DNA from: Luteithermobacter gelatinilyticus
GTDB taxonomy: Bacteria > Pseudomonadota > Alphaproteobacteria > Sphingomonadales > Emcibacteraceae
NCBI RefSeq assembly: GCF_005849285.1
Contig: NZ_CP040517.1
Span: forward strand, 2,114,501 to 2,178,500
Direction of reading: 5' to 3'
DNA: 64,000 nucleotides
Of this stretch, positions 1 to 64,000 are shown in pieces; the stretch's first letter is position 1, and each line of letters begins with the position of its first letter. A program made the position numbers and the translations under genes. The notes beneath the pieces were generated by a model. That model was not told where the DNA came from. It searched no databases and saw only the letters and a program-made list of their open reading frames with translations.

Positions 1-196
1 TTTCCTTAGGGGCCTCAGCATGATCCATGGCTTTCTGATACAGCTCAACGGCATCCTCGTAGCGCTGCAATACAAGTTGCTGATCCGCTTTTTCAATCAA
101 TGCCATATATTCTGACTTCGGAGTGGCTAGTGACAAGTTTGAAAAACCGAGAATAACCGCCATACCGGAAAACAGAAATAAACGTGCCGCTAACAT
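1..196 (-). CDS. Exported TPR-like protein, N-terminal part only
   Basis: Only the first 65 codons are visible; the gene runs off the left edge. The protein opens with a signal peptide (MLAARLFLFSGMAVILGF, then SLA/TP as a likely cleavage site). The mature part begins with a helix pair containing YEDAVELYQKAMDHA, which has the spacing of a tetratricopeptide repeat, so a periplasmic protein-binding or scaffold role is plausible. The start at 196 is preceded by AGGTGA at good distance; an in-frame ATG at 211 is the alternative. The function cannot be assigned from this fragment. Confidence 0.6.
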   Translation of the reverse strand, partial: MLAARLFLFSGMAVILGFSNLSLATPKSEYMALIEKADQQLVLQRYEDAVELYQKAMDHAEAPKE

Positions 197-349
197 AAAT
201 TCACCTTTCATCCGATCATAGGTCTTCCCCCCTTCCTCACACCATCACAACAAGAAAACTTGTTGTTTTTGCGGCAACGATTAAAAATTCTTTCCCGGAA
301 GCCGGTTTTATACCTCTGAAATATTTATACAATAATTTTATGTGGTTTT

Positions 350-1120
350 TCAGGTGATGCCGAAACGCTGCAGGACTTCGGCAAGGTCAGCCCCGAAATT
401 TTCTCCCCGGCGGATGATTCCCACCGTCATGGGCAGGGCCCGAAGATCCGGATGATTGAGATCCATACTGGTCAGCAATGCGACGGCCACATCCCGGGTT
501 GTCGGCATGGCTTTCAGAGCACAGGCAAGATCAATACCCGACAGCCGGGGCATGACTGCCGTGGTAATCACCAGATCCGGGCGAGATTCCAGAATAATCT
601 CAAACGCCTCAAGGGAGTCCAGTACAGTTGTGACGCGGTAACCGCATTCGGTAAGCTCCCGCCCCACCAGTCGTGCCGCGGACTTCTGCGGCAGGACCAG
701 AGTGACTTCCTTGTCAATTTTCTTGACTTCACTCACATCAAAAGTGGTGTGATGCGGCAGATTCCTGATTTCTGCGGCCACATCTATTTTGGGTTCGGTC
801 GGCCCGTCGAGCAGACCGAGGATCTTATCAGCAAACTGCTGAATATCGCGCACATTCTGATCGGTTATATCGTCAATATTCCACAGATAATCATCCAGAC
901 GCTGACAGATGGAAGACAGACCCGGCAGTTTGACAACCTTGACTTTAAGGCGCAGATTGGACGCATCCTGCGCCAGAAGGTTCCTTGCCTCCTCCCCCTT
1001 GAGTTCGCCACACAGGACCTGATTGATCCGGATTTCAAGACTTCCCGCCACATCACGCGCCTCATCCAGCGCTTCCCCTTCATGCAGCTTTTCAACTTCT
1101 TTTTCTGATAAAACAGCCAT
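350..1120 (-). CDS. Response-regulator-like protein with degenerate receiver domain
   Basis: A 256-residue cytoplasmic protein. Residues about 1-110 are helical and of unknown family. Residues about 137-255 fold like a CheY receiver: EVTLVLPQKSAARLVGREL for strand and helix 1, then PDLVITTAVMPRLSGIDLA, then VAVALLTSMD. Key phosphorylation residues are missing. The acidic pair after strand 1 is replaced (VLPQ), the phospho-acceptor Asp before MP is Thr (ITTAVMP), and the conserved Lys region reads GIIRRGENF. It is therefore probably a pseudo-receiver that cannot be phosphorylated in the usual way and may act as a protein-interaction or adaptor module. No kinase or output domain is adjacent. 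Confident for the fold, low for the role. Confidence 0.7.
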   Translation of the reverse strand: MAVLSEKEVEKLHEGEALDEARDVAGSLEIRINQVLCGELKGEEARNLLAQDASNLRLKVKVVKLPGLSSICQRLDDYLWNIDDITDQNVRDIQQFADKILGLLDGPTEPKIDVAAEIRNLPHHTTFDVSEVKKIDKEVTLVLPQKSAARLVGRELTECGYRVTTVLDSLEAFEIILESRPDLVITTAVMPRLSGIDLACALKAMPTTRDVAVALLTSMDLNHPDLRALPMTVGIIRRGENFGADLAEVLQRFGIT

Positions 1121-1165
1121 GAAACCTGCTTTTGCTTCCGTTGTCAGTATTGAACAATCTGATGA

Positions 1166-1174
1166 TTCACTCTA
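1166..1174. repeat. Possible single end of the TA-flanked palindromic repeat
   Basis: TTCACTC followed by TA matches the right end of the palindromic elements described at 6103-6146 and 53345-53507. No partner end is visible nearby, so this could be a decayed copy or chance. It lies about 45 bases upstream of the receiver-like gene. Confidence 0.3.
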
Positions 1175-1272
1175 GGAACAAGTCCTTAAAATATGCCTAA
1201 CATAGGCATCGGCTTCGACATGACATGACATCAGACGAGGACCGAATGCGATAGCTGCCGCGCCAGAAACCA

Positions 1273-2226
1273 TCAGAGATCAAGGAACTGCCGCAAATGA
1301 TCCCACATCACCTGGCGCAGCGGCGCCGTTTCCCGGTAAATTTCATGATAGGCGCCTTTCACTATATGTATTTCCGCATTGGGCAAGCGCGACAAAAGAC
1401 GGCGCGCGGCTTTGTTGTCCACCAGTTTTTCCTGTTGCGCCAACAGGGCCAGGAGCGGGGTCTGGATGGATTCTGCATATCCCGGCTGCCAAACCGTCTC
1501 CAGGCTTTTCAACGCCGCATCAAGCCAGCCAAACGTGGCCCCGCCGGAATAAAGATCGGGACAACGTTCCAGAATCCGGCGCTCTTCGTCATACCGCCGG
1601 GCATCATGGGTCAGGAGCGTATTGACCAGAAGTTTCAGAACCTCCCTGTTTTTGGCCCCCTGACCGGGGGCATAAACCGCGTCGAATCCCAACCGCATCG
1701 CCAGACGAACCAGCCCCCTGGACAGGGACGAAAAGAAGGGTGGCCCCAGATTAATGCCCATCATTGGTGAGAGCAAAACCGCCTTATCAAAAACCCCCGG
1801 ATGGTCGTAAAGATACCGCAACGCAATATGCCCCCCCATGGAATGCCCCAATATATACTGCGCCCCGCCTGACGATACTGTTTTCCCCTCGCCCATATTT
1901 TTTACCAGACCAAAATGGTCAATCATCCGGTGCAGGTCCGCGATATAATCATCAAACGTTCTGATATAACTTTTCCTGCGATCCTCCAGCAGGCGACTAG
2001 ACAATCCCTGCCCCCGATGGTCCATGCTGTAGACCGTAAAACCGCATTCCTGCCATTCGGTAATGAATTCCGCGTATTTTTCCATATATTCGCGGTGGCC
2101 GTTCACAATCACCAGTTGACCACGTTCAGGGGACCGGGCAGGAAAACGAGCCGTTCTGAGAGAGATATGATCGGCCGTTTCCAGCCAGACCACCTCCGTT
2201 TTTTCGGGAAGATCCGGATAGTGCAA
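1273..2226 (-). CDS. Alpha/beta hydrolase, lysophospholipase-like
   Basis: A 317-residue serine hydrolase of the PldB/monoglyceride-lipase type (Hydrolase_4 family). Landmarks are VNGHREYMEKY near residue 42 (oxyanion-side strand), the nucleophile elbow LGHSMGGHIAL near residue 127, and the C-terminal catalytic His in KGAYHEIYRE near residue 292. The family cleaves lysophospholipids or monoacylglycerols. No signal peptide is seen, so it is probably cytoplasmic or membrane-associated. The only in-frame start upstream of the conserved region is TTG at 2226, preceded by GAGG; a stop lies just before it, so a rare start codon or a downstream GTG must be used. Substrate is not predictable from the sequence. 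Confidence 0.8.
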   Translation of the reverse strand: MHYPDLPEKTEVVWLETADHISLRTARFPARSPERGQLVIVNGHREYMEKYAEFITEWQECGFTVYSMDHRGQGLSSRLLEDRRKSYIRTFDDYIADLHRMIDHFGLVKNMGEGKTVSSGGAQYILGHSMGGHIALRYLYDHPGVFDKAVLLSPMMGINLGPPFFSSLSRGLVRLAMRLGFDAVYAPGQGAKNREVLKLLVNTLLTHDARRYDEERRILERCPDLYSGGATFGWLDAALKSLETVWQPGYAESIQTPLLALLAQQEKLVDNKAARRLLSRLPNAEIHIVKGAYHEIYRETAPLRQVMWDHLRQFLDL

Positions 2227-2310
2227 GAGACTGTTACCTCACCCTTTTTTGCTTTTTTGAACCATTGTTTTGCGCCATGAGACTACCCTGATCTTTCAGG
2301 AAAAGAAATT

Positions 2311-2337
2311 AAAAAGGCGTCACCATAAGGCGACGCC
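2311..2337 (-). terminator. Rho-independent terminator after the TadG-like gene
   Basis: On the minus strand a GGCGTCGCC/GGTGACGCC stem with a TTAT loop is followed by TTTTT. It lies about 75 bases after the TadG-like stop codon. Confidence 0.8.
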
Positions 2338-2410
2338 GGTGAGAATTTTATGCCTGCAAGATCAGGAAAAACATCTGATTATAGGGTCAGAACCCCTCAA
2401 TTATTCAGAA

Positions 2411-4213
2411 TTATTTAGACAGACGCAGATTCGACAGCTCATTGGCGATTTCCCGAAAAACATCATTCAGGGAATCTTCATCCGGCGCAAAGAAATAATG
2501 ATCCTCGTCCGTAGCCACCGCCTTGAGCAGATCGCCCAGAGAACCACTGCTTTCGGCAAACTGGATGGTGTAGATGATGATCCCTTGCTGTTTCATATTG
2601 GTCGCTATCGCCTTCAGTCGGTCATCGCGACCAGTAATCATCCGGTTATAGGCATCCCCCGAACGGCGGGTGTTTGCCCCGTCGGTAAGCAGGATCACCA
2701 CCTTGTTCAAAGTCGTCGTGCTGTCCACCACAGTCCCCAAGAACGGCGCAGCAGCGCTGATGGTCCGCCAGGCCCAGGCAAGTCCCTGGGGAATATTGGT
2801 ATAAGATCCGCTCAACGCATCCAGCTCGTCAATGGCATTCCAGATGGTTGTCTTGGTGTTCTGTAACGGCGTAATTCCGAATTCCGGGCAGGGCGTACAT
2901 TTCTCAGTGCGGTTGTTCAGCCGCCCCAAGTGACAGCGATAGCCGTCATAATATTTTGGCTCATCTTCATCATCCGGGTCATCTTTCGGCGCATAACGAT
3001 TATATTCCAACTCTTCGCCCATCGGGTACCAGCCCACCCAGTTCGGCTTGCTGCCCCCAAGGTCTACCGGACCATCATAGGTATCGGCGGAATTGTCATT
3101 GGCCGTGGAATTGTTGTTGGCCGGATATTCGTCATAATCCCATTCTTCCTCACGGGCATAACGGGCATAGACACAGCCTTTCCAGCCTTTGGGCGGTTTC
3201 GCCAGCAACGGCACAGACGGCGCATTATGGGCATAATACACCTTATCCAGGGTGGCCTCATAATTCTGCAGGACCTCATAATATTTCCCGGACAGGTCAC
3301 TGCTGTTTCGGCTGCCGCCATTTTTGTTCTGAAAATACCCTTTGTCAAAGCGGTAATTTTCAATTTTATAGGGGTTGTTCACAGCAGGGCTCAACGCCAC
3401 TGTTGTATATTTGTCGGCTTCCGCCAGTTCAGTCACCCCATCTGACTCAAAACCGTATTTTGTGCCATTTAGCGCCACATTTACGGTGCCTGACCACGGC
3501 ACAAGTCCAATGTTCAGCAGCGTGTTTTGCTCGTTCTCCCCGAACAAGATTTCGACCATGGTCTTCGCCGCGTTTTTGGCCGCCCCAATTCGGGTTTCAC
3601 TGCCGACATCAGCTGTCCGCATGGACCCCGACAAGTCAATGGCCAACACCACATCCATCAGCGAAACTTCGCGGGTCACCTCGGCCTCTTCTGACACCCG
3701 CATGCTGTCATGACCGAAAAGCTGCATGAACAGGGTATTAAACTCCGCACTTGCCCTCAGCCGCAAGATGGTGTCATCAGCCGTGTAGACATGATCATCC
3801 GGCAGCACCGTACCGTCCGCCGCCACCTCATCCGGGCCGCTCACCGAGGCTCCCATGAACCCATCGGGGAAATTGGCCACAAAAAACTTCTCGATAATGT
3901 CATGGCGGTTGGTTTCGTAATAGCTGCGCCCGCCGGCCAAAGCCGCCGCATCAAGTGCAGTACCGAGACGCTGTTTGACAATATAAGCCCGACTGACGTC
4001 CGTGGCGACCCCGATGACCGCCACAATAGGGATCAGAGTTGCCGCCATGATCACCCCGGACATGCCGCTACAATCAGTCCGCAGCCGTCGCCACATCCTG
4101 CCAAGGCGGCCTGTATTCAAACGGCACGCCCGTTCGAGTCTCGACCGATACAGTGCGGAAAAGAGGTGCTGTTTGCCAGAGACTCCCCTGCCGACTTTTC
4201 GTTCACTACCCAT
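2411..4213 (-). CDS. TadG-like pilus protein with von Willebrand A domain
   Basis: About 600 residues. Near the N-terminus there is one membrane segment (GVIMAATLIPIVAVIGVATD) followed by the TadE/TadG-type stretch ending in ALDAAALAGG. A large von Willebrand factor A domain follows, with a complete metal-ion-dependent adhesion motif: DVVLAIDLSGSM near residue 190 and VVILLTDGANTRR near residue 505. The family takes part in Flp/Tad pilus assembly at the envelope. A long Tyr/Asp-rich insertion lies between the two halves of the vWA fold. I chose ATG 4213 because GAGG lies six bases upstream; a TTG at 4258 would add 15 residues. No other tad or flp gene is in the window, so this is an orphan copy or belongs to a distant locus. 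Confidence 0.8.
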   Translation of the reverse strand: MGSERKVGRGVSGKQHLFSALYRSRLERACRLNTGRLGRMWRRLRTDCSGMSGVIMAATLIPIVAVIGVATDVSRAYIVKQRLGTALDAAALAGGRSYYETNRHDIIEKFFVANFPDGFMGASVSGPDEVAADGTVLPDDHVYTADDTILRLRASAEFNTLFMQLFGHDSMRVSEEAEVTREVSLMDVVLAIDLSGSMRTADVGSETRIGAAKNAAKTMVEILFGENEQNTLLNIGLVPWSGTVNVALNGTKYGFESDGVTELAEADKYTTVALSPAVNNPYKIENYRFDKGYFQNKNGGSRNSSDLSGKYYEVLQNYEATLDKVYYAHNAPSVPLLAKPPKGWKGCVYARYAREEEWDYDEYPANNNSTANDNSADTYDGPVDLGGSKPNWVGWYPMGEELEYNRYAPKDDPDDEDEPKYYDGYRCHLGRLNNRTEKCTPCPEFGITPLQNTKTTIWNAIDELDALSGSYTNIPQGLAWAWRTISAAAPFLGTVVDSTTTLNKVVILLTDGANTRRSGDAYNRMITGRDDRLKAIATNMKQQGIIIYTIQFAESSGSLGDLLKAVATDEDHYFFAPDEDSLNDVFREIANELSNLRLSK

Positions 4214-4377
4214 AAGTGGCCTCATCAGTTTACAAGTCAGGGGAGTATTCTGCGACAAACTTGTTAAAAAAACACTTATGGCAATAAACAGTTATATTAA
4301 TATTTACATAAAATATTAGGATCAGGTCTCCTAGGCCCTTCCGGCCGGACAAACACAAAAAAGCCTAAAATTACGTC

Positions 4378-4405
4378 TTGACTTGAACTAAGGTTGCCTT
4401 ATCTA
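4378..4405 (+). promoter_or_regulatory. Likely ahpC promoter
   Basis: TTGACT (4378-4383) and TATCTA (4400-4405) are spaced 16 bases apart, upstream of the peroxiredoxin gene. The Fur-family-like palindrome at 4406-4420 directly follows and would cover the transcription start. Confidence 0.5.
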
Positions 4406-4420
4406 TTAGAATAATTCTAA
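4406..4420. promoter_or_regulatory. ICE/Irr- or PerR-like palindromic operator
   Basis: TTAGAATAATTCTAA is a perfect 15-bp palindrome (odd centre). In context, ATTAGAA-TAA-TTCTAAA matches the alphaproteobacterial iron control element TTTAGAA-N3-TTCTAAA at 13 of 14 specified positions. It also resembles a PerR box. Its position at the expected transcription start of ahpC suggests repression by a Fur-family regulator. Confidence 0.6.
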
Positions 4421-4462
4421 AACAAACCATCAACTGAAAATTCCCTTACATGGAGGTCACTT

Positions 4463-5068
4463 ATGGCATCATTAATTGGTCAGAAAGCCCCTGATTTCAC
4501 CGCCGCAGCCGTCATGGAAAATGACGAGATTGTGGAAAACTTCACGCTCTCCGAATATCTCAAAGGCAGCTACGGCCTGATATTTTTCTATCCGCTTGAC
4601 TTCACCTTCGTTTGTCCGTCAGAAATTATCGCCTTCAGCAACCGCATGGACAAATTCGCCGAACTCAACACCAAAGTGGTTGGAATCAGTGTTGATTCTC
4701 AGTTCTCACACTATGCTTGGCGCAACACACCGCCGGAAAAAGGCGGTCTGGGCAAAATCAAATTCCCGTTGGTGGCCGACATTACCAAGAAAATCGCCAG
4801 CGACTATGGTGTGCTGATTGAAGATGCCGGTGTCGCGCTGCGCGGCAGCTTCCTGATCGACAAGGAAGGCAATATCCGTCATTATGTCATCAATGACCTG
4901 CCGCTGGGCCGCAATGTGGACGAAAGCATCCGTATGGTCGAAGCCCTGCAATTCCATGAACAGCATGGTGAGGTATGCCCGGCCGGCTGGCAGAAAGGCA
5001 AATCCGGCATGAAACCGGATGCCGAGGGCGTGGCCAGCTATCTGGCGGAGAATGCCGAAGGACTTTGA
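4463..5068 (+). CDS. ahpC: Peroxiredoxin, alkyl hydroperoxide reductase C
   Basis: A 201-residue typical 2-Cys peroxiredoxin that reduces H2O2, organic peroxides and peroxynitrite in the cytoplasm. The peroxidatic Cys lies in FYPLDFTFVCPSEI near residue 50 and the resolving Cys in HGEVCPAGW near residue 172, both in family positions. An excellent ribosome site (TGGAGG) precedes the ATG. A terminator follows closely, so it is a single-gene unit. No AhpF or thioredoxin-type reductase is next to it, so the electron donor is encoded elsewhere. A Fur-family-type palindrome overlaps its promoter region, which fits iron- or peroxide-responsive control. Confidence 0.93.
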   Translation: MASLIGQKAPDFTAAAVMENDEIVENFTLSEYLKGSYGLIFFYPLDFTFVCPSEIIAFSNRMDKFAELNTKVVGISVDSQFSHYAWRNTPPEKGGLGKIKFPLVADITKKIASDYGVLIEDAGVALRGSFLIDKEGNIRHYVINDLPLGRNVDESIRMVEALQFHEQHGEVCPAGWQKGKSGMKPDAEGVASYLAENAEGL

Positions 5069-5091
5069 TCCGTCGTCATAAATTTTTTGAA

Positions 5092-5116
5092 GGCGGGATT
5101 TTGTCCCGCCTTTTTT
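5092..5116 (+). terminator. Rho-independent terminator of ahpC
   Basis: GGCGGGA/TCCCGCC stem with a five-base loop (TTTTG), followed by six T, 24 bases after the ahpC stop. Confidence 0.9.
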
Positions 5117-5220
5117 ATTGTCCAATAAAAATCTTACGGGTTAGTATGGTCCGGCCCGGGCTTTTTATAGTTTCATAGAACATTTTTCTTAGGCTTCTTT
5201 AGGCGTTTTTGGGGTGCGTA

Positions 5221-6105
5221 ATGGATTGGGACAAACTCAGAATATTTCATACCGTGGCTTCCTCAGGAAGTTTCACCCATGCGGGTGAAAAACTGAATCT
5301 CAGCCAGTCCGCCGTCAGCCGGCAGATCCGGGCCTTGGAAGAAAGCCTGAATGTTTCTCTTTTTAACCGGCACGCCCGAGGCTTAAGCCTGACCGACGAA
5401 GGCGAAACCCTGTTCAGAACCGCCGAAGAGGTGGTGGACAAAATCCATTTTACGGAACAATTGCTCCTTGAAGGCACTGATGTGCCGCGCGGCGAACTCA
5501 GGATTTCCACGACTCAGAGTTTTGGCTCCACCTGGATGATGAACCATATTCGCGGATTTATCGACCGGTATCCGGAAATCAGCGTTCAGCTTATTGTCTC
5601 CGATTACGACCTGGACCTGACCACTCGCGAAGCCGATGTGGCCATTCGATTCCACCCGGCAGAACATCTGGACATGGTACAGAAAAAGCTGGGAATCTTT
5701 CATCACCATCTTTATGCTTCCCCGGAATATTTAAGCCGCAAGGGCCGTCCGGAAACTGTGCAGGATCTGGATCATCATGATCTGATTTCCTATGGCGACC
5801 TGCCCATCATTCCCGTTAAAAATATTGACTGGGCCCTGACCATAGGTGCCGAAGCGCCCCGACAGCCGGTGCTCAGAATCAACAGCATCTATGGTGTGCT
5901 CCAGGCCGTAAAGGCCGGCACCGGCATCGCCGCCCTGCCCGACTATCTGGTTCAGGGCTCCATGAATGTTATGCGTATTCTGGAAGATGTTGAAGGGCCG
6001 AACTTCGCCGCCTATCTCATTTATACCCAGGAACTGAGAAATTCGAAACGCATCACCGCCTTCCGGGATTATCTGGTTGAACAATTCAAAAGCTCCCGCT
6101 TTTAG
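5221..6105 (+). CDS. LysR-family transcriptional regulator
   Basis: About 294 residues. An N-terminal winged helix-turn-helix (residues 1-60, LSQSAVSRQIRALEESL) is followed by a two-lobed effector domain (residues about 90-290) of periplasmic-binding-protein fold. ATG 5221 is preceded by GGGGTG; a TTG at 5209 would add four residues. It follows ahpC, but the sequence lacks the redox-active Cys pair arrangement of OxyR, so it should not be called OxyR on position alone. The target and co-inducer are unknown. Its TAG stop is formed by TA plus the first G of a palindromic repeat, so the repeat is inserted exactly in the stop codon. Confidence 0.85.
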   Translation: MDWDKLRIFHTVASSGSFTHAGEKLNLSQSAVSRQIRALEESLNVSLFNRHARGLSLTDEGETLFRTAEEVVDKIHFTEQLLLEGTDVPRGELRISTTQSFGSTWMMNHIRGFIDRYPEISVQLIVSDYDLDLTTREADVAIRFHPAEHLDMVQKKLGIFHHHLYASPEYLSRKGRPETVQDLDHHDLISYGDLPIIPVKNIDWALTIGAEAPRQPVLRINSIYGVLQAVKAGTGIAALPDYLVQGSMNVMRILEDVEGPNFAAYLIYTQELRNSKRITAFRDYLVEQFKSSRF

Positions 6106-6146
6106 AGTGAATTGTGAATAGGTTGACCCATTCACAATTCACTCTA
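6103..6146. repeat. Short TA-flanked palindromic element in a LysR stop codon
   Basis: A 40-bp palindrome (6105-6144) starts GAGTGAATTGTGAATAGG, ends ATTCACAATTCACTC, and is flanked by TA on both sides (6103-6104 and 6145-6146). Removing it together with the adjacent insertion sequence restores TTTTAGACC, an intact stop codon for the LysR gene. The structure is that of a very short MITE/REP-like element with TA target duplication. Confidence 0.75.
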
Positions 6147-6572
6147 GGTTACCGACTCATAAAACCGCATCCATATTTTGATGGCGGCGAGTTTGACGAG
6201 GGCGAGATAGTTTTCGGCATGTTTTTCGAAGCGCGTGGCGATGGCCCGGAAGTGCTTGAGTTTGTTGAAAAAGCGCTCGACGAGGTTGCGATATCGGTAG
6301 AGGAAGGTGCTGAATGCGGGCTTGGACTTGCGATGCGCCAATGGCCTGATGCAGGCCCATCCGCCCTGATCGGCGAGCCGTTGGCGCAAGGCGTCCGAGT
6401 CGTAGGCCCGGTCGGCCAACAGGATTTGTCCTTTGCCAATGACGCCCAGCATATCCTCGGCCGCGCGCCCGTCGTGCGCCTGTCCAGGCGTCAGCTTGAG
6501 CCCGACGGGCAGTCCATTGGCGTCCACCAGGGCATGGATCTTGGTCGTCAGACCGCCTCTCGAGCGCCCCAC
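6144..6572 (-). CDS. IS5-family transposase, C-terminal frame (OrfB)
   Basis: The downstream half of the DDE transposase: GRSRGGLTTKIHALVD, the second Asp in LADRAYDSDALR and the Glu in NLVERFFNKLKHFRAIATR. It is translated as a fusion with OrfA through a -1 frameshift. Its TAG stop codon (6144-6146 on the minus strand) lies outside the element and is supplied by the flanking target sequence CTAG, so the element itself carries no stop. Confidence 0.85.
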   Translation of the reverse strand: MGRSRGGLTTKIHALVDANGLPVGLKLTPGQAHDGRAAEDMLGVIGKGQILLADRAYDSDALRQRLADQGGWACIRPLAHRKSKPAFSTFLYRYRNLVERFFNKLKHFRAIATRFEKHAENYLALVKLAAIKIWMRFYESVT

Positions 6573-7024
6573 GCATCGGGCGTCAGCGGAACTTCCGGGG
6601 CTGGCATCGGGCCCCCCTTTTTTGCGTTCGCCCCATGCTGGTGAACGCGGATGGATGAGGAGTCGATCATTTGCAGATCGCCGTCATAAGCGGCCGATAT
6701 CGCCGCAAAAATCCTGTCCCACACCCCCTGTTTCCGCCACCGCACAAAGCGATTGTAGCAGGTCGTCGCAGGGCCATAGCGCTCCGGAATGTCCGCCCAC
6801 GGCGAGCCCGTCCTGAGCCGCCAGTAAATGCCGTTGAGCACCCGACGGTCATCCACTCGCGGAACACCCCGCGGCTTGTTCGGCAACAGTGGCTCAATGA
6901 TCGACCATTCAAAGTCAGTCAGTTCATAACGACGACGCGACATCCGTCAACCCTCCTTGTTCAAACTGAACCAAGAGAATCAGATGTCGCCAAATCTCGC
7001 TAGCCCCTTTATGAGTTTATGACC
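6147..7024 (-). mobile_element. Complete IS5-family (IS427-like) insertion sequence
   Basis: About 878 bp between imperfect 17-bp inverted ends (GGTTACCGACTCATAAA and GGTCATAAACTCATAAA, 13 of 17 identical) and flanked by TA, with CTAG contexts at both junctions. It carries two overlapping reading frames of a DDE transposase. It is inserted exactly at the TA flank of the palindromic repeat at 6103-6146. The ends and the frames look intact, so the copy may be functional. Confidence 0.85.
6548..6943 (-). CDS. IS5-family transposase, N-terminal frame (OrfA)
   Basis: 131 residues containing the IS4/IS5 N-terminal helical domain (LTDFEWSIIEPLLP, RVLNGIYWRLRTGSPW) and the first catalytic Asp in QMIDSSSIRVHQHG. 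The frame contains a slippery A6G6 run in the minus strand near 6619-6630. A -1 shift there continues as KKGGPDASPGSSADARCV and then GRSRGGLTTKIHA, which is the normal IS427-group sequence. The active transposase is therefore probably a fusion made by programmed frameshifting. Confidence 0.85.
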   Translation of the reverse strand: MSRRRYELTDFEWSIIEPLLPNKPRGVPRVDDRRVLNGIYWRLRTGSPWADIPERYGPATTCYNRFVRWRKQGVWDRIFAAISAAYDGDLQMIDSSSIRVHQHGANAKKGGPMPAPEVPLTPDAWGAREAV

Positions 7025-7035
7025 TAGACCTTTAC

Positions 7036-7070
7036 GCGCAATGACGGCGCAGCGGAAAACGTCATCGCGC
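7036..7070. repeat. REP-like inverted repeat, family 2
   Basis: GCGCAATGACG (7036-7046) and CGTCATCGCGC (7060-7070) form a 10/11-bp inverted repeat with a 13-base loop. The core matches the GTCATTGCGA-type palindromes seen at 13962, 24369, 25990, 52337 and 58219. Confidence 0.5.
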
Positions 7071-7076
7071 CCCCTG

Positions 7077-7106
7077 CATATATCTTGGGCCTGTCATATA
7101 TCTTGG
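7077..7106. repeat. Two 12-bp direct repeats, 18-bp period
   Basis: CATATATCTTGG occurs at 7077-7088 and 7095-7106. The AT-rich parts could serve as promoter -10-like sequence or as a regulator site for what lies downstream. Confidence 0.4.
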
Positions 7107-7406
7107 AAAAGAGAGGTGGCAATCCAGCGGGATTATGGAGGAGGACGGCGGCAGTCGGGAAACTTGTCCGGGATTTGTCGGACAAAATATTTCAAGCCAT
7201 GCATATTGTGCATGGCTGCCAGACGCAATCAGGGGTGGTCAAGGGAGCGGGTTCTGCCTATATTGTTTCTCAGATGTTGCGACGCAGCATCTTCTGGAAA
7301 ATCTCCTCCCTGATTTTTCAGAACGCTGTAACCCATGACCTCCCTTTTGGGATACAGCATTGTTTCATTGTCTCCCAGACGTGAAGCCTCCCTATATTTT
7401 TCACTG
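7107..7406 (+). ncRNA. Candidate structured RNA in gene-free region
   Basis: Between the insertion sequence and the HAD gene (7025-7465) I find no convincing protein gene. Several strong hairpins occur: TTGTCCG/CGGACAA (7164-7185), GCCATGCA/TGCATGGC (7196-7216) and GATGTTG/CAGCATC with one wobble pair (7273-7291). A plus-strand intrinsic terminator at 7407-7432 follows, with no plus-strand gene to terminate. This is consistent with an untranslated RNA of about 300 bases. It lacks the hallmarks I would expect of tmRNA, RNase P RNA or SRP RNA. The 5' end is undefined and it may be a remnant. Confidence 0.3.
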
Positions 7407-7432
7407 TGCCGGGCTTGTCCCGGCATTTTTTT
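7407..7432 (+). terminator. Orphan plus-strand intrinsic terminator
   Basis: TGCCGGG/CCCGGCA stem with a five-base loop, followed by seven T on the plus strand. The minus-strand flank is A-rich, so it does not serve the convergent HAD gene. It supports an unannotated plus-strand transcript. Confidence 0.75.
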
Positions 7433-7465
7433 GTGCCTATCCCGGGCCCGTCTGCAAAACTCTGC

Positions 7466-8107
7466 TCAGATATATTTTTTCACGTCCAGTATGTTGTGAA
7501 TCACCCTGCCCCCAGCCCGGGCCAGTTCTTTATCCTCGCCCCGCGCCGAATAGGCCAGCACGATCATACCGGCAGCCACGGCTCCTTTCACCCCAGGCAG
7601 GCTGTCTTCCACTACCAGACAGTTTTCAGGACGCGCCCCCATCTGTTCCGCAGCAAAGAGATACAGGTCCGGATGGGGTTTGCCGCGGGTCACTTGCGAG
7701 GCGCTGAAAATCCGCCCGTTAAAATCCACCTTAAGACCGGTAAGGCCCAATGTGACCTCCATCTTGGCAAAATCGCCGCTGGAGGCCACGCAACTGGCAA
7801 TGTTTTTCGCTTTGAGATAGGCGACCACTTCGTGAATCCCTTCCACCGCCTGCAGGTCTTCGTGAAAGGCGGCAAAGGTCCTTTGCTGCACCCGGTCCAG
7901 AAAATCGGCCGGTAACGGCGTCCCCAACATTTCTTCCGCCCGGTGCACCACTGATGACATGGACAGACCGACAAATTCCCGCACCACTTCGTCAAGTGTC
8001 AAGGAAAGGCCTTCCTTAGCCAACGCCTCCCGCAAAACCCGGTTGGCGATGGGCTCGCTGTCCACCAGCACCCCATCACAATCAAAAATCACCAACTCTA
8101 CTGTCAT
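7466..8107 (-). CDS. HAD-superfamily phosphatase (subfamily IA)
   Basis: 213 residues. Motif I is IFDCDGVLVDSEP at the N-terminus, motif II is the ASSGD stretch near residue 112, motif III Lys is in TRGKPHPDLYL near residue 143 and motif IV is VVEDSLPGVKGAVAAGM near residue 164. The four-helix cap between motifs I and II makes it a type IA enzyme, like phosphoglycolate phosphatases and beta-phosphoglucomutases. It probably dephosphorylates a small sugar phosphate or related metabolite in the cytoplasm. The exact substrate cannot be read from the sequence. It lies downstream of dps but beyond dps's terminator, so it is likely transcribed separately. Confidence 0.85.
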   Translation of the reverse strand: MTVELVIFDCDGVLVDSEPIANRVLREALAKEGLSLTLDEVVREFVGLSMSSVVHRAEEMLGTPLPADFLDRVQQRTFAAFHEDLQAVEGIHEVVAYLKAKNIASCVASSGDFAKMEVTLGLTGLKVDFNGRIFSASQVTRGKPHPDLYLFAAEQMGARPENCLVVEDSLPGVKGAVAAGMIVLAYSARGEDKELARAGGRVIHNILDVKKYI

Positions 8108-8118
8108 TCTTTCCTCAT

Positions 8119-8145
8119 TAAAAAAGGCAGCCCTGAAGGGCTACC
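8119..8145 (-). terminator. Rho-independent terminator of dps
   Basis: Minus-strand stem GGTAGCCC/GGGCTGCC with a TTCA loop, followed by TTTTTT, 50 bases beyond the dps stop. Confidence 0.85.
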
Positions 8146-8194
8146 TCTTTACACGCATATGAACCGGTTTTCCAGCGTAAGAAACGCCGCCCGC

Positions 8195-8662
8195 TTATCC
8201 CAGCAGAGACCGCAACATCCAGGCGTTTTTCTCGGAAACCTCCATCCGGTCGCCAAGCAGGCCCAAAGAGGGTTCATCACCGGCTTCATCCACAATCGGT
8301 ACAATTTCCCGGGCGGTTTTCACCACTGCCTCGTTGGCTTGCACCAAATTACGAATCATGTCTTCGGCCAACGGAATGCCGTCATCTTCCGGAATCCGGG
8401 TCAAGGCAGCAAATTCCTTATACGTGCCCGGGGCATATTCCCCAAGCGCCCTGATCCGCTCAGCAATCACATCAATGGCATTCCAGAGCTCGGTATATTG
8501 TTCTTCAAACTGAACATGCAGGGTCTGGAACATAGGACCCGTCACATTCCAGTGATAATTATGGGTTTTCAGATACAAGGTGTAGGTATCGGCGAGGAGT
8601 CGACTGAGGCCCTTGGCAATTTCCATCCGGGTTTTTTCTTCCATACCAATATCAATCTTCAT
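8195..8662 (-). CDS. dps: Dps-family ferritin-like DNA-protection protein
   Basis: 155 residues, the usual Dps size. The dinuclear iron site signature is present: [17 protein letters not shown] near residue 32, then [21 protein letters not shown], giving the inter-subunit His/His/Asp-Glu set. The dodecamer oxidises Fe(II) with H2O2, stores iron and protects DNA. ATG 8662 is chosen because GGAGAT lies just upstream; an upstream in-frame start at 8683 would add seven residues and lacks such a site. An ICE-like palindrome lies about 45 bases upstream, matching the one at ahpC, so iron/peroxide control is likely. A terminator follows. Confidence 0.9.
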
Positions 8663-8706
8663 AACGATCTCCTCTTTTTCCATTGAATAGGCAGGTTACC
8701 ATTTAG

Positions 8707-8723
8707 TTTAGAATACTTCTAGT
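8707..8723. promoter_or_regulatory. ICE/Irr-like palindrome upstream of dps
   Basis: TTTAGAA-TAC-TTCTAGT matches TTTAGAA-N3-TTCTAAA at 12 of 14 specified positions. It is 45 bases upstream of the dps start, in the promoter zone. The remaining stretch to 8953 shows no further gene. Confidence 0.55.
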
Positions 8724-8953
8724 TCAAGGGGCGCATATAAAAATCCCCTATGATCGCGTGACGGCTTACCAAGGGCAGAATACCAAAAAAATACGACACT
8801 TGCATGTCCCTTGGAATTTACTTTGAGCATCTGCTCCGGAATGGGGGTGAAGGAGGTTATGGTTTTCGCGACACAGAAATTTCTTCATTTGACGTTTCCA
8901 GTGAGTATTTTATGGTGAAAAACTTTTACAATCCGGATTCAGGGAGACACGCC

Positions 8954-9508
8954 ATGCGTTTATCATGTATTGCAAGGAGAAGGGGGGTTTTCCTTTGGAC
9001 TTTGCTGATGAGTTTATGGCCCGGACTTGTGACGGCGCAAGATGATCCCGCCGCGCCCCTGCCCCCGGTCGTGGCGGAGGTGATTGTCCGGGATGATCTG
9101 GAGGATGTCTGGCTAGATTGGACCACTAGCGAGGGGCTCAGCGCCGTCATGGGTACGCTCGCCCATGTGGACCCCGATCTGAAACCGCGTGGCCTGTATG
9201 AAGTCCTGTTCCTGCCCGATGCGCCGGAAGGCGAGCGCGGAGCGGAGAAAGGCGCAATTCTCGCGGTGGAGCCGAAAAAAATGATTTCCTTCACCTGGAA
9301 GCAGCCGCCTTATATGCCCATTGGTGAAAATTATACTTTTGTCCAGCTCTTCTTTGAGCCAGTGGGGGAAAATGAAACCCGCCTGCGGCTGTATAACTGG
9401 GGCTGGGGCACCAGTCCGGACTGGAAAAAGGCCCGCGCCTATTTCGCCCAGAGCTGGCCCGCCGTTCTGGACATGTACCAAAAGCAAAAGGCCGCCCAGG
9501 CCGAGTGA
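8954..9508 (+). CDS. Exported SRPBCC (START-like) domain protein
   Basis: 184 residues with a signal peptide (RRRGVFLWTLLMSLWPG, cleavage after VTA). The mature part reads as an Aha1/polyketide-cyclase-like SRPBCC fold: a first strand VVAEVIVRDDLEDVWLDWTT, the central MISFTWKQPPYMP and a long C-terminal helix WKKARAYFAQSWPAVLDMY. The fold binds hydrophobic ligands in a cavity; here it would act in the periplasm. ATG 8954 has AGGGAG seven bases upstream, whereas the longer open frame to 8804 has no comparable site and would bury the signal peptide. No partner gene indicates a ligand. Confidence 0.75.
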   Translation: MRLSCIARRRGVFLWTLLMSLWPGLVTAQDDPAAPLPPVVAEVIVRDDLEDVWLDWTTSEGLSAVMGTLAHVDPDLKPRGLYEVLFLPDAPEGERGAEKGAILAVEPKKMISFTWKQPPYMPIGENYTFVQLFFEPVGENETRLRLYNWGWGTSPDWKKARAYFAQSWPAVLDMYQKQKAAQAE

Positions 9509-9652
9509 CGCCGGGCCAGGCAAAGACGGGCCGAAACGGCTTCCCTGCCTGAAGAATGAATTCTCTGTCGGAAAAGCGGCAGATCAGGTAAAATTATTCC
9601 CTCAACGCCATAGGCGAACCGTGCCAAAATTCACCACCGAAAGGAGGGGCCC

Positions 9653-10348
9653 ATGTCACACGAGAGCACCAAAAGTAGATCTCTGGTGATTTCCTATCTT
9701 ACCCTGAGAAAAGCCATCGGGGTTCTGGGCCTCAGCCTGCCTTTTGTGCTCGTACTTGGTGCCCTGATTCTGTTCGCCACGCCTCTTCAGGGCTCCATAA
9801 GTGACTATTATTATACCGGCATGAGGGATGTATTTGTGGGGATCATGTGCGCCATCGGGGTGTTTCTGTTTTCTTACCGGGGGTATGAACGGAAAGATGA
9901 CCTGGCCGGGGATCTGGCCGGCCTGTTTGCCATCGGCATTGCCCTGTTTCCCACCAAACCGTCGCCGGCGGATCTGGTGACGGCACAGCAGCAGGTCATC
10001 AGCCAGATTCATACCCTGTTCACGGCGCTGTTCTTTCTCACGCTCGCCTATTTCTGTCTGCGCCTGTTTATAAAAACCACGCCCGACATGCCGCCAACGC
10101 CGGAAAAATTGATGCGGAACCGGATATATCGGATCTGCGGGTATACCATTCTGGCTTCGATCCTGCTGATTGCCCTTTATCTGTTTGTGCTTAACGGCGA
10201 AAAAAAGCCCTTTACCGCCCTGAAACCCGTTTTTTGGTTTGAAACTCTTGCCGTTCTCGCCTTTGGGCTGTCCTGGCTGGTCAAGGGCGAAGCAATCCTC
10301 AAGGACCAGAAATACGATGCCCCGGCAGGAAACCGGGGCGATAATTAA
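9653..10348 (+). CDS. Six-helix integral membrane protein of unknown function
   Basis: 231 residues with about six membrane segments (residues roughly 24-44, 58-78, 86-102, 122-142, 162-182, 196-214). A conserved-looking motif, GSISDYYYTGMRDVFVGIMC, lies between segments 1 and 2, and RGYERKDD follows segment 2. The layout resembles DUF998-like membrane proteins, but I do not recognise it firmly. GGAGGGG precedes the ATG. The genes around it (an SRPBCC protein and an aminotransferase on the other strand) do not suggest a role. Confidence 0.7.
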   Translation: MSHESTKSRSLVISYLTLRKAIGVLGLSLPFVLVLGALILFATPLQGSISDYYYTGMRDVFVGIMCAIGVFLFSYRGYERKDDLAGDLAGLFAIGIALFPTKPSPADLVTAQQQVISQIHTLFTALFFLTLAYFCLRLFIKTTPDMPPTPEKLMRNRIYRICGYTILASILLIALYLFVLNGEKKPFTALKPVFWFETLAVLAFGLSWLVKGEAILKDQKYDAPAGNRGDN

Positions 10349-10375
10349 AATATATAAGTAGAGAAGGGTCCGGCC

Positions 10376-11605
<1,230 letters not shown>

Positions 11606-11691
11606 CTAAATACCAGCGCGACCCTACGAAAACTGCCGTCCTTCTGCAAGAGGTGTTTGCAATATCGCTCATTTCTTTCCATATTAGGGAC

Positions 11692-13869
11692 ATGAGCACA
11701 GAAAACATCACCACCGATCGTCCCCAAATACCTGTTAGCGGGTTGAAACGCCCGGAAAAAACCGAAGGCGGGATCCGCTTTCGCATCGACTCAGAGTTTA
11801 AGCCCAGCGGCGACCAGCCCCAGGCCATTGACGCCCTGGTCGAAGGGATTGAAAACGGCCTCAGTGATCAAGTGCTGCTTGGCGTGACCGGTTCCGGCAA
11901 GACCTTCACCATGGCGCAGATCATCGAACAGACCCAGCGCCCGGCCCTGATCATGGCTCATAACAAGACCCTCGCCGCCCAGTTGTACGGCGAGATGAAG
12001 TCCTTTTTCCCAGACAATGCGGTGGAATATTTCGTATCTTATTACGATTATTACCAGCCCGAGGCCTATGTGCCGCGCTCCGACACCTATATCGAAAAAG
12101 ACGCCAGCATCAACGAACAGATTGACCGCATGCGCCATGCCGCAACCCGCGCCCTGTTCGAACGCGACGATGTGATCATCGTCGCCTCGGTAAGTTGTAT
12201 CTACGGCATGGGGTCACCCGAAACTTACCTGGAAATGACCATTCCTTTTGAAGTGGGCATGATCTTTGAACAGCGCGAGTTGCTGCGCCAGTTGGTCACC
12301 CTGCAATATCGCCGCAATGACCAGGCGTTCCAACGCGGCACCTTCCGGGTACGCGGCGATGTGATCGAAATTTTCCCGAGCCATTATGAGGATCGGGCCT
12401 GGCGACTTGACTTTTTTGGTGACGAACTGGAAAAAATCACCCTGTTTGATCCGCTGACAGGCGAGAAAATCAATGATCTGGAGCGGGTCAAGCTTTACGC
12501 CAACAGCCACTATGTAACGCCTGGCCCGTCCCTGGAACAGGCCATGAAAACCATCCGCATGGAACTGGACGAACGGCTCAAGGAGTTGCAGGCCCAAGGT
12601 AAAATCCTTGAAGAAGCCCGCCTGCGCGAACGGGTACAGCTGGACCTGGAAATGATGGCGGCAACCGGCACCTGTGCGGGCATCGAAAATTATTCCCGCC
12701 ATCTCACCGGCCGCAATCCTGGCGAGCCGCCACCTACCCTGTTTGAATATCTGCCGGACAATATGTTGTTGTTTGTGGATGAAAGCCATGTGAGCGTACC
12801 GCAGATCGGCGGCATGAGCCGGGGCGATTATAACCGCAAGAAGACCCTTGCCGATTATGGCTTCCGTCTGCCCAGTTGCGTGGACAACCGGCCGCTCACC
12901 TTTGATGAATGGAACCGGATGCGTCCACAGACCGTTTATGTTTCCGCCACCCCCGGCAAATGGGAACTGGAACAGACCGGCGGCGCCTTTGTGGAACAGG
13001 TGATCCGGCCCACCGGGCTGATTGATCCGCCCTGTGACGTGCGTCCCGTGGAAAGCCAGGTGGACGATTTGCTGCATGAAGCACGCCGGACCATCGAGGC
13101 CGGCTACCGGGTGCTGGTCACCACATTGACCAAGCGCATGGCCGAGGACCTGACTGAATATCTGCATGAAAACGGTCTCAAGGTCCGCTATCTGCACAGC
13201 GACATTGATACGCTGGAACGCATTGAGATTATCCGTGACCTCAGGATCGGCGCCTTTGACATCCTGGTGGGCATTAACCTGCTGCGCGAAGGGCTTGATA
13301 TTCCCGAATGCGGGCTGGTGGCGATTCTGGATGCGGACAAGGAAGGTTTCCTGCGCTCCGAGACCAGCCTGATCCAGACCATCGGCCGGGCGGCGCGTAA
13401 TGTGGACGGGCGGGTGATCCTCTATGCGGACAAAATCACCCGCAGCATGAAAGCGGCGCTGGACGAAACCGAACGCCGCCGCGCCAAACAGCTGGCCTAT
13501 AACGCCGAACACGGCATTACGCCCGAAAGCATCAGGAAAAATATCGGTGACATTCTCGACAGCGTGGCGGAAGGCGATCATGTGCTGGTGGATACCGGCA
13601 TGGATGACAACAATCTGGTCGGCCACAATCTGCGCGCCTATATCGAAAGCCTGGAAAAACAGATGAAGGAAGCCGCCGGCAATCTGGAATTCGAGGAAGC
13701 CGCCCGCCTGCGCGACGAAATCAAACGGCTGGAGGATGCGGAACTGGGGATTGCGCCACTGGAAAAATATGCCCGCAAACCGGCGACCAAAGGCCGGTCT
13801 TCCGCGGGCCGCCCCGGCACCCGCCAGTATCGCAAGAAAAGCAAACATCCCAGCCCGCGCAAATTTTGA
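11692..13869 (+). CDS. uvrB: UvrABC excision nuclease subunit B
   Basis: About 725 residues. It is the damage-verifying helicase-like subunit of nucleotide excision repair. Walker A is [13 protein letters not shown], the beta-hairpin region is [20 protein letters not shown], the DEAD-like box is [17 protein letters not shown], helicase motifs V-VI are [19 protein letters not shown] and [11 protein letters not shown], and a C-terminal UVR motif ([20 protein letters not shown]) binds UvrC. The tail is Lys/Arg-rich. ATG 11692 is preferred; a GTG at 11653 would add 13 residues. I found no alphaproteobacterial LexA box (GTTC-N7-GTTC) upstream. Confidence 0.95.
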
Positions 13870-13961
13870 GGTTTTTGCCATATGGGGGATCGGGGCACGG
13901 GGCGGCACCCCCTGTCATGACGTGATGGATCGCCGTCCCCCCGCTGGCGGCACAGCCTCAC

Positions 13962-13996
13962 CATCATTGCGAAACGCGACAGCAACGAAGCAACCC
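13962..13996. repeat. REP-like repeat, family 2
   Basis: CATCATTGCGAAACGCGACA followed by GCAACGAAGCAACCCA matches the widespread GTCATTGCGAG...GAAGCAATCC palindromic repeat type. It lies in the 266-base gap after uvrB, in which I see no gene. Confidence 0.5.
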
Positions 13997-14135
13997 ATAT
14001 AACATTATGAGCACCTGCCGAAACATCTCTTGGAGTCCCCCGGAATCATTTTTTATGGCGCTGTTTGGCATGCAGTTTTGCCATTATGCTGTATGATGGC
14101 AGGCTACCGCACACAATCAGGGGGAGAGCAGGAAC

Positions 14136-16376
14136 ATGCTGACAGGGAAGCAGCTCAAGGATCAGCTGATCCGGATTCTGGTCCTGATGACCCTGACAAG
14201 TGCCGGGCTGGCCCTGGGCCCACTGGCGGAGCGGGGCCTGATCCTAGTGGCGGGTGTCTCCGCCCTCATGGCGCTGTTCTGGCCCACTTCAAGATGCCTA
14301 TTTCTGCCCCTGATGCTGATCAGCCTTCTGGCCGCCAGTTTGGGCCTGGTCATCCATCTTGCGCAGGATCATTTCCATTACGCCTATGTCTGGCTGTACA
14401 GCGCGCCGGAGTTGCCGCTGTATCTGAAAATCAGCAATTTCTGGGGCGGTGAAGAAGGCACCCTGCTGCTGCTGGCTCTGCTGGCCGCCGTCTTTGGCGT
14501 GGTGCTTTGTCGTCACGGCGGCTGGGGAGGAACCGGCGCCCTGCTTTTGGCGGGAGTGTTCAGTGCAGGCGCCTTATATTGGCATCCCTTTTCCCTCACC
14601 ACCGCTGAACAATTGGCCCATGCCCCCTATCAGGGCATGAATGCCCATCTCACCGAATTCTGGATGGCCATTCATCCACCGCTGATTTTCCTGACCTATA
14701 TGTTACTGGTGGCCCCCTTTGGGGCGGCGGTGGAGGCCCTGGTCCGGGGCACGGGACAGTGGGCCCGGATCACGCGCACTTATGGCCGGCTGGCCTGGCT
14801 GGTGCTCAGTCTTGGTCTTGCCAGTGGCATGTGGTGGGCGTATGGCGATTATTTTTACGGCCAGATCTGGCACTGGGACCCGGTGCAGACGGCCACTTTT
14901 GTAGTCTGGTGCCTGCTGACCGGTCTGCTGCATGGCCTCAGGCTCTATCATCCTGAGCGGCGCTATGCCCGCCTGCTGCCGTTTTTGTCGCTGCTGACCG
15001 CCGCCGCCTGCCTGAGCTCGATGCTGGTGACTCGCAACGGCCTGCTGATCAGTTCCCATCGTTATCTGGGGGAAACCTCCATCGCCATCCTTGCAGGGCT
15101 CAGCCTGGTTCTGGTGCTGACGGCTTTTGTCAGTCTCGCATTGTCCTGCCGCAGGACCTTGCCCGCCAACGGCACAAAGACCAGTGAAGCACGGCTGATG
15201 ATCACCTTGTCCATCTACGGGTTTTTCCTGCTGGCCCTGATTGGCTGTTATTTTCTGGGGGAAGCCTATCTGCGCGCCCTGTGGGACGTGCCTAAGGACA
15301 AACCACCGCTGTTTTTCAAATTTATCGCCAGTGTCAGCCCGCCGGACCTGGTCGCTCTTTTAAAAGAACAGCATAAAAAGTGGGCCCCCGATCTGTTTGC
15401 GCTGAATGACGGCCTCCTGATCCCCGCCATTGCTGGGGCTTTGATCGGCGGACACCGGTTTTTGCCAGCCTGGTCGCGACACGTCCGGTGGGGGATTAGC
15501 CTGGGGGTCATATTTCTTATGATTCTGATGGCCGAATATGTCCGGCCACTGGAATATTTTTACGACGCTTCCGGCACGTCTTCGGTACATACCCGGCGCA
15601 ATTTTTATGAACTCAACATGCTGCTGGTGGGAGTTGTCTATTTCTGTCTGGCCTGTCTGGTCTATGCCGCGCCGATAGGGGTCAACCGCCGGAACCTTAG
15701 AGCCTATTACGGCTATGTCGCTCCGGTGGGGCTCATTCACATGGGTATGATGATCGCGCTGTTTTCCGCACTCTGTGCCACCATCCTGGACAGTACCAGC
15801 AAAACCCAGGTCAGCTTCCCCCAGGCCTTTCATACCCCGGTACGCTTGCCGGGGGGATATCTGCTGGACATTGCCCCACCGCAATATTCCACGAAACCTG
15901 ACGGTATTTACATCCCCGGCGGCGGACAAAGCCTGCGGGCACTTACCAATGTCCGTCTCAGCCTGAGTACCGCCGACCGGGAGCTGCGGCTGCTGGGCGC
16001 GGGACAAACCCTGTACCGAGACGAACGCCGCGCCTTTAACGACGACAATATGCCGATCCGGCAGTATTGTGAAATGATGGATTACCGTTTTGCACGTCTC
16101 TCCCGGGGGCCGGAACATATTCTGGCACCCTATATTTATCGGGGACCGAGTTATGATCTTCAGGTCTGGCTGCCGTCAGTGGATGCCTATGGGGACTCCC
16201 CACCGGCGGCCGTTTCTCACGAGACGGCCAAGGCCACCTACACAATCGTCATCCGGAAATATCCAATGATGACCTGGCTTTGGCTGGGGCTGGCTCTGTC
16301 TCTGGTGGCAGGGATCGTTTATTGTGTGGTCGCCTGGATACCCCGGAGCGCATCAAACGGATCGATAAGATCCTGA
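14136..16376 (+). CDS. CcmF-like cytochrome c heme-lyase family membrane protein
   Basis: 746 residues with about 14-15 membrane segments. The WWD-type heme-handling region is present but divergent: SGMWWAYGDYFYGQIWHWDP continuing VQTATFVVW near residue 230, where canonical CcmF reads WGGWWFWDPVENASF. MAIHPPLIFLTYMLL near residue 172 matches the HPP...Y heme-ligand region. A large extracytoplasmic domain (residues about 560-715) precedes the last helix, as in CcmF. The family delivers heme to apocytochrome c. No other ccm gene is nearby, and the divergent WWD motif suggests a paralogue with a separate client. The 3' end overlaps the convergent LysR gene by 58 bases. Confidence 0.75.
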   Translation: MLTGKQLKDQLIRILVLMTLTSAGLALGPLAERGLILVAGVSALMALFWPTSRCLFLPLMLISLLAASLGLVIHLAQDHFHYAYVWLYSAPELPLYLKISNFWGGEEGTLLLLALLAAVFGVVLCRHGGWGGTGALLLAGVFSAGALYWHPFSLTTAEQLAHAPYQGMNAHLTEFWMAIHPPLIFLTYMLLVAPFGAAVEALVRGTGQWARITRTYGRLAWLVLSLGLASGMWWAYGDYFYGQIWHWDPVQTATFVVWCLLTGLLHGLRLYHPERRYARLLPFLSLLTAAACLSSMLVTRNGLLISSHRYLGETSIAILAGLSLVLVLTAFVSLALSCRRTLPANGTKTSEARLMITLSIYGFFLLALIGCYFLGEAYLRALWDVPKDKPPLFFKFIASVSPPDLVALLKEQHKKWAPDLFALNDGLLIPAIAGALIGGHRFLPAWSRHVRWGISLGVIFLMILMAEYVRPLEYFYDASGTSSVHTRRNFYELNMLLVGVVYFCLACLVYAAPIGVNRRNLRAYYGYVAPVGLIHMGMMIALFSALCATILDSTSKTQVSFPQAFHTPVRLPGGYLLDIAPPQYSTKPDGIYIPGGGQSLRALTNVRLSLSTADRELRLLGAGQTLYRDERRAFNDDNMPIRQYCEMMDYRFARLSRGPEHILAPYIYRGPSYDLQVWLPSVDAYGDSPPAAVSHETAKATYTIVIRKYPMMTWLWLGLALSLVAGIVYCVVAWIPRSASNGSIRS

Positions 16377-17248
16377 AACCGGGCCCGGATACGTTCGCCA
16401 AGAAAATCATAAAGCGCCCGGATGCGGGCATTGTGGCGAATGTCGGCATGGGTCACCAGCCAGACCTCCATCAAAACCGGCTTCACCCCTGGAATATGCA
16501 ATGGTTTTATTTCCCTGTAACGCTGCAATGATAACTCCGACACCAGACCAAGGCCCAGACCATTCCGGACAGCCTCAACCGACCCCAGAAGGCTGTTGCA
16601 TTTAAACAGGATTTTTGCCGGATCACACGCCCGGAAGATTGTCCACACGGACGGATGGGTCATCATCTCATCAGAAAACCCCACAATCTGATGCTCCTTA
16701 AGGGCAGCACTGTCCCTTGGGGCCCCATACCGTTCCAGATAGGCCGCGCTGGCAGCCATGTGATTTTCAAACTGGCCCAGCTTTTTGCCAATCAGATCCG
16801 GCTGCATGGGCCGACCCAACCGGATGGCAATATCCGCTTCCCGGCGCAACAGGTCAATGGGTTGCATGCTCACATTCAAATCCACACAGATCCCGGGATA
16901 ATTATCACGAAACAGCTTCATTTCTTCGGTGATCCAGTAAGTGCCAATAAATTCCGTCGTGGTCAGCCGCACCGTGCCTTCCAACCGCTTGTTCTGCCCC
17001 GTAACCGCCTTTTCCACATCCAGCGCCATTTCTTCCATCGCCCTGACGGCACTCAGAATCTTTTCCCCGGATTCCGTCAGCACAAGCCCCTTGGGCAGCC
17101 GCTGGAACAGCTGGCTGTCCAGATCCTGTTCCAGTTGCATCAGTTTACGGCTCAGGGTCGGTTGGCTCATGTGCAGTTTGCGTGAGGCGGCGGACAGACT
17201 GCCAGCTTCGGCAATCGCTAAAAAAATCTTTAACGCATTCCAGTCCAT
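16319..17248 (-). CDS. LysR-family transcriptional regulator
   Basis: 309 residues. The N-terminal helix-turn-helix is at residues 1-60 (ISLSAASRKL-like region reading LSAASRKLHMSQPTLSRKL), followed by a linker helix and the two-lobed effector-binding domain. It is divergent from a small TPR protein gene, with about 107 bases between them containing an AT-rich inverted repeat, so it may autoregulate and control that neighbour. The C-terminal coding end overlaps the CcmF-like gene on the other strand. The effector is unknown. Confidence 0.85.
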   Translation of the reverse strand: MDWNALKIFLAIAEAGSLSAASRKLHMSQPTLSRKLMQLEQDLDSQLFQRLPKGLVLTESGEKILSAVRAMEEMALDVEKAVTGQNKRLEGTVRLTTTEFIGTYWITEEMKLFRDNYPGICVDLNVSMQPIDLLRREADIAIRLGRPMQPDLIGKKLGQFENHMAASAAYLERYGAPRDSAALKEHQIVGFSDEMMTHPSVWTIFRACDPAKILFKCNSLLGSVEAVRNGLGLGLVSELSLQRYREIKPLHIPGVKPVLMEVWLVTHADIRHNARIRALYDFLGERIRARFQDLIDPFDALRGIQATTQ

Positions 17249-17279
17249 ATCATTTCCCAGTCAATTCAATAATGAATAG

Positions 17280-17296
17280 ATATTATAGAATAATAT
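17280..17296. promoter_or_regulatory. AT-rich inverted repeat between LysR and TPR genes
   Basis: ATATTAT-AGA-ATAATAT, perfect arms of seven bases. It lies in the divergent promoter region, a typical position for a LysR operator. Confidence 0.4.
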
Positions 17297-17355
17297 GATA
17301 TTTCCATTCAATATTTTTATACTAAAATCATTCTTGATAAAAAGGAGACCTTATC

Positions 17356-17862
17356 ATGCTTAACCTCAGGAAAATAACGGGCGGCGCCATGATCGCCGCT
17401 CTTCTTCTCAGCCCGGCGGCCTTTGCCCCGGCTCATGCGGAAAATGTCACGCTTGATCAGTCCCTGTTATGGCATGCCGTCAAGGGCGACCTGCCCCGGC
17501 GCGCCATGAAAGCAGTTTCGGAGGGCAAACTGGACAAGGCCCGCGCGCTTTATGTCAAGGCTTTCAAGAAACCCTATGCGGAAAAACAGCGTGGGCAGCT
17601 TTACGCCAATCTCTGCGCGCTGGATGTGCTGAGCGGCTCCTACGATCGGGCCCAAAGCCTGTGCAGCAAAGCTTTGGAAATCAACAGCAAGGACTGGACG
17701 GCTTTGAATAACCGGGCGGTAGCCCTGTATCATGCGGGACAGGTGGACGCCGCCATAAAAGATATCGAAACGGCACTTAACGTTAATGATGGGGATCAGG
17801 TGTTGCAGAATAATCTGAAGAAAATTTCTGCCGTTTCAGCCAACACGGTTGTCAAAAACTGA
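17356..17862 (+). CDS. Small exported TPR protein
   Basis: 168 residues. A signal peptide (GGAMIAALLLSPAAFAPAHA) is followed by TPR-like helices: KAVSEGKLDKARALYVKAF, the pair around GSYDRAQSLCSKALEINSKD, and WTALNNRAVALYHAGQVDAA. Such proteins serve as periplasmic binding scaffolds. AAAAGGAGACC gives a strong ribosome site. It is divergent from a LysR gene that may control it. The domain is recognisable but the partner is not. Confidence 0.75.
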   Translation: MLNLRKITGGAMIAALLLSPAAFAPAHAENVTLDQSLLWHAVKGDLPRRAMKAVSEGKLDKARALYVKAFKKPYAEKQRGQLYANLCALDVLSGSYDRAQSLCSKALEINSKDWTALNNRAVALYHAGQVDAAIKDIETALNVNDGDQVLQNNLKKISAVSANTVVKN

Positions 17863-17990
17863 ATTTTACCTTCCCGAAACCTGCATCCCCTCACTTTGCG
17901 CCCTCGTATAGACGGGGGCCCACTTTTTATGCTGTTCTTTTAAAAGAGCGACCAGGTCCGGCGTTCCTGACACTGTCCGAAAGTACAATA

Positions 17991-18494
17991 TCAGGGCCCG
18001 GGGCTCGGGGGTGATTTTCGGGGACCATTATCAGCTCTCTTGAACCGTTTGGCCCTCAAGGTTTCCCGGGTTTCTTCAATAATCTTGCGGCGTTGCTCCA
18101 GCGGCATGGCCATCAGGCGGTCCACCAGCGCATTCTGCACCCGGCTGATAATCTTCAGATGCGCCTCCCTTTCCGCCGCCAACACCTTTTCCAGACGTGC
18201 CCGGTCCACATTTTCCGTCATCAGGAGATCCATCGCCTGCTGGCGCAAACGGGCAAGCTGTTCATGACTTTCCCGAAACGGATGACCATCCCGTTTCAAA
18301 TGCCGGAACAGCTCCCGCCGGTCCTCCGGGGACATGTGCCGGGCAATGGCGGAAAGCCCATGCGGAGAATGAGAGCGGGCATGGCCGGACGGCATCATGG
18401 CGCGCGAAACCAGAAAACCAGCCAGAAACAGGTTAACCGCCAACGAGACAAACAGGATCACATGAAGCCATTTTCTACTCAGAAATTCTTTCAT
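17991..18494 (-). CDS. Periplasmic metal/stress sensor, CnrX/CpxP-like
   Basis: 167 residues with one N-terminal membrane anchor (residues about 10-30, LHVILFVSLAVNLFLAGFLV) and a helical periplasmic domain of the heavy-metal resistance (Metal_resist/CnrX, CpxP-like) type: HMSPEDRRELFRHLKRDG, then MAMPLEQRRKIIEETRETLR. A His-rich stretch (SGHARSHSPHG) follows the anchor. It is the last gene of a three-gene operon with an ECF sigma factor and a small membrane protein, each overlapping by four bases. In CnrYXH systems CnrX senses Ni/Co and releases the anti-sigma factor. The ligand here is not predictable. Confidence 0.7.
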   Translation of the reverse strand: MKEFLSRKWLHVILFVSLAVNLFLAGFLVSRAMMPSGHARSHSPHGLSAIARHMSPEDRRELFRHLKRDGHPFRESHEQLARLRQQAMDLLMTENVDRARLEKVLAAEREAHLKIISRVQNALVDRLMAMPLEQRRKIIEETRETLRAKRFKRADNGPRKSPPSPGP

Positions 18495-18838
18495 GACGCC
18501 CCCTCTTCCCCAAATAAAAACAAGATGTCATCTCCCAGAATAAGATACTGGTTATAGGCAAGGTCAAGATTTTCTTCGGTATCAACGGGGGGCATTGCCA
18601 GACCAAGATACACCCCGAGGAAACAGGCCATAACAAGCCCCGCCAGACGCGGCGCCAGGTACCCCCAAAAGGTTTTGCGCCCCAAACAATACCACAGCGA
18701 GACGGGAGACTGCACCACCTCGTCCGGAATCGCAAGCACGGCTTCCCGCAAACGGCGCGAGGGAGCCGGGCTATACCTCTGTTTATAGGGCTCCAGAAGT
18801 TTCTTCATTTCATCGGGTGTCATATCCTCATAGGTCAT
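18491..18838 (-). CDS. Putative anti-sigma factor, single membrane helix
   Basis: 115 residues. About 63 cytoplasmic residues begin with MTYEDMTPDEMKKLLEPYKQ, one membrane helix (LAGLVMACFLGVYLGLAMP, about residues 65-83) follows, then a short acidic periplasmic tail. It is encoded between an ECF sigma gene and a periplasmic sensor gene, overlapping both by ATGA. Size, topology and position match CnrY-type anti-sigma factors, although I do not recognise a zinc-binding anti-sigma domain. It would hold the sigma factor at the membrane until the sensor is triggered. The assignment rests mainly on context. Confidence 0.6.
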   Translation of the reverse strand: MTYEDMTPDEMKKLLEPYKQRYSPAPSRRLREAVLAIPDEVVQSPVSLWYCLGRKTFWGYLAPRLAGLVMACFLGVYLGLAMPPVDTEENLDLAYNQYLILGDDILFLFGEEGAS

Positions 18839-19434
18839 TTGCCGATCTCCTCCAGAAGCTCCTTGCGTTGCACGGCCAGAACGGTCGCCAGTTTTCTGCG
18901 CGCCCGCACCAAAAGAGCCTCCATTGCATTCACACTTACTCCCATAATATGAGCCGCTTCCTTGTTGCTCAGTTCTTCAAGATAACACAGGACAACTGCC
19001 ATTTTCTGACGCTCGGGCAGGCTCTCCAGGGCCTCGCGCAGGCGGTAGCTTTTCTGCTGCCGGTCCATTTCCTCTTCCGCCGAAGGCTCCTCCGACGTGA
19101 CGTCATGGGCATTTTCCAGATCATCACCGGGTTTGCGTTTGCGCAGCACATCCAGGCATAGATTCATCACAACCCGGTAAAACCAGGTGGTAAATTTGGC
19201 ATTGCGCGCCGGATCCCAGTTCCCGGCATGTTTCCAGACCCTGACAAAGGCTTCCTGCATCACATCTTCAGCATCCTGGTTACTGCTCAAAAGGCGGGCC
19301 GCAAACGCCAGATGAGTAGCCAAGTGCCGATCCACCAGCATTTTGTATGCCGTACGATCTCCCTTCCCCACCCTCAGGATTAACGCCTCGTCACTTGGCT
19401 CCGTCAGCTTATGTTGTTCGCCCACCCTCGCCAT
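18835..19434 (-). CDS. ECF-type RNA polymerase sigma factor
   Basis: 199 residues. Region 2 includes YKMLVDRHLATHLAFAARLL and DAEDVMQEAFVRVWKHAGNW; region 4 includes LPERQKMAVVLCYLEELSNK and the recognition helix around ahIMGVSVNAMEALLVRARRKL. It directs RNA polymerase to a small regulon and is the first gene of the sigma/anti-sigma/sensor operon. A perfect inverted repeat overlaps its own likely -10 region. The targets are not in view; the nearby genes korAB and the TPR protein are candidates only by position. Confidence 0.88.
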   Translation of the reverse strand: MARVGEQHKLTEPSDEALILRVGKGDRTAYKMLVDRHLATHLAFAARLLSSNQDAEDVMQEAFVRVWKHAGNWDPARNAKFTTWFYRVVMNLCLDVLRKRKPGDDLENAHDVTSEEPSAEEEMDRQQKSYRLREALESLPERQKMAVVLCYLEELSNKEAAHIMGVSVNAMEALLVRARRKLATVLAVQRKELLEEIGK

Positions 19435-19463
19435 ACAGCCTTTCGTTTCCTTTGCCGATCTGT

Positions 19464-19483
19464 GGGATTATACGCATAATCCC
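19464..19483. promoter_or_regulatory. Palindromic operator-like site before the ECF operon
   Basis: GGGATTAT-ACGC-ATAATCCC, perfect eight-base arms, about 30 bases before the sigma gene start. On the minus strand it includes TATAAT. The overlap with a -10-like hexamer suggests an operator. Confidence 0.45.
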
Positions 19484-19669
19484 GCAATACCCGTCACCGA
19501 AAATAAGATGAATTGAGGCATCTCATGACGAACATGAGAGGGAGTTTTGAAGAAATGGACTCGTTATTGCGCGGCGCACCAGCGACAATGCAATCATGCC
19601 ACGGCCCCGTCTGTGGATCGCCACACCCCGCAGGAACTGGTCCAGGCCAGCCCGGCAGAATGGATCATA

Positions 19670-19686
19670 TTTATGAGTTTACGACC
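19670..19686. repeat. Solo 17-bp IS end abutting the korB stop codon
   Basis: TTTATGAGTTTACGACC is the complement of GGTCGTAAACTCATAAA, one mismatch from the right end of the IS at 6147-7024. It is followed by TAG; on the minus strand korB ends GAC-TA-G, where the G is the first base of this IS end. No transposase or second end is nearby. The rest of the 19435-19669 gap shows no gene; CCGGCAGAATGGATCA at about 19651-19666 resembles the inner arm of the long hairpin at 53347. Confidence 0.65.
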
Positions 19687-20702
19687 TAGTCCACAACCCA
19701 GGTACGCCCCTTGCGCAACAGGGCATTGATGGACGGCGCGGGTTTGGCCTTGCGGGCCTGTTCGATCTGCTCATACACGGCGGTTTCATAACTTTCCGCC
19801 GGATTGCAATAGATGACCCCCACCACCACCGGCACATCGGGCCCGTGCAGGTCCACCAGAAGCCGCGCCAGGGTGAGATTGGTTTCGTCATGCACCAGGA
19901 TATCATCCTCGCCCACGCCATTCTCGCCAATGGTCACCACCTCAAGCCGCAGGTCCCGGGCATTCAGCACAAGCCCCTTGTTCCGCTCCTTGCCGAAAAT
20001 CAGCTTTTCGCCATGAACGGCATGCAGCTGGCGGTCGGCAGCAACCTTTTTGTCGGTAAAATGTTCGAAAGTCTTGTCGTTATAGACGATACAGTTCTGG
20101 TAGATTTCCACAAATGACGCGCCGTTGTGGTCTCGCGCCCGGGCGAGAATACCGGGCAGGCTTTTCAGATCCGTATCCACCGCACGGGCGACGAAACGGG
20201 CCCCGGCGCCGAGCGCGAAATGACAGGGCACCAGCGGCGCATCTACGGAACCCAGCGGGGTAGAGGGTGTGCGGGTACCCAGTTTGGTGGTCGGGGAATA
20301 CTGGCCCTTGGTAAGCCCGTAAATCTCGTTGTTGAACAGCATGATCTGCATGTTTACATTGCGGCGCAGAACATGCAGCATATGATTGCCCCCGATGCTG
20401 AGCCCGTCCCCGTCGCCGGTGACCAGCCAAACATCCAGATCCGGATTGGCCAGTTTGACCCCGGTGGCAATCGCCGGCGCGCGGCCATGAATGGTGTGAA
20501 AACCGTAAGTTTCCATGTAATAGGGAAACCGTGAGCTACAGCCGATTCCTGAGACAAAGACCGTATTGGACGGTGTTGCGCCTATATTGGCCAGCGCCGT
20601 CTGAACCCCTTTCAGAATGGCATAATCCCCACATCCGGGACACCAGCGGACTTCCTGATCCGTGGCGAAATCTTTAGCTTTGAGTTTTACCTGTTCATTC
20701 AT
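19686..20702 (-). CDS. korB: 2-oxoglutarate:ferredoxin oxidoreductase, beta subunit
   Basis: 338 residues. It binds thiamine diphosphate: VRWCPGCGDYAILKGVQ near residue 19 supplies cluster and cofactor Cys residues, and LVTGDGDGLSIGGNHMLHVL with LFNNEIYGLTKGQ is the TPP/Mg site. With KorA it catalyses CoA-dependent oxidative decarboxylation of 2-oxoglutarate to succinyl-CoA, reducing ferredoxin. It overlaps the korA stop by ATGA, so the two are translationally coupled. Separate gamma and delta subunits are absent, as in the two-subunit enzymes. The stop codon is built across the junction with a solo IS end. Confidence 0.9.
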   Translation of the reverse strand: MNEQVKLKAKDFATDQEVRWCPGCGDYAILKGVQTALANIGATPSNTVFVSGIGCSSRFPYYMETYGFHTIHGRAPAIATGVKLANPDLDVWLVTGDGDGLSIGGNHMLHVLRRNVNMQIMLFNNEIYGLTKGQYSPTTKLGTRTPSTPLGSVDAPLVPCHFALGAGARFVARAVDTDLKSLPGILARARDHNGASFVEIYQNCIVYNDKTFEHFTDKKVAADRQLHAVHGEKLIFGKERNKGLVLNARDLRLEVVTIGENGVGEDDILVHDETNLTLARLLVDLHGPDVPVVVGVIYCNPAESYETAVYEQIEQARKAKPAPSINALLRKGRTWVVD

Positions 20703-22573
20703 TTGTCCGCTCCCAATGTGGTGCGAATGGCATCCAGAATTTCCGAAATCTTGAAAGGCTGGCCCGTGACCTTGGACAACAGTTTCGTGTCCAGCAGATA
20801 CTGGCTGCGCAACAGCGTGTTCAGCTGTCCCACATTCATTTCCGCCACGATCACCTGATCATAGGACTTCAGCAAGTCTCCCAGGTTGCGCGGCAACGGC
20901 CAGATATTGCGCAGATGGATATGTGACACATCAAGCCCTTGGCCCCGGGCCTTTCTGACCGCCTGATGTATGGCGCCGCGGGTGGACCCCCAGCCCACGA
21001 CCACCAGTTTACCCCCGGCCTGTCCCTGATCCACAACCTGCTCCGGGATGTCATGGGCGATATTTTCGATTTTCTGGCGGCGAATATCGGTCATTTTCTG
21101 GTGATTGAGCGGATCATAGGAAATATGACCGCTATCATAACCTTTTTCCAGCCCCCCGATCCTGTGCATCAGTCCCTCCGTTCCCGGCTTGGCCCAGACC
21201 CGGGCCAGCGTTTGCGGGTCCCGCAGGAAGGGATGGAAGCCTTCCCGTTCCGTATGGAAACGCGCCGGGAAAGGTTTGAGCTTATCCACATCGGGAATTT
21301 TCCAGGGTTCGGCCGCATTGGCAATATACCCGTCGGACAGGATAATCACCGGTGTCATATATTTGGTGGCGAGACGTACGGCTTCGATGCCCACCTCAAA
21401 ACAGTCCGTGGCATTGGAGGCCGCCAGAACCACCAGCGGCGCATCGCCGTTGCGGCCCCAGACCGCCTGGAACAGATCGGACTGTTCGGTTTTTGTCGGC
21501 AGCCCCGTTGACGGCCCCGCCCGTTGAATATCCACAATCACCAGCGGCAGTTCCGTACTAATGGCCAGGCCAATGGCCTCGGTCTTGAGCGCAATGCCCG
21601 GGCCGGAGCTGGTGGTCAGGCCCAGAGCCCCGGCAAAGGACGCCCCGATGGCCCCGCACACTGCGGCAATCTCGTCTTCCGCCTGGAAGGTGACCACGCC
21701 AAATTCCTTAAGACCCGACAGAATGTGCAGCAGAGGTGACGCCGGGGTAATAGGATAGGAGCCCAGCACAAGCTTAAGATCCGCCAGCTGCGATCCAGTC
21801 AACAGTCCCCAGGCCAGCGCCTGGTTGCCATTCACGGTCCGATATTCGCCCGGTTCTTCCTCATAGCGGCCCACATGATATTGGCGAATATTACCGGACA
21901 TTTCCGCTGTTTCCCCATACGCATGACCGGCATTGAGCGCAGCAATATTGGCTTTGGCGATTTCCGGCTTAGAGGCAAATTTCTCTTCAAGCCAGTCGAT
22001 AATGGGTTGACGCTTGCGCCCGAACATCCACAGCAGCAGCCCCAAAGTCCACATATTCTTACATCTGAGCGCATCCTTATTGCCCAGACCGTATTCCTTC
22101 ACCGCCTCCAGCGTCATTTTAGAAATATCCAGCGCGCTCAACTGATATTCCGCGAGCGAGCCATCGGTCAGCGGGTTGCTGTCATATCCCGCTTTACGCA
22201 GGTTTTTGTCATCAAAGGCCGTTTCATCCGCAATGATCAGCCCCCCCACTTTGAGCCCCGCCAGATTGACTTTGAGCGCCGCGGGGTTCATCGCCACCAG
22301 CACATCCGGCTCATCCCCGGCGGTGGACACTTCAACAGAACCAAAATTGATCTGAAAGGCGGATACCCCGAAAGTGGTGCCCACAGGGGCACGGATTTCG
22401 GCCGGAAAATCGGGAAACGTCGACAGGTCACTGCCTTCAAGCGCCGTTGCCACCGAGAACTGGTTTCCGGTAAGTTGCATGCCATCCCCGGAATCACCGG
22501 CGAAACGGACGACAACGGATTCCATTTCCGTTATTGCTTGTTCATGTGCCGCGGCAGTGCTTTGCCCATCCAT
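20699..22573 (-). CDS. korA: 2-oxoglutarate:ferredoxin oxidoreductase, alpha subunit (gamma-alpha fusion)
   Basis: 624 residues. Residues about 15-200 are the gamma-type domain (VVRFAGDSGDGMQLTGNQFS), fused to the pyrimidine-binding and transketolase C-terminal alpha domains (residues about 230-620; LVLGSYPITPASPLLHIL, GLTTSSGPGIALKTEAIGLA, PSTGLPTKTEQSDL). It forms an alpha2-beta2-type enzyme with KorB. It can replace or supplement 2-oxoglutarate dehydrogenase and provides reduced ferredoxin. The upstream 367-base gap holds two strong AT-rich palindromes that may regulate it. Confidence 0.92.
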   Translation of the reverse strand: MDGQSTAAAHEQAITEMESVVVRFAGDSGDGMQLTGNQFSVATALEGSDLSTFPDFPAEIRAPVGTTFGVSAFQINFGSVEVSTAGDEPDVLVAMNPAALKVNLAGLKVGGLIIADETAFDDKNLRKAGYDSNPLTDGSLAEYQLSALDISKMTLEAVKEYGLGNKDALRCKNMWTLGLLLWMFGRKRQPIIDWLEEKFASKPEIAKANIAALNAGHAYGETAEMSGNIRQYHVGRYEEEPGEYRTVNGNQALAWGLLTGSQLADLKLVLGSYPITPASPLLHILSGLKEFGVVTFQAEDEIAAVCGAIGASFAGALGLTTSSGPGIALKTEAIGLAISTELPLVIVDIQRAGPSTGLPTKTEQSDLFQAVWGRNGDAPLVVLAASNATDCFEVGIEAVRLATKYMTPVIILSDGYIANAAEPWKIPDVDKLKPFPARFHTEREGFHPFLRDPQTLARVWAKPGTEGLMHRIGGLEKGYDSGHISYDPLNHQKMTDIRRQKIENIAHDIPEQVVDQGQAGGKLVVVGWGSTRGAIHQAVRKARGQGLDVSHIHLRNIWPLPRNLGDLLKSYDQVIVAEMNVGQLNTLLRSQYLLDTKLLSKVTGQPFKISEILDAIRTTLGADK

Positions 22574-22762
22574 GTCTGAATTCCTTAACTTTCTTTCATC
22601 GCATCCGGAGACAGAACACCCGGATTTTCCTTCTGATGCTACGACTTATATTATTGCATATAATATCGGTAACGGCCGGAAACAACAATTTACAACACCG
22701 TCTTTCCCCGGCTTTTACACTATCATGATCCATATTCCAGTTTTATTTTTATTGCAAGTTTT
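22574..22762. other. AT-rich intergenic region, no gene seen
   Basis: The gap 22574-22940 between korAB (minus) and the MATE gene (plus) is markedly AT-rich compared with its surroundings. It includes ATATTAT-TGCAT-ATAATAT near 22650-22668 and the two palindromes listed separately. I see no protein or RNA gene in it. Confidence 0.5.
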
Positions 22763-22787
22763 AATGTAAAATATTTAATTTTACATT
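22763..22787. promoter_or_regulatory. Inverted repeat, candidate operator
   Basis: AATGTAAAAT-ATTTA-ATTTTACATT: ten-base perfect arms in the divergent korAB/MATE promoter region, suited to a dimeric repressor or activator. Confidence 0.45.
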
Positions 22788-22813
22788 TGTTTAATGTTTT
22801 ATCGTCGGCATTT

Positions 22814-22833
22814 TTATTTAATATATTAAATAA
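22814..22833. promoter_or_regulatory. 20-bp perfect palindrome, candidate operator
   Basis: TTATTTAATATATTAAATAA is perfectly self-complementary over 20 bases. It lies 108 bases before the MATE gene. It could be an operator or simply AT-rich promoter DNA. Confidence 0.4.
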
Positions 22834-22940
22834 TTACTGGCTCGTCTACCTTCATTTGCCGGATAAAGTTTTGCTCATTGAAGCCTTGTCACCTGAAGTT
22901 TGCCAGTTCCCTTTTTACCCTTTGCCGGTATGATGCAACC

Positions 22941-24362
22941 ATGACCAAAAAAACCACAGCGCCCTCCCTTCCGCAGAAAACCGGCTTGAGCCAGGAAATG
23001 TGGCGCATTGCCCTTCCCTCTATTTTGGCCAATCTGTCCATTCCCCTGCTGGGACTGGCGGACAGTTATATTATGGGCCACTTGCCGGACCCGCGTTATC
23101 TGGCAGCCATCGCGCTCGGTGCCATGATTTTCGGCATCCTCTATACCGGGTTTAATTTTCTGCGCCTGGCCACCACCGGATTTACGGCCCAGGCGGAAGG
23201 CCAAGGCGATGCGGCAGAAGCCGGCCTGACCCTGCTCCGGGCCGCTTTGCTGGCTGTATTGATCGGCGCCTGCCTCATTCTGATCCATCCGCTGATTGCC
23301 CAGGCCGCCTTCGCCCTGACCGATGCGGAACCGCAGGTAGAGCGGCTGGCAGACGGTTATTTTGCCATCCGTATCTGGAGCGCGCCTTTCGCCCTGCTTA
23401 ACTTCGTGGCCGTGGGCTGGCTTTTGGGCCTGCATCGGGCCGGCGATGCATTGATTGTGCAGATTTTCATGAACCTACTGAATATCGCGCTGAATGTTTT
23501 GTTCGTTTATGGGTATCAGATGGATGTGGACGGGGTGGCTCTGGGGACCTTGTGTGCGGAAGCACTGGCAGCGGCACTGTCCTTTATTTTGATTGCCCGG
23601 GCCTATCGCATACGTTTCAGATTGTCCCTGTTCAGCGCCCCGGCCCGCAAGGGGTTTTATAATCTTGCGGCTTTTGCCAGAATGTTTCGTCTCAACCGGG
23701 ATATTTTTATCCGGACTCTGCTGCTGACGGGATCCATGGCTACCTTCACCATTCTGGGCGCGGGATTTGGCAAAACCATTCTCGCCGCAAATGCCATATT
23801 AATGAATCTGCAAATGCTCACATCCTACGGTCTGGACGGGTTCGCCCAGGCGGCAGAGATCCTGGTGGGACGGGAAACCGGGCGGCGGGATCCCGCCCGC
23901 CTGCGCGAGGCCGTCAAAATATGTGGGAAATGGGGGCTGATTGCAGCCCTTGCCTTCAGCCTCCTGTATGCCTTAGGGGGATCGGCAATTGTCGCTCTGC
24001 TGACCGACCTGGAAACTGTCCGCGAAACAGCCGGATCATATTTGATCTGGCTGATCCTGCTGCCGCTGGTGTCGGTCTGGAGTTTTCTTTTGGACGGCAT
24101 TTTCATCGGCGCCACCGCCGGTAGCGCCATGCGCAACAGTATGGTGATTGCTGTGCTGGCTTACGGCCTCAGCCTTGCCATCGGACTGCCGCTCTGGGCC
24201 AATCACGGCCTGTGGCTAAGTTATTGTATATTTATTCTGGTTCGCGCCATCACGCTTGTCCAACGGTACCCGGCCATCGAACAGGCCGCCACCAAGGGTG
24301 GCCCGGCGGACGCCGGATCGCGCTTAAGCTTGTCCGGCATGACCAAGCAGAAGAGGTCATGA
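22941..24362 (+). CDS. MATE-family efflux transporter (DinF-like)
   Basis: 473 residues, about 12 membrane helices in two related halves. The N-terminal MATE signature reads WRIALPSILANLSIPLLGLA with the Asp of DSYIMGHL in helix 1-2, as in the DinF/NorM superfamily. It exports cationic or other small compounds using a Na+ or H+ gradient. ATG 22941 matches the family N-terminus; the longer open frame to 22878 is not needed. Downstream lies a REP-like sequence and a 14-bp tandem repeat, not a partner gene. The substrate is unknown. Confidence 0.88.
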   Translation: MTKKTTAPSLPQKTGLSQEMWRIALPSILANLSIPLLGLADSYIMGHLPDPRYLAAIALGAMIFGILYTGFNFLRLATTGFTAQAEGQGDAAEAGLTLLRAALLAVLIGACLILIHPLIAQAAFALTDAEPQVERLADGYFAIRIWSAPFALLNFVAVGWLLGLHRAGDALIVQIFMNLLNIALNVLFVYGYQMDVDGVALGTLCAEALAAALSFILIARAYRIRFRLSLFSAPARKGFYNLAAFARMFRLNRDIFIRTLLLTGSMATFTILGAGFGKTILAANAILMNLQMLTSYGLDGFAQAAEILVGRETGRRDPARLREAVKICGKWGLIAALAFSLLYALGGSAIVALLTDLETVRETAGSYLIWLILLPLVSVWSFLLDGIFIGATAGSAMRNSMVIAVLAYGLSLAIGLPLWANHGLWLSYCIFILVRAITLVQRYPAIEQAATKGGPADAGSRLSLSGMTKQKRS

Positions 24363-24368
24363 GATTCC

Positions 24369-24400
24369 CATGGATTGCTTCGCTGCTGGCGCGCCTCGCT
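24369..24400. repeat. REP-like repeat, family 2 (inverted orientation)
   Basis: CATGGATTGCTTCGCTGCTG followed by GCGCGCCTCGCT corresponds to the complement of the GTCATTGCGAG...GAAGCAATCC repeat type. It sits directly after the MATE stop codon. Confidence 0.45.
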
Positions 24401-24442
24401 ATGAGGATTCCGGGATGAGAATTCCGGGATGAGGATTCCGGA
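24401..24442. repeat. Three 14-bp tandem repeats
   Basis: ATGAGGATTCCGGG, ATGAGAATTCCGGG and ATGAGGATTCCGGA follow one another without spacer. They continue out of a REP-like element and lie between convergent genes. Confidence 0.8.
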
Positions 24443-24487
24443 ACGGTCCCGGCTCATCAACATTCAGTCAAACCCCAAACATCCGGT

Positions 24488-24835
24488 TCAAAGAATATCC
24501 AGGACACTTTCCGGCGGACGGCCAATCGCGGCCTTGCCATTGGCTACCACAATCGGCCGCTCTATCAGGATCGGATGTTCGGTCATAGCCCGGATCAGAG
24601 TATCGTCATCAAGACGTTCATCATCCAGACCGTTTTCCTTATACGCCGCTTCTTTCTTGCGCATCAGATCCCGCGGCGCCATCCCCAGCATACGCAGAAT
24701 GTCCTTCAGTTTTTCTACAGAAGGCACGTCTTTCAGATATTCAACAACCTGTGGCGTAATCCCCTTTTCCTCCAGCAGGGCCAAGGTCTGCCGGGATTTA
24801 CTGCAGCGGGGGTTGTGGTAAATGGTGACCGTCAT
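24488..24835 (-). CDS. arsC: ArsC/Spx-family protein (arsenate reductase-like)
   Basis: 115 residues, thioredoxin-like ArsC fold. The N-terminal HNPRCSKSRQTLALLEEKG carries the catalytic Cys and the downstream HPILIERPIVV stretch has the conserved Arg-Pro near residue 95. This matches glutaredoxin-dependent arsenate reductases; YffB-like relatives share the fold, and no other ars gene is nearby, so arsenate as substrate is inferred from motif only. ATG 24835 has GGAGAAAG upstream; the longer open frame to 24928 lacks such support. Confidence 0.8.
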   Translation of the reverse strand: MTVTIYHNPRCSKSRQTLALLEEKGITPQVVEYLKDVPSVEKLKDILRMLGMAPRDLMRKKEAAYKENGLDDERLDDDTLIRAMTEHPILIERPIVVANGKAAIGRPPESVLDIL

Positions 24836-24967
24836 GAGCACTTTCTCCTTATAAATTTTTACTGCATAAATCTCTGCTGAGATGCTGTTTATCTCTTTTT
24901 TCCCGGAAAATCCAGTTTCCTGCGTCACGTCTTATAACCGCTATCTTCTTATAATTACTTATGGTAT

Positions 24968-24982
24968 TAAGAAGCATTCTTA
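24968..24982. promoter_or_regulatory. ICE/Irr-like palindrome upstream of bfd
   Basis: TAAGAA-GCA-TTCTTA, perfect six-base arms, overlapping the region just upstream of the bfd promoter. It matches TTTAGAA-N3-TTCTAAA at 11 of 14 positions. It is the third such site in the window after ahpC and dps. Confidence 0.5.
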
Positions 24983-24988
24983 TTTTTG

Positions 24989-25018
24989 TTGACAATCATT
25001 ATTAATTTCATATATATT
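24989..25018 (+). promoter_or_regulatory. Likely bfd promoter
   Basis: TTGACA (24989-24994) and TATATT (25013-25018) with an 18-base spacer. The spacer region ACAATCATTATTAATTT also looks partly Fur-box-like. Confidence 0.5.
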
Positions 25019-25070
25019 TTTCCAGAATTTGGTGAGTCGCAACACACGTGTTGAAGAGGACATTTCCGGG

Positions 25071-25319
25071 ATGCCTCACGGATCCGAACCCGCGGAAACA
25101 GAGGCCCGAAAGAACAGCAGGGAGCAGGTTAAGGTGTATATCTGTATTTGCAACGGTTTGAATGAAAATGCAGTCCGGGAAGCCGCGCGCAATACCACCC
25201 CGGAAACCAATGTTATTGACCTGTACAAATCCATGGGGGTCAAACCGCAGTGCGGTCTGTGCCTGTGTGAAGCGGAAAATGTCTGTCAAAACGAAAGACA
25301 GGCCGCCTCAGCCGGATAA
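25071..25319 (+). CDS. bfd: Bacterioferritin-associated ferredoxin
   Basis: 82 residues. The [2Fe-2S] ligands show the Bfd spacing: YICICNGLNE (Cys-x-Cys) and then KPQCGLCLCE (Cys-x2-Cys) about 32 residues later. Bfd reduces the core of bacterioferritin so that stored iron can leave; the bfr gene lies 134 bases downstream. ATG 25071 has AGAGGA ten bases upstream; in-frame TTG/GTG codons at 25029/25032 would add an unconserved leader. The C-terminus is short and lacks other domains. An ICE-like site and a promoter lie upstream. Confidence 0.9.
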   Translation: MPHGSEPAETEARKNSREQVKVYICICNGLNENAVREAARNTTPETNVIDLYKSMGVKPQCGLCLCEAENVCQNERQAASAG

Positions 25320-25391
25320 CGTCAGGCTGACGTAACGAAGATTAAGAACGTTACTTATTATCACAATCAAAATCCTTTTAAAATCAATACG

Positions 25392-25420
25392 TTGACATAA
25401 CCCTCCCCGGAATGTATCCT
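25392..25420 (+). promoter_or_regulatory. Likely bfr promoter
   Basis: TTGACA (25392-25397), 17-base spacer, TATCCT (25415-25420). This is a near-consensus housekeeping promoter located in the bfd-bfr gap, so bfr can be transcribed on its own. Confidence 0.65.
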
Positions 25421-25444
25421 GATCTTAAATCTTCAGGATCAGGA
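25417..25444 (+). promoter_or_regulatory. 5' leader hairpin covering the bfr ribosome site
   Basis: TCCTGATC (25417-25424) pairs with GATCAGGA (25437-25444), which includes part of the AGGAG ribosome site of bfr. An alternative, shorter pairing CCTGA/TCAGG (25418-25422 with 25433-25437) would leave that site free. The leader may be included in the transcript only if transcription starts at or before 25417. Confidence 0.35.
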
Positions 25445-25453
25445 GCATTAGCT

Positions 25454-25933
25454 ATGAAGGGTGATAAAAAAATAATTGAGTATCTGAACAAGATACTCAA
25501 AAACGAACTCACAGCCATTAATCAGTATTTTCTTCACAGCCGCATGTTTGGAGATTGGGGGCTCAAGGCGCTGGAAAAGCATGAATATGATGAGTCCATC
25601 GACGAGATGAAACATGCCGATGAGCTGGTCAAACGCATCCTGTTCCTTGAGGGGTTACCCAATCTGCAAAGCCTCAATCGCCTGCGCATCGGTGAAAATG
25701 TGCGAGAAATGCTGGAAGGGGATCTCAAGCTTGAACTTGAGGCCACAAAAGACCTGCGCGAAGCCATCGCCTATTGCGAAGACATCCGGGATTATGTCAG
25801 TCGCGACCTTTTGGAAGACATTCTGGAATCAGAAGAAGAACATATTGACTGGCTGGAAACCAATCTGTCCCTGATCGACAAGGTCGGCGAACAGAATTAC
25901 CTCCAATCCATGATGGGCGACACGGACGATTAG
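25454..25933 (+). CDS. bfr: Bacterioferritin
   Basis: 159 residues, standard length. The ferroxidase ligands are at the expected places: Glu in [18 protein letters not shown] (about residue 18), Glu and His in [21 protein letters not shown] (about 51 and 54) with the heme-ligand Met between them, Glu in [14 protein letters not shown] (about 94), and Glu/His in [11 protein letters not shown] (about 127 and 130). It forms a 24-mer heme-containing iron store released through Bfd, encoded just upstream. ATG 25454 is preceded by AGGAG. Its TAG stop consists of TA plus the first G of a palindromic repeat. Confidence 0.95.
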
Positions 25934-25957
25934 AGTGAATTGTGAATGGGTTGGCCC
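25931..25957. repeat. Half of a TA-flanked palindromic element in the bfr stop codon
   Basis: TA then GAGTGAATTGTGAATGGG followed by TTGGCCC, matching the left arm of the elements at 6105 and 53347. The right end is not visible; the sequence runs into a family 2 repeat instead. Confidence 0.65.
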
Positions 25958-25989
25958 TCCCGGAAGGGACACGGTGATCCGCTGGGTTT

Positions 25990-26066
25990 ATGGATTGCTT
26001 CGCTGCTGCTCGCGATGACAGCGTAAAGGGAAAATGTCATCGCGAGCCTGTGAGACGGGCGTAACG
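25990..26066. repeat. Paired REP-like repeats, family 2
   Basis: TGGATTGCTTCGCTGCTGCT, then CGCGATGACA, a spacer, and the inverted TGTCATCGCGAGCCTGTGAG with GCGTAACGATCC. The two halves face each other, as in BIME-type repeats. They lie between the convergent bfr and pyrD genes. Confidence 0.55.
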
Positions 26067-26078
26067 ATCCCTCAAAAC

Positions 26079-27149
26079 TTAGCGATGAGCCGCGCCGACC
26101 GCCTCCATGACAGAAGAAAAACCGTCTTCCCGCAGGCAGGCCAGCAACTCCCTCTTGATTTTCTGCACCAGACCCGGCCCGTGATAGGCCAGAGCCGAAT
26201 AGAGCTGGATGAGGGATGCTCCGGCCCGGATCTTGGCATAGGCCTGCTGCCCCGTGCTGACCCCTCCCACACCGATCAGTGGGATCCTGCCTTCCGTCAA
26301 CCGGTACATATCTTCCAGAACCTGAGTGGAAAATTCAAATAGGGGCTGGCCGCTGAGCCCTCCGGTTTCCTCCCGAAAAGAAGATTTCAGCTGGTCCCGC
26401 AGACCCACCGTAGTATTGCTGACAATCAGACCGTCAATCCCATGTTTAAGGATGATTTCAGCAATATCCGACCGTTCCTTGTCGTCCAGATCCGGGGCAA
26501 TCTTGACCAGCAGGGGTGGCAGGTAAGACAATTTCTCCCGGGCATGGTTGCGCACTGTCATCAGGCGGCTGAGCAGTTCATCCAGTGCCTCACGGCCCTG
26601 AAGTTTGCGTAAGCCAGGGGTATTGGGCGAGGAGATATTGACGGTGAAATAGTCTGCAAGTCCCAGAAGACGCTCCAACCCGGTCACATAATCGGCAATC
26701 GGGTCTTCACTGTCCTTGTTGGCGCCGATATTGGCCCCTACGATGCCCTCCTTAGCCAAAAGACGCCGGCGCTCCAGATTGGCGGCATAACGCTGAAGCC
26801 CCTTATTATTAAATCCCAACCGATTGATGATCGCCTCATCCTCGGTCAGGCGGAACAGGCGCGGTTTCGGATTGCCGGGCTGGGGACGCGGGGTTACTGT
26901 CCCGGTCTCGACAAACCCGAATCCCTGCGCCAGCATGGCATCCGGCACTTCTGCATTTTTATCGAATCCCGCCGCGAGACCCAGCGGATTTGAAAAGTTC
27001 AGGCCCCATAAACTGATCCCAAGTGCAGCATCGTCCCCGCCGCCCTGTGCCGGGACCAGCCCCGCTTTTAAGAGACGGATCACTAGGCCATGGGCCGTTT
27101 CCGGTGACAAGGCAAAAAACAGCGGTCTGGTCAGAGCATAAAGGTCCAT
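26079..27149 (-). CDS. pyrD: Dihydroorotate dehydrogenase (quinone), class 2
   Basis: 356 residues, the usual class 2 length. An N-terminal helical extension for membrane/quinone contact (MDLYALTRPLFFALSPETAH) is followed by a TIM barrel: NPLGLAAGFDKNAEVPDAM, the FMN and orotate-binding NINRLGFNNKGLQ-type stretch reading IINRLGFNNKGL, the catalytic Ser in TVNISSPNTPGLRKLQGR, and GVGGVSTGQQAYAKIRAGAS for phosphate binding. It carries out the fourth step of pyrimidine synthesis at the inner membrane. ATG 27149 has GAGGTG just upstream. Confidence 0.95.
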   Translation of the reverse strand: MDLYALTRPLFFALSPETAHGLVIRLLKAGLVPAQGGGDDAALGISLWGLNFSNPLGLAAGFDKNAEVPDAMLAQGFGFVETGTVTPRPQPGNPKPRLFRLTEDEAIINRLGFNNKGLQRYAANLERRRLLAKEGIVGANIGANKDSEDPIADYVTGLERLLGLADYFTVNISSPNTPGLRKLQGREALDELLSRLMTVRNHAREKLSYLPPLLVKIAPDLDDKERSDIAEIILKHGIDGLIVSNTTVGLRDQLKSSFREETGGLSGQPLFEFSTQVLEDMYRLTEGRIPLIGVGGVSTGQQAYAKIRAGASLIQLYSALAYHGPGLVQKIKRELLACLREDGFSSVMEAVGAAHR

Positions 27150-27181
27150 CAAACACCTCAAAACACAAAAAAACTGTCTCA

Positions 27182-27217
27182 GAGTGAATTGTTATTAGGT
27201 TGACCCGATTCACTCTA
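27182..27217. repeat. Short palindromic element upstream of pyrD
   Basis: GAGTGAATTGTTATTAGG, TTGACCC, and GATTCACTC followed by TA. It is a slightly diverged copy of the 40-bp element; the left flank is CA instead of TA. It lies 32 bases upstream of the pyrD start. Confidence 0.65.
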
Positions 27218-27355
27218 AACGTAAAGACAGATCATATACATGATCTGTCATACCAAACGGAAGCTTTTCATGCTAATGGATATCTTTTTATACTGCTGGA
27301 GCCTCTTCCCCTCTCTTGGGAAAAAGGCTCTGCCAGACGAATATGGTCACGGCAC

Positions 27356-27778
27356 TTAATCGTTGGCCTGAATCGCCAGTGCAGAATTGCCCAGTGCCTT
27401 GACCAGTTCAAACGCTTTTTTGCGTACGGCCGGATCCGAAATCCGGTAATAAGCCCGAACCAGTTCCAGGGTTTCCCGACGTGACAACTGATCCACCTCG
27501 AATGTCTGCTTGCCCCCCTCAGACAAACCCCGCTGGCCAGCCTCCTTCTGGTCCATGTCATCAAAGAAAAACGACACCGGGACATCCAGAATCTGGGACA
27601 GTTGATAAAGACGGCTGGAACCAATCCGGTTCGCGCCACGTTCGTATTTCTGAATCTGCTGGAACGTCAGGCCAAGCGCATTGCCCAGCTTTTCCTGGCT
27701 CATGCCGAGAAGCGTTCTGCGCAGCCGGACTCGTGAACCTACATGCACGTCAACAGGATCGGGTTTTGATTTTTTCAT
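27356..27778 (-). CDS. XRE-family transcriptional regulator
   Basis: 140 residues. A Cro/CI-type helix-turn-helix occupies residues about 12-70 (VRLRRTLLGMSQEKLGNALG, LTFQQIQKYERGANRI). The C-terminal half is charged and helical, with LSRRETLELVRAYYRISDP. A regulator of this type sits downstream of lnt in many Alphaproteobacteria, usually followed by metK and trmB. Here those two are missing and pyrD and bfr come next. Target genes are unknown. Confidence 0.85.
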   Translation of the reverse strand: MKKSKPDPVDVHVGSRVRLRRTLLGMSQEKLGNALGLTFQQIQKYERGANRIGSSRLYQLSQILDVPVSFFFDDMDQKEAGQRGLSEGGKQTFEVDQLSRRETLELVRAYYRISDPAVRKKAFELVKALGNSALAIQAND

Positions 27779-27886
27779 AAGTTGTTCCCAAAAAAACCTT
27801 TTATATTTATCTACCTATCTGGATTATATGCGTTATGTATTATCCGACCCCATACTCTATTTTTTTAGAGGTGAATAATAAACAGG

Positions 27887-29524
27887 TCAAGTATTATCTC
27901 TGCGCCCTCGCCTCCCGGCACATAGAACGATACCGCCAATCAGGCAACTCCCTACCATGATAAAGAATATCACATCCCGCACATGTGTATAAAGTGTTCC
28001 GCCAGAAATTTTCCGCGGCAGATACTGGTCCAACACGCCTCTGCGATTCAGGTCAATCTGCCCGACCACCTGACCATATGAATCGATCACAGCAGAAATA
28101 CCGGTACCCGCGGAACGGATGATGGGGATGCCTTCTTCAATCGCCCGCACCCGGGTTTGAAGGAAATGCTGATAAGGGCCGGTCCGGTCGCCGTACCAGG
28201 CGTCATTGGTCAGATTAAGCAGCCAGTCGGGCCGGTCCTTTTCATCAATGACAGCTCCCGGAAAAATGATTTCGTAACAGATCAGCACCCCAAACGGCGG
28301 CAGGCCTGGCATATGTTGCGTGACCCGTCCGGGGCCAGGGGAATATTCCAGCCCGCCCAGTGCCTCCTCGACCCCCAGCAGGGAAAACAGCAGATGAAAA
28401 AAATCCGGAATATATTCCCCAAAAGGCACTAAATGGCTTTTGTCATAAAGCCCGGCAATCTGACCGTTATGATCTATGGCGATAAATGAATTCCAGATGG
28501 ATACTCCGTCCCGCCCCAGTTCCCGCCGGGGAAATCCGGTGAGTACCATGCCCTCATCCCCCAACATATCGGCGATCAGATAACGCCGGGAAGGCTCCTG
28601 GTCCAGAAAATAGATCACGGCCGTTTCAGGCCAAATAACATGGGTGATGCCTTCCTCGGGCTTGCGACGGCTCATATTCAGATAGTCCAGAAAATTATCC
28701 GCCCTTTTTTCCGGGTCCCATTTGTCCCATTGATTGATGTTAGGCTGAACCAGGCGCAGTTTGACGTCCTTGATAAAATCCGTCTGATCCGGCAGACGCC
28801 AGGCGCCATAGGCATAGAGGCCCCCAAGCCCTCCCAAGAACAAGGCCAGACACAACCCGCCTTTTATGGTCTTCAGACCAAAATGAAACATAAGATAAGG
28901 CAGAAACGCCAAAATCAGCACCACAGCGCCCAGACCATATACCCCCACCAGGTTTGTAACTTGTAACAGGGCATCGGAAAATCCGAAAACATATCCGTTC
29001 AAATTCCACGGAAAGCCCGTAAATAAATGCCCCCGTAGCCATTCGGCAAAACTCCACATCCCCACAAATACCAGCACGGCCGCAACGACCTGCCGCTCCG
29101 TCGGGCGCCGTCGGAAAAACAATCGAAACCCAACGCCTACCAACCCGGGATAAACCGCAAGAAGAGCCGACAATCCCGCCACCGCCACAACCCCGCCCCA
29201 GGCCGGTACATCATCCTGAAAATAAAAGGCGTTGGCGATCCATAAAAGGCCGATAAAAAACTGCCCGAAACCGAACCCCCAGCCATAAAGAAATGCCTGT
29301 TTTTGCGTGGTGGCCTGATGAAAACACATCATCAGCAACGGATAAGACAAGCACAGCAGAAAAACCAGATAGAACGGCGCAAAGGCAAACGCAGAAAGCA
29401 TGCCGCCAATCAGACACAGCAGCAACCGCTGATGCAAATGGCGCCGGGCGAGCCAGAAGGTTACATCACGCAAAAGAGGATTTCGAGGCAATTGCACCGC
29501 CAAAACCTTTGCCTCAGCCTCCAT
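27887..29524 (-). CDS. lnt: Apolipoprotein N-acyltransferase
   Basis: 545 residues. About eight membrane helices precede a periplasmic nitrilase-like domain (residues about 250-500) and a final helix. The catalytic triad is visible: Glu in THVIWPETAVIYF, Lys in LYDKSHLVPFGEYIP and Cys in FGVLICYEIIFPGAV. Lnt adds the third acyl chain to lipoproteins at the outer face of the inner membrane. The start overlaps the corC stop by 11 bases, so it is the last gene of the miaB-phoH-ybeY-corC-lnt operon. Confidence 0.93.
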   Translation of the reverse strand: MEAEAKVLAVQLPRNPLLRDVTFWLARRHLHQRLLLCLIGGMLSAFAFAPFYLVFLLCLSYPLLMMCFHQATTQKQAFLYGWGFGFGQFFIGLLWIANAFYFQDDVPAWGGVVAVAGLSALLAVYPGLVGVGFRLFFRRRPTERQVVAAVLVFVGMWSFAEWLRGHLFTGFPWNLNGYVFGFSDALLQVTNLVGVYGLGAVVLILAFLPYLMFHFGLKTIKGGLCLALFLGGLGGLYAYGAWRLPDQTDFIKDVKLRLVQPNINQWDKWDPEKRADNFLDYLNMSRRKPEEGITHVIWPETAVIYFLDQEPSRRYLIADMLGDEGMVLTGFPRRELGRDGVSIWNSFIAIDHNGQIAGLYDKSHLVPFGEYIPDFFHLLFSLLGVEEALGGLEYSPGPGRVTQHMPGLPPFGVLICYEIIFPGAVIDEKDRPDWLLNLTNDAWYGDRTGPYQHFLQTRVRAIEEGIPIIRSAGTGISAVIDSYGQVVGQIDLNRRGVLDQYLPRKISGGTLYTHVRDVIFFIMVGSCLIGGIVLCAGRRGRRDNT

Positions 29525-30479
29525 TCTCGCTCTCCCTGGCCGATAAAGGCTGGACCTGGGTCAGCATTTCCGGTTTGGGACGATGGATCAAAACAGTTTT
29601 GATCCGTCGGGCGTCTCCCTCCATGATTTCAAACCGCAACCCCTTGTCATGGTCTATGATTTCGCCAATCTGCGGGATATGCCCCGCCAGGGTAAAGACC
29701 AGTCCCCCCAAAGTGTCCACGTCGTATTCTTCTTCATCTGGCAACAACTCAAACCCCAGAAGATCTTCCAATTCATCAATCTCCATACGGGCATCCACCT
29801 TGAGCCGTCCATCGGGCAATTCGGACAACAACTCCTCGGCGGCGATATCGTGTTCATCTTCGATATCCCCGACGATTTGCTCCACCAAATCCTCAATGGT
29901 CACCAACCCGTCCGTTCCGCCATACTCGTCCACCACCAGGGCCATGTGAATATGTGTCGCCTGCATCTTGACCAGAAGATCCATCAGACGCATGGAGGGC
30001 GGCACAAAAAGAATGGGGCGTTGAATGGTGCGCAACGCCGGACGTTTCCCGAACTGCTGATATTCATCAGACGCAAACACCCGGAACACATCTTTGATAT
30101 GGACCATCGCGATCACTTCATCCAGGCTTTCCCGATAGACCGGAAGCCGGGAGATAGAGGCTTCCCGGAAAATCCGCATCAATTCGTCAAAGGGGGTGGA
30201 AGCCTCAACAGCAATAATATCGGCGCGGGGGACCATGACCTCCTCCACGCGCTTGTCGCCAAAAGCAAGCGTATTTCTGATGATGGAGCGCTCTTCTTCC
30301 CTGAGCGACAAATCGTCCGCTTCCAGCTCTTCCATCACCTCCTCAAGGCTTTCCTTGAGGCTTGTATCTCCATTTCGGGCAGTAAAGAGTTTTTTCAGCC
30401 AGCTCCATATACTGCCCCTGTTACTCGAAGAAGGGTCGGGGTCTGAACTTTCCCCGGCAAGGCTCTGATGTGTGTTCAT
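29514..30479 (-). CDS. corC: CorC/HlyC-type CBS-domain protein
   Basis: 321 residues without membrane helices. Two CBS domains occupy residues about 70-200 (VEEVMVPRADIIAVEASTPF; RPILFVPPSMRLMDLLVKMQ with HMALVVDEYGGTDGLVTIED), and a CorC_HlyC transporter-associated domain fills residues about 225-300. It is a cytoplasmic protein linked to Mg2+/Co2+ efflux and to membrane integrity. It lies between ybeY and lnt, as is usual in this class. Confidence 0.9.
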   Translation of the reverse strand: MNTHQSLAGESSDPDPSSSNRGSIWSWLKKLFTARNGDTSLKESLEEVMEELEADDLSLREEERSIIRNTLAFGDKRVEEVMVPRADIIAVEASTPFDELMRIFREASISRLPVYRESLDEVIAMVHIKDVFRVFASDEYQQFGKRPALRTIQRPILFVPPSMRLMDLLVKMQATHIHMALVVDEYGGTDGLVTIEDLVEQIVGDIEDEHDIAAEELLSELPDGRLKVDARMEIDELEDLLGFELLPDEEEYDVDTLGGLVFTLAGHIPQIGEIIDHDKGLRFEIMEGDARRIKTVLIHRPKPEMLTQVQPLSARESENGG

Positions 30480-30511
30480 TGTCCTGTTCTGTGATAGACT
30501 GCAATATATTT

Positions 30512-31069
30512 TTACGTTGACATTTCCTGATAGGGGTCGTCAATCCCAAAAGTCGCCAATAGACGTTTTTCAAGGGCTTCCATCACTTCGGCGTCCTTTT
30601 CGTCGATATGATCATACCCCAGAAGATGCAAAAAGCCATGCACGACCAAATGAGTAAAATGATCCGCGACGGTTTTCCCGGAAGATATGGCTTCCTTTTC
30701 CACGGTTTCAAGAGCCAGGATTATATCGCCCAACGATAAGGGGTATTCAGGAAGGTCAGGTTCAGGCCCAAAAAACTGCTTTAGCTCCGCCTCGTCCAGA
30801 CCGGGAAAAGACAACACATTCGTCGCCTTGTCCTTATCACGGTAGTCCCGGTTCAAAACCCGGATCGCCGCATCGTCAGTCAGGACCACACTGAGTTCCA
30901 AATGGGGGAAGGCGGCAATATTCGCGGTTTCAGGCAATTCATGAAACAAGGCGGTTACAATCCGCGCCACCTCGATCTCGGGATCAGCGAAATGCACCCG
31001 CCATCCCTTTTCCTCGACGCTCACATCGAGGTGAAAACTGTCCGGCAGATGAAACCTGTCCGACGGCAT
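30512..31069 (-). CDS. ybeY: Endoribonuclease YbeY
   Basis: 185 residues. The zinc site H-x3-H-x5-H is present in LVVHGFLHLLGYDHIDEKDA near residue 133. Upstream, NRDYRDKDKATNVLSFPGLD is the family signature. YbeY takes part in 16S rRNA 3' maturation and ribosome quality control. It starts two bases after the phoH stop and is followed by corC after 32 bases. Confidence 0.95.
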   Translation of the reverse strand: MPSDRFHLPDSFHLDVSVEEKGWRVHFADPEIEVARIVTALFHELPETANIAAFPHLELSVVLTDDAAIRVLNRDYRDKDKATNVLSFPGLDEAELKQFFGPEPDLPEYPLSLGDIILALETVEKEAISSGKTVADHFTHLVVHGFLHLLGYDHIDEKDAEVMEALEKRLLATFGIDDPYQEMST

Positions 31070-31071
31070 GA

Positions 31072-32139
31072 TCAGTTCTTTTTCCGTACCGACCGGGAAG
31101 ATGTTGCCGAGGCGTTTTTCACCGGGTTTTTTTTGTCATAGGCTTCGACAATTTTACTGACCAGGGAATGGCGCACCACATCTGCTGCCGTAAAATTGAC
31201 AAAGGCGATATCACGAAGACGGCCCAAAGTCTCAAGGGCATCAGCCAGCCCGGATTTCGAACCGTCCGGCAGATCCACCTGTGAGGGATCACCCGCCACC
31301 ACCATACGGCAGTTTTCCCCGAACCGGGTAAGAAACATTTTCATCTGCATGGGTGTGGTGTTCTGGGCTTCATCCAGAATCACAAAGGCATTGGAAAGGG
31401 TACGCCCCCGCATAAACGCCAACGGCGCAATTTCGATCTCTCCCCGTTCAATGCGTTTTTCCGTCTGTTCCAGGGAAATCATCTGTCCCAGTGCATCAAA
31501 CAACGGCCTGAGATAGGGGTCCACCTTTTCCCGCATATCTCCCGGTAAAAATCCCAGCTTCTCCCCCGCTTCCACCGCAGGGCGCGACAAAATAATGCGT
31601 TCCACCCGCCCCTCCAAAAGGAAAGAGACCGCCATAGCCACCGCCAGAAATGTCTTGCCCGTGCCCGCCGGTCCCAGACCAAACACCATGTCATGATCTC
31701 TGAGCGCTTCAATATATTTCGCCTGATTGGGGGACCGTGGGGAAAGCACCGTCTTGCGAGTCCGGATCACAATATCTGTACTGCCGGAAACTATACTGCC
31801 GGAAACTTTTCTAACCTTGTCTTCGCCAAGGGACGGTTTTTCCGTCAGCTGAGCCAGGCGCACGGCCGCATCCACCTCATTCAGTCCCACTTCCCGGCCC
31901 TGGTCCACCATATCATACAATTTCAACAGCACCGATTTGGCAATATCGCAGGCTTCGGACGCTCCATAAATGGCAATCAGATTGCCCCGGCTGTTGAGCA
32001 TCACATCCAGATCCTGCTCCAGACGGGACAAATGAATATTATATTCCCCGCACAACAGCGCCAATAGCGCGTTATCCTCGAATTCCAGGACGATTTCTTC
32101 GTTGATCTGTGTGCTTTTGCGGGAAGGCATACGCGTCAC
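31072..32139 (-). CDS. phoH: PhoH-family ATPase
   Basis: 355 residues. An N-terminal KH-like region (residues about 15-90, LSRLEQDLDVMLNSRGNLIA) precedes the PhoH ATPase domain: Walker A FGLGPAGTGKTFLAVAMA near residue 159 and Walker B NAFVILDEAQNTTPMQMKMF. The protein is an RNA-related ATPase functionally paired with YbeY. It ends two bases before ybeY and starts seven bases after the miaB stop, so the cluster is tightly coupled. Confidence 0.92.
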   Translation of the reverse strand: MTRMPSRKSTQINEEIVLEFEDNALLALLCGEYNIHLSRLEQDLDVMLNSRGNLIAIYGASEACDIAKSVLLKLYDMVDQGREVGLNEVDAAVRLAQLTEKPSLGEDKVRKVSGSIVSGSTDIVIRTRKTVLSPRSPNQAKYIEALRDHDMVFGLGPAGTGKTFLAVAMAVSFLLEGRVERIILSRPAVEAGEKLGFLPGDMREKVDPYLRPLFDALGQMISLEQTEKRIERGEIEIAPLAFMRGRTLSNAFVILDEAQNTTPMQMKMFLTRFGENCRMVVAGDPSQVDLPDGSKSGLADALETLGRLRDIAFVNFTAADVVRHSLVSKIVEAYDKKNPVKNASATSSRSVRKKN

Positions 32140-32146
32140 TACCTTT

Positions 32147-33538
32147 TCAGGCCGCCGGCTGGCCGGCCTGTGCGGGCCCCACTACTTCCCCTTTCAGGCT
32201 GTGCGGTCCGGCAGCAAGGATTTTGACATCAACAATCTGGCCAAACAGCGCCGCCACATCTTCCTTGTTCGGCAAAGTGACATGCACGGCCTGCATATAC
32301 GGGCTGCGGCCCACCAGTTGCCCGGTTTCCTTGCCGCGCCGTTCCAGAAGCACCGGCATCACCCGCCCCACCGTATTTTCGTTAAAAGCCACCTGCTGAC
32401 GGGACAGCTCCGCCTGCAATTCAGCCAGTCGCGCAGCCTTGACATCCTCGGGCACCTGATCGTCCATAACGGCGGCGGGCGTTCCCGGCCGGGCGCTGTA
32501 TTTAAAGGAATAGGCCTGGGCATAACCGATGTCCCGGACCAGGTGCATGGTTTCCCCAAACTCCGCATCCGTTTCCCCGGGAAACCCGACGATAAAGTCT
32601 CCGGAAAGGGCAATGTCAGGACGCGCCCGGCGCAATTCCTCAATAATCCTGCGATAGGACTCGGCCGTATGGTGGCGGTTCATGGCTTTCAAAATCCGGT
32701 CGGATCCGGCCTGTACAGGCAGATGCAGATACGGCATGCATTCTTCCACCTCCGCATGCACCCGGATCAGATCCTCACTCATGTCGGCCGGATGGGATGT
32801 GGTGTAACGAATTCTCCTGAACCCTGGATCCTTGGCCAATTCCCGGATCAGGCGTGCCAGTGACCACTCCTCACCAGAAACCGTCAGGCCGTGATATGCA
32901 TTCACGTTCTGCCCCAGGAGCGTCACTTCCACCACGCCAGCTTCCGCCAGCCGGCGGGCATCATTCATCACATCTTCGACCGAGCGGGAAAATTCCGCCC
33001 CCCGAGTATAGGGCACCACGCAATAGGTACAGAATTTGTCGCAGCCCTCCTGAACCGTCAGAAACGCTGAACTTTTCCGTTCCACCTGTTTCCTGGACAG
33101 ACTGTCGAATTTTTCATCCACCGACAAATCCGTATCCAGAATACGCGGCTTGCGCCCGGCGGCCTTGGCGGTGATGGCCCGGTTGACCATATCCGGCAGA
33201 CGGTGATAGGTCTGCGGCCCAAAAACCATATCCACCGCCGGCGCGCGTTTCATGATTTCGCCGCCTTCCGCCTGGGCCACACAGCCACCCACGGCCAGAA
33301 CCATGTCCCGCCCCTCGCGGTTGTGCTTTTCTTTCATCTGGCGGATACGGCCAATGTCCGAATACACCTTTTCAGCGGCCTTTTCACGAATGTGACACGT
33401 GTTCAGCACCACAAGGTCGGCATCATCTGGCTTGTCGGTCACCTGATAGCCTTCAGGCGCCATCACGTCCACCATACGTTCCGTATCATAGACGTTCATC
33501 TGACAGCCATAGGTTTTAATATAAAGTTTTTTCGTCAC
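32147..33538 (-). CDS. miaB: tRNA-2-methylthio-N6-isopentenyladenosine synthase
   Basis: 463 residues. The N-terminal MTTase domain holds Cys of [27 protein letters not shown] and [13 protein letters not shown] for one [4Fe-4S] cluster. The radical-SAM motif is [20 protein letters not shown], and a TRAM domain lies at the C-terminus (about residues 390-455). MiaB methylthiolates A37 of tRNAs that read UNN codons. It leads the miaB-phoH-ybeY-corC-lnt operon. Confidence 0.95.
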
Positions 33539-33580
33539 ATTCAGACCTGCTCAAAAATAGGCACGCGCTCGTAAAACATC

Positions 33581-33600
33581 TTCAGGGCTTCTTCCCTGAA
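33581..33600 (-). terminator. Weak hairpin between plsC and miaB
   Basis: Minus-strand TTCAGGG/CCCTGAA stem with a six-base loop, followed by GATGTTTT. It could be a weak terminator after plsC or an attenuator before miaB. Confidence 0.35.
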
Positions 33601-33657
33601 AATCCGCATCAAGGCTCGCAATCTACCACTTGCGGCGCAGGAGTCAACTCACGGGAG

Positions 33658-34503
33658 TTAACTCAGAAGCAGCCTTCCCCCGGCCTGCCGGCCCCGCAAG
33701 GTGTCCACCAGACGTTTTTCAATGGTGCGATGACAATAACTGGCCAATTCCTTACGGGACTTGAACAGGTTGCGGGAAACCGGCTCATGAAAATGAACTT
33801 CCACATCCACACAAAGCAGCTTCAAAAATGCCTTCAGATGCGGTGTCAGTTCCATGTCCCCATACCAGGCCACTTTCGGCAGCGTCGAACGCAACACCGG
33901 CATATTATTGATCCGCCGGTAGACAAGCGTGACCGGCTGCACCATCAGCGGCTTACGTTGACCTGCGGCTTCATCCTCAACATGCATGACCTGTTCAGTA
34001 ACCCCAAACAGGGCACTTTTGAAGGGCAACACCCGGGACCCGTCGGATGTGGTACCTTCAGGAAACAGGATCAAATTGTCTCCGTTCTGCATGCGCTCAT
34101 GGAGCTCCTGTTTCTGGTTATGGACGTCACTGCGTTTATTGCGATTGATAAAAATGGTCCTTTGCAGCGTCGCCAGATAACCGATCAGCGGCCATTCCGC
34201 CATGTCACCGCGGGCCACAAAACAGGCCCCTTTGAGGATCCGTCCCAACACCAGTATATCAATCCAGGAAATATGATTACAAACATATAAAACAGGGCGG
34301 CCATTCTGTACTGGCTGGCCCACCGTCCGGATCCGGATATTCAGGGCATTGCACAAAGAGCCGTGCACCATATGGGGCAACCGTTTATATCCGGGTATCC
34401 TGAATTTATGGAACAGGATCGTTGGCGGCAAAAGGACCATCATATAGGCCAACGCTTTAGCAATCCTGAAATACACCCGCATAGCGATCCGTCTTATCCG
34501 CAT
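33658..34503 (-). CDS. plsC: 1-acyl-sn-glycerol-3-phosphate acyltransferase
   Basis: 281 residues. One or two membrane helices near the N-terminus are followed by the acyltransferase motifs: the HX4D box in YVCNHISWIDILVLGRIL near residue 78, the FPEGTTSDGSRVLPFKSALF block near residue 151, and VQPVTLVYRR. It makes phosphatidic acid from lysophosphatidate at the inner membrane. OlsA-type relatives use lyso-ornithine lipid; with olsB at 53505 this alternative deserves note. ATG 34503 has GGAAGGG upstream, inside the hairpin at 34505-34559. Confidence 0.85.
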   Translation of the reverse strand: MRIRRIAMRVYFRIAKALAYMMVLLPPTILFHKFRIPGYKRLPHMVHGSLCNALNIRIRTVGQPVQNGRPVLYVCNHISWIDILVLGRILKGACFVARGDMAEWPLIGYLATLQRTIFINRNKRSDVHNQKQELHERMQNGDNLILFPEGTTSDGSRVLPFKSALFGVTEQVMHVEDEAAGQRKPLMVQPVTLVYRRINNMPVLRSTLPKVAWYGDMELTPHLKAFLKLLCVDVEVHFHEPVSRNLFKSRKELASYCHRTIEKRLVDTLRGRQAGGRLLLS

Positions 34504-34504
34504 G

Positions 34505-34559
34505 AAAGCCCTTCCGCCGTTGCCCTGTGGGCATTTTCCACGGGATCAGGAAGGGCTTT
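34505..34559 (-). promoter_or_regulatory. Long hairpin that includes the plsC ribosome site
   Basis: AAAGCCCTTCC (34505-34515) and GGAAGGGCTTT (34549-34559) form a perfect 11-bp stem around a structured 33-base loop with its own inner CCCGTGG/CCCACAGGG-type pairing. On the minus strand the GGAAGGG ribosome site of plsC lies in the 3' arm, directly before the ATG. It may gate translation of plsC, or act as a terminator after fur, though the minus-strand T-run is poor. On the plus strand it is followed by five T. Confidence 0.45.
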
Positions 34560-34574
34560 TTGTGATTAGGTTTT

Positions 34575-34985
34575 TTACGATTTGATCTTCGTGCCATACA
34601 GCTCCAGGCGATGATCCACCAGTTTATATCCCAGTCGCTTGGCAATCGCATCCTGCAGAGCTTCGATCTCCTCGTCATTGAATTCGATGACTTCTCCGGA
34701 TTCGATATCAATCAGATGGTCATGATGTTCCTCAGAGACCGGTTCATACCGGGAACGGCCATCCCGAAAATCGTGGCGTTCAAGGATACCTGCTTCTTCA
34801 AATAACCTTACGGTGCGATAAACGGTCGCAATGCTGATATGAGGGTCGATATTGGTGGACCGACGATAGACTTCTTCAACATCAGGATGATCATCAGCTT
34901 CCGAAAGAACCCGTGCGATAACCCTGCGCTGTTCCGTCATGCGCATACCCTTGTCGATACAGATTTTCTCAATTTCCGAAGTCAT
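34575..34985 (-). CDS. fur: Fur-family metalloregulator
   Basis: 136 residues. The winged helix occupies residues 1-80 (MTEQRRVIARVLSEADDHPD, ISIATVYRTVRLFEEAGILE) and the metal-binding dimer domain follows (RYEPVSEEHHDHLIDIESG). No CxxC structural zinc motifs are seen, as in many alphaproteobacterial Fur/Mur proteins. It senses iron or manganese and represses uptake genes. It is located between rimI and plsC in the order usual for this class. Whether it, or an Irr protein elsewhere, binds the ICE-like sites in this window is open. Confidence 0.9.
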   Translation of the reverse strand: MTSEIEKICIDKGMRMTEQRRVIARVLSEADDHPDVEEVYRRSTNIDPHISIATVYRTVRLFEEAGILERHDFRDGRSRYEPVSEEHHDHLIDIESGEVIEFNDEEIEALQDAIAKRLGYKLVDHRLELYGTKIKS

Positions 34986-35132
34986 CTTGTTTCCTTGAGA
35001 TTATTTCTGATAAAGCCTGATAAGTGCAGTAAAGTATATTTGTTGCACGGAACTATACACATATTAGCACCTGTTGCCAGAACTTTTCAAGAAATGTAGG
35101 TCCCGGAAAGCCCCCCCCTGTCCAACCGAACT

Positions 35133-35600
35133 TTACAGACGACAATGCATCACACAAGCGTCTTCCCGCTCCCCGCCTTCCAGCGCGTAATACCCTTTTC
35201 GGTTTCCCCTGACCTCAAACCCCATCTTGAGATACAGCCGCCGTGCCGCCTCATTTCCCTGACGTACCTCAAGATACAGATCCTGCACGCCCTGCCCCCT
35301 TAGGTGATCCAGCACATAGACCAGTATCCTCTGTCCCAGGCCCTTGCGACGAAAGGCGGGATGTACCGCCAGGGTCAGGATTTCCGCCTCGTCATTTACT
35401 CGCCTGAACAGGACAAAAGCCTTAGGACTTCCCCCCTCGCTCAGGAGACAAGCCGAAGTTCCCGGCATGGCGAACAGCTCCCCGAACTCCTTTGCAGACC
35501 AGGCTCGTTCCGGGCTTTCCCGGAAACAATCCTTATGAAGTTCCGCCAGAAGTGCCGTGGCTTCCGCCCCCATTATGTTGACACCTTCGCCGGCCGTCAT
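35133..35600 (-). CDS. rimI: Ribosomal-protein-alanine N-acetyltransferase-like GNAT
   Basis: About 155 residues, GNAT fold. Motif A is ILTLAVHPAFRRKGLGQRIL with the acetyl-CoA loop RRKGLG, followed by LYLEVRQGNEAARRLYLKMG and FEVRGNRKGYYA, the typical RimI signature. RimI acetylates the N-terminus of ribosomal protein S18. ATG 35600 lies four bases after the tsaB stop; ATG 35573 with GAAGGTG upstream is an equally good start (146 residues). It is coupled to tsaB as in many bacteria. Confidence 0.88.
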   Translation of the reverse strand: MTAGEGVNIMGAEATALLAELHKDCFRESPERAWSAKEFGELFAMPGTSACLLSEGGSPKAFVLFRRVNDEAEILTLAVHPAFRRKGLGQRILVYVLDHLRGQGVQDLYLEVRQGNEAARRLYLKMGFEVRGNRKGYYALEGGEREDACVMHCRL

Positions 35601-35604
35601 GGCC

Positions 35605-36345
35605 CTAATCCTGAAATGGGAGGATGACCGGCTGAGGCAGCACCGCATCGGGCGGGCGAAGATACAGCGGCTGGACCAGATTTTCTTCCTGTGCCGTATC
35701 CCGTCGCTCCCAGGCGAGACGGGCCAATATGGCCGCATCGGGCTGGGTCTGTACATCCGGGAACAGCATATCGGCTCTGCCGGCCTGCATCAGCCTCTCC
35801 TTCACCAACCCCGCTCCTGTGCCAAACAGGAACCCCACCTGCGGATCAAGACGGTTCGGTACATCGTCCAAGGGCACCGCTTGCGGTTCCGTAAGCGGAT
35901 GTATGCGGGAGCCTGTCCTGCAAAATTGCTGTAAATAGATTTCACCCCGGCGGGCATCATGGGCTACGGCGAACCCCCCTTCCGGAACCTCGTCATATTC
36001 CAGAACATTCATGGCGATGCTCTCAAGAGTTCCCACTGCGATCAACGGACGCCCCAGCGCCAGCCCCAGCCCCTTGGCCACCGCCAGCCCGATGCGCACC
36101 CCGGCAAAAGTGCCGGGGCCGCGGGTCACAGCGATATAATCCATCTCCCCAAGCGCAAGCCGGGCTTCTTCGCAAACTTCAGTAATCATGGGCACCAGCC
36201 GCTCGGCGTGGCCGCGCTGACGCTCTTCATAAAGACTCGCGACAAGCTCGCCCCCGGAAACGCCCCCGGAAACGATTGCAGCGGAACAGGCCCCGAAGGC
36301 CGTATCCATAGCCAGAAGATTCACAATATCTCCACTTACGTTCAT
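35605..36345 (-). CDS. tsaB: tRNA threonylcarbamoyladenosine synthesis protein TsaB
   Basis: About 246 residues, an ASKHA-fold paralogue of TsaD. The N-terminal strand VNLLAMDTAFGACSAAIV and YIAVTRGPGTFAGVRIGLAV with AKGLGLALGRPLIAVGTLES are diagnostic. It works with TsaD and TsaE in making t6A37 of ANN-decoding tRNAs. The start is uncertain: ATG 36345 overlaps nothing but has a poor ribosome site, while GTG 36324 (VNLLAMD) has GGAG five bases upstream and matches the family N-terminus better. Confidence 0.92.
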   Translation of the reverse strand: MNVSGDIVNLLAMDTAFGACSAAIVSGGVSGGELVASLYEERQRGHAERLVPMITEVCEEARLALGEMDYIAVTRGPGTFAGVRIGLAVAKGLGLALGRPLIAVGTLESIAMNVLEYDEVPEGGFAVAHDARRGEIYLQQFCRTGSRIHPLTEPQAVPLDDVPNRLDPQVGFLFGTGAGLVKERLMQAGRADMLFPDVQTQPDAAILARLAWERRDTAQEENLVQPLYLRPPDAVLPQPVILPFQD

Positions 36346-36348
36346 CAA

Positions 36349-36945
36349 TTAGATAATCGTGCAGGCTTCGTCGAAACCCAGCCTGTCTTCCTGCGGCGGC
36401 AAGGATGCGGGGTCCCCGTATCCCATGGCGCATAAAAAGTTTACCCGCACACTGCTGTCTTTGAAAAAGGTTTCGTTAACGGCCTTTTCGTCAAAACCGG
36501 ACATGGGGCAGCAATCCAGCCCCAACGCCCGGGCGGCAATCATCATATAAGCACCCTGCAAGGATCCGTTACGCAGCGCCGTTACACGGGTGAAATCATT
36601 ATTGCCCTCAAAAAATTTACTGACTCCCGGTGTCAGTTTGAACAGCCGGTCCAGAGTTTTCGGAAAATCAAGATCATAAGCCACAATAACTGTAAAGGGG
36701 GCTGTCAGGATTTTCGACCGGTTACTTTTCATGGCGCAAGCCGCCAATTTCTCCTTAGCCTCCTCACTCTGGGCGATCACAAAACGGGCAGGACTAGAGT
36801 TAAAACTTGTTGGCCCCCACCGCAGCAGGTCATACATGGCCCGGATGGTAATTTCCGATACCGGCCGGTCCTGCCAGCCTTTGAAGGAACGCGCCTTGCG
36901 AAAAATTACGTCCAGATCCTTGTCCGAAAGAATTTGATCAGTCAT
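36349..36945 (-). CDS. Nitroreductase-family protein, RutE/HadB-like
   Basis: 198 residues. FMN-binding nitroreductase fold: ARSFKGWQDRPVSEITIRAM near residue 14, LRWGPTSFNSSPARFVIAQS near residue 47, and GAYMMIAARALGLDCCPMSG near residue 131. It most resembles RutE/HadB malonic-semialdehyde reductases; no other rut genes are near, so the substrate is left open. It lies directly upstream of tsaB with three bases between, so it shares the transcript. This gene is an addition to the usual order of the block. Confidence 0.85.
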   Translation of the reverse strand: MTDQILSDKDLDVIFRKARSFKGWQDRPVSEITIRAMYDLLRWGPTSFNSSPARFVIAQSEEAKEKLAACAMKSNRSKILTAPFTVIVAYDLDFPKTLDRLFKLTPGVSKFFEGNNDFTRVTALRNGSLQGAYMMIAARALGLDCCPMSGFDEKAVNETFFKDSSVRVNFLCAMGYGDPASLPPQEDRLGFDEACTII

Positions 36946-37206
36946 CCAGAATGCCTTTCCGTGTTTGGGCCAATGTTATTGACCCTAATGTTATTACCCA
37001 ATGGTATCAAAATGAATTAATGACCAGTTCCCGCTTACAAAACGGGGGCGATCTCTTGAATGTATACAAATCCCTCCCGCCTTTGGGAAACATTAAATGG
37101 CACCAGACGAAGTGTTTTTTCCGCCGCAGAAAGCTTCTCTTCAATGATTCACATTTTGACAATTCCTGTTATACTCCCGCACAGTCTGTCAGAGATCGGA
37201 GTACAC

Positions 37207-38295
37207 ATGGATTTGAGAACTTCGGCGCACACAGGGCGCAAAACTGTTCTTGTGATATTATGTCTTCTGGTGTTGATGCTGTGTGCACAATACGACAAGG
37301 CCCTCAGCGAGGAGATGACCGCGGAAGATTCGGCCGTGGTTCTCATGTATCACCGTTTTGGCGAAGAGCGCCTGCCGTCAACCAATATCCGACTGGATCA
37401 GTTTGAAGCTCATCTGGAAGAATTGAAACAGCAAAAATACAATATCGTTCCCCTGTCAGTCATTGTGGACGCCTTCCGCTCCGGCACAAAACTCCCCCCC
37501 CGGACGCTCGCCATCACCATTGATGACGCCTATCTGTCCATTTACACTGAAGCCTGGCCCCGTCTTAGAGAAGCCGGGTTCCCCTTTACCATTTTTGTGG
37601 CGACTGAGCCGGTTGACCTGGAGCTTAAAGGGTATATGACCTGGGACCAGATTCGAGAGATGGAAAAGGATCCCCTGGTCAGCATCGGTCATCACGGCCA
37701 CAGCCATACTCATTTGCTTCGGATAAGCCCAGAAGACGCCCGCCGGGATCTTGAGATCGCCTCCGAACGGTACCGACGTGAACTGGGATATGTGCCGAAC
37801 ATTCTGGCCTATCCCTATGGAGAATATGACAAAAATATCAGAAAAATCGCCAGAGAGATGGGGTTCAGGGCCGCTTTCGGACAACATTCCAGTGCGGCAA
37901 ACAGTAACTATGACCGTTATGCTCTGCCTCGTTTTGCCTTTAATGAAAAATATGCCGGGATCGGGCGATTTCGCCTGATCGCCAATGCCCGTGCTCTACC
38001 GGTCAAAGACATATTGCCACAGGAACCTCTGATCACGAGTCCCAATCCGCCGCTCGTGGGCTTTACCGTGGAGCCATCCGTTACAGGGCTTGCCGCCATG
38101 AGCTGCTTCCCGTCCCATTTGGGCAAAGCGGCCAGACTCGAACGCATTGGCGGCAACCGGGTGGAAATACGCTTTGACAAACCCTTCCCCCCGGGACGCA
38201 GCCGCATCAATTGCACCATGCCGGGACCGGACGGCCGTTGGTACTGGTTTGGCATGCCGTTTTTTGTCCCCGGCGGCACAGAACCCGGGGCCTAA
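37207..38295 (+). CDS. Exported polysaccharide deacetylase-family protein
   Basis: 362 residues. A signal peptide or anchor (TVLVILCLLVLMLCAQYDKA) is followed by a NodB-homology domain: VVLMYHRFGEERLP, TLAITIDDAYLSIYTEAWPR with the catalytic/metal Asp pair, the metal His pair in ISIGHHGHSHTH-like text reading SIGHHGHSHTHLL, and ILAYPYGEYDKNIRKIAREM. It removes acetyl groups from envelope or extracellular polysaccharides. The C-terminal 100 residues form an additional beta-rich region. ATG 37207 has GGAG five bases upstream. It is the only plus-strand gene inside the long minus-strand block. Confidence 0.88.
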   Translation: MDLRTSAHTGRKTVLVILCLLVLMLCAQYDKALSEEMTAEDSAVVLMYHRFGEERLPSTNIRLDQFEAHLEELKQQKYNIVPLSVIVDAFRSGTKLPPRTLAITIDDAYLSIYTEAWPRLREAGFPFTIFVATEPVDLELKGYMTWDQIREMEKDPLVSIGHHGHSHTHLLRISPEDARRDLEIASERYRRELGYVPNILAYPYGEYDKNIRKIAREMGFRAAFGQHSSAANSNYDRYALPRFAFNEKYAGIGRFRLIANARALPVKDILPQEPLITSPNPPLVGFTVEPSVTGLAAMSCFPSHLGKAARLERIGGNRVEIRFDKPFPPGRSRINCTMPGPDGRWYWFGMPFFVPGGTEPGA

Positions 38296-38311
38296 TTACT
38301 CCGGATAGGTC

Positions 38312-38365
38312 TAAAGTGAATAGAGCCAACCTCACAATTCGCTCTAGAGTGAGTTGTGATTAGAT
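38312..38365. repeat. Two diverged copies of the palindromic element at the nfuA end
   Basis: The first copy, TA-AAGTGAATAGAGCC...CACAATTCGCTC-TA, spans 38312-38346. The second begins at 38345 with TA-GAGTGAGTTGTGATTAG and runs into the last codons of nfuA on the opposite strand, whose TAA stop lies inside it. They share a TA. Confidence 0.55.
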
Positions 38366-38914
38366 TGCCTCGACGCTTTCCACTTCGGGAATATAATGCT
38401 TCAGCAGGTTCTGAATCCCGTATTTCAGGGTTGCGGTTGAACTTGGGCATCCGGAACAGGCCCCCTGCATGTGCAGATAGACAACCCCGTCCTTGAAGGC
38501 GTGATAGATGATATCCCCCCCGTCACGGGCTACAGCCGGGCGAACGCGCGTATCCAGAAGCTCCTTGATCTGTTGGACAATTTCATCGTCCTCCTCGGCC
38601 CCACCTTCGACCACCGGCGCCGGGGTGGCCCCGTCATCCATCACCGGTTCGCCAGCCGTGAAATGTTCCATAATGGTGCCCAGAATGACAGGTTTCAGTT
38701 CTGCCCAGTCCCGGCCATCGCTGGTGATGGTAATAAAATCATACCCGAAAAACACCCCCTTCACGCCGTCAATGGCAAACAAATGACGGGCCAGCGGAGA
38801 ACAGGCAGCCTCTTCCGCCGTTTCAAAATTGGCCGTGCCCTGCGCCATCACAACTTCACCGGGGATAAATTTCAATGTTGCCGGATTCGGCGTCTGCTCA
38901 GTCTGAATAAACAT
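38360..38914 (-). CDS. nfuA: NfuA/NifU-type iron-sulfur cluster carrier
   Basis: 184 residues. An Nfu N-terminal domain (MFIQTEQTPNPATLKFIPGE) precedes the NifU C-terminal domain, whose CSGCPSSTATLKYGIQNLL holds the two cluster-binding Cys near residues 152 and 155. It transfers [4Fe-4S] clusters to target enzymes such as MiaB in the same block. The last codons overlap a diverged palindromic repeat. Confidence 0.93.
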   Translation of the reverse strand: MFIQTEQTPNPATLKFIPGEVVMAQGTANFETAEEAACSPLARHLFAIDGVKGVFFGYDFITITSDGRDWAELKPVILGTIMEHFTAGEPVMDDGATPAPVVEGGAEEDDEIVQQIKELLDTRVRPAVARDGGDIIYHAFKDGVVYLHMQGACSGCPSSTATLKYGIQNLLKHYIPEVESVEAI

Positions 38915-39007
38915 ATTCTTGCCCTGTTAATTACCCTTTCCCCATACATGGCGACAGATCAGGCAAAAATCAAGACCAAAATAGTCGAGTTTAGAAAAAA
39001 GCGGAGG

Positions 39008-39499
39008 TCAGACGAATTTATCTATTTCTTCATCAGTCATGTTCCCAGGCACGACAAGAACCGGCATATGCAGAACTTTTAGCAGCTCTTCTCGAAAAGC
39101 CCGGACAATCGGACCGGGGTCACCATCAACATTCGCCCCCAGAACCAGCAGGTGCACGTCCTGATCTTCCCGGATATAATCAACAATCACTTCCCGGAAA
39201 TCCCCTGTGCGGATCACAATTTCGGGGGTCATGCCGCTCAGGGCCTCGGCCTCACGCACAAATTCCTGCAACATTTCCTCGGCCTCCTGGCGGGCTTCTT
39301 CCTCCATGAGTTCCTTGACACTGACCCAATGCTGAAAATCCTGCGGCTGGATGATATGCAGCATCACCATGGAGCCACCGACCTTGGCGGCCCGGAGACT
39401 GGCAAGACGCAACACCTTCCGGAATTCAGGTGTATTGTCGGCAATAACAAGAAACTTCCACTTGCTGTCTGTTTTGTCCGTTTTGTCCGTTGTGGACAT
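39008..39499 (-). CDS. Universal stress protein
   Basis: 163 residues, UspA fold. The first strand is WKFLVIADNTPEFRKVLRLA and the nucleotide-binding C-terminal part reads LLVLGANVDGDPGPIVRAF followed by HMPVLVVPG. The glycine-rich ATP loop is only partly kept (GANVDGDPG instead of G-x2-G-x9-G-S/T). It is cytoplasmic. The gene stands in its usual place between trpS and nfuA. Confidence 0.85.
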   Translation of the reverse strand: MSTTDKTDKTDSKWKFLVIADNTPEFRKVLRLASLRAAKVGGSMVMLHIIQPQDFQHWVSVKELMEEEARQEAEEMLQEFVREAEALSGMTPEIVIRTGDFREVIVDYIREDQDVHLLVLGANVDGDPGPIVRAFREELLKVLHMPVLVVPGNMTDEEIDKFV

Positions 39500-39619
39500 A
39501 TATCCCGATCCTGTTGTTATAACCTGCTTATTTTTTATGATTATTTATTTTCTGAGATGCTCCCTGGTATTTCTTTGGGCAACATTGTGCCATTGGCATA
39601 CAGGCTTTTGCAACAGGAA

Positions 39620-40585
39620 TTATTTTAGCAGAATATTGGTGAGTTCCTTGAGTTGGGTGCGCGCACGGAGCAGATAAAATCCCTGCGCCGCCAGATGATT
39701 GGGGAAAGCCATGCCGTCTGGTTGACAATTGGATATGATCGTGGGATCAAGATCCACGACAGAAGCAAAACTTTCTTCCATCTCATTCCAGGTGCTGTTC
39801 AGTTCCCTGTCCTTGATCACCTGTTCAAAATCGTGTCTCAAAGCCTTGAGAATCATGCTGTAGGCATACGCCTGACCCTTGACATTATAAAACAGGTCAT
39901 CAGCTCCCATATCAAAAACACACCCAAACCCTTCCCGGATATATTTGTCCAGCGCCGCCGATGACGCGCCAAGATCCAGCGCAATCCGGTCAAGGGTGGC
40001 CAGAAGATTATCCCCGCGTCGTTCAAAGACAGCCTCGCCCGCGGCCAGACGCTGGTTATAATTTCGCAGCTTCTTCAGGGCAGAACGATACTGGGCTTCG
40101 GAAGTGGATACCGGCAGCAGGGATACGGACGGATCCCACCACCATTTGTCGGCCGGATATTGCAACAGACCCGATACTTCCTGCAAATCCGGATCCGCCT
40201 TGCTGGACCCCCGCGTCCGGCCCAACTGATCCACAAGTTCAAAGCTGAACCGGGCAATGGCGGCAATTATGCCTTGCTGGTAATTGGCCATATTGTCGAG
40301 GGGACCGCTGGGATAAAAAAACGGATCATTGCTGATCCAGCTGTGCTGATTCACTTCCCGGTCAATCAACGCCGACGACATCGCCACGGCGTAACTGGCG
40401 TTACCGGTCATGGTATAGTTGGCCGGCCGAAAGGTCCGGTCATCATCAATCACATGAATGACGATCATGCCGATCGGGTAATACAGCAGAAGAATGGCCA
40501 GAAGAACCAGAAATATTCTTTTGATACCAACGCCCCGGATATTTTCCGTAATCCAGAACCTAAAATCCTTCAACCATTCCCACAT
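39620..40585 (-). CDS. DUF2333-family membrane-anchored protein
   Basis: About 321 residues. One N-terminal membrane helix (IFLVLLAILLLYYPIGMIVI) and a long periplasmic helical domain. SYAVAMSSALIDREVNQHSW, NDPFFYPSGPLDNMANYQQG and YPADKWWWDPSVSLLP match the DUF2333 family, whose role is unknown. ATG 40585 has GGGGGA upstream; the open frame extends to 40612 without support. It is next to a DUF4136 lipoprotein gene, and both are inserted between usp and trpS. Confidence 0.85.
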   Translation of the reverse strand: MWEWLKDFRFWITENIRGVGIKRIFLVLLAILLLYYPIGMIVIHVIDDDRTFRPANYTMTGNASYAVAMSSALIDREVNQHSWISNDPFFYPSGPLDNMANYQQGIIAAIARFSFELVDQLGRTRGSSKADPDLQEVSGLLQYPADKWWWDPSVSLLPVSTSEAQYRSALKKLRNYNQRLAAGEAVFERRGDNLLATLDRIALDLGASSAALDKYIREGFGCVFDMGADDLFYNVKGQAYAYSMILKALRHDFEQVIKDRELNSTWNEMEESFASVVDLDPTIISNCQPDGMAFPNHLAAQGFYLLRARTQLKELTNILLK

Positions 40586-40672
40586 ACAATCCCCCGTCCG
40601 GCCGGAAATCATTATGATATGTCTAAGTGTTACGCCTGCCTCTGCGCAGTTTTCCCGGGGCAGCCCCCAGGG

Positions 40673-41326
40673 TCAGTAGTCTTTTTGTTCTTCAAGGTCA
40701 ATGACCACCTTCTGGGTCGTCCCGCTCACGCCGGGAAAATTCTCGAACATGGCCTGCACCAGATAAGGCATCAACGCCGGCAGGTCATTACTGCGCCCCA
40801 TGCTTTCGACCCGTCCTTCATACAGGTTCTTGGCCCCGTCGAAATTGGGACGGATATTCATTTTCAGCACCCGCGTATATTTGACATAACTGCGGACATC
40901 CCGGCCATAGGGATAGCCCCAGTATCCGCCATAATACCACCTGTGATGCGGCCAGAAATGATGGAAATGATGATGCCCGAAATGGTGAAAATAGGGATAT
41001 CCCCAATACCCAAAACCGGTACCATAGGAACGGACAAACACCTTGCCATCATCCACCCCGTAATCCAGTTCCACCACCAGGTCCGCAGGCTGGCCATTGG
41101 CCGGCCGATAGCCCAGCTTACCCAGCTCATTGCCCACCATGTTGGCGTATGTGGCGAATTCCAGACTGCCTTTCAGGCTGTCATCCATCGGCACGATCAC
41201 AATTTTCTCTCCGGATGGCTGCGGAAGAGAATGAAAGGTGGTGACAGTGGAACGAAGGTTGTTACTACAGGCGGCCAGAAGACTCAGTACCGCCATTAAT
41301 CCGACTGTTTTAATGACTCTATTCAT
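40673..41326 (-). CDS. DUF4136 lipoprotein with His/Tyr/Trp-rich loop
   Basis: About 217 residues. A lipoprotein signal peptide with lipobox LLAAC is visible (MAVLSLLAACSNNL). The family DUF4136 is found in periplasmic lipoproteins of unknown function. A striking segment near residues 96-130 contains GYWGYPYFHHFGHHHFHHF, then WPHHRWYYGGYWGYPYG; such His clusters could bind metal. ATG 41326 gives a clean lipoprotein leader; an upstream ATG at 41344 adds six residues. Confidence 0.8.
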   Translation of the reverse strand: MNRVIKTVGLMAVLSLLAACSNNLRSTVTTFHSLPQPSGEKIVIVPMDDSLKGSLEFATYANMVGNELGKLGYRPANGQPADLVVELDYGVDDGKVFVRSYGTGFGYWGYPYFHHFGHHHFHHFWPHHRWYYGGYWGYPYGRDVRSYVKYTRVLKMNIRPNFDGAKNLYEGRVESMGRSNDLPALMPYLVQAMFENFPGVSGTTQKVVIDLEEQKDY

Positions 41327-41380
41327 AAGAATGGCCTTTCGCATCCCCTGACCCTATGGATGAGTATATAACATTCCTGG

Positions 41381-42391
41381 TCAAGGTTTCAAGAAACCCA
41401 CAATCTGTTTTATGTTCTCCAGGATCGGCTCCGCCAGCGTCGCCGCCTTTTCCGCCCCATCCCGCAAGATGCTGTCCACATAGGATTTCTCCTCGCACAG
41501 CCGTTTCATTTCTTCGGTAATCGGTCCCAGGACCTCCACACTCAGAGCCGCAAGGTCGCTCTTGAAGGTGGCAAATCCCTGCCCGCCGTAATCTTTCAGG
41601 ACATCTGCCACACACCGATCCGACAGGGCCGCATAAATGGTAACCAGGTTCCGGGCCTCAGGGCGATTTTCAAGACCGGCAGGTTCCGACGGCAAGGGGT
41701 CGCTGTCGGTACGGGCCTTGCGGATTTTTTTGGCAATGGTTTCCCGATCGTCGGTCAAGTTGATTCGCGCCATGTCGGACGGATCAGATTTGCTCATTTT
41801 CTTGCTGCCGTCGCGCAAGGACATTACCCGGGTGGCTTCCCCCAGGATAAGCGGCTCCACTTCCGGAAAGAAATCCACGCCATAATCATTGTTGAATTTC
41901 TGGGCAATGTCCCGGGTCAATTCCAGATGCTGTTTCTGGTCTTCGCCCACAGGGACATGTGTGGCCTTGTACAACAGGATATCCGCCGCCATCAGATTAG
42001 GATACACATACAGGCCAGCACTGGCCCGTTCACGATTCTTGCCCGCCTTTTCCTTGAACTGGGTCATGCGATTCAGCCAGCCAAGACGCGCCACACAGTT
42101 GAAAATCCAGGCCAGTTCTGCATGACCGGATACCTGGCTCTGGTTAAAAATAATAGATTCCGCAGGATCAATCCCGGCCGCCAGCATTCCCGCCGCCACC
42201 TCCCGGGTGGCCCGGCGCAGCTCTTCCGGATCCTGCCAGACGGTAATGGCGTGCATATCCACAACGCAGAAAATGCTTTCATACTGCTTCTGAAGTCCCA
42301 CCCAGTTGCGGATCGCCCCCAGATAATTGCCCAGGGTCAGGTTGCCGGACGGCTGTACGCCGGAAAAAACGCGGTCTTGCTGTGTTGTCAT
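41381..42391 (-). CDS. trpS: Tryptophanyl-tRNA synthetase
   Basis: 336 residues, standard size. The class I HIGH-like motif is [20 protein letters not shown] and the KMSKS motif is [19 protein letters not shown] near residue 197. It charges tRNA-Trp. ATG 42391 is preceded by GGAAAG. It follows murJ in the usual alphaproteobacterial order. Confidence 0.95.
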
Positions 42392-42540
42392 CTTACTTTC
42401 CTTTGGGATTATCATTGCTTGGGGGCATTGTGGACATGCCCCTTATCTTTGAGCCCGTAAACTCTGGGTCCCATAAACTCTCTGGGTTATGACGATTAAT
42501 CATGTCGCGGTCAAGGGAAGTGTTGTCGGTCGGGTCTGTT

Positions 42541-44094
42541 TCACTTCACAGCGCGTCGGCGGGTCAGCAGATCCAGGTCTTCACGACGAACCGCTCCAAC
42601 GACAAATGCCAGCACAACATAACTGGCCACACCGCCGATCACCAGCACCGCCAATCCCACTAGCTGTGCGGAAAGTTCCCCGGCGATCCAGGGCGCCACA
42701 AGATGCGAAAGCTGCCAGACCAGAAGTCCCATGCCCAAACTACACAAGACATAACGCCCAAGGCGGGTCAACACCATACGGTCAAACCGGTACTGCCCCC
42801 GCCGGATCAGCCCCGTGCACAGCAGCGCCACATTAACCCAGGCGGATATGGCCGTTGCCAGCGCCAAGCCCACATGTTTGAAAGGAATCATCAGCGCAAT
42901 ATTCAGCACCAGATTCACCATCAGCGCCACCATCGCAAACTTTACCGGTGTTTTGGTGTCCTTGCGGGCGAAATACCCCGGGCTGAACACCTTGGCCAGT
43001 ACATAAGCCGGCAAGCCAACCGCATACGCGGCCAGCGCCAGTGCCGTCTGCCGGGTATCCTCAGCTGTAAACTGATTGCGTTCCAGCAGCACGTGAATCA
43101 GCTCATAAGGCACAATAATAAACGCCACGGCAGCGGGAATGGTAAAAAACAGTCCCATCTCAATAGCCCGGTTCTGATTGGCACTAACCTGTCCTTCATT
43201 GCCGGCGGCAATTTCCCGTGCCAATAGCGGTAACAAAACCGTACCCAGGGCCACCCCGATCACCCCAATGGGCAATTGATTCAGCCGGTCCGCATAAAAC
43301 AGAAAAGACAAAGACCCATCCGGCAGATGCGAAGCCAATATCATGTCCAGCATCAGGTTAAGCTGGATCACCCCGGCCCCAAGGGCCGCCGGCGCCATAA
43401 TGGTCAAAAGCTCCCGCACCCGGGGGGTAAGCCGCGGCCAGCGCAGATGCAGGCGATACCCGGCCTTGCGACAGGCCATATAGAGCAAAACGAGTTGAAG
43501 GAACCCCGCCAGCGAGACAGCAATAGCCAAAGCATGAGCCGGGGTTTCCAGCACCTCTTGGGCAAAAACCAGTGCCGAAATCAGACAGATGTTAAGCACA
43601 ATCGGCAAAGCCGCGGTTTCCGCAAACCGCCCCAGGGCATTCAGGATCCCCCCCAGCAGGGATACCAGGGAAATAAACAGAATAAAGGGGAAGGTAATCC
43701 GGGTCAGCACCACGGCGAGGGAAAATTTAGCGGCATCGTCGGCAAACCCGCCCGCCAACACGTAAATCACAGCTGGCGTGAACAGTTCCATCACCCCTAC
43801 CAGCCCCAGAAGCGCCACTAAAAGCCCCGCCAGGGCCTCTTCTGCAAAATTCAGGGCCTCCTGTTTACCCTCCTTTTCCAACGTGGCGGAAAACAGCGGC
43901 ACAAAAGAGGCGCTGAATGCCCCTTCTGCAAACAGCCGTCGGAAAAAATTGGGCAGCTTGAAGGCCACCACAAAACAGTCCGCCACAATACCCGCCCCCA
44001 AAATGGACGCCATCAGAATGTCCCGGACAAAACCCAGAATACGGCTCAGAAAAGTGAAACTGCCAAAAATGGCGGTGGCTTTTAAAATGGACAT
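42541..44094 (-). CDS. murJ: Lipid II flippase MurJ
   Basis: 517 residues, about 14 membrane helices of the MOP superfamily. The N-terminal FGSFTFLSRILGFVRDILMA and LPNFFRRLFAEGAFSASFVP near residue 50 (with the conserved Arg residues) are diagnostic. It moves lipid II across the inner membrane for peptidoglycan synthesis. It lies 20 bases downstream of glnD. Confidence 0.95.
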   Translation of the reverse strand: MSILKATAIFGSFTFLSRILGFVRDILMASILGAGIVADCFVVAFKLPNFFRRLFAEGAFSASFVPLFSATLEKEGKQEALNFAEEALAGLLVALLGLVGVMELFTPAVIYVLAGGFADDAAKFSLAVVLTRITFPFILFISLVSLLGGILNALGRFAETAALPIVLNICLISALVFAQEVLETPAHALAIAVSLAGFLQLVLLYMACRKAGYRLHLRWPRLTPRVRELLTIMAPAALGAGVIQLNLMLDMILASHLPDGSLSFLFYADRLNQLPIGVIGVALGTVLLPLLAREIAAGNEGQVSANQNRAIEMGLFFTIPAAVAFIIVPYELIHVLLERNQFTAEDTRQTALALAAYAVGLPAYVLAKVFSPGYFARKDTKTPVKFAMVALMVNLVLNIALMIPFKHVGLALATAISAWVNVALLCTGLIRRGQYRFDRMVLTRLGRYVLCSLGMGLLVWQLSHLVAPWIAGELSAQLVGLAVLVIGGVASYVVLAFVVGAVRREDLDLLTRRRAVK

Positions 44095-44114
44095 GTGAAT
44101 ACCGTGGCCCTACC

Positions 44115-46901
44115 CTATGACGCTTCCCTGACGGAAGGCTGTTGTTTTTTTGCCGCATTATCTGGGTCCTCCTGTCCGGTCAGGACCGCCATAAGCGCCT
44201 TTTCAATCTGGGCCAGTTTCTGCTCATGCGTCACCTTGTGGCCAAACAAGTCTCGCACAAAAAAGACCGTCACAGCACGCTCACCATAAGTCGCAATATG
44301 GGCGCTGCCGATGCTCAGTTTCAAATCCACCAGCGTGCGCGACAAGTCATACAGATATCCAACCCGGTCCAGGCCGTTCACTTCGATCACCGTATAGGTG
44401 TTGCTTGCCTTGTTGTCGATCAGAACCACCGGCTCCACGGTAAACACGGCGGTGCGTTTCGATTTCTTTTCCTCCTGCCGTTTCTGCAACACCTTGCGCG
44501 GCAGGATTTTACCCATCAGCGTTTCCTTGATCGTTTTTTTCAGCTTTTCCTGTTTATGGGGATCCTTGAACGCCGACCCGTCGGCTTCTTGGATCCAGAA
44601 AGTGTCCACGGCCATGCCATCCTTGGTGGTCAGGATCTTGGCGTCCTGAATGGTCGCGCCGCTCAGGGCAATTGCCCCGGTGATGCGGGCAAACAGGCCG
44701 GGGTGATCCTGGGCATAAATAATCAGTTCGGTGATTTCTTGAAATTCGTCGGAACGGATGTCAATGGTCAACCTGTCATCCCGAGCATCTGCCTTTTCCA
44801 TGATCCGGGCGATCCGTTCATGATTGGTTTCGTCCAGCGCCATCCAGAAACTGTCATAAAAACGCTCCTTGAACGCTTCGAACTTTTCATCGGACCAGTC
44901 GGACAGCACCTGCCGCAAGGCATTGATCCTTTTTTCCACACGGAACAGATTGCTTTTTTCAATCTGTCCGCCCAACAGATATTCTTCGGCCCGATAATAC
45001 AGGTCTCTGAGCAGCTGCCCCTTCCAGCCGTTCCAGATCTTCGGCCCCACAGCCCGAATATCCACCACCGTGAGAACCAGCAAAAGCCGCAGCCGCTCCG
45101 GGCTCTGCACTGCATTGGCAAAATCAATGATGGTTTTGGGGTCATTCAGATCGCGTTTGAAGGCAATACCGCTCATCAACAAATGCCAGCGCACCAGCCA
45201 GGCCACAGTCTCCGTCTCCGCCGGGCTCATACCAAACCGGGGGCACAGTTTTTTCGCCACCTCGGCGCCAAGTACGGAATGGTCCCCTTTGCGCCCCTTG
45301 GCAATATCATGCAGCAGCACCGCTACATACAACACCCGGCGGGAGAGCACCTTGTGAACGATTTCGTTGGCCAGCGGGTGATCCTCGGCCAGCTCACCCC
45401 TCTCTACTTCCGAAAGCAGTTCAATGGCCCGGATGGTATGTTCATCCACCGTATAGACATGATACATGTCATATTGCATCTGGGCCACCACCCGCCCGAA
45501 ATCCGGCACAAAACGGCCAAACACCCCGGCCTCGTTCATTAGCCGCAAAATAAAGCCAGGGCCTTCACGGAACGTCAGAATCTCCATAAACAGCTCATTG
45601 GCCTCAGGATCATTACGCACATCTCGATCAATCAGCTTGAGATTCTGCCGGATCAGCCGCAAGGCGCGCGGATGCACGTCCAGGTGATATTTCTGGGCGA
45701 CATAAAAAATGCGGATCATTTCCACGGAGTTTTCCGTAAAGGTACGCACGCCCTTGACCGAAAGGCGGCTGCCGTCAATGGGAAAACCGTCAACGCTTTT
45801 ACGGCGCAGCCCAAAGCTCGGGATTTTCAGCCGGGTCTTACGTTTGTGCTGAGCTTCGAGATAGGAGCAGAAGATACGCGTGAGATCCCCGACATTCTTG
45901 GCATTCAGGAAATAATGCTTCATGAACCGTTCCACGCCGGAAGATCCCGGCCGGTCCATATATCCCAGTCGCCGGGCTAATGTTTTCTGCACATCAAAGG
46001 TAATGCGTTCTTCCGGGCGTCCCATGATGTAATGCAGATGACAACGGACCGTATACAGAAATTTTTCAGCCTTGCGGAACTGGCGGTACTCCTCGCGGGA
46101 AAAAACCCCCTTGCCCACCAGTTCGGAGGCCGATTGAACCTTATAGATGAATTTGGAAATCCAATAGAGCGTCTGCAGGTCTCGGAGCCCGCCCTTCCCG
46201 TCCTTCAGATTGGGCTCCACCACATATCGACTGTCCCCCATCTTCAGATGGCGCGTATCCCGTTCGGCCAGTTTTTCTTCCACAAATTCGGGTTCCTGGC
46301 CTTCAATAATCTCTTTATCGTAACGGGCGACAAATTCATCAAACAGGCTTTTATCCCCCCACAGATAACGCGCCTCCAGCAATGAGGTCTTGATGCTGAG
46401 GTCTCCCTGCGCCAACCGGATGCATTCCCCCACCGTCCGGGTGGCATGGCCCACTTTCAGCCCCATATCCCACATCATATAGAGCATATATTCCACCACC
46501 TGCTCCCCCCAAGGAGTCTGCTTGTAAGGCAACAGGAAAAGCAGGTCGATATCGGAATAAGGCGCCATTTCGCCCCGGCCGTATCCGCCCACCGCCACAA
46601 GACACAGTTTTTCCGCGCTGGTGGGATTGGGCTGGTGATAGATATATTCCGACGTCACATCATACAGCGCACGGATAATTTCATCGGTCAGATAAGTCTG
46701 GGCCCGCACCAGGGTAATGCCCCCTTCCCCGGCCTCGCAACGTCTTTTGATTTCTTCAAACCCCGCCTGATACGCCACCTTGAGCCGTTTCAGCAAAGGC
46801 TCCCGTACGTCGGCCGGGGAAAACTCCTCCTTGAGGGCTGCAATTTCCGCCCGCAACGCCTTGCCGTCCACAATATCTAGATGGTTCTTTACTTTTCGCA
46901 T
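44115..46901 (-). CDS. glnD: Bifunctional uridylyltransferase/uridylyl-removing enzyme GlnD
   Basis: About 928 residues. A nucleotidyltransferase domain holds VGGYGRGEMAPYSDIDLLFL near residue 112, an HD hydrolase domain follows (VAVLLHDIAKGRKGDHSVLG near residue 500), and two ACT domains end the protein (LIIYAQDHPGLFARITGAIA; VNGLDRVGYLYDLSRTLVDL). It (de)uridylylates PII proteins in response to glutamine. The start at 46901 is chosen for the family N-terminus; a longer frame to 46931 would overlap mutS by 17 bases. Confidence 0.94.
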   Translation of the reverse strand: MRKVKNHLDIVDGKALRAEIAALKEEFSPADVREPLLKRLKVAYQAGFEEIKRRCEAGEGGITLVRAQTYLTDEIIRALYDVTSEYIYHQPNPTSAEKLCLVAVGGYGRGEMAPYSDIDLLFLLPYKQTPWGEQVVEYMLYMMWDMGLKVGHATRTVGECIRLAQGDLSIKTSLLEARYLWGDKSLFDEFVARYDKEIIEGQEPEFVEEKLAERDTRHLKMGDSRYVVEPNLKDGKGGLRDLQTLYWISKFIYKVQSASELVGKGVFSREEYRQFRKAEKFLYTVRCHLHYIMGRPEERITFDVQKTLARRLGYMDRPGSSGVERFMKHYFLNAKNVGDLTRIFCSYLEAQHKRKTRLKIPSFGLRRKSVDGFPIDGSRLSVKGVRTFTENSVEMIRIFYVAQKYHLDVHPRALRLIRQNLKLIDRDVRNDPEANELFMEILTFREGPGFILRLMNEAGVFGRFVPDFGRVVAQMQYDMYHVYTVDEHTIRAIELLSEVERGELAEDHPLANEIVHKVLSRRVLYVAVLLHDIAKGRKGDHSVLGAEVAKKLCPRFGMSPAETETVAWLVRWHLLMSGIAFKRDLNDPKTIIDFANAVQSPERLRLLLVLTVVDIRAVGPKIWNGWKGQLLRDLYYRAEEYLLGGQIEKSNLFRVEKRINALRQVLSDWSDEKFEAFKERFYDSFWMALDETNHERIARIMEKADARDDRLTIDIRSDEFQEITELIIYAQDHPGLFARITGAIALSGATIQDAKILTTKDGMAVDTFWIQEADGSAFKDPHKQEKLKKTIKETLMGKILPRKVLQKRQEEKKSKRTAVFTVEPVVLIDNKASNTYTVIEVNGLDRVGYLYDLSRTLVDLKLSIGSAHIATYGERAVTVFFVRDLFGHKVTHEQKLAQIEKALMAVLTGQEDPDNAAKKQQPSVREAS

Positions 46902-46914
46902 TCTCACATAAGGT

Positions 46915-49746
46915 CTAGTCACCAGCGGCATCCTTCAGCCGGTATATCATATCCAGGGCTTCCCGGGGCGTAAGCTCGTCCGGGTGTATTTCTTTTAACA
47001 TGTCCTTCAGCCTGCTGTCGCGACTTTCTTCTGCGGGCATGGTTTCCTTAAAAGCAGAAAAAAGCGGCAATTCCTCGACCAGCGTCCCTAGGCCGCCCCC
47101 CGGCTTGCCCCCTGGCCCTGTGGTCCCATCCCCCTGTTCCAGACTGTACAGCACCTGTTGCGCGCGCTCGATCACCACCTGCGGCAATCCCGCAAGACGC
47201 GCCACCTGAATACCATAGGAGCGATCCGCCGCCCCTGGCCCCACCTCATGCAGAAACACCACTTCGCCGTCCCATTCCTTGACTTTCATATAATAGAGCG
47301 ACAGATGATCCAGCCTGCTCGCGAGGGCGGTCAATTCATGGTAATGGGTGGCAAACAGTCCCCGGCAGCGGTTTTCCTCGTGCAGGTGCTCCACCGCGGC
47401 CCAGGCAATGGACAGACCGTCATAGGTGGCCGTGCCACGGCCGATCTCGTCCAAAATCACCAGGGCACGCCGCCCCGCCTGATTCAGAATGGCGGCGGTT
47501 TCCACCATTTCCACCATAAAAGTGGACCGCCCGCGAGCCAGGTCGTCGCTGGCCCCCACCCGGCTGAACAGCCGATCAACAATACCGATATGGGCCCTCT
47601 CGGCAGGCACATAGCTTCCCATCTGCGCCATCACAGCAATCAGGGCATTCTGACGCAGAAAGGTGCTTTTCCCGGCCATGTTGGGTCCCGTAATCAGCCA
47701 CAGCCTGTTGGCCGGCGACAGGTCACAATCATTGGCCACGAACGGCCCTTCCTGAGCAACCTTCAACGCCGCTTCCACCACCGGATGGCGCCCTCCCACA
47801 ATGGTAAATTCAAGACTGTCATCCACCTTGGGACGGCAATAATTATTTTCGGCGGCAAGTTCCGCCAGCGCCGAGGCCACATCCAGCTGCGCTAGCGCCT
47901 GCGCCGCTCGGGAAATGCTGTCCCATTCGGCCATGACCGTTCCGGTCAGATCTTCGAAAATTTCATGCTCCAGAGCCAGACATTGTTCTCCCGCCTGGCT
48001 GATCCTGCCGGCCAGCTTGGCCAGTTCCGTACTGTTGAAGCGCACCACATTGGCAAGCGTCTGACGGTGAATGAATTCTTCGGACAGCGGCGGCGACATC
48101 ATTTTATCCGCATGGGTCGCCGTCACCTCGATATAATAGCCTAGGACGTTGTTGTGACGCACCTTCAGGGTCGAAATGCCGGTCTGCTCCCGGTACTGAC
48201 CTTCCAGCGCGGCAATCAACCGACGGCTTTCATCCCGCAACATCCTGAATTCATCCAGGGCGGCATGATAGCCCCTGGCGATGAAGTTGCCGTCGCGGAT
48301 GATGGTCGGCAGGTCCTCGGCCAGCGCCCGGTGCAACATATCCACCAGAGCCGCATGACGGCCCAGATGGCTGATGACCTTCTGCATGTCTTCGGGCAGC
48401 CCCAGCATATCGGCGGTCTGCTGCCCCGCGGCCTTTTCCAAAAGCTGGCGAATTTCCCCAGCCTGCTCCAGACCGTCCCGGATCGCCGCCAGATCCCGCG
48501 GTCCTCCCCGGCCCAGCGACAGCCGCGACAGGGCCCGTTCCATGTCTGGACACTTTTTCAGCAGGTCGCGCATCTTACGCCGCAGACTTTCTTCCTCCAG
48601 ATAAAAGGACACCAGATCCAGACGCCGGTTAATGGCCGCAGGATCCGTCAGCGGCGCACTCAGGCGGGTGGCCAACAAACGGGCACCGGCCCCCGTGACG
48701 GTCCGGTCCAGCACACTCAACAAACTGCCCCGGCGTTCGCCGCTCAAGGTTTGCGATAGCTCCAGATTGCGGCGGGTCGCCCCGTCGATCATCATGGTCG
48801 CCTCTTCGCCGATGGGGTGCGGGCGGGATAGTTTGGGCAGTTTGCCCTTCTGGGTTTCCTGCACATATTCCAGCAACGCCCCACAGGCTGCCGCTTCGGC
48901 GCGGCCGATCTGCCCCAGCCCGTCCAGGACCGACAGGCCGTAATATTCTTTCAGTCGTTTTTCCCCAAGACGGCTGTCAAAATACCGGGTTTCCTGAAGG
49001 GAGAGACTGTCCCGCCAGGGCCTCAGACCGTCAGCCAATTCATCGCGGTCCAGAAGGGACGACGGCAGAAGCAGTTCGCCGGGTTGCAAACGCGCTAGTT
49101 CTGCCTCCAGATTGGCCGGATCCAGCCGCGACACATAAAAATCGCCAGTGGATATATCCAGCCAGGCCAGCGCAAATTCCCCCTGTATCTGACACAGCGC
49201 CGCCAGATAATTATGCTGTCGTGCATCCAGAAGATTTTCTTCGGTGATGGTTCCCGGCGTGACAAGCCGAATCACATCCCGTTTCACCACCGCTTTGGAA
49301 CCGCGTTTTTTGGCCTCCGCCGGGTCTTCCATCTGCTCGCAGACGGCAACTTTGAATCCTTTGCGGATCAGGCGCGCCAGGTAGGTTTCTGCCGCATGCA
49401 CCGGGACACCACACATGGGAACGTCTTCGTCCAGATGTTTGCCGCGTTTGGTCAGGGTGATGTCCAGCGCCTCGGACGCCTTGATGGCATCCTCAAAGAA
49501 CAGCTCATAAAAATCCCCCATCCGGTAAAACAGCAGATAACCTTCATACGCCGCCTTGATCTCCAGATACTGGGCCATCATGGGGGTTGGCTGGGCCGGT
49601 TTTTTGCCAGTTTTTTTGCCAGTTGCTGTGGCAGCTTTTTTCGGCTTTTTCTCTGGGCATTGCTCCTCACGGGCCGCAGACGGCCGCCCCCTCTCGTCAC
49701 TCTTTTGTTCCGGCTTGTGATGATCTGTGTCGAGCAATTCGGTCAT
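46915..49746 (-). CDS. mutS: DNA mismatch repair protein MutS
   Basis: 943 residues. The mismatch-recognition domain carries [20 protein letters not shown] (the Phe-x-Glu motif region) near residue 73. Connector, lever and clamp domains follow, and the ATPase has Walker [20 protein letters not shown] near residue 687 and Walker B-type [20 protein letters not shown]. It recognises base mismatches with MutL. About 55 Lys/Glu-rich residues precede the conserved start ([12 protein letters not shown]), longer than the E. coli protein. It is divergent from maeB. Confidence 0.95.
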
Positions 49747-50023
49747 AAGCGTCTTAATATCCGCAGTCTTTTAAAAATTTTCAGATAGTTTTTGAGAGAA
49801 TTTTATTCAAAAATTCCAATAGACATTCTTATTAAGAAATATTAATACAAAAAACGAGCATGTTCACAGAACATAGGACTATTGGACAGTTCCTGTGCCT
49901 GTAACAAGCAAGGTTGAGTGACTCTATCCGCTTCGGCCCCGGAAATCAAACCCTCCGGCGTGGACGCTAAACAAAAAACCATCTGTCATAAGACAGACAA
50001 AAAAGACAGATAAGACAAGTGAT
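49747..50023. other. mutS-maeB divergent promoter region
   Basis: 277 bases without a gene. A TCTGTC-ATAA-GACAGA hairpin (49982-49997) and the GACAGAC/GACAGAT purine-rich repeats lie just before maeB, in place of a clear ribosome site. TGTTC-ACA-GAACA near 49869-49881 is a small palindrome. An AT-rich zone at 49790-49855 probably holds the mutS promoter. Confidence 0.5.
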
Positions 50024-52321
50024 ATGACCAATAGTAAAAAACCTTTCGGGGACAAGGAAGCCCTGCATTACCATTCTTCCGGCCGGCCCGGCAAAATCGA
50101 AATTGTCGCCAGCAAATCTATGGCCACCCAGCGGGACCTATCTCTGGCCTATTCGCCCGGCGTCGCCGCCCCGGTGCGCGCCATCGCGGATCACCCCGCC
50201 ATGGCCTGGGACTATACCGCCAAGGGTAATCTTGTGGCGGTCATTTCCAACGGATCGGCCATTCTGGGGCTTGGCAATCTTGGGGCTCTGGCCTCAAAGC
50301 CGGTAATGGAGGGCAAGGCTGTTCTGTTCAAGCGTTTCGCCGATGTGGACGCCATTGACCTGGAAGTGGATACCCAGGATGTGGAAGAGTTTATCAATTG
50401 CGTGCGGCCGCTAGCGCCAACTTTTGGCGGCATCAACCTTGAGGACATCAAGGCGCCGGAATGTTTTATTATCGAACAACGCTTGCGCGAGGAAATGAAC
50501 ATTCCCGTATTTCACGATGACCAACACGGCACCGCGATTATTACAGCGGCTGGCATTATCAACGCCCTGGACCTGACAGACCGCGACATTCACGATGTGC
50601 GCATCGTGGTGAACGGTGCAGGCGCCGCCGCCATTGCCTGCACGGAACTGGTCAAGGCCATGGGCGTTCCCCATGACAATGTTATCCTGTGTGACAGCAA
50701 GGGGGTGATCTATCAGGGCCGCAAGGAAGGTATGAACCAGTGGAAATCGGCCCATGCGATCAAGACCGACCTGCGCACCTTAGAAGAGGCGCTGAAAGGC
50801 GCAGATGTGTTTCTGGGGCTTTCCGTCAAGGGAGCAGTGACCCCACAGATGGTGAAAAGCATGGCCGACCAGCCAATCATTTTTGCCATGGCCAACCCGG
50901 ATCCGGAAATCACCCCGGAGGAAGTGGAAGCCGTGCGTTCCGACGCCATTGTCGCCACGGGACGTTCAGACTACCCCAACCAGGTCAACAATGTTCTGGG
51001 GTTCCCGTATATTTTCCGCGGAGCGCTGGATGTGCGTGCAAGCCGGATCAACGACGAAATGAAAATCGCCGCCGCCCGGGCTATCGCCGAACTGGCGCGG
51101 GAAGACGTCCCGGACGAGGTGGCCTCGGCCTATGCCGGCGAACACCCCAAATACGGCCCCAAATATATCATCCCGGCCCCCTTTGATCCCCGACTGATCA
51201 GCGCCATTCCCCCCGCTGTGGCCGAAGCCGCCATGGAAAGCGGCGTGGCGAACAGGCCCATTATTGATATGGAAGAATACCGCAAGGAGCTGGCGGCGCG
51301 CCTCAATCCCACGACCGGCACCTTGCAGATGATATACGACCAGCTGGATGCAGCCCCCAAAAGGGTTGTCTTTACCGAAGCCGACGAGGAAACGGTGCTG
51401 CGCGCCGCGCTGGGTTTCGAACAGAACGGCTACGGCAAGGCGGTCCTAATTGGTCATGAAAACAAGATCCGCGATCTTCTGGAACATATTGGCCATGACC
51501 GCAATGATGATCTCGAAATTCATCATGCCCGCGCCAGCGACAAAAGCCAGAAATATGCGGAATATCTGTTTGCCAAACTACAACGCAAAGGATATCTGTT
51601 TCGGGACTGTTTGCGGTTGGTGCATTCCGACCGCAACGTATTTGGCGCTCTGATGCTGGTGCATGGTGACGCGGACGCCATGGTTACCGGCCATATCCGC
51701 CATTATGCCGCCGCACTTGAGAGTGTCATGAAAGTCATTGACCCTATCCCGGGGCGCAAGGCCATGGGCCTGTCCATCATGGTCAAGGGGGAACGAACCA
51801 TTTTTGTGGCCGATACCGCCATCAATGAAATGCCCACCGGGGAAGACATGGCTGACAGCGCCGAACACGCCGCCGAGATTGTCCGTCATTTCGGCATGGA
51901 ACCTCGGGTTGCCTTCATGTCCTATACCAATTTCGGCAACCCCGAAGGCGGCATTTTGGCCCAGTCCTCCCGCGAGGCCGTGCGTGTCCTGGACGAACGC
52001 CAGGTGGATTTTGAATATGAAGGGGAGATGCACGCCGGGGTGGCGCTTAACCCGGAAATCATGGCCAAATATCCCTTCTGCCGCCTGTCAGGTCCCGCTA
52101 ATGTGCTGATCATGCCGGGCATGCATTCCGCGCACATTTCCACCAAGCTGATGCGGGAAATGGGTGGGGGGACGGTGATCGGCCCCATGCTGGTGGGGCT
52201 TCAACATTCGGTGCAGATCATTCCCATGGGCTCCTACGCCTCGGAAATCATCAATCTTGCCGCGCTTGCGGCCCATAATGTGAAACTGGTGCGAGGTAAA
52301 AACGGCGGGGGTCCTCGATAA
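50024..52321 (+). CDS. maeB: NADP-dependent malic enzyme with phosphotransacetylase-like domain
   Basis: 765 residues, the MaeB two-domain type. Malic enzyme N-terminal region: [20 protein letters not shown], then [20 protein letters not shown], and NAD(P)-binding [20 protein letters not shown]; residues about 440-765 are a phosphotransacetylase-like domain ([20 protein letters not shown]). It decarboxylates malate to pyruvate with NADPH formation. The C-terminal domain is usually regulatory. No good ribosome site precedes the ATG; a hairpin and purine repeats lie there instead. Confidence 0.94.
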
Positions 52322-52336
52322 CAAGAAAGGCCCCGC

Positions 52337-52366
52337 CGTCATGGCAAGCTGAAGCGCAGCAATCCG
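52337..52366. repeat. REP-like repeat, family 2
   Basis: GTCATGGCAAGCTGAAGCGC followed by AGCAATCC, starting 16 bases after the maeB stop. It matches GTCATTGCGAG...GAAGCAATCC. Confidence 0.5.
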
Positions 52367-52555
52367 TGGCGCCGCTTCATGGATCGTTCCGCGCCAAACA
52401 CGCCAAAAGTGTCAGGATTTTTTACACTTCATCAGACTGTTTCGTAATAAGATTTCCCAATACATTGATATGAAAAACTTTTTTCTTTCTGGCATACTTT
52501 TTGCTTAATCACAGTAGTTGCACAAAACATCGTAATCAATGAAAGGATTACTCAA

Positions 52556-53242
52556 ATGTTTGGGAAAAAATGGTCCATTCCAGCGGTGGCCTTGACTGCA
52601 TTTTTTTACAGCAGTATGGCAGAAGCCGTCGTCATGGACGTCGAGGGGACGTCAAGTTCAGGCTTGAATGATACTGCTGCTACGGCACAAGCACTGGGAA
52701 CACTCCCTGGCACCTTGACCGCGTTTGGTTGGATTTCCGATCAGGACATGAATGACTTGGATCTGTTCAGCTTCTCTGTGGGCGAAGGAGATCCGCTGAC
52801 AGTCTATTTCGACGTGGACTTCGCCAATGACATTCTGACCCCCGATACGGATGACGATGACAGTCTCGATGCCGTGCTGAGCGTTTTCGATTCCGCGGGA
52901 AATCTTATCGATGATGATGACGATGTCGGCTTTCCACCCGATCCAGGATCCGACCCGAACGGAGACTATGATCCGTTCCTGGAACTCCAACTTGACCCGG
53001 GATCCTATTTCGTCGCCATCACGTCATATTCAAACTTCTCCAATGGCACGATTGACGATTTCGAGAATGAGGGCGATACATTCGGTCAATATTGCCTTCA
53101 GGTGCGCACCGGTGCCGGCTTTAACGCCCCGGCCAACGACTGCGGGAATTCCATCACGGTTGCGGAACCGGCAAGCCTGGCCCTATTCGGAATCAGCCTC
53201 GTCGGCCTGGGGCTGGCAAGGCGCCGTAAAAGAATCCTCTGA
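52556..53242 (+). CDS. PEP-CTERM exported protein with PPC-like domain
   Basis: 228 residues. A signal peptide (residues 1-24) is followed by an acidic beta-rich domain resembling bacterial pre-peptidase C-terminal (PPC) domains: DLDLFSFSVGEGDPLTVYFD, DAVLSVFDSAGNLIDDDDD and LDPGSYFVAITSYS. The end VAEPASLALFGISLVGLGLA plus RRRKRIL is a PEP-CTERM sorting tail: PEP-like motif, membrane helix, Arg cluster. Exosortase (EpsH-type) would process it; none is in the window. AAAGGA precedes ATG, and a strong terminator follows, so it is a single-gene unit. Confidence 0.85.
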   Translation: MFGKKWSIPAVALTAFFYSSMAEAVVMDVEGTSSSGLNDTAATAQALGTLPGTLTAFGWISDQDMNDLDLFSFSVGEGDPLTVYFDVDFANDILTPDTDDDDSLDAVLSVFDSAGNLIDDDDDVGFPPDPGSDPNGDYDPFLELQLDPGSYFVAITSYSNFSNGTIDDFENEGDTFGQYCLQVRTGAGFNAPANDCGNSITVAEPASLALFGISLVGLGLARRRKRIL

Positions 53243-53270
53243 TCCGTCTTTCGTTTAATGAACAATCAGG

Positions 53271-53304
53271 ACGGCGGCTTTTCTTTTCGGAGCCGCCGTT
53301 TTTT
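53271..53304 (+). terminator. Rho-independent terminator of the PEP-CTERM gene
   Basis: ACGGCGGCT/AGCCGCCGT nine-bp stem with an 11-base loop, followed by a T-run. Confidence 0.9.
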
Positions 53305-53327
53305 GCTGGGGGAGCCGGCAGGAAAAA

Positions 53328-53344
53328 TTTATGAGTTTACGACC
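53328..53344. repeat. Solo 17-bp IS end next to the long palindromic element
   Basis: TTTATGAGTTTACGACC, identical to the solo end at 19670-19686 and one mismatch from the resident IS right end. It is followed by TA and then the long hairpin element, the same arrangement (IS end, CTAG, palindromic element) seen at 6147. Confidence 0.65.
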
Positions 53345-53507
53345 TAGAGTGAATTGTGAATAGGTTGACCCATTCTGCCGGTCAGGTCTGGTCCAGTTCC
53401 GGCGGGGTTTGGCTTGGCCGTACCGCCAGTATGGCCTGCGCCAAACCCCTGGCTCCTGAACCAGACCTGACCGGCAGAATGGGTCAACCTATTCACAATT
53501 CACTCTA
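53345..53507. repeat. Long TA-flanked hairpin element in the olsB stop codon
   Basis: A 159-bp element (53347-53505) flanked by TA. The outer arms are nearly perfect for about 51 bases and start GAGTGAATTGTGAATAGG, then TTGACCCATTCTGCCGGTC. An inner stem GGGGTTTGGC/GCCAAACCCC lies in the centre. It shares its first 25 or so bases with the 40-bp element at 6105. The olsB stop TAG on the minus strand is TA plus the element's first G. Confidence 0.8.
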
Positions 53508-54350
53508 ATCAAACAGGCCGAGATAACGCTGCTGAATCCGATCCACCGGCAGCAGGATGAACACATCCGTGGTGTTGAACTGTTCATCCACCACGGCCCC
53601 ATCCCCAATATAACAGCCGAGCCGCAAATATCCCTTGACCAGCGGCGCCAAGCCCCGGCGCGCCATCCGGTCGTCGTAATCGCCCGGGGAAAGATAATTC
53701 ATGGTCCGATATCGGCTGGAGATGGCCGGCACGTTAAATTCATCGGGTGTTTTGTGGCTGTGATACAGATAACTGAGCGGCAGTTTCAAGTCCTCCGGAT
53801 TAGCCCCCGGCAGACTGGCACAGCCAAACAGATAGGCGATTTTATGTTTCTCAATATAGCGCGCAATGGCCCGCCACATCAAATGCATGATGTTGTTGGT
53901 GCGGTAATCGGGATGGACGCAGCTGCGCCCCAGTTCCAGAAGTTGCCGGTCGCCCATTTTTTTCCGGAACGCCGGTTTGAAAAGGTTGCTGATGTCATAT
54001 TCCTGAGAGGAATAAAAATCATCAATCCCGCTCACCACCTCTTCCCGCAATAGCCGATAGGTCGCAACAACAGACTCCGGCCCTTTTTTGGTGGTGTCAA
54101 AGCACAAAAGATGGTCACAGATAGTGTCAAAATCATCAAAATCCCGCGACAGGCTTTTCATGGCTTCCGTGGGGATCGCCGACATTTCTTCATAAAAGAC
54201 GTGATAACGTAAAGCCTGCGCAGCAGCGACTTCCTCATCATTACGGGCGAGCCTGACTTCATAAGGACCGCTCTTGATCAGAATCGGCTCCTTGTCTTCA
54301 GGGTGCCATCTGATTTTTTCCGCGCTTGCTTTCATCGGTTCCAGTTTCAT
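53505..54350 (-). CDS. olsB: Ornithine-acyl-ACP N-acyltransferase, OlsB-like GNAT
   Basis: 281 residues. The OlsB/autoinducer-synthase-like GNAT fold is visible: YEVRLARNDEEVAAAQALRY, then HVFYEEM, DHLLCFDTTKKGPESVVATY and LLELGRSCVHPDYRTNNIMH with LMWRAIARYIEKHKIAYLFG. OlsB attaches a 3-hydroxyacyl chain to ornithine, the first step of ornithine-lipid synthesis at the inner membrane. No olsA is adjacent; plsC at 33658 could supply the second acylation. The stop codon is formed with the hairpin element. Confidence 0.82.
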   Translation of the reverse strand: MKLEPMKASAEKIRWHPEDKEPILIKSGPYEVRLARNDEEVAAAQALRYHVFYEEMSAIPTEAMKSLSRDFDDFDTICDHLLCFDTTKKGPESVVATYRLLREEVVSGIDDFYSSQEYDISNLFKPAFRKKMGDRQLLELGRSCVHPDYRTNNIMHLMWRAIARYIEKHKIAYLFGCASLPGANPEDLKLPLSYLYHSHKTPDEFNVPAISSRYRTMNYLSPGDYDDRMARRGLAPLVKGYLRLGCYIGDGAVVDEQFNTTDVFILLPVDRIQQRYLGLFD

Positions 54351-54517
54351 AAGTTATAACTTAGGTCCTCTCAGGGACATATTCATGACAATAATGTAAA
54401 AGTTTTTTGTCAAAACCCCCAGAAGAAAAACGGTTTTTCTATACTTCCTGCCGAAGCTACTATATATAAATCGGAAACACATTTCAAAATCTGACCGTTT
54501 TTTCTTACGGAATCGGC

Positions 54518-55123
54518 ATGAACATCACTCGCTGTCCGGCCTGCGGCGCCAGAATGCATGAGAGAATACGCGAGTCCGGCACGGTGTCCCCAAAAAAACG
54601 TGCACTGGTCTGCGACTTCTGTCATTACGAATACCATGCCCCTACCAATTGTGCACAAGGTATTGCGGGTGCGTCTGTGGCTTCCTGTTCCCCGGTGATT
54701 TTCCCCAAAGACATTGTAGAAAAAAGCGTCTTACGGTTACACAAGGTGTGCCCAAACGCCCTTGTGCATGTGGACCACATGTCCCCTTCCCGCTCGACTT
54801 TGCCCTCAGATGCGCAGCCGCTGCCCCATAACACAGCTCATCTGAAAAACCTTGATGCAATTCTTTCTGTTCTGGGACTGATATATGAAGAAGATCTGAA
54901 CCACTGGTTCCGGCAGCGTTATCAAAATCTGAGAAAAGGGGGAGTTCTAATGATGCTTGTACCTGTTAAGGGGCGGTTTGGCGCCGCGCCATACCAATCG
55001 GGTCAGCGGCATGTCTTCGGGCCGCGATCCCTGATGTATCTTCTGGAGCGGCACGGCTTCAAACTATATTGGAAAAGCCGGCTCCGGAAAAACCCGCTGT
55101 GGCTGATTGCGCGCAAGATGTGA
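54518..55123 (+). CDS. Zinc-ribbon protein with partial methyltransferase-like half
   Basis: 201 residues. An N-terminal Cys4 zinc ribbon is formed by CPACG and CDFCHYEYH (residues about 6-38). Residues about 110-200 resemble the second half of a class I SAM-dependent methyltransferase: LDAILSVLGLIYEEDLNHWF, then LRKGGVLMMLVPVKGRFG and LMYLLERHGFKLYWKSRLRK. The first half, with the glycine-rich SAM loop, is not recognisable in residues 40-105. It may be a degenerate enzyme or a fold I misread. It ends directly against the convergent ampG stop. Function unknown. Confidence 0.6.
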   Translation: MNITRCPACGARMHERIRESGTVSPKKRALVCDFCHYEYHAPTNCAQGIAGASVASCSPVIFPKDIVEKSVLRLHKVCPNALVHVDHMSPSRSTLPSDAQPLPHNTAHLKNLDAILSVLGLIYEEDLNHWFRQRYQNLRKGGVLMMLVPVKGRFGAAPYQSGQRHVFGPRSLMYLLERHGFKLYWKSRLRKNPLWLIARKM

Positions 55124-56485
55124 TCAGCTTTGCTGGCGCAGCTTCTCGGCCACGATTCCCCGACGGTTCATGGCCACAAGCAACAGAATCGCCGGCACCG
55201 CGGCAAAGGTGGTAAAAACAAAAAACGCCGCCGCGCCCCATTCGCTGTAAATAAAACCCGATGGCGCTGACAAAAACCCCCGTCCCACTGACGCCAGCGA
55301 GGACAGCAGTGCATATTGGGTCGCCGTATAGGCCAGATTGCACAGCCCGGACAAATAGGCAATGGCCACTGTCCCCCCCACACCGGAAGCAAAATTCTCA
55401 AACCCGATGGTAAAGGCCAGGAATGGCACATGATGGCCCAGCTCCGCCAGCACCGCAAAACTCAGGTTCGACACTGCCATCAGGATTGCGGAAATCAGCA
55501 GCCCTTTATAGGTACCGGCAACTTTCAGCAACAACCCGCCGGAAAAAATGCCTGCCAGCAAAGCGAAAAAACCCACTGTTTTATTGGCGAAAATAATTTC
55601 CACATTGGTAAACTCGTTATCCACAACCAGTTTCGGTGTCATGACCGAAGCCATGCCATCCCCCACTTTGAGCAACATGATAAACAACAGAATCACCAGC
55701 CAGCCACGCCGCTCCATAAACTCCTTGAACGGCACCACCACACTGAGATAAAGGTTTTCCACCAGCAGCGCCCCGGCAGACGGCAGCCGCCTTTCACCAC
55801 GCAGCCAGCGTTCCACCGCTCGGGTTTCCTTTTTGACCAGCTCCCGGCCATCGCCCTTCGGTTCCCCCATCAACAGCGCGGGGATCATGCCGAACAAAAT
55901 CTGTAGCGCCAGAATCCAATAAGCCACATGCCAGCCATATAACGCCGCCAGATATAACCCGCCCGCGCCGGAGACAAAATTGCCAATACGGTACCCAAAC
56001 TGGATCATGGCGGCCCCGGCGGGCAGTTCCTCGTCCTCAAGAATCTCGATCCGGTACGCGTCCAGCACAATATCCTGCGAGGCGCTCATGAACGCCACCA
56101 ACAATGCCGCCAGCCCTGTGAGCAGCGCCCCTTCCGCAGGCGAGGTACTGCCCATCAGCACAATAGACACCGTCAGCCCCGTCTGAATCACCAACAGCCA
56201 GGAGCGGCGGCGTCCCAGCCGGCCATGCAATCTTGGCAACTGCAGCCAGTCAATCAATGGAGCCCAGAGAAATTTCAGGCTGTAGGGCAAGGTCACCAGG
56301 CTGAGCACGCCAATGGTTTCCGGGCTCACCCCTTCCTGACTGAGCCAGTACCCCAGTGTGGACAACACCAAAGTCAGCGGAAAGCCGCTGGAAATCCCCA
56401 TACTGAAAATCCCCAGAAGCCGGGGTCTGCGGTAGATTTCTATGGCCTGCCACCAGCGGGAAAAATTCAATAAGGGATTTGTCAC
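55124..56485 (-). CDS. ampG: AmpG-like muropeptide transporter (MFS)
   Basis: 453 residues, 12-14 membrane helices. The N-terminal LLGIFSMGISSGFPLTLVLS, then LPYSLKFLWAPLIDWLQLPR, and SASQDIVLDAYRIEILEDEE are typical of AmpG permeases that import anhydro-muropeptides for cell-wall recycling. The start is GTG 56485 and lacks a clear ribosome site. The related RhtX/FptX-type siderophore transporters have a similar fold, but the SQD-x-DAYR motif favours AmpG. Confidence 0.85.
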   Translation of the reverse strand: MTNPLLNFSRWWQAIEIYRRPRLLGIFSMGISSGFPLTLVLSTLGYWLSQEGVSPETIGVLSLVTLPYSLKFLWAPLIDWLQLPRLHGRLGRRRSWLLVIQTGLTVSIVLMGSTSPAEGALLTGLAALLVAFMSASQDIVLDAYRIEILEDEELPAGAAMIQFGYRIGNFVSGAGGLYLAALYGWHVAYWILALQILFGMIPALLMGEPKGDGRELVKKETRAVERWLRGERRLPSAGALLVENLYLSVVVPFKEFMERRGWLVILLFIMLLKVGDGMASVMTPKLVVDNEFTNVEIIFANKTVGFFALLAGIFSGGLLLKVAGTYKGLLISAILMAVSNLSFAVLAELGHHVPFLAFTIGFENFASGVGGTVAIAYLSGLCNLAYTATQYALLSSLASVGRGFLSAPSGFIYSEWGAAAFFVFTTFAAVPAILLLVAMNRRGIVAEKLRQQS

Positions 56486-56607
56486 GGAATAGCGTCTCGA
56501 CCGGTTATTGTTCTCAGGGTTGGCGATATGTGTGTTGCGTGAGTGTGGCCGATCCGCCGTCCTGCGTCAAGGCAGGCTCTATGCAGAATGGGGATAATTA
56601 CCGGCCC

Positions 56608-58128
56608 CTAGAAAATATATTTCTTTTGACGGTAACTGAGTGCTTCGGCAATATGCCGCTGCCCAATACCCCCTGCCCCATCCAGATCCGCCAGCGTTCG
56701 CGCCACCCGCAACACCCGGTGGTAGCCCCGCGCTGTCAGTTTCATACTTTCCACTGCCTGCGCCAGGAGTTCCCGACCGGCATCATCCGGGCGCGCCACC
56801 TCTTCAAGGGCTTCGCCGTCCACCTCGGCATTGGTACGCACCTTGTCGCCCAGTCCCATCTTTCGATACCGGTCATTCTGGACCTCACGGGCGCGGGCCA
56901 CCCGCGCGGCCACCTCCCGGCTGCCATCCGCCGGGGGCGGCAGGGTCAGGTCGGCGGCGCTCACCGCCGGAACTTCGATATGAAGATCAATGCGGTCCAT
57001 CAAAGGACCGGATATTTTCGCCTGATAATCCGTCGCACAGCGTGGCGCCCGGCTACAGGCCCGGGCCGGATCATCCAGATAACCACAACGACACGGGTTC
57101 ATGGCGGAGATCAGCTGAAACCGCGCCGGATAGGTGACATGCATATTGGCGCGCGCCACTACCGCCTGCCCGCTCTCCAGAGGCTGGCGCAGACTGTCCA
57201 GCGCCCCGCGCTGAAATTCCGCCAACTCGTCCAGGAACAGCACCCCCCGATGCGCCAGCGATACTTCGCCGGGGCGGGCCTTAACCCCGCCGCCCGTGAG
57301 CGCCGCCATGGACGCGGAATGATGAGGGTTGCGAAAAGGGCGCTGGCGGGTAATCCTTCCTTCTGTCAACAGCCCCGCCACTGAGGAAATCATGCTGACT
57401 TCCAGGATTTCCAACGCCTCCATCGGCGGCAGAATACCCGGCAGACGCGCCGCCAACATGGACTTCCCGGACCCTGGTGGGCCGATCATATTCAGATTAT
57501 GACCACCGGCCGCCGCCACCTCCAGCGCTCTTTTAGCGCTTTCCTGTCCTTTAATATCCTTCAGATCTGGATAGGACCCGTCTTCACCCCCAACGATCGG
57601 GGTCGGTGCCTCAAGAAGCTGGGTTCCCTTTAAGTGATTAATCAACGCCAACAGATGAGCAGCGGCAACGATTTCAATTTCCCCGGCCCAGGCCGCCTCG
57701 CCCCCACAGGCCGCCGGACAGATCAGCCCAAGATCCTCACCAAGGGCGAGCATGGCTGATGGCAGTACCCCCGGCACGGCCTGCAGGCCACCATCAAGTC
57801 CCAGTTCTCCCAGGACCAGGTATCCGTCCACCATGTCACTGGCCACGGCGCTCATGGCCACCAGAAGTCCCAACGCAATGGGCAGGTCATAATGGCTGCC
57901 TTCCTTTGGCAGGTCCGCCGGCGCAAGATTAACGGTGATACGCTTGGGTGGCAGCGCCAGACCGATGGCCCCAAGGGCGGCGCGCACCCGTTCCCGGCTT
58001 TCCGCCACCGCTTTGTCGGGAAGTCCCACTATGGTGAAGCTGGGCAGACCACTGGCGATCTGCACCTGTACATCCACCAGACGCGCTTCAATCCCGACAA
58101 AGGCTACTGTCCCGATATGGGCAACCAT
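56608..58128 (-). CDS. comM: YifB/ComM-family Mg-chelatase-like AAA+ ATPase
   Basis: 506 residues. An N-terminal Lon-protease-like S5 fold domain (VGIEARLVDVQVQIASGLPS) is followed by the AAA+ core: Walker A MIGPPGSGKSMLAARLPG near residue 217 and Walker B GVLFLDELAEFQRGALDSL. A C-terminal Mg-chelatase helical domain ends the protein. ComM-type proteins are helicases aiding branch migration during natural transformation. The stop is at 56608; two zinc-site Cys pairs (NPCRCGYLDDPARACSRAPR) match the family. Confidence 0.92.
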   Translation of the reverse strand: MVAHIGTVAFVGIEARLVDVQVQIASGLPSFTIVGLPDKAVAESRERVRAALGAIGLALPPKRITVNLAPADLPKEGSHYDLPIALGLLVAMSAVASDMVDGYLVLGELGLDGGLQAVPGVLPSAMLALGEDLGLICPAACGGEAAWAGEIEIVAAAHLLALINHLKGTQLLEAPTPIVGGEDGSYPDLKDIKGQESAKRALEVAAAGGHNLNMIGPPGSGKSMLAARLPGILPPMEALEILEVSMISSVAGLLTEGRITRQRPFRNPHHSASMAALTGGGVKARPGEVSLAHRGVLFLDELAEFQRGALDSLRQPLESGQAVVARANMHVTYPARFQLISAMNPCRCGYLDDPARACSRAPRCATDYQAKISGPLMDRIDLHIEVPAVSAADLTLPPPADGSREVAARVARAREVQNDRYRKMGLGDKVRTNAEVDGEALEEVARPDDAGRELLAQAVESMKLTARGYHRVLRVARTLADLDGAGGIGQRHIAEALSYRQKKYIF

Positions 58129-58193
58129 CCCCCAACTCCCCCTGTTTTGTCCTATTTACAGGGTAACAGCAATCATGACGGGAAAAAAGCCTC

Positions 58194-58245
58194 TAGAGTG
58201 AATTGTGAAGAGGTAGAGTCGTCATGGCGAGACGCGACGGCGACA
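58194..58245. repeat. Palindromic element half joined to a family 2 repeat
   Basis: TA-GAGTGAATTGTGAAGAGG followed at 58219 by GTCGTCATGGCGAGACGCGA and CGGCGAC. It joins a half element of family 1 to one of family 2, like the bfr downstream region. It lies in the promoter zone of comM. Confidence 0.55.
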
Positions 58246-58313
58246 ATAAATAAAACATCAGACATTCAAAGGAAACAGGTCACATCTTCGAGAAAACGGG
58301 TTTCTGGGGAAAC

Positions 58314-59003
58314 TCAGACAAATGATAGGGATTCAAGGAAGCCTTCACGGCCTTTCTTTTTCCCGCGTTTTTCCGCATCGCCGTTTTTATCCTGATGATC
58401 ACAGCTGTAATTGCGGGGAGCGGGCAAGGAATGATTTTTGGCTGAATGATTTTTAACTGCCGGGGCGCGTGGCGGTATCACCGGCGCAATATTCCCGGTA
58501 ACCTTTTCCGCGGCAACATGAATATCTTTCACCTCAAGAAGAACGTGTTTGATCTGTTTTTCCGCCTCTCGAATCTGCAAAGTAATTTCCGCCAAAATCT
58601 CTTTGCGCAGAGCATCCGGAATGCGCGCCTGTCTTGCGACTTTTCCCAACGCCTTTGTCAGCTCATTAAGCCGGTGTTCCTGAACGACGAGTTCCTGTTC
58701 ACGGGTCGCCAACAACTGTTCCAGTTCTCTCACTTCATGGCGTTTCAGGGCATCTGCATAGACGCGCGCGTGCGCTTCATCAATTACTTCGGCAGGATGA
58801 AAGATCACATCTTCACTGATCTGGGAAGAAACCCGGACCAATGACGCGGAAGGCAGCCCCCCGTTCATGGCACGTTCTGCATGATCAGCAGCATTTCCAT
58901 GAAGCAGAGTGCCGGCGCCTACGGACATACCGGCCACAACCAGCAACGCCAGACAGAGTCCGGCGAGTTTGTCAATGACTGTCATGTCCTTGAAAGGTTT
59001 CAT
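58314..59003 (-). CDS. Membrane-anchored coiled-coil protein, unknown
   Basis: 229 residues. An N-terminal membrane helix (about residues 13-31, LAGLCLALLVVAGMSVGAG) resembles the first helix of sensory proteins. A long charged coiled coil follows (residues about 75-170; REQELVVQEHRLNELTKALG, EKQIKHVLLEVKDIHVAAEK), then a Pro-rich turn and a basic C-terminal tail with a repeated KNHS. It has no recognisable catalytic domain. GGGAAAAG precedes the ATG. It lies downstream of the AMIN/barrel gene, 166 bases away. Confidence 0.65.
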   Translation of the reverse strand: MKPFKDMTVIDKLAGLCLALLVVAGMSVGAGTLLHGNAADHAERAMNGGLPSASLVRVSSQISEDVIFHPAEVIDEAHARVYADALKRHEVRELEQLLATREQELVVQEHRLNELTKALGKVARQARIPDALRKEILAEITLQIREAEKQIKHVLLEVKDIHVAAEKVTGNIAPVIPPRAPAVKNHSAKNHSLPAPRNYSCDHQDKNGDAEKRGKKKGREGFLESLSFV

Positions 59004-59169
59004 CTTTTCCCTATGCGGCTGAAGAATATCCCTATCCTTTTAGGTCTTGCAGTATAAGATGAATTCACAACCGACGCAATAGCTTACTGGCTCTGACGGC
59101 CGGCTCTCACCAAAAAGTGAAGATCACCGGTTCCTGTGAGGTTGCGAGGGTTTCTGAAAAATATTGGAC

Positions 59170-61059
59170 CTAAAAATATCGGGCCACACGCAACTGTAGG
59201 AAATCATCCCGGCTGATCGGAAACAACGGGTCGGTCATGGGCACATTCAGGAAAAACCGTGCATCCAGGGAAATTTTCCAATAATCCCCGAGACGGCGAC
59301 TGCCTTCCAGATTGATAAATTTGGCGGAACTGTCCAGATCCAACAGGGCCCCAAACAGAAGTTCCGTGCTGTCCACATCATTGGCGGTCCAGCGCAACCC
59401 CACGAATATATCGTCTTCCAGCAGACTGGGAGCCAGCTCGCCCCGATCATCATAGCTGTATTCCGCCAACAGTCCCAGATCAGAGTCCCCGCCGAACGCC
59501 CCATAGAGCGTATATTCCACTCCCCCGGCCAGGGCAAAGAAATCATCGCCCCACGGGCTGCCCTCGTTACCGCTCTGATAGATGGCTTCCAGTTTCCATA
59601 AAAAACCACCTCGTGTGGCCTGCACGTCGACCCCCGTCTGGTCAATCAGGTCATAACGGGGAATAAGCACTGGCTGGCCATTTCCGTCCACACCCATGAC
59701 AAAGGACGGATCGCGTCCGGTGCCGTGAAAATGATACAGCCCAATATCAAAATCCCCCACCACACGGCTCCAACGCAGGGCCCAGTCCAGATGCCATTCT
59801 TCCGCCTCCGCCTCGTAAATGGCCCGCTCTTCATCCACCGGCAAGGCGAAACGCAGGCGACCATCGCGGCCGGGGAAGCGTCGTTCCCGGAAATAGGTCA
59901 TGAAATAGGCGGAAAAGGTACCGAAATCGGTCATATAGCTGAGACTGACCATCGGCTGGCCCAGCTTGTCTTCCTGGTCCACATCCTCCAGCATGTCATC
60001 CTGATTGAGAATATCCACCAGATGATTGGATTCCGTCACGCCCCAGAACACCGTATTGATACCGGCCGTCACCGTAAGGGGGCCAAAAACGCCAAGCCAT
60101 TTGAACTCACGCACGTCAAAATGACTGCGCTCCTCATCGGCAAGGTCCACTCGGCCAAACAGATTGGCAATAAAAATATGGTCGCCGCTTTCCGACACAT
60201 ATTCCAGGCGCGGTTCAGCCGCAAAGGAGAGGGTCCCATCATCCTGCCCGGGAAAACCTGCCGACTGGGTAAACAGGCGTCCCTCGCTTTCCACATAACC
60301 GGAAAAGCTGAACCCGTCATAATCGTCATCATACACCGTGTCGTCATACACCGCGGCGTCATAATTCGGCATTACGGTCTGTGTTTCACCAGAAGAGCGG
60401 TCATCAAGAGAAGGCGTGTCCTCCAGCGCGGAAAGCTCAGACGTGGGCCCTGCCGCCTCCTTTTTATCCCAACTTGCCGGTTTCGGCGGGATTTCCCCCG
60501 TCTTGCCCGGCGGCGCTTCTTGCGACTTCTGGTCAGCCTGTTGCGCCAGCATCCGGCGGTTCCACTCGGCTTCACTGACCGGCTTCAGATCAAAAACAAA
60601 ACGATAGGGGCGGTTCTGATCGGGACGTAATGCAAAACTGCGCGATACCGTTGCCGGGTGGCGCAACGGAAAGGTGATTTCCATATTATCGCCGTGCCAC
60701 CCCACCCGGATTCCCTTGAGCACCCCGACGGCCTCAAAATCTTTGGCCAGTTCCCCGGCCTCCCCCGCCAATGCCTGGTTTTCCAGAAGAATCTTGAGTT
60801 GATGGGGATTGTCTTCATAGAGCAGGGCATAGCGCACAGATTCCGTCAGATCCACCACCACACGGGTCATGTCGGGATGTGCCCCGCTTCTGATTGCCAG
60901 CACCTTTGCCCAACTGGGACTCATGATCGGCATGATCCCCGAGCACAACAACGCCACCGCAGCAATCATCCTGCCACGATACCATGCTCTTCGTTTCAGA
61001 GCCCTTCCACGTTTCAGAGGCTGTTGTGGTGGTTGAGTTTTTGTTCGGTTAACCGACAC
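59170..61059 (-). CDS. AMIN-domain outer-membrane beta-barrel protein
   Basis: 629 residues. After an export signal (about residues 31-51, MIAAVALLCSGIMPIMSPSW with Arg-rich residues before it) comes an AMIN-like domain (residues about 52-160, LAIRSGAHPDMTRVVVDLTE, ending RPYRFVFDLKPV). A linker rich in Asp/Glu/Pro precedes a beta-barrel (residues about 250-629) made of alternating strands and ending in DDFLQLRVARYF; the terminal Phe is typical of BAM substrates. GTG 61059 has AAGG upstream. AMIN domains bind peptidoglycan, so it may be an anchored outer-membrane channel of the adjacent RND/LolA-like exporter. Confidence 0.75.
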   Translation of the reverse strand: MSVNRTKTQPPQQPLKRGRALKRRAWYRGRMIAAVALLCSGIMPIMSPSWAKVLAIRSGAHPDMTRVVVDLTESVRYALLYEDNPHQLKILLENQALAGEAGELAKDFEAVGVLKGIRVGWHGDNMEITFPLRHPATVSRSFALRPDQNRPYRFVFDLKPVSEAEWNRRMLAQQADQKSQEAPPGKTGEIPPKPASWDKKEAAGPTSELSALEDTPSLDDRSSGETQTVMPNYDAAVYDDTVYDDDYDGFSFSGYVESEGRLFTQSAGFPGQDDGTLSFAAEPRLEYVSESGDHIFIANLFGRVDLADEERSHFDVREFKWLGVFGPLTVTAGINTVFWGVTESNHLVDILNQDDMLEDVDQEDKLGQPMVSLSYMTDFGTFSAYFMTYFRERRFPGRDGRLRFALPVDEERAIYEAEAEEWHLDWALRWSRVVGDFDIGLYHFHGTGRDPSFVMGVDGNGQPVLIPRYDLIDQTGVDVQATRGGFLWKLEAIYQSGNEGSPWGDDFFALAGGVEYTLYGAFGGDSDLGLLAEYSYDDRGELAPSLLEDDIFVGLRWTANDVDSTELLFGALLDLDSSAKFINLEGSRRLGDYWKISLDARFFLNVPMTDPLFPISRDDFLQLRVARYF

Positions 61060-61348
61060 TTGGCCTTACCCCTTTGGTCATTCAACGAGTCTCGGAAAAT
61101 CTGACAGAAACAAATGTACAAGCCGATAAAAACCAATGGCATTTAATGTGCTTTTTCTGCGAAGTTGAATAAAGTTTTTCATTACTGACGCATAACGTCT
61201 TCGCGCCTTAAGGTTAATTTTCCCCTCCCGAGTATGCCGACAACCTTAGCCCGCGTTAACCATAAATAAAGCAGAAAGTCCGCCCCTGAGGGGCAAACTG
61301 GTCGAAAAAACGCAGAATTCCTGGAGTTTATTCCGGGGCTTTCGCAAA
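61060..61348. other. 289-base gap without a gene
   Basis: It separates the LolA-like gene from the barrel gene on the same strand. GCCCC-TGA-GGGGC at about 61284-61296 is a small stem that may act as a weak minus-strand terminator; the rest shows nothing recognised. Confidence 0.5.
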
Positions 61349-62209
61349 TTATTTTGCCGTCTGCATACGCTGGCGGGTGAAATCCCGTTCCTCAAGCCCC
61401 ACCCGGAAGTCGAACCGACTCCACAGCAGGCGAGTCGTTTTTCCCGTCAGGGCATTAACCATATACATATCATGGGCCCGCCAGAATTTATCGAGATATT
61501 TTCGGTAATCGGAAAAGGTCAGGGTCTTGAGCAAATCACCCCGCCGGTTATAAAATTCGATTTTCTGAAACCGGTATTCCTGTTTGTCGATCCAGTTAAT
61601 CAGCTTGCTGTAGCCGGAATCCTCATACAACGGATAGGATTCCACCACAAAACACTCCAGATCGCCGCCAGAACCATCGCCCCCATCCCCACAGGGTTCG
61701 TCTCTCAGCCATTTATAGCTGTATTTACCCACCTCACGCGATGACATATCCTCATAGGCGAATTCACTGCCCATGAAGGGACCGGATTTATTGCGGCTGT
61801 CGATCCGTTTAATGCGCCCTTTCTGCCCCAGGGCCGGCAGATACATCCACTGATCATCCGGTTCCAGGATTTTGGAGTGGGTCAACAGCACGGTCCCCTT
61901 GACGTCTCGCGGTTGGTCAAAAATCACAAGCGACTTGTCACCCAGCCCTTCTTCCGGCACTTCAAGAGTTTTGATTTTCAGTTCCCGGCGGCTGATCTTG
62001 CCCTGCCGGTTGCTAAGTATCATCTGTAATTCCGCCACGCTGTCGCCGAACCCGCTGTCCCTGCGGTCGGCTTCCTCGGCGATGGCCAGGCCTTTTTCCT
62101 CGGCCGTTTGCGTCATGCCCTGATGGGGCAGAACAAAAAATCCTGCCATCAGCAAAGCTGCCATCCGGCTAACCGTCAGAAAATCAGGCTTTCTGTTCGG
62201 AAAGAGCAT
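61349..62209 (-). CDS. Outer-membrane lipoprotein-sorting (LolA-like) protein
   Basis: 286 residues. A signal peptide (VSRMAALLMAGFFVLPHQGM) is followed by the COG2834-type LolA-like fold: TVLLTHSKILEPDDQWMYLP, KRIDSRNKSGPFMGSEFAYE and KYLDKFWRAHDMYMVNALTG. This family is repeatedly encoded beside MMPL-type RND proteins and probably carries a lipid or hydrophobic cargo across the periplasm. ATG 62209 has GGGAG upstream and overlaps the RND gene end by 26 bases, so the two are translationally coupled. Confidence 0.85.
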   Translation of the reverse strand: MLFPNRKPDFLTVSRMAALLMAGFFVLPHQGMTQTAEEKGLAIAEEADRRDSGFGDSVAELQMILSNRQGKISRRELKIKTLEVPEEGLGDKSLVIFDQPRDVKGTVLLTHSKILEPDDQWMYLPALGQKGRIKRIDSRNKSGPFMGSEFAYEDMSSREVGKYSYKWLRDEPCGDGGDGSGGDLECFVVESYPLYEDSGYSKLINWIDKQEYRFQKIEFYNRRGDLLKTLTFSDYRKYLDKFWRAHDMYMVNALTGKTTRLLWSRFDFRVGLEERDFTRQRMQTAK

Positions 62210-64000
62210 GTTTTTCTCCCTTTTTCTTATCGACAAAAAGCAGAATTGTCGGCAGCAGCAAAAAGTCCGTCACCATGGCCACTGCGATAATCTGCGCGGT
62301 CAATATACCCATTTTGGCATTCATCACATAATCGGACAGGCCCAATGTACAGAAACCGAAAATCAGCACCAGCGACGACACCCAGAGCGGCGCCCCCACC
62401 ATGGCAAAGGCATAACGCACTGAATCCCGCGCGCCAAAATTCTTTTCTTCCCGGGCCCGTTTGTATTTACTCAAGAAATGGACCGTGCAATCCACAATCA
62501 TGCCCAGCGCCGTAGCCGTCACCCCAGAGGCATACAGGCCAATTTCGCCGACGAAGGCGGCCCACAGACCAAAGGCCACGATGGCCGGAATAATGTTGGG
62601 CACCAGGCTGACCAACCCCAGTTTCAGGCTTTTCAAGGCGAAAACCAGACACAGGGAAATCAGCAGAAAGGCAACCCCGGTGCCCCAAAACATGCTGTCA
62701 AAAGTGCGCTGGGTCAGAAACGCAAAAATCAGCGCCACACTGGTGCCACCGGCAGATCTCAACTCCTCTTCTGCAACGTTTTCACGAAACCACTGGTCCG
62801 TACGCTGCTTCAGGTCGATCATTTCATGGCTGTTGATATTGCCCAGAATGGCCGTGACCCGGGTCGCCGATTTACCCACGTCAATCTGGTTGTTCAGGTC
62901 CAGGCCATAAGGCAACGACATTTCATACAGCAGCAGATATTGCGCCGCCAGATCCCGCCTGTCCGGCAACCTGTACCAGCCGGGATCGTCCCCATGCATG
63001 CTTTTGTTCAGGCGTTTCATCACATCCACCATGGAAAACACATGCACCACTTCCGGCTGCACTTTCAACCATTCGGTAAACGCTTGTAGACGGTTCAGAT
63101 AGGCCGGTTCAGCAATGGCACCGTCCTCCCCGGCGGGGACCGAAACCTCCATGGTGTAAGGCCCCGCCAGATGTTTCATCAGAAAATCCGAATCCCGTCG
63201 GAATTCAATGTCGGTATCGAAAAATTCAATGAATTTATCGTTATAGACCAGCCGGGGTATAAACACTGCCGTGCCCACAACCATAAGAATCATCAAAGTC
63301 AGAATGCGGTTTTTGCGGGCAATAACCCATTCCACATAATTTTCCAGCAACACCTGCCCCCGCTGTTTTTCACCCCTTGGCTTCATGGGCAGGATCACCA
63401 TTAAGGCCGGCAACAGGGTCATGGAATAAAACCACGCCGCCCCCACGCCAATTGCAGAAATATTCCCCAGATCCCTAAACGGCGGGCTGTCATTGAAATT
63501 GAGGCTAAGAAACCCGATCGCCGTGGTCAGCGACGTGAGAAACACCGGCTGAAAATTAATGCGCAGGCTTTCAATCGTGGCCGCTTTCCTGTCCATGCCC
63601 CGGTGCATATAGACATAACAGGTCATCAGCAAATGAATGGCGTCCGCCACGGCAATGGTCAGAATGATGATCGGCGCGGAAATTGAGGCACTGTTGAGCT
63701 GAAACCCCAGATGCCCGACTAGGCCAAGCGCGCTCAGCACCGAGAACAACACCACCAGCATACTGGAGATCATGCCGCTGAAAGACCGTAGGAAAAACCA
63801 CATGCCCAGCGCCAGTACCCCGAACATGCCCGGGATCAGGGTGCGGGAGTCATTTTCCGCCGCTTCGGAAAAGGCATTGGAGAGCATGATATTCCCCGAC
63901 AGCGCCACGTCCACATCGGGGTGCTGCGCCTCGATCCGGGCAGCCATCCCGCGCACCGGATCCACGATCCGTTTCAGGGTCTCAGGCGCCGTATCACTGA
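62184..64000 (-). CDS. MMPL-type RND exporter, N-terminus outside window
   Basis: About 605 residues are visible, and the frame remains open at the right edge. Two RND-type bundles of membrane helices are present, with the acidic residues typical of MMPL proteins: LTIAVADAIHLLMTCYVYMH in the first bundle and TALGMIVDCTVHFLSKYKRA in the second. A periplasmic porter domain lies between them. The protein probably exports a lipid-like substrate with the LolA-like partner encoded immediately downstream. The GTG at 63965 is not likely to be the true start. Confidence 0.85.
   Translation of the reverse strand, partial: SDTAPETLKRIVDPVRGMAARIEAQHPDVDVALSGNIMLSNAFSEAAENDSRTLIPGMFGVLALGMWFFLRSFSGMISSMLVVLFSVLSALGLVGHLGFQLNSASISAPIIILTIAVADAIHLLMTCYVYMHRGMDRKAATIESLRINFQPVFLTSLTTAIGFLSLNFNDSPPFRDLGNISAIGVGAAWFYSMTLLPALMVILPMKPRGEKQRGQVLLENYVEWVIARKNRILTLMILMVVGTAVFIPRLVYNDKFIEFFDTDIEFRRDSDFLMKHLAGPYTMEVSVPAGEDGAIAEPAYLNRLQAFTEWLKVQPEVVHVFSMVDVMKRLNKSMHGDDPGWYRLPDRRDLAAQYLLLYEMSLPYGLDLNNQIDVGKSATRVTAILGNINSHEMIDLKQRTDQWFRENVAEEELRSAGGTSVALIFAFLTQRTFDSMFWGTGVAFLLISLCLVFALKSLKLGLVSLVPNIIPAIVAFGLWAAFVGEIGLYASGVTATALGMIVDCTVHFLSKYKRAREEKNFGARDSVRYAFAMVGAPLWVSSLVLIFGFCTLGLSDYVMNAKMGILTAQIIAVAMVTDFLLLPTILLFVDKKKGEKHALSEQKA

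Follow-up and report, generated by a model that had tools for sequence, protein, structure and literature searches.

The DNA analysed here, called the window throughout (64 kb, C1:2114501-2178500, of a genome that consists of one contig of 3.15 Mb), contains three similar palindromes next to genes of peroxide defence and iron storage, and raises the question of whether they belong to one regulon or to several. A preliminary description had assigned all three to the iron control element (ICE) TTTAGAA-N3-TTCTAAA, upstream of ahpC, dps and bfd-bfr, and had predicted a single regulon. With this ICE as the reference palindrome for box scans, the three sites were found where they had been described, at 4405-4421, 8707-8723 and 24967-24983, with 1, 2 and 3 mismatches, respectively, and they are the only sites with up to 3 mismatches across the 64 kb. 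The ICE assignment stands for the first two; the third, with its 3 mismatches, falls into the Fur-type class. The window palindromes are thus probably parts of two different switches, Irr-type at 4405 and 8707 and Fur-type at 24967.

The number of palindromes is not above chance, with at least three matches in 15 of 100 shuffles (mean 1.37), and was dropped as a source of significance. Among 300 simulated Markov sequences, 22% reached the three sites observed with up to 3 mismatches, one reached the two with up to 2 mismatches, and none reached the single site with up to 1 mismatch. In the 3.15-Mb genome the ICE is not enriched at up to 3 mismatches (82 forward matches versus 183 of the reversed control). 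With 77 of the 82 matches listed, eight of the next-best sites by an early matrix gave no further convincing target, and one upstream of a TonB-receptor-like gene resembles the Fur type. Only two sites in the genome have up to 1 mismatch, the one at the peroxiredoxin gene and another at C1:2976250, upstream of a MarR-type gene and cydAB. The latter (C1:2976250-2976266, L344) is near a second palindrome, TTTCAGAAATTTCTGAAA, maybe an operator of the MarR-type regulator itself; the cyd names were given by eye.

The locus of the first palindrome is organized as follows.

4378-4412, plus strand: candidate promoter with TTGACT at 4378, from a by-eye alignment with TTGACT/TTGACG of relatives (consensus matches only)
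4405-4421, plus strand: candidate Irr/PerR-type operator of the peroxiredoxin gene, ATTAGAATAATTCTAAA, 1 mismatch, conserved in relatives
4463-5068, plus strand: 2-Cys peroxiredoxin of the Prx1/PrxC type by family models, earlier called ahpC
5221-6105, plus strand: LysR-family regulator, not OxyR (best models YafC/GcvA, below their cut-offs; no cysteine)

For the gene at 4463 the top model is PrxC (273.9 bits, cut-off 301); the AhpC equivalog gives 155.2, far short of its cut-off of 272. The earlier name is corrected accordingly; an ahpD gene and another AhpC-like gene adjoin oxyR at C1:1362344. The candidate operator overlaps the -10/start region of the peroxiredoxin gene, for which a promoter scanner proposes the alternative TTGAAC-18-TAGAAT at 4383-4412, again a consensus match only. 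Read by eye, the box covers the -10/start region in most genomes of family f1 and lies between the -35 and -10 elements in f4. The LysR gene also adjoins the peroxiredoxin gene in some relatives that have neither box nor irr. An insertion-sequence-like stretch (6144-6943) separates the LysR gene from the HAD-dps block; it includes the N-terminal domain of an IS4/5-type transposase (PF13340, 6548-6943), followed by an open frame with no Pfam match.

The second palindrome is found at dps.

8195-8662, minus strand: dps (ferritin-like, Dps; Dps models below cut-off, Pfam Ferritin)
8707-8723, minus strand: candidate Irr/PerR-type operator of dps, ACTAGAAGTATTCTAAA (minus strand), 61 bp upstream of the dps start

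A search for Fur-family proteins in the genome (E <= 0.001) returned three, an Irr, a Fur-type and a Zur-type protein, and no PerR. The irr gene, which the preliminary description had suggested looking for, is present outside the window (C1:314592-315008), and its product exceeds the cut-offs of both NCBIfam Irr models (NF045678, 211.9 bits, cut-off 150; NF045677, 190.5 bits, cut-off 170). The same protein fails the PerR models, with 65.9 of the 250 bits required for PerRB, 63.5 of 200 for PerRA and 51.9 of 180 for PerR. The Zur-type protein reaches 124 bits (cut-off 167), and its gene adjoins an ABC-ATPase gene that by eye resembles znuC. The OxyR of the genome (C1:1362344) is 49% identical to E. 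coli OxyR and scores 326.1 bits, just under the cut-off of 329. The Fur-type protein is encoded in the window.

34575-34985, minus strand: Fur-type protein, Fur or Mur (best model ferric uptake regulator, 109.6 bits, cut-off 146)

In an alignment of 36 Irr proteins, including the one of this genome, His39, His93, His95, Asp106 and the recognition-helix residue Asn63 occur in all 36 sequences and Asp87 in 35. The aligned parts of these proteins contain no Cys-Pro heme regulatory motif, and the Irr of this genome has no cysteine, and hence no structural CxxC site. At the recognition-helix position the Fur and Zur proteins of the genome have Arg. Excerpts of PMC8638967 give Asn versus Arg in the recognition helix as the mark that separates PerR from Fur, and Asp versus Glu as the one that separates PerR and Irr from Fur, and an excerpt of PMC4700492 matches such positions of the B. 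japonicum Irr to the iron ligands of PerR. By this correspondence, we infer that His39, Asp87, His93, His95 and Asp106 are the equivalents of the PerR iron ligands, Asp106 standing at the PerR-104 position. The Glu of the genome's own Fur at the Asp/Glu mark is read from a stretch where the alignment is imperfect. Parent 2013, as cited in PMC8638967, reportedly linked the Asp at this mark to the sensitivity of PerR and Fur to H2O2. The Asn of Irr and the Arg of Fur and Zur agree with boxes of the TTA..TAA type for Irr and of the TGA..TCA type for Fur. Autoregulation of irr through an ICE box was dropped as a possibility; the upstream regions of 10 irr genes scanned (of 27) all have at least 3 mismatches, and none has a box with up to 2.

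The distribution of the box was compared with that of irr in 40 genomes, this one included, of which 18 have the peroxiredoxin; the loci of near relatives include Emcibacteraceae, Kordiimonadaceae and Sphingomonadales. Genomes were counted as irr-positive when they matched the Irr of this genome with E <= 2e-49, the remaining genomes having matches of 2e-13 or weaker. A box with up to 2 mismatches lies 51-64 bp upstream of the peroxiredoxin gene in 12 of 13 irr-positive genomes (this one included) and in 0 of 5 irr-negative ones; the exception, G004, has 4 mismatches. Eleven genomes were added (Tepidicaulis, Parvibaculaceae, Phaeomarinobacter, Sneathiellales and others; 19 of 80 loci taken, with the duplicates G043 = G030 and G050 = G024 removed), which brings the count to 19 of 21 irr-positive versus 0 of 8 irr-negative genomes, the latter including G048 and G052 (1.9 and 1.5 Mb), which are possibly incomplete. 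The added boxes are at -57 to -130, a second irr-positive exception is the Magnetospirillum G056, with 6 mismatches, and G044 and G045 are near-identical at the locus. Six rows that are small, lack a Fur-family match or belong to other classes or phyla were set aside from this count. G040, G049 and G055 have no box. G046 has one, together with Fur and Zur but no Irr match in its 1.5 Mb, and so do G053, with no Fur-family match, and the spirochaete G058.

Fur-grade matches are present in 38 of the 40 genomes. The box-bearing G038, G041 and G051 have no Fur match, only Irr and a Zur-like score (G038 is 88% complete). The predicted combination of ICE/PerR-like boxes at peroxiredoxin and dps genes with an irr gene in the genome is borne out, and presence of the box tracks irr in relatives. 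The peroxiredoxin tree shows only 2 changes of irr and 4 of the box, and a single independent pair is well supported, so that the Fisher p value of 1e-5 for irr and box overstates independence; because of these few independent changes, the relation is an association and not a proof.

For dps, 12 loci from 11 genomes were scanned, and boxes were found at -52 to -73. The box of this genome (G000) scores 16.8, and those of G001, G002, G038 and G026 score 22.2, 23.7, 25.2 and 23.2, respectively; the boxes of G001, G002 and G038, stronger than that of this genome, lie at -52 to -56. A weak box in G032 (14.0) is within the same -52 to -73 range. A clear dps box is missing from three of the nine irr-positive genomes with dps (G011, G022 and G035); none was found in the irr-negative G033 or in one copy of the irr-negative G030, whose other copy scores 14.6 at -93, versus 16.8 for the dps box of this genome. 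The latter is the weaker of the two putative Irr-type sites, and its assignment rests on its 2 mismatches, its position and its relatives. The dps box of G038 contains TTATAATAATTATAA, near-identical to the PerR consensus.

The third palindrome belongs to a different arrangement, upstream of bfd-bfr.

24968-24982, plus strand: the weaker of two halves, on the upstream side, of a tandem box of the Fur type (the earlier third palindrome), 3 mismatches to TGANAATNATTNTCA
24989-25018, plus strand: bfd promoter TTGACA-18-TATATT, a consensus match only, with 11 of the 12 bases agreeing
24990-25004, plus strand: main Fur-type box TGACAATCATTATTA, 1 mismatch to TGANAATNATTNTCA
25134-25319, plus strand: bfd, bacterioferritin-associated ferredoxin (40 bits, cut-off 75)
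25454-25933, plus strand: bfr, bacterioferritin (TIGR00754, 256.1 bits, cut-off 125.55)

The main box is 22 bp from the weaker half and overlaps the -35 element TTGACA. Under the peroxiredoxin matrix, the 24967 site has a background-like score of 8.4. Of 27 bfr loci, 24 were scanned, and a recognisable bfd precedes bfr in 17; up to 2 mismatches to TGANAATNATTNTCA were found upstream of bfd in 16 of these 17, that of this genome included, with a second Fur-type element 22 bp away in nine. Three of the bfd loci are irr-negative, with a perfect Fur-type box in G030, 1 mismatch in G034 and no box in G028. A regulon of three members fails because the bfd site is half of a Fur-type box that is present also in the absence of irr, and bfd-bfr was ruled out as its third member; the predicted union of peroxide defence with iron storage does not hold except through Dps. 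The bfd site, but neither the 4405 nor the 8707 box, probably belongs to the Fur-type protein encoded at 34575. An ArsC-family gene (PF03960, 24488-24835), divergent from bfd-bfr (25134-25933), shares with it the intergenic region in which the Fur-type boxes lie.

A strict pattern, TTANAAYNATTCTAA, was derived from peroxiredoxin boxes. It matches 20 of the 27 irr-positive genomes and 0 of the 13 irr-negative ones, of which its reversed control matches 3. The matches comprise 40 distinct sites, 8 of them being the very peroxiredoxin boxes used to define it. Among the other 32, 15 are upstream of peroxide or thiol-redox genes, some of them between divergent genes, where the partner could be the target. 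The peroxide classes are Prx5-like (4 sites), 1-Cys peroxiredoxin (1), katG (3) and yaaA (2), and the redox classes are dihydrolipoyl-dehydrogenase-like reductase (3), trxB (1) and pntA (1). These names come from one representative per class run on family models, the rest being assigned by likeness. The representatives of 1-Cys peroxiredoxin, YaaA, dihydrolipoyl-dehydrogenase-like reductase, PntA and TrxB are over a cut-off; the katG piece is a fragment under its cut-off, and the Prx5-like protein matches only Pfam Redoxin. No peroxide link was seen for 17 of the 40 sites, which by names given by eye include three inside sucC-like genes, several terminator-like sites, two before pepP-like genes and the MarR-cydAB site. 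No iron-uptake, iron-storage or heme-synthesis gene was recognised among the 40 sites, judged by eye apart from the class representatives. A looser pattern, TTANAAYNATTATAA, occurs about as often as its control and matches irr-negative genomes as well, and most of the contexts examined, for part of its sites, have no peroxide gene.

Among the predicted targets of the box, katG allows a comparison with another regulator. The OxyR regulon of other bacteria includes ahpC, katG and dps. By the cut set for this analysis (E < 1e-50 to the E. coli OxyR query), OxyR is present in 12 of the 13 irr-negative genomes versus 13 of the 27 irr-positive ones (the match in G004 holds a stop); in the other 14 irr-positive genomes the query finds at best weaker LysR relatives (E 8e-29 to 7e-25), and four of these genomes, G016, G020, G022 and G038, are 74-88% complete. 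The katG sample comprises 21 loci from 18 genomes among the 40. The 350 bp upstream of each matched part, a stretch that at several loci takes in some of the coding sequence, were scored with a matrix made from 17 peroxiredoxin sites and none from katG. The katG genes of the OxyR-less, irr-positive G005, G006, G019 and G032 have boxes with scores of 24.6-26.5, each reached by 0 of 300 resampled upstream sequences, whereas none of the 17 loci of OxyR-positive genomes exceeds 10.2 (Fisher test over loci, p 1.7e-4). Seven of the 14 OxyR-positive genomes with katG lack irr; within irr-positive genomes the box is present at 4 of 4 loci without OxyR and at 0 of 8 with it. G006, G019 and G032, three of these four positives, came from the pattern search that suggested the test, while G005 and the negatives are new. 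The box undergoes 4 changes on the katG tree, and the 3 well-supported independent pairs all agree, which is suggestive, with too few pairs for significance. katG seems to stand under either OxyR or an Irr-type box. OxyR itself adjoins ahpD and an AhpC-like gene in this genome, G001 and G026 (only those of this genome were run against models), katG in G002 and G013, and dps-katG in G011. In the last case (L272), oxyR, dps and katG are side by side and dps has no clear Irr box; this dps is perhaps an OxyR-run counterpart of the putatively Irr-run dps of relatives.

On these sequence comparisons we consider it probable that 4405-4421 and 8707-8723 are operators of an Irr repressor, that the Irr regulon is here a peroxide regulon, and that the bfd palindrome belongs to another operator, a tandem one for Fur. 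The assignment to Irr is favoured because the box tracks irr, and by the strict pattern, the split of katG between box and OxyR, and the conservation of PerR-type ligands. The location of the box over or between the promoter elements of peroxiredoxin and dps suits Irr as a repressor. Irr would bind both sites and repress peroxiredoxin and dps; peroxide would inactivate it, most likely by oxidation at the PerR-like His/Asp iron site, with heme or iron plenty perhaps acting as a second inactivating signal, and peroxiredoxin and Dps would then rise. Irr would also hold katG where OxyR is missing, and in Emcibacteraceae and neighbours the Irr regulon would be a peroxide regulon. We put forward more tentatively, as a possibility, that Irr is a true equivalent of PerR, a peroxide-sensing repressor with peroxide defence instead of iron as its regulon, and that it repeatedly captured katG in OxyR-less lineages of this group.

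Other owners of the boxes were considered. Fur, PerR and Irr boxes share an AATnATT core, the bfd site is of the Fur type and Fur-grade matches are nearly general (38 of 40 genomes), so that the Fur at 34575, or Zur, might bind all three palindromes. The prx1 box of this genome and the dps and katG boxes examined in relatives, however, fit the TTA...TAA type perfectly and deviate from TGA...TCA at 2 positions, and the dps box of this genome has 2 and 4 mismatches, respectively; moreover, the 5 irr-negative genomes with peroxiredoxin have Fur but no box, and G038, G041 and G051 have the box without a Fur match. This ownership is very improbable, and by box type, Fur without box and box without Fur it was dropped for 4405 and 8707. 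Even less credit is due to regulation of the peroxiredoxin gene through the 4405 palindrome by the adjacent LysR protein (5221-6105) or by OxyR. LysR proteins often control adjacent genes, the LysR gene is near the peroxiredoxin gene in 12 of the 33 loci scanned, most of which extend only 1.5 kb to either side, and this genome does have OxyR. Yet the LysR neighbour is also found in box-less, irr-negative genomes (L036, L039 and L134), for which the adjacent LysR was dropped; the LysR protein has no cysteine, the box elsewhere precedes katG, yaaA and other genes, and the OxyR-less G003, G006, G023, G032 and G038 keep it. OxyR is a thiol-based LysR protein with another kind of operator.

A closer alternative concerns the signal. 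Irr may own the boxes and answer only to heme or iron, as in rhizobia, with no peroxide sensing; peroxiredoxin and dps would then be repressed when iron is scarce and released when heme is plentiful. This is the known action of Irr according to an excerpt of PMC7762939, and the conserved HxH, with no Cys-Pro motif seen, would permit a non-degraded Irr like that of R. leguminosarum. Peroxide genes are, however, common among the 40 strict sites, where no iron or heme gene was recognised, and the box is on katG where OxyR is absent. A sensor of heme and iron only is therefore unlikely, although we give it some weight.

The proposed peroxide regulon of Irr resembles the Irr/ICE regulon of Alphaproteobacteria in that the regulator passes the Irr models and the operators are 1-2 mismatches from TTTAGAA-N3-TTCTAAA. 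It differs in its predicted targets (peroxiredoxins, katG, yaaA, dps and redox reductases in place of genes for heme and iron), in the absence of an ICE upstream of irr (10 scanned) and of a Cys-Pro motif in the aligned parts, and in the Fur-type box before bfd. Irr, ICE boxes and peroxide-resistant irr mutants are already known. Excerpts of PMC3413700 link Irr to peroxide resistance, irr mutants being peroxide-resistant, and report that Rhodobacter sphaeroides Irr binds mbfA and ccpA, not katE, so that the link has been explained indirectly. PMC7762939, in excerpt, describes the classic Irr as a sensor of heme and iron, and PMC10374146 gives seven Irr-bound genes from Brucella DAP-seq and makes no mention of ahpC, catalase or peroxi. 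Among the top titles of literature searches, no report of Irr boxes at prx1, katG or yaaA, or of an exchange of OxyR and Irr on katG, was found; an earlier prediction is possible. Iron ligands and the recognition-helix Asn are shared with the PerR regulators of Bacillus and others (excerpts of PMC4700492 and PMC8638967), whereas the regulator here belongs to the Irr family, has no cysteine or CxxC and is far under the PerR cut-offs. The Fur box of iron genes is of the kind found at bfd, and the 4405 and 8707 boxes are not; the OxyR regulon differs in that 14 of the 27 irr-positive genomes have no OxyR-grade match. The PerR regulon of Bacillus and others comprises the same kind of genes as the predicted Irr targets. 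If the more tentative possibility, of Irr as a PerR equivalent, is true, two unrelated peroxide sensors trade places on katG. An Irr box directly on peroxiredoxins, and on katG without OxyR, would make the change from an iron/heme sensor to a peroxide sensor testable and, in the same lineage, the rewiring of peroxide regulons upon loss of OxyR.

One-mismatch boxes also occur upstream of the peroxiredoxin genes of a 'Betaproteobacteria' MAG for which no Fur-family match was found (L133) and of a spirochaete with one Fur-family match (L186); these are perhaps PerR-type operators.
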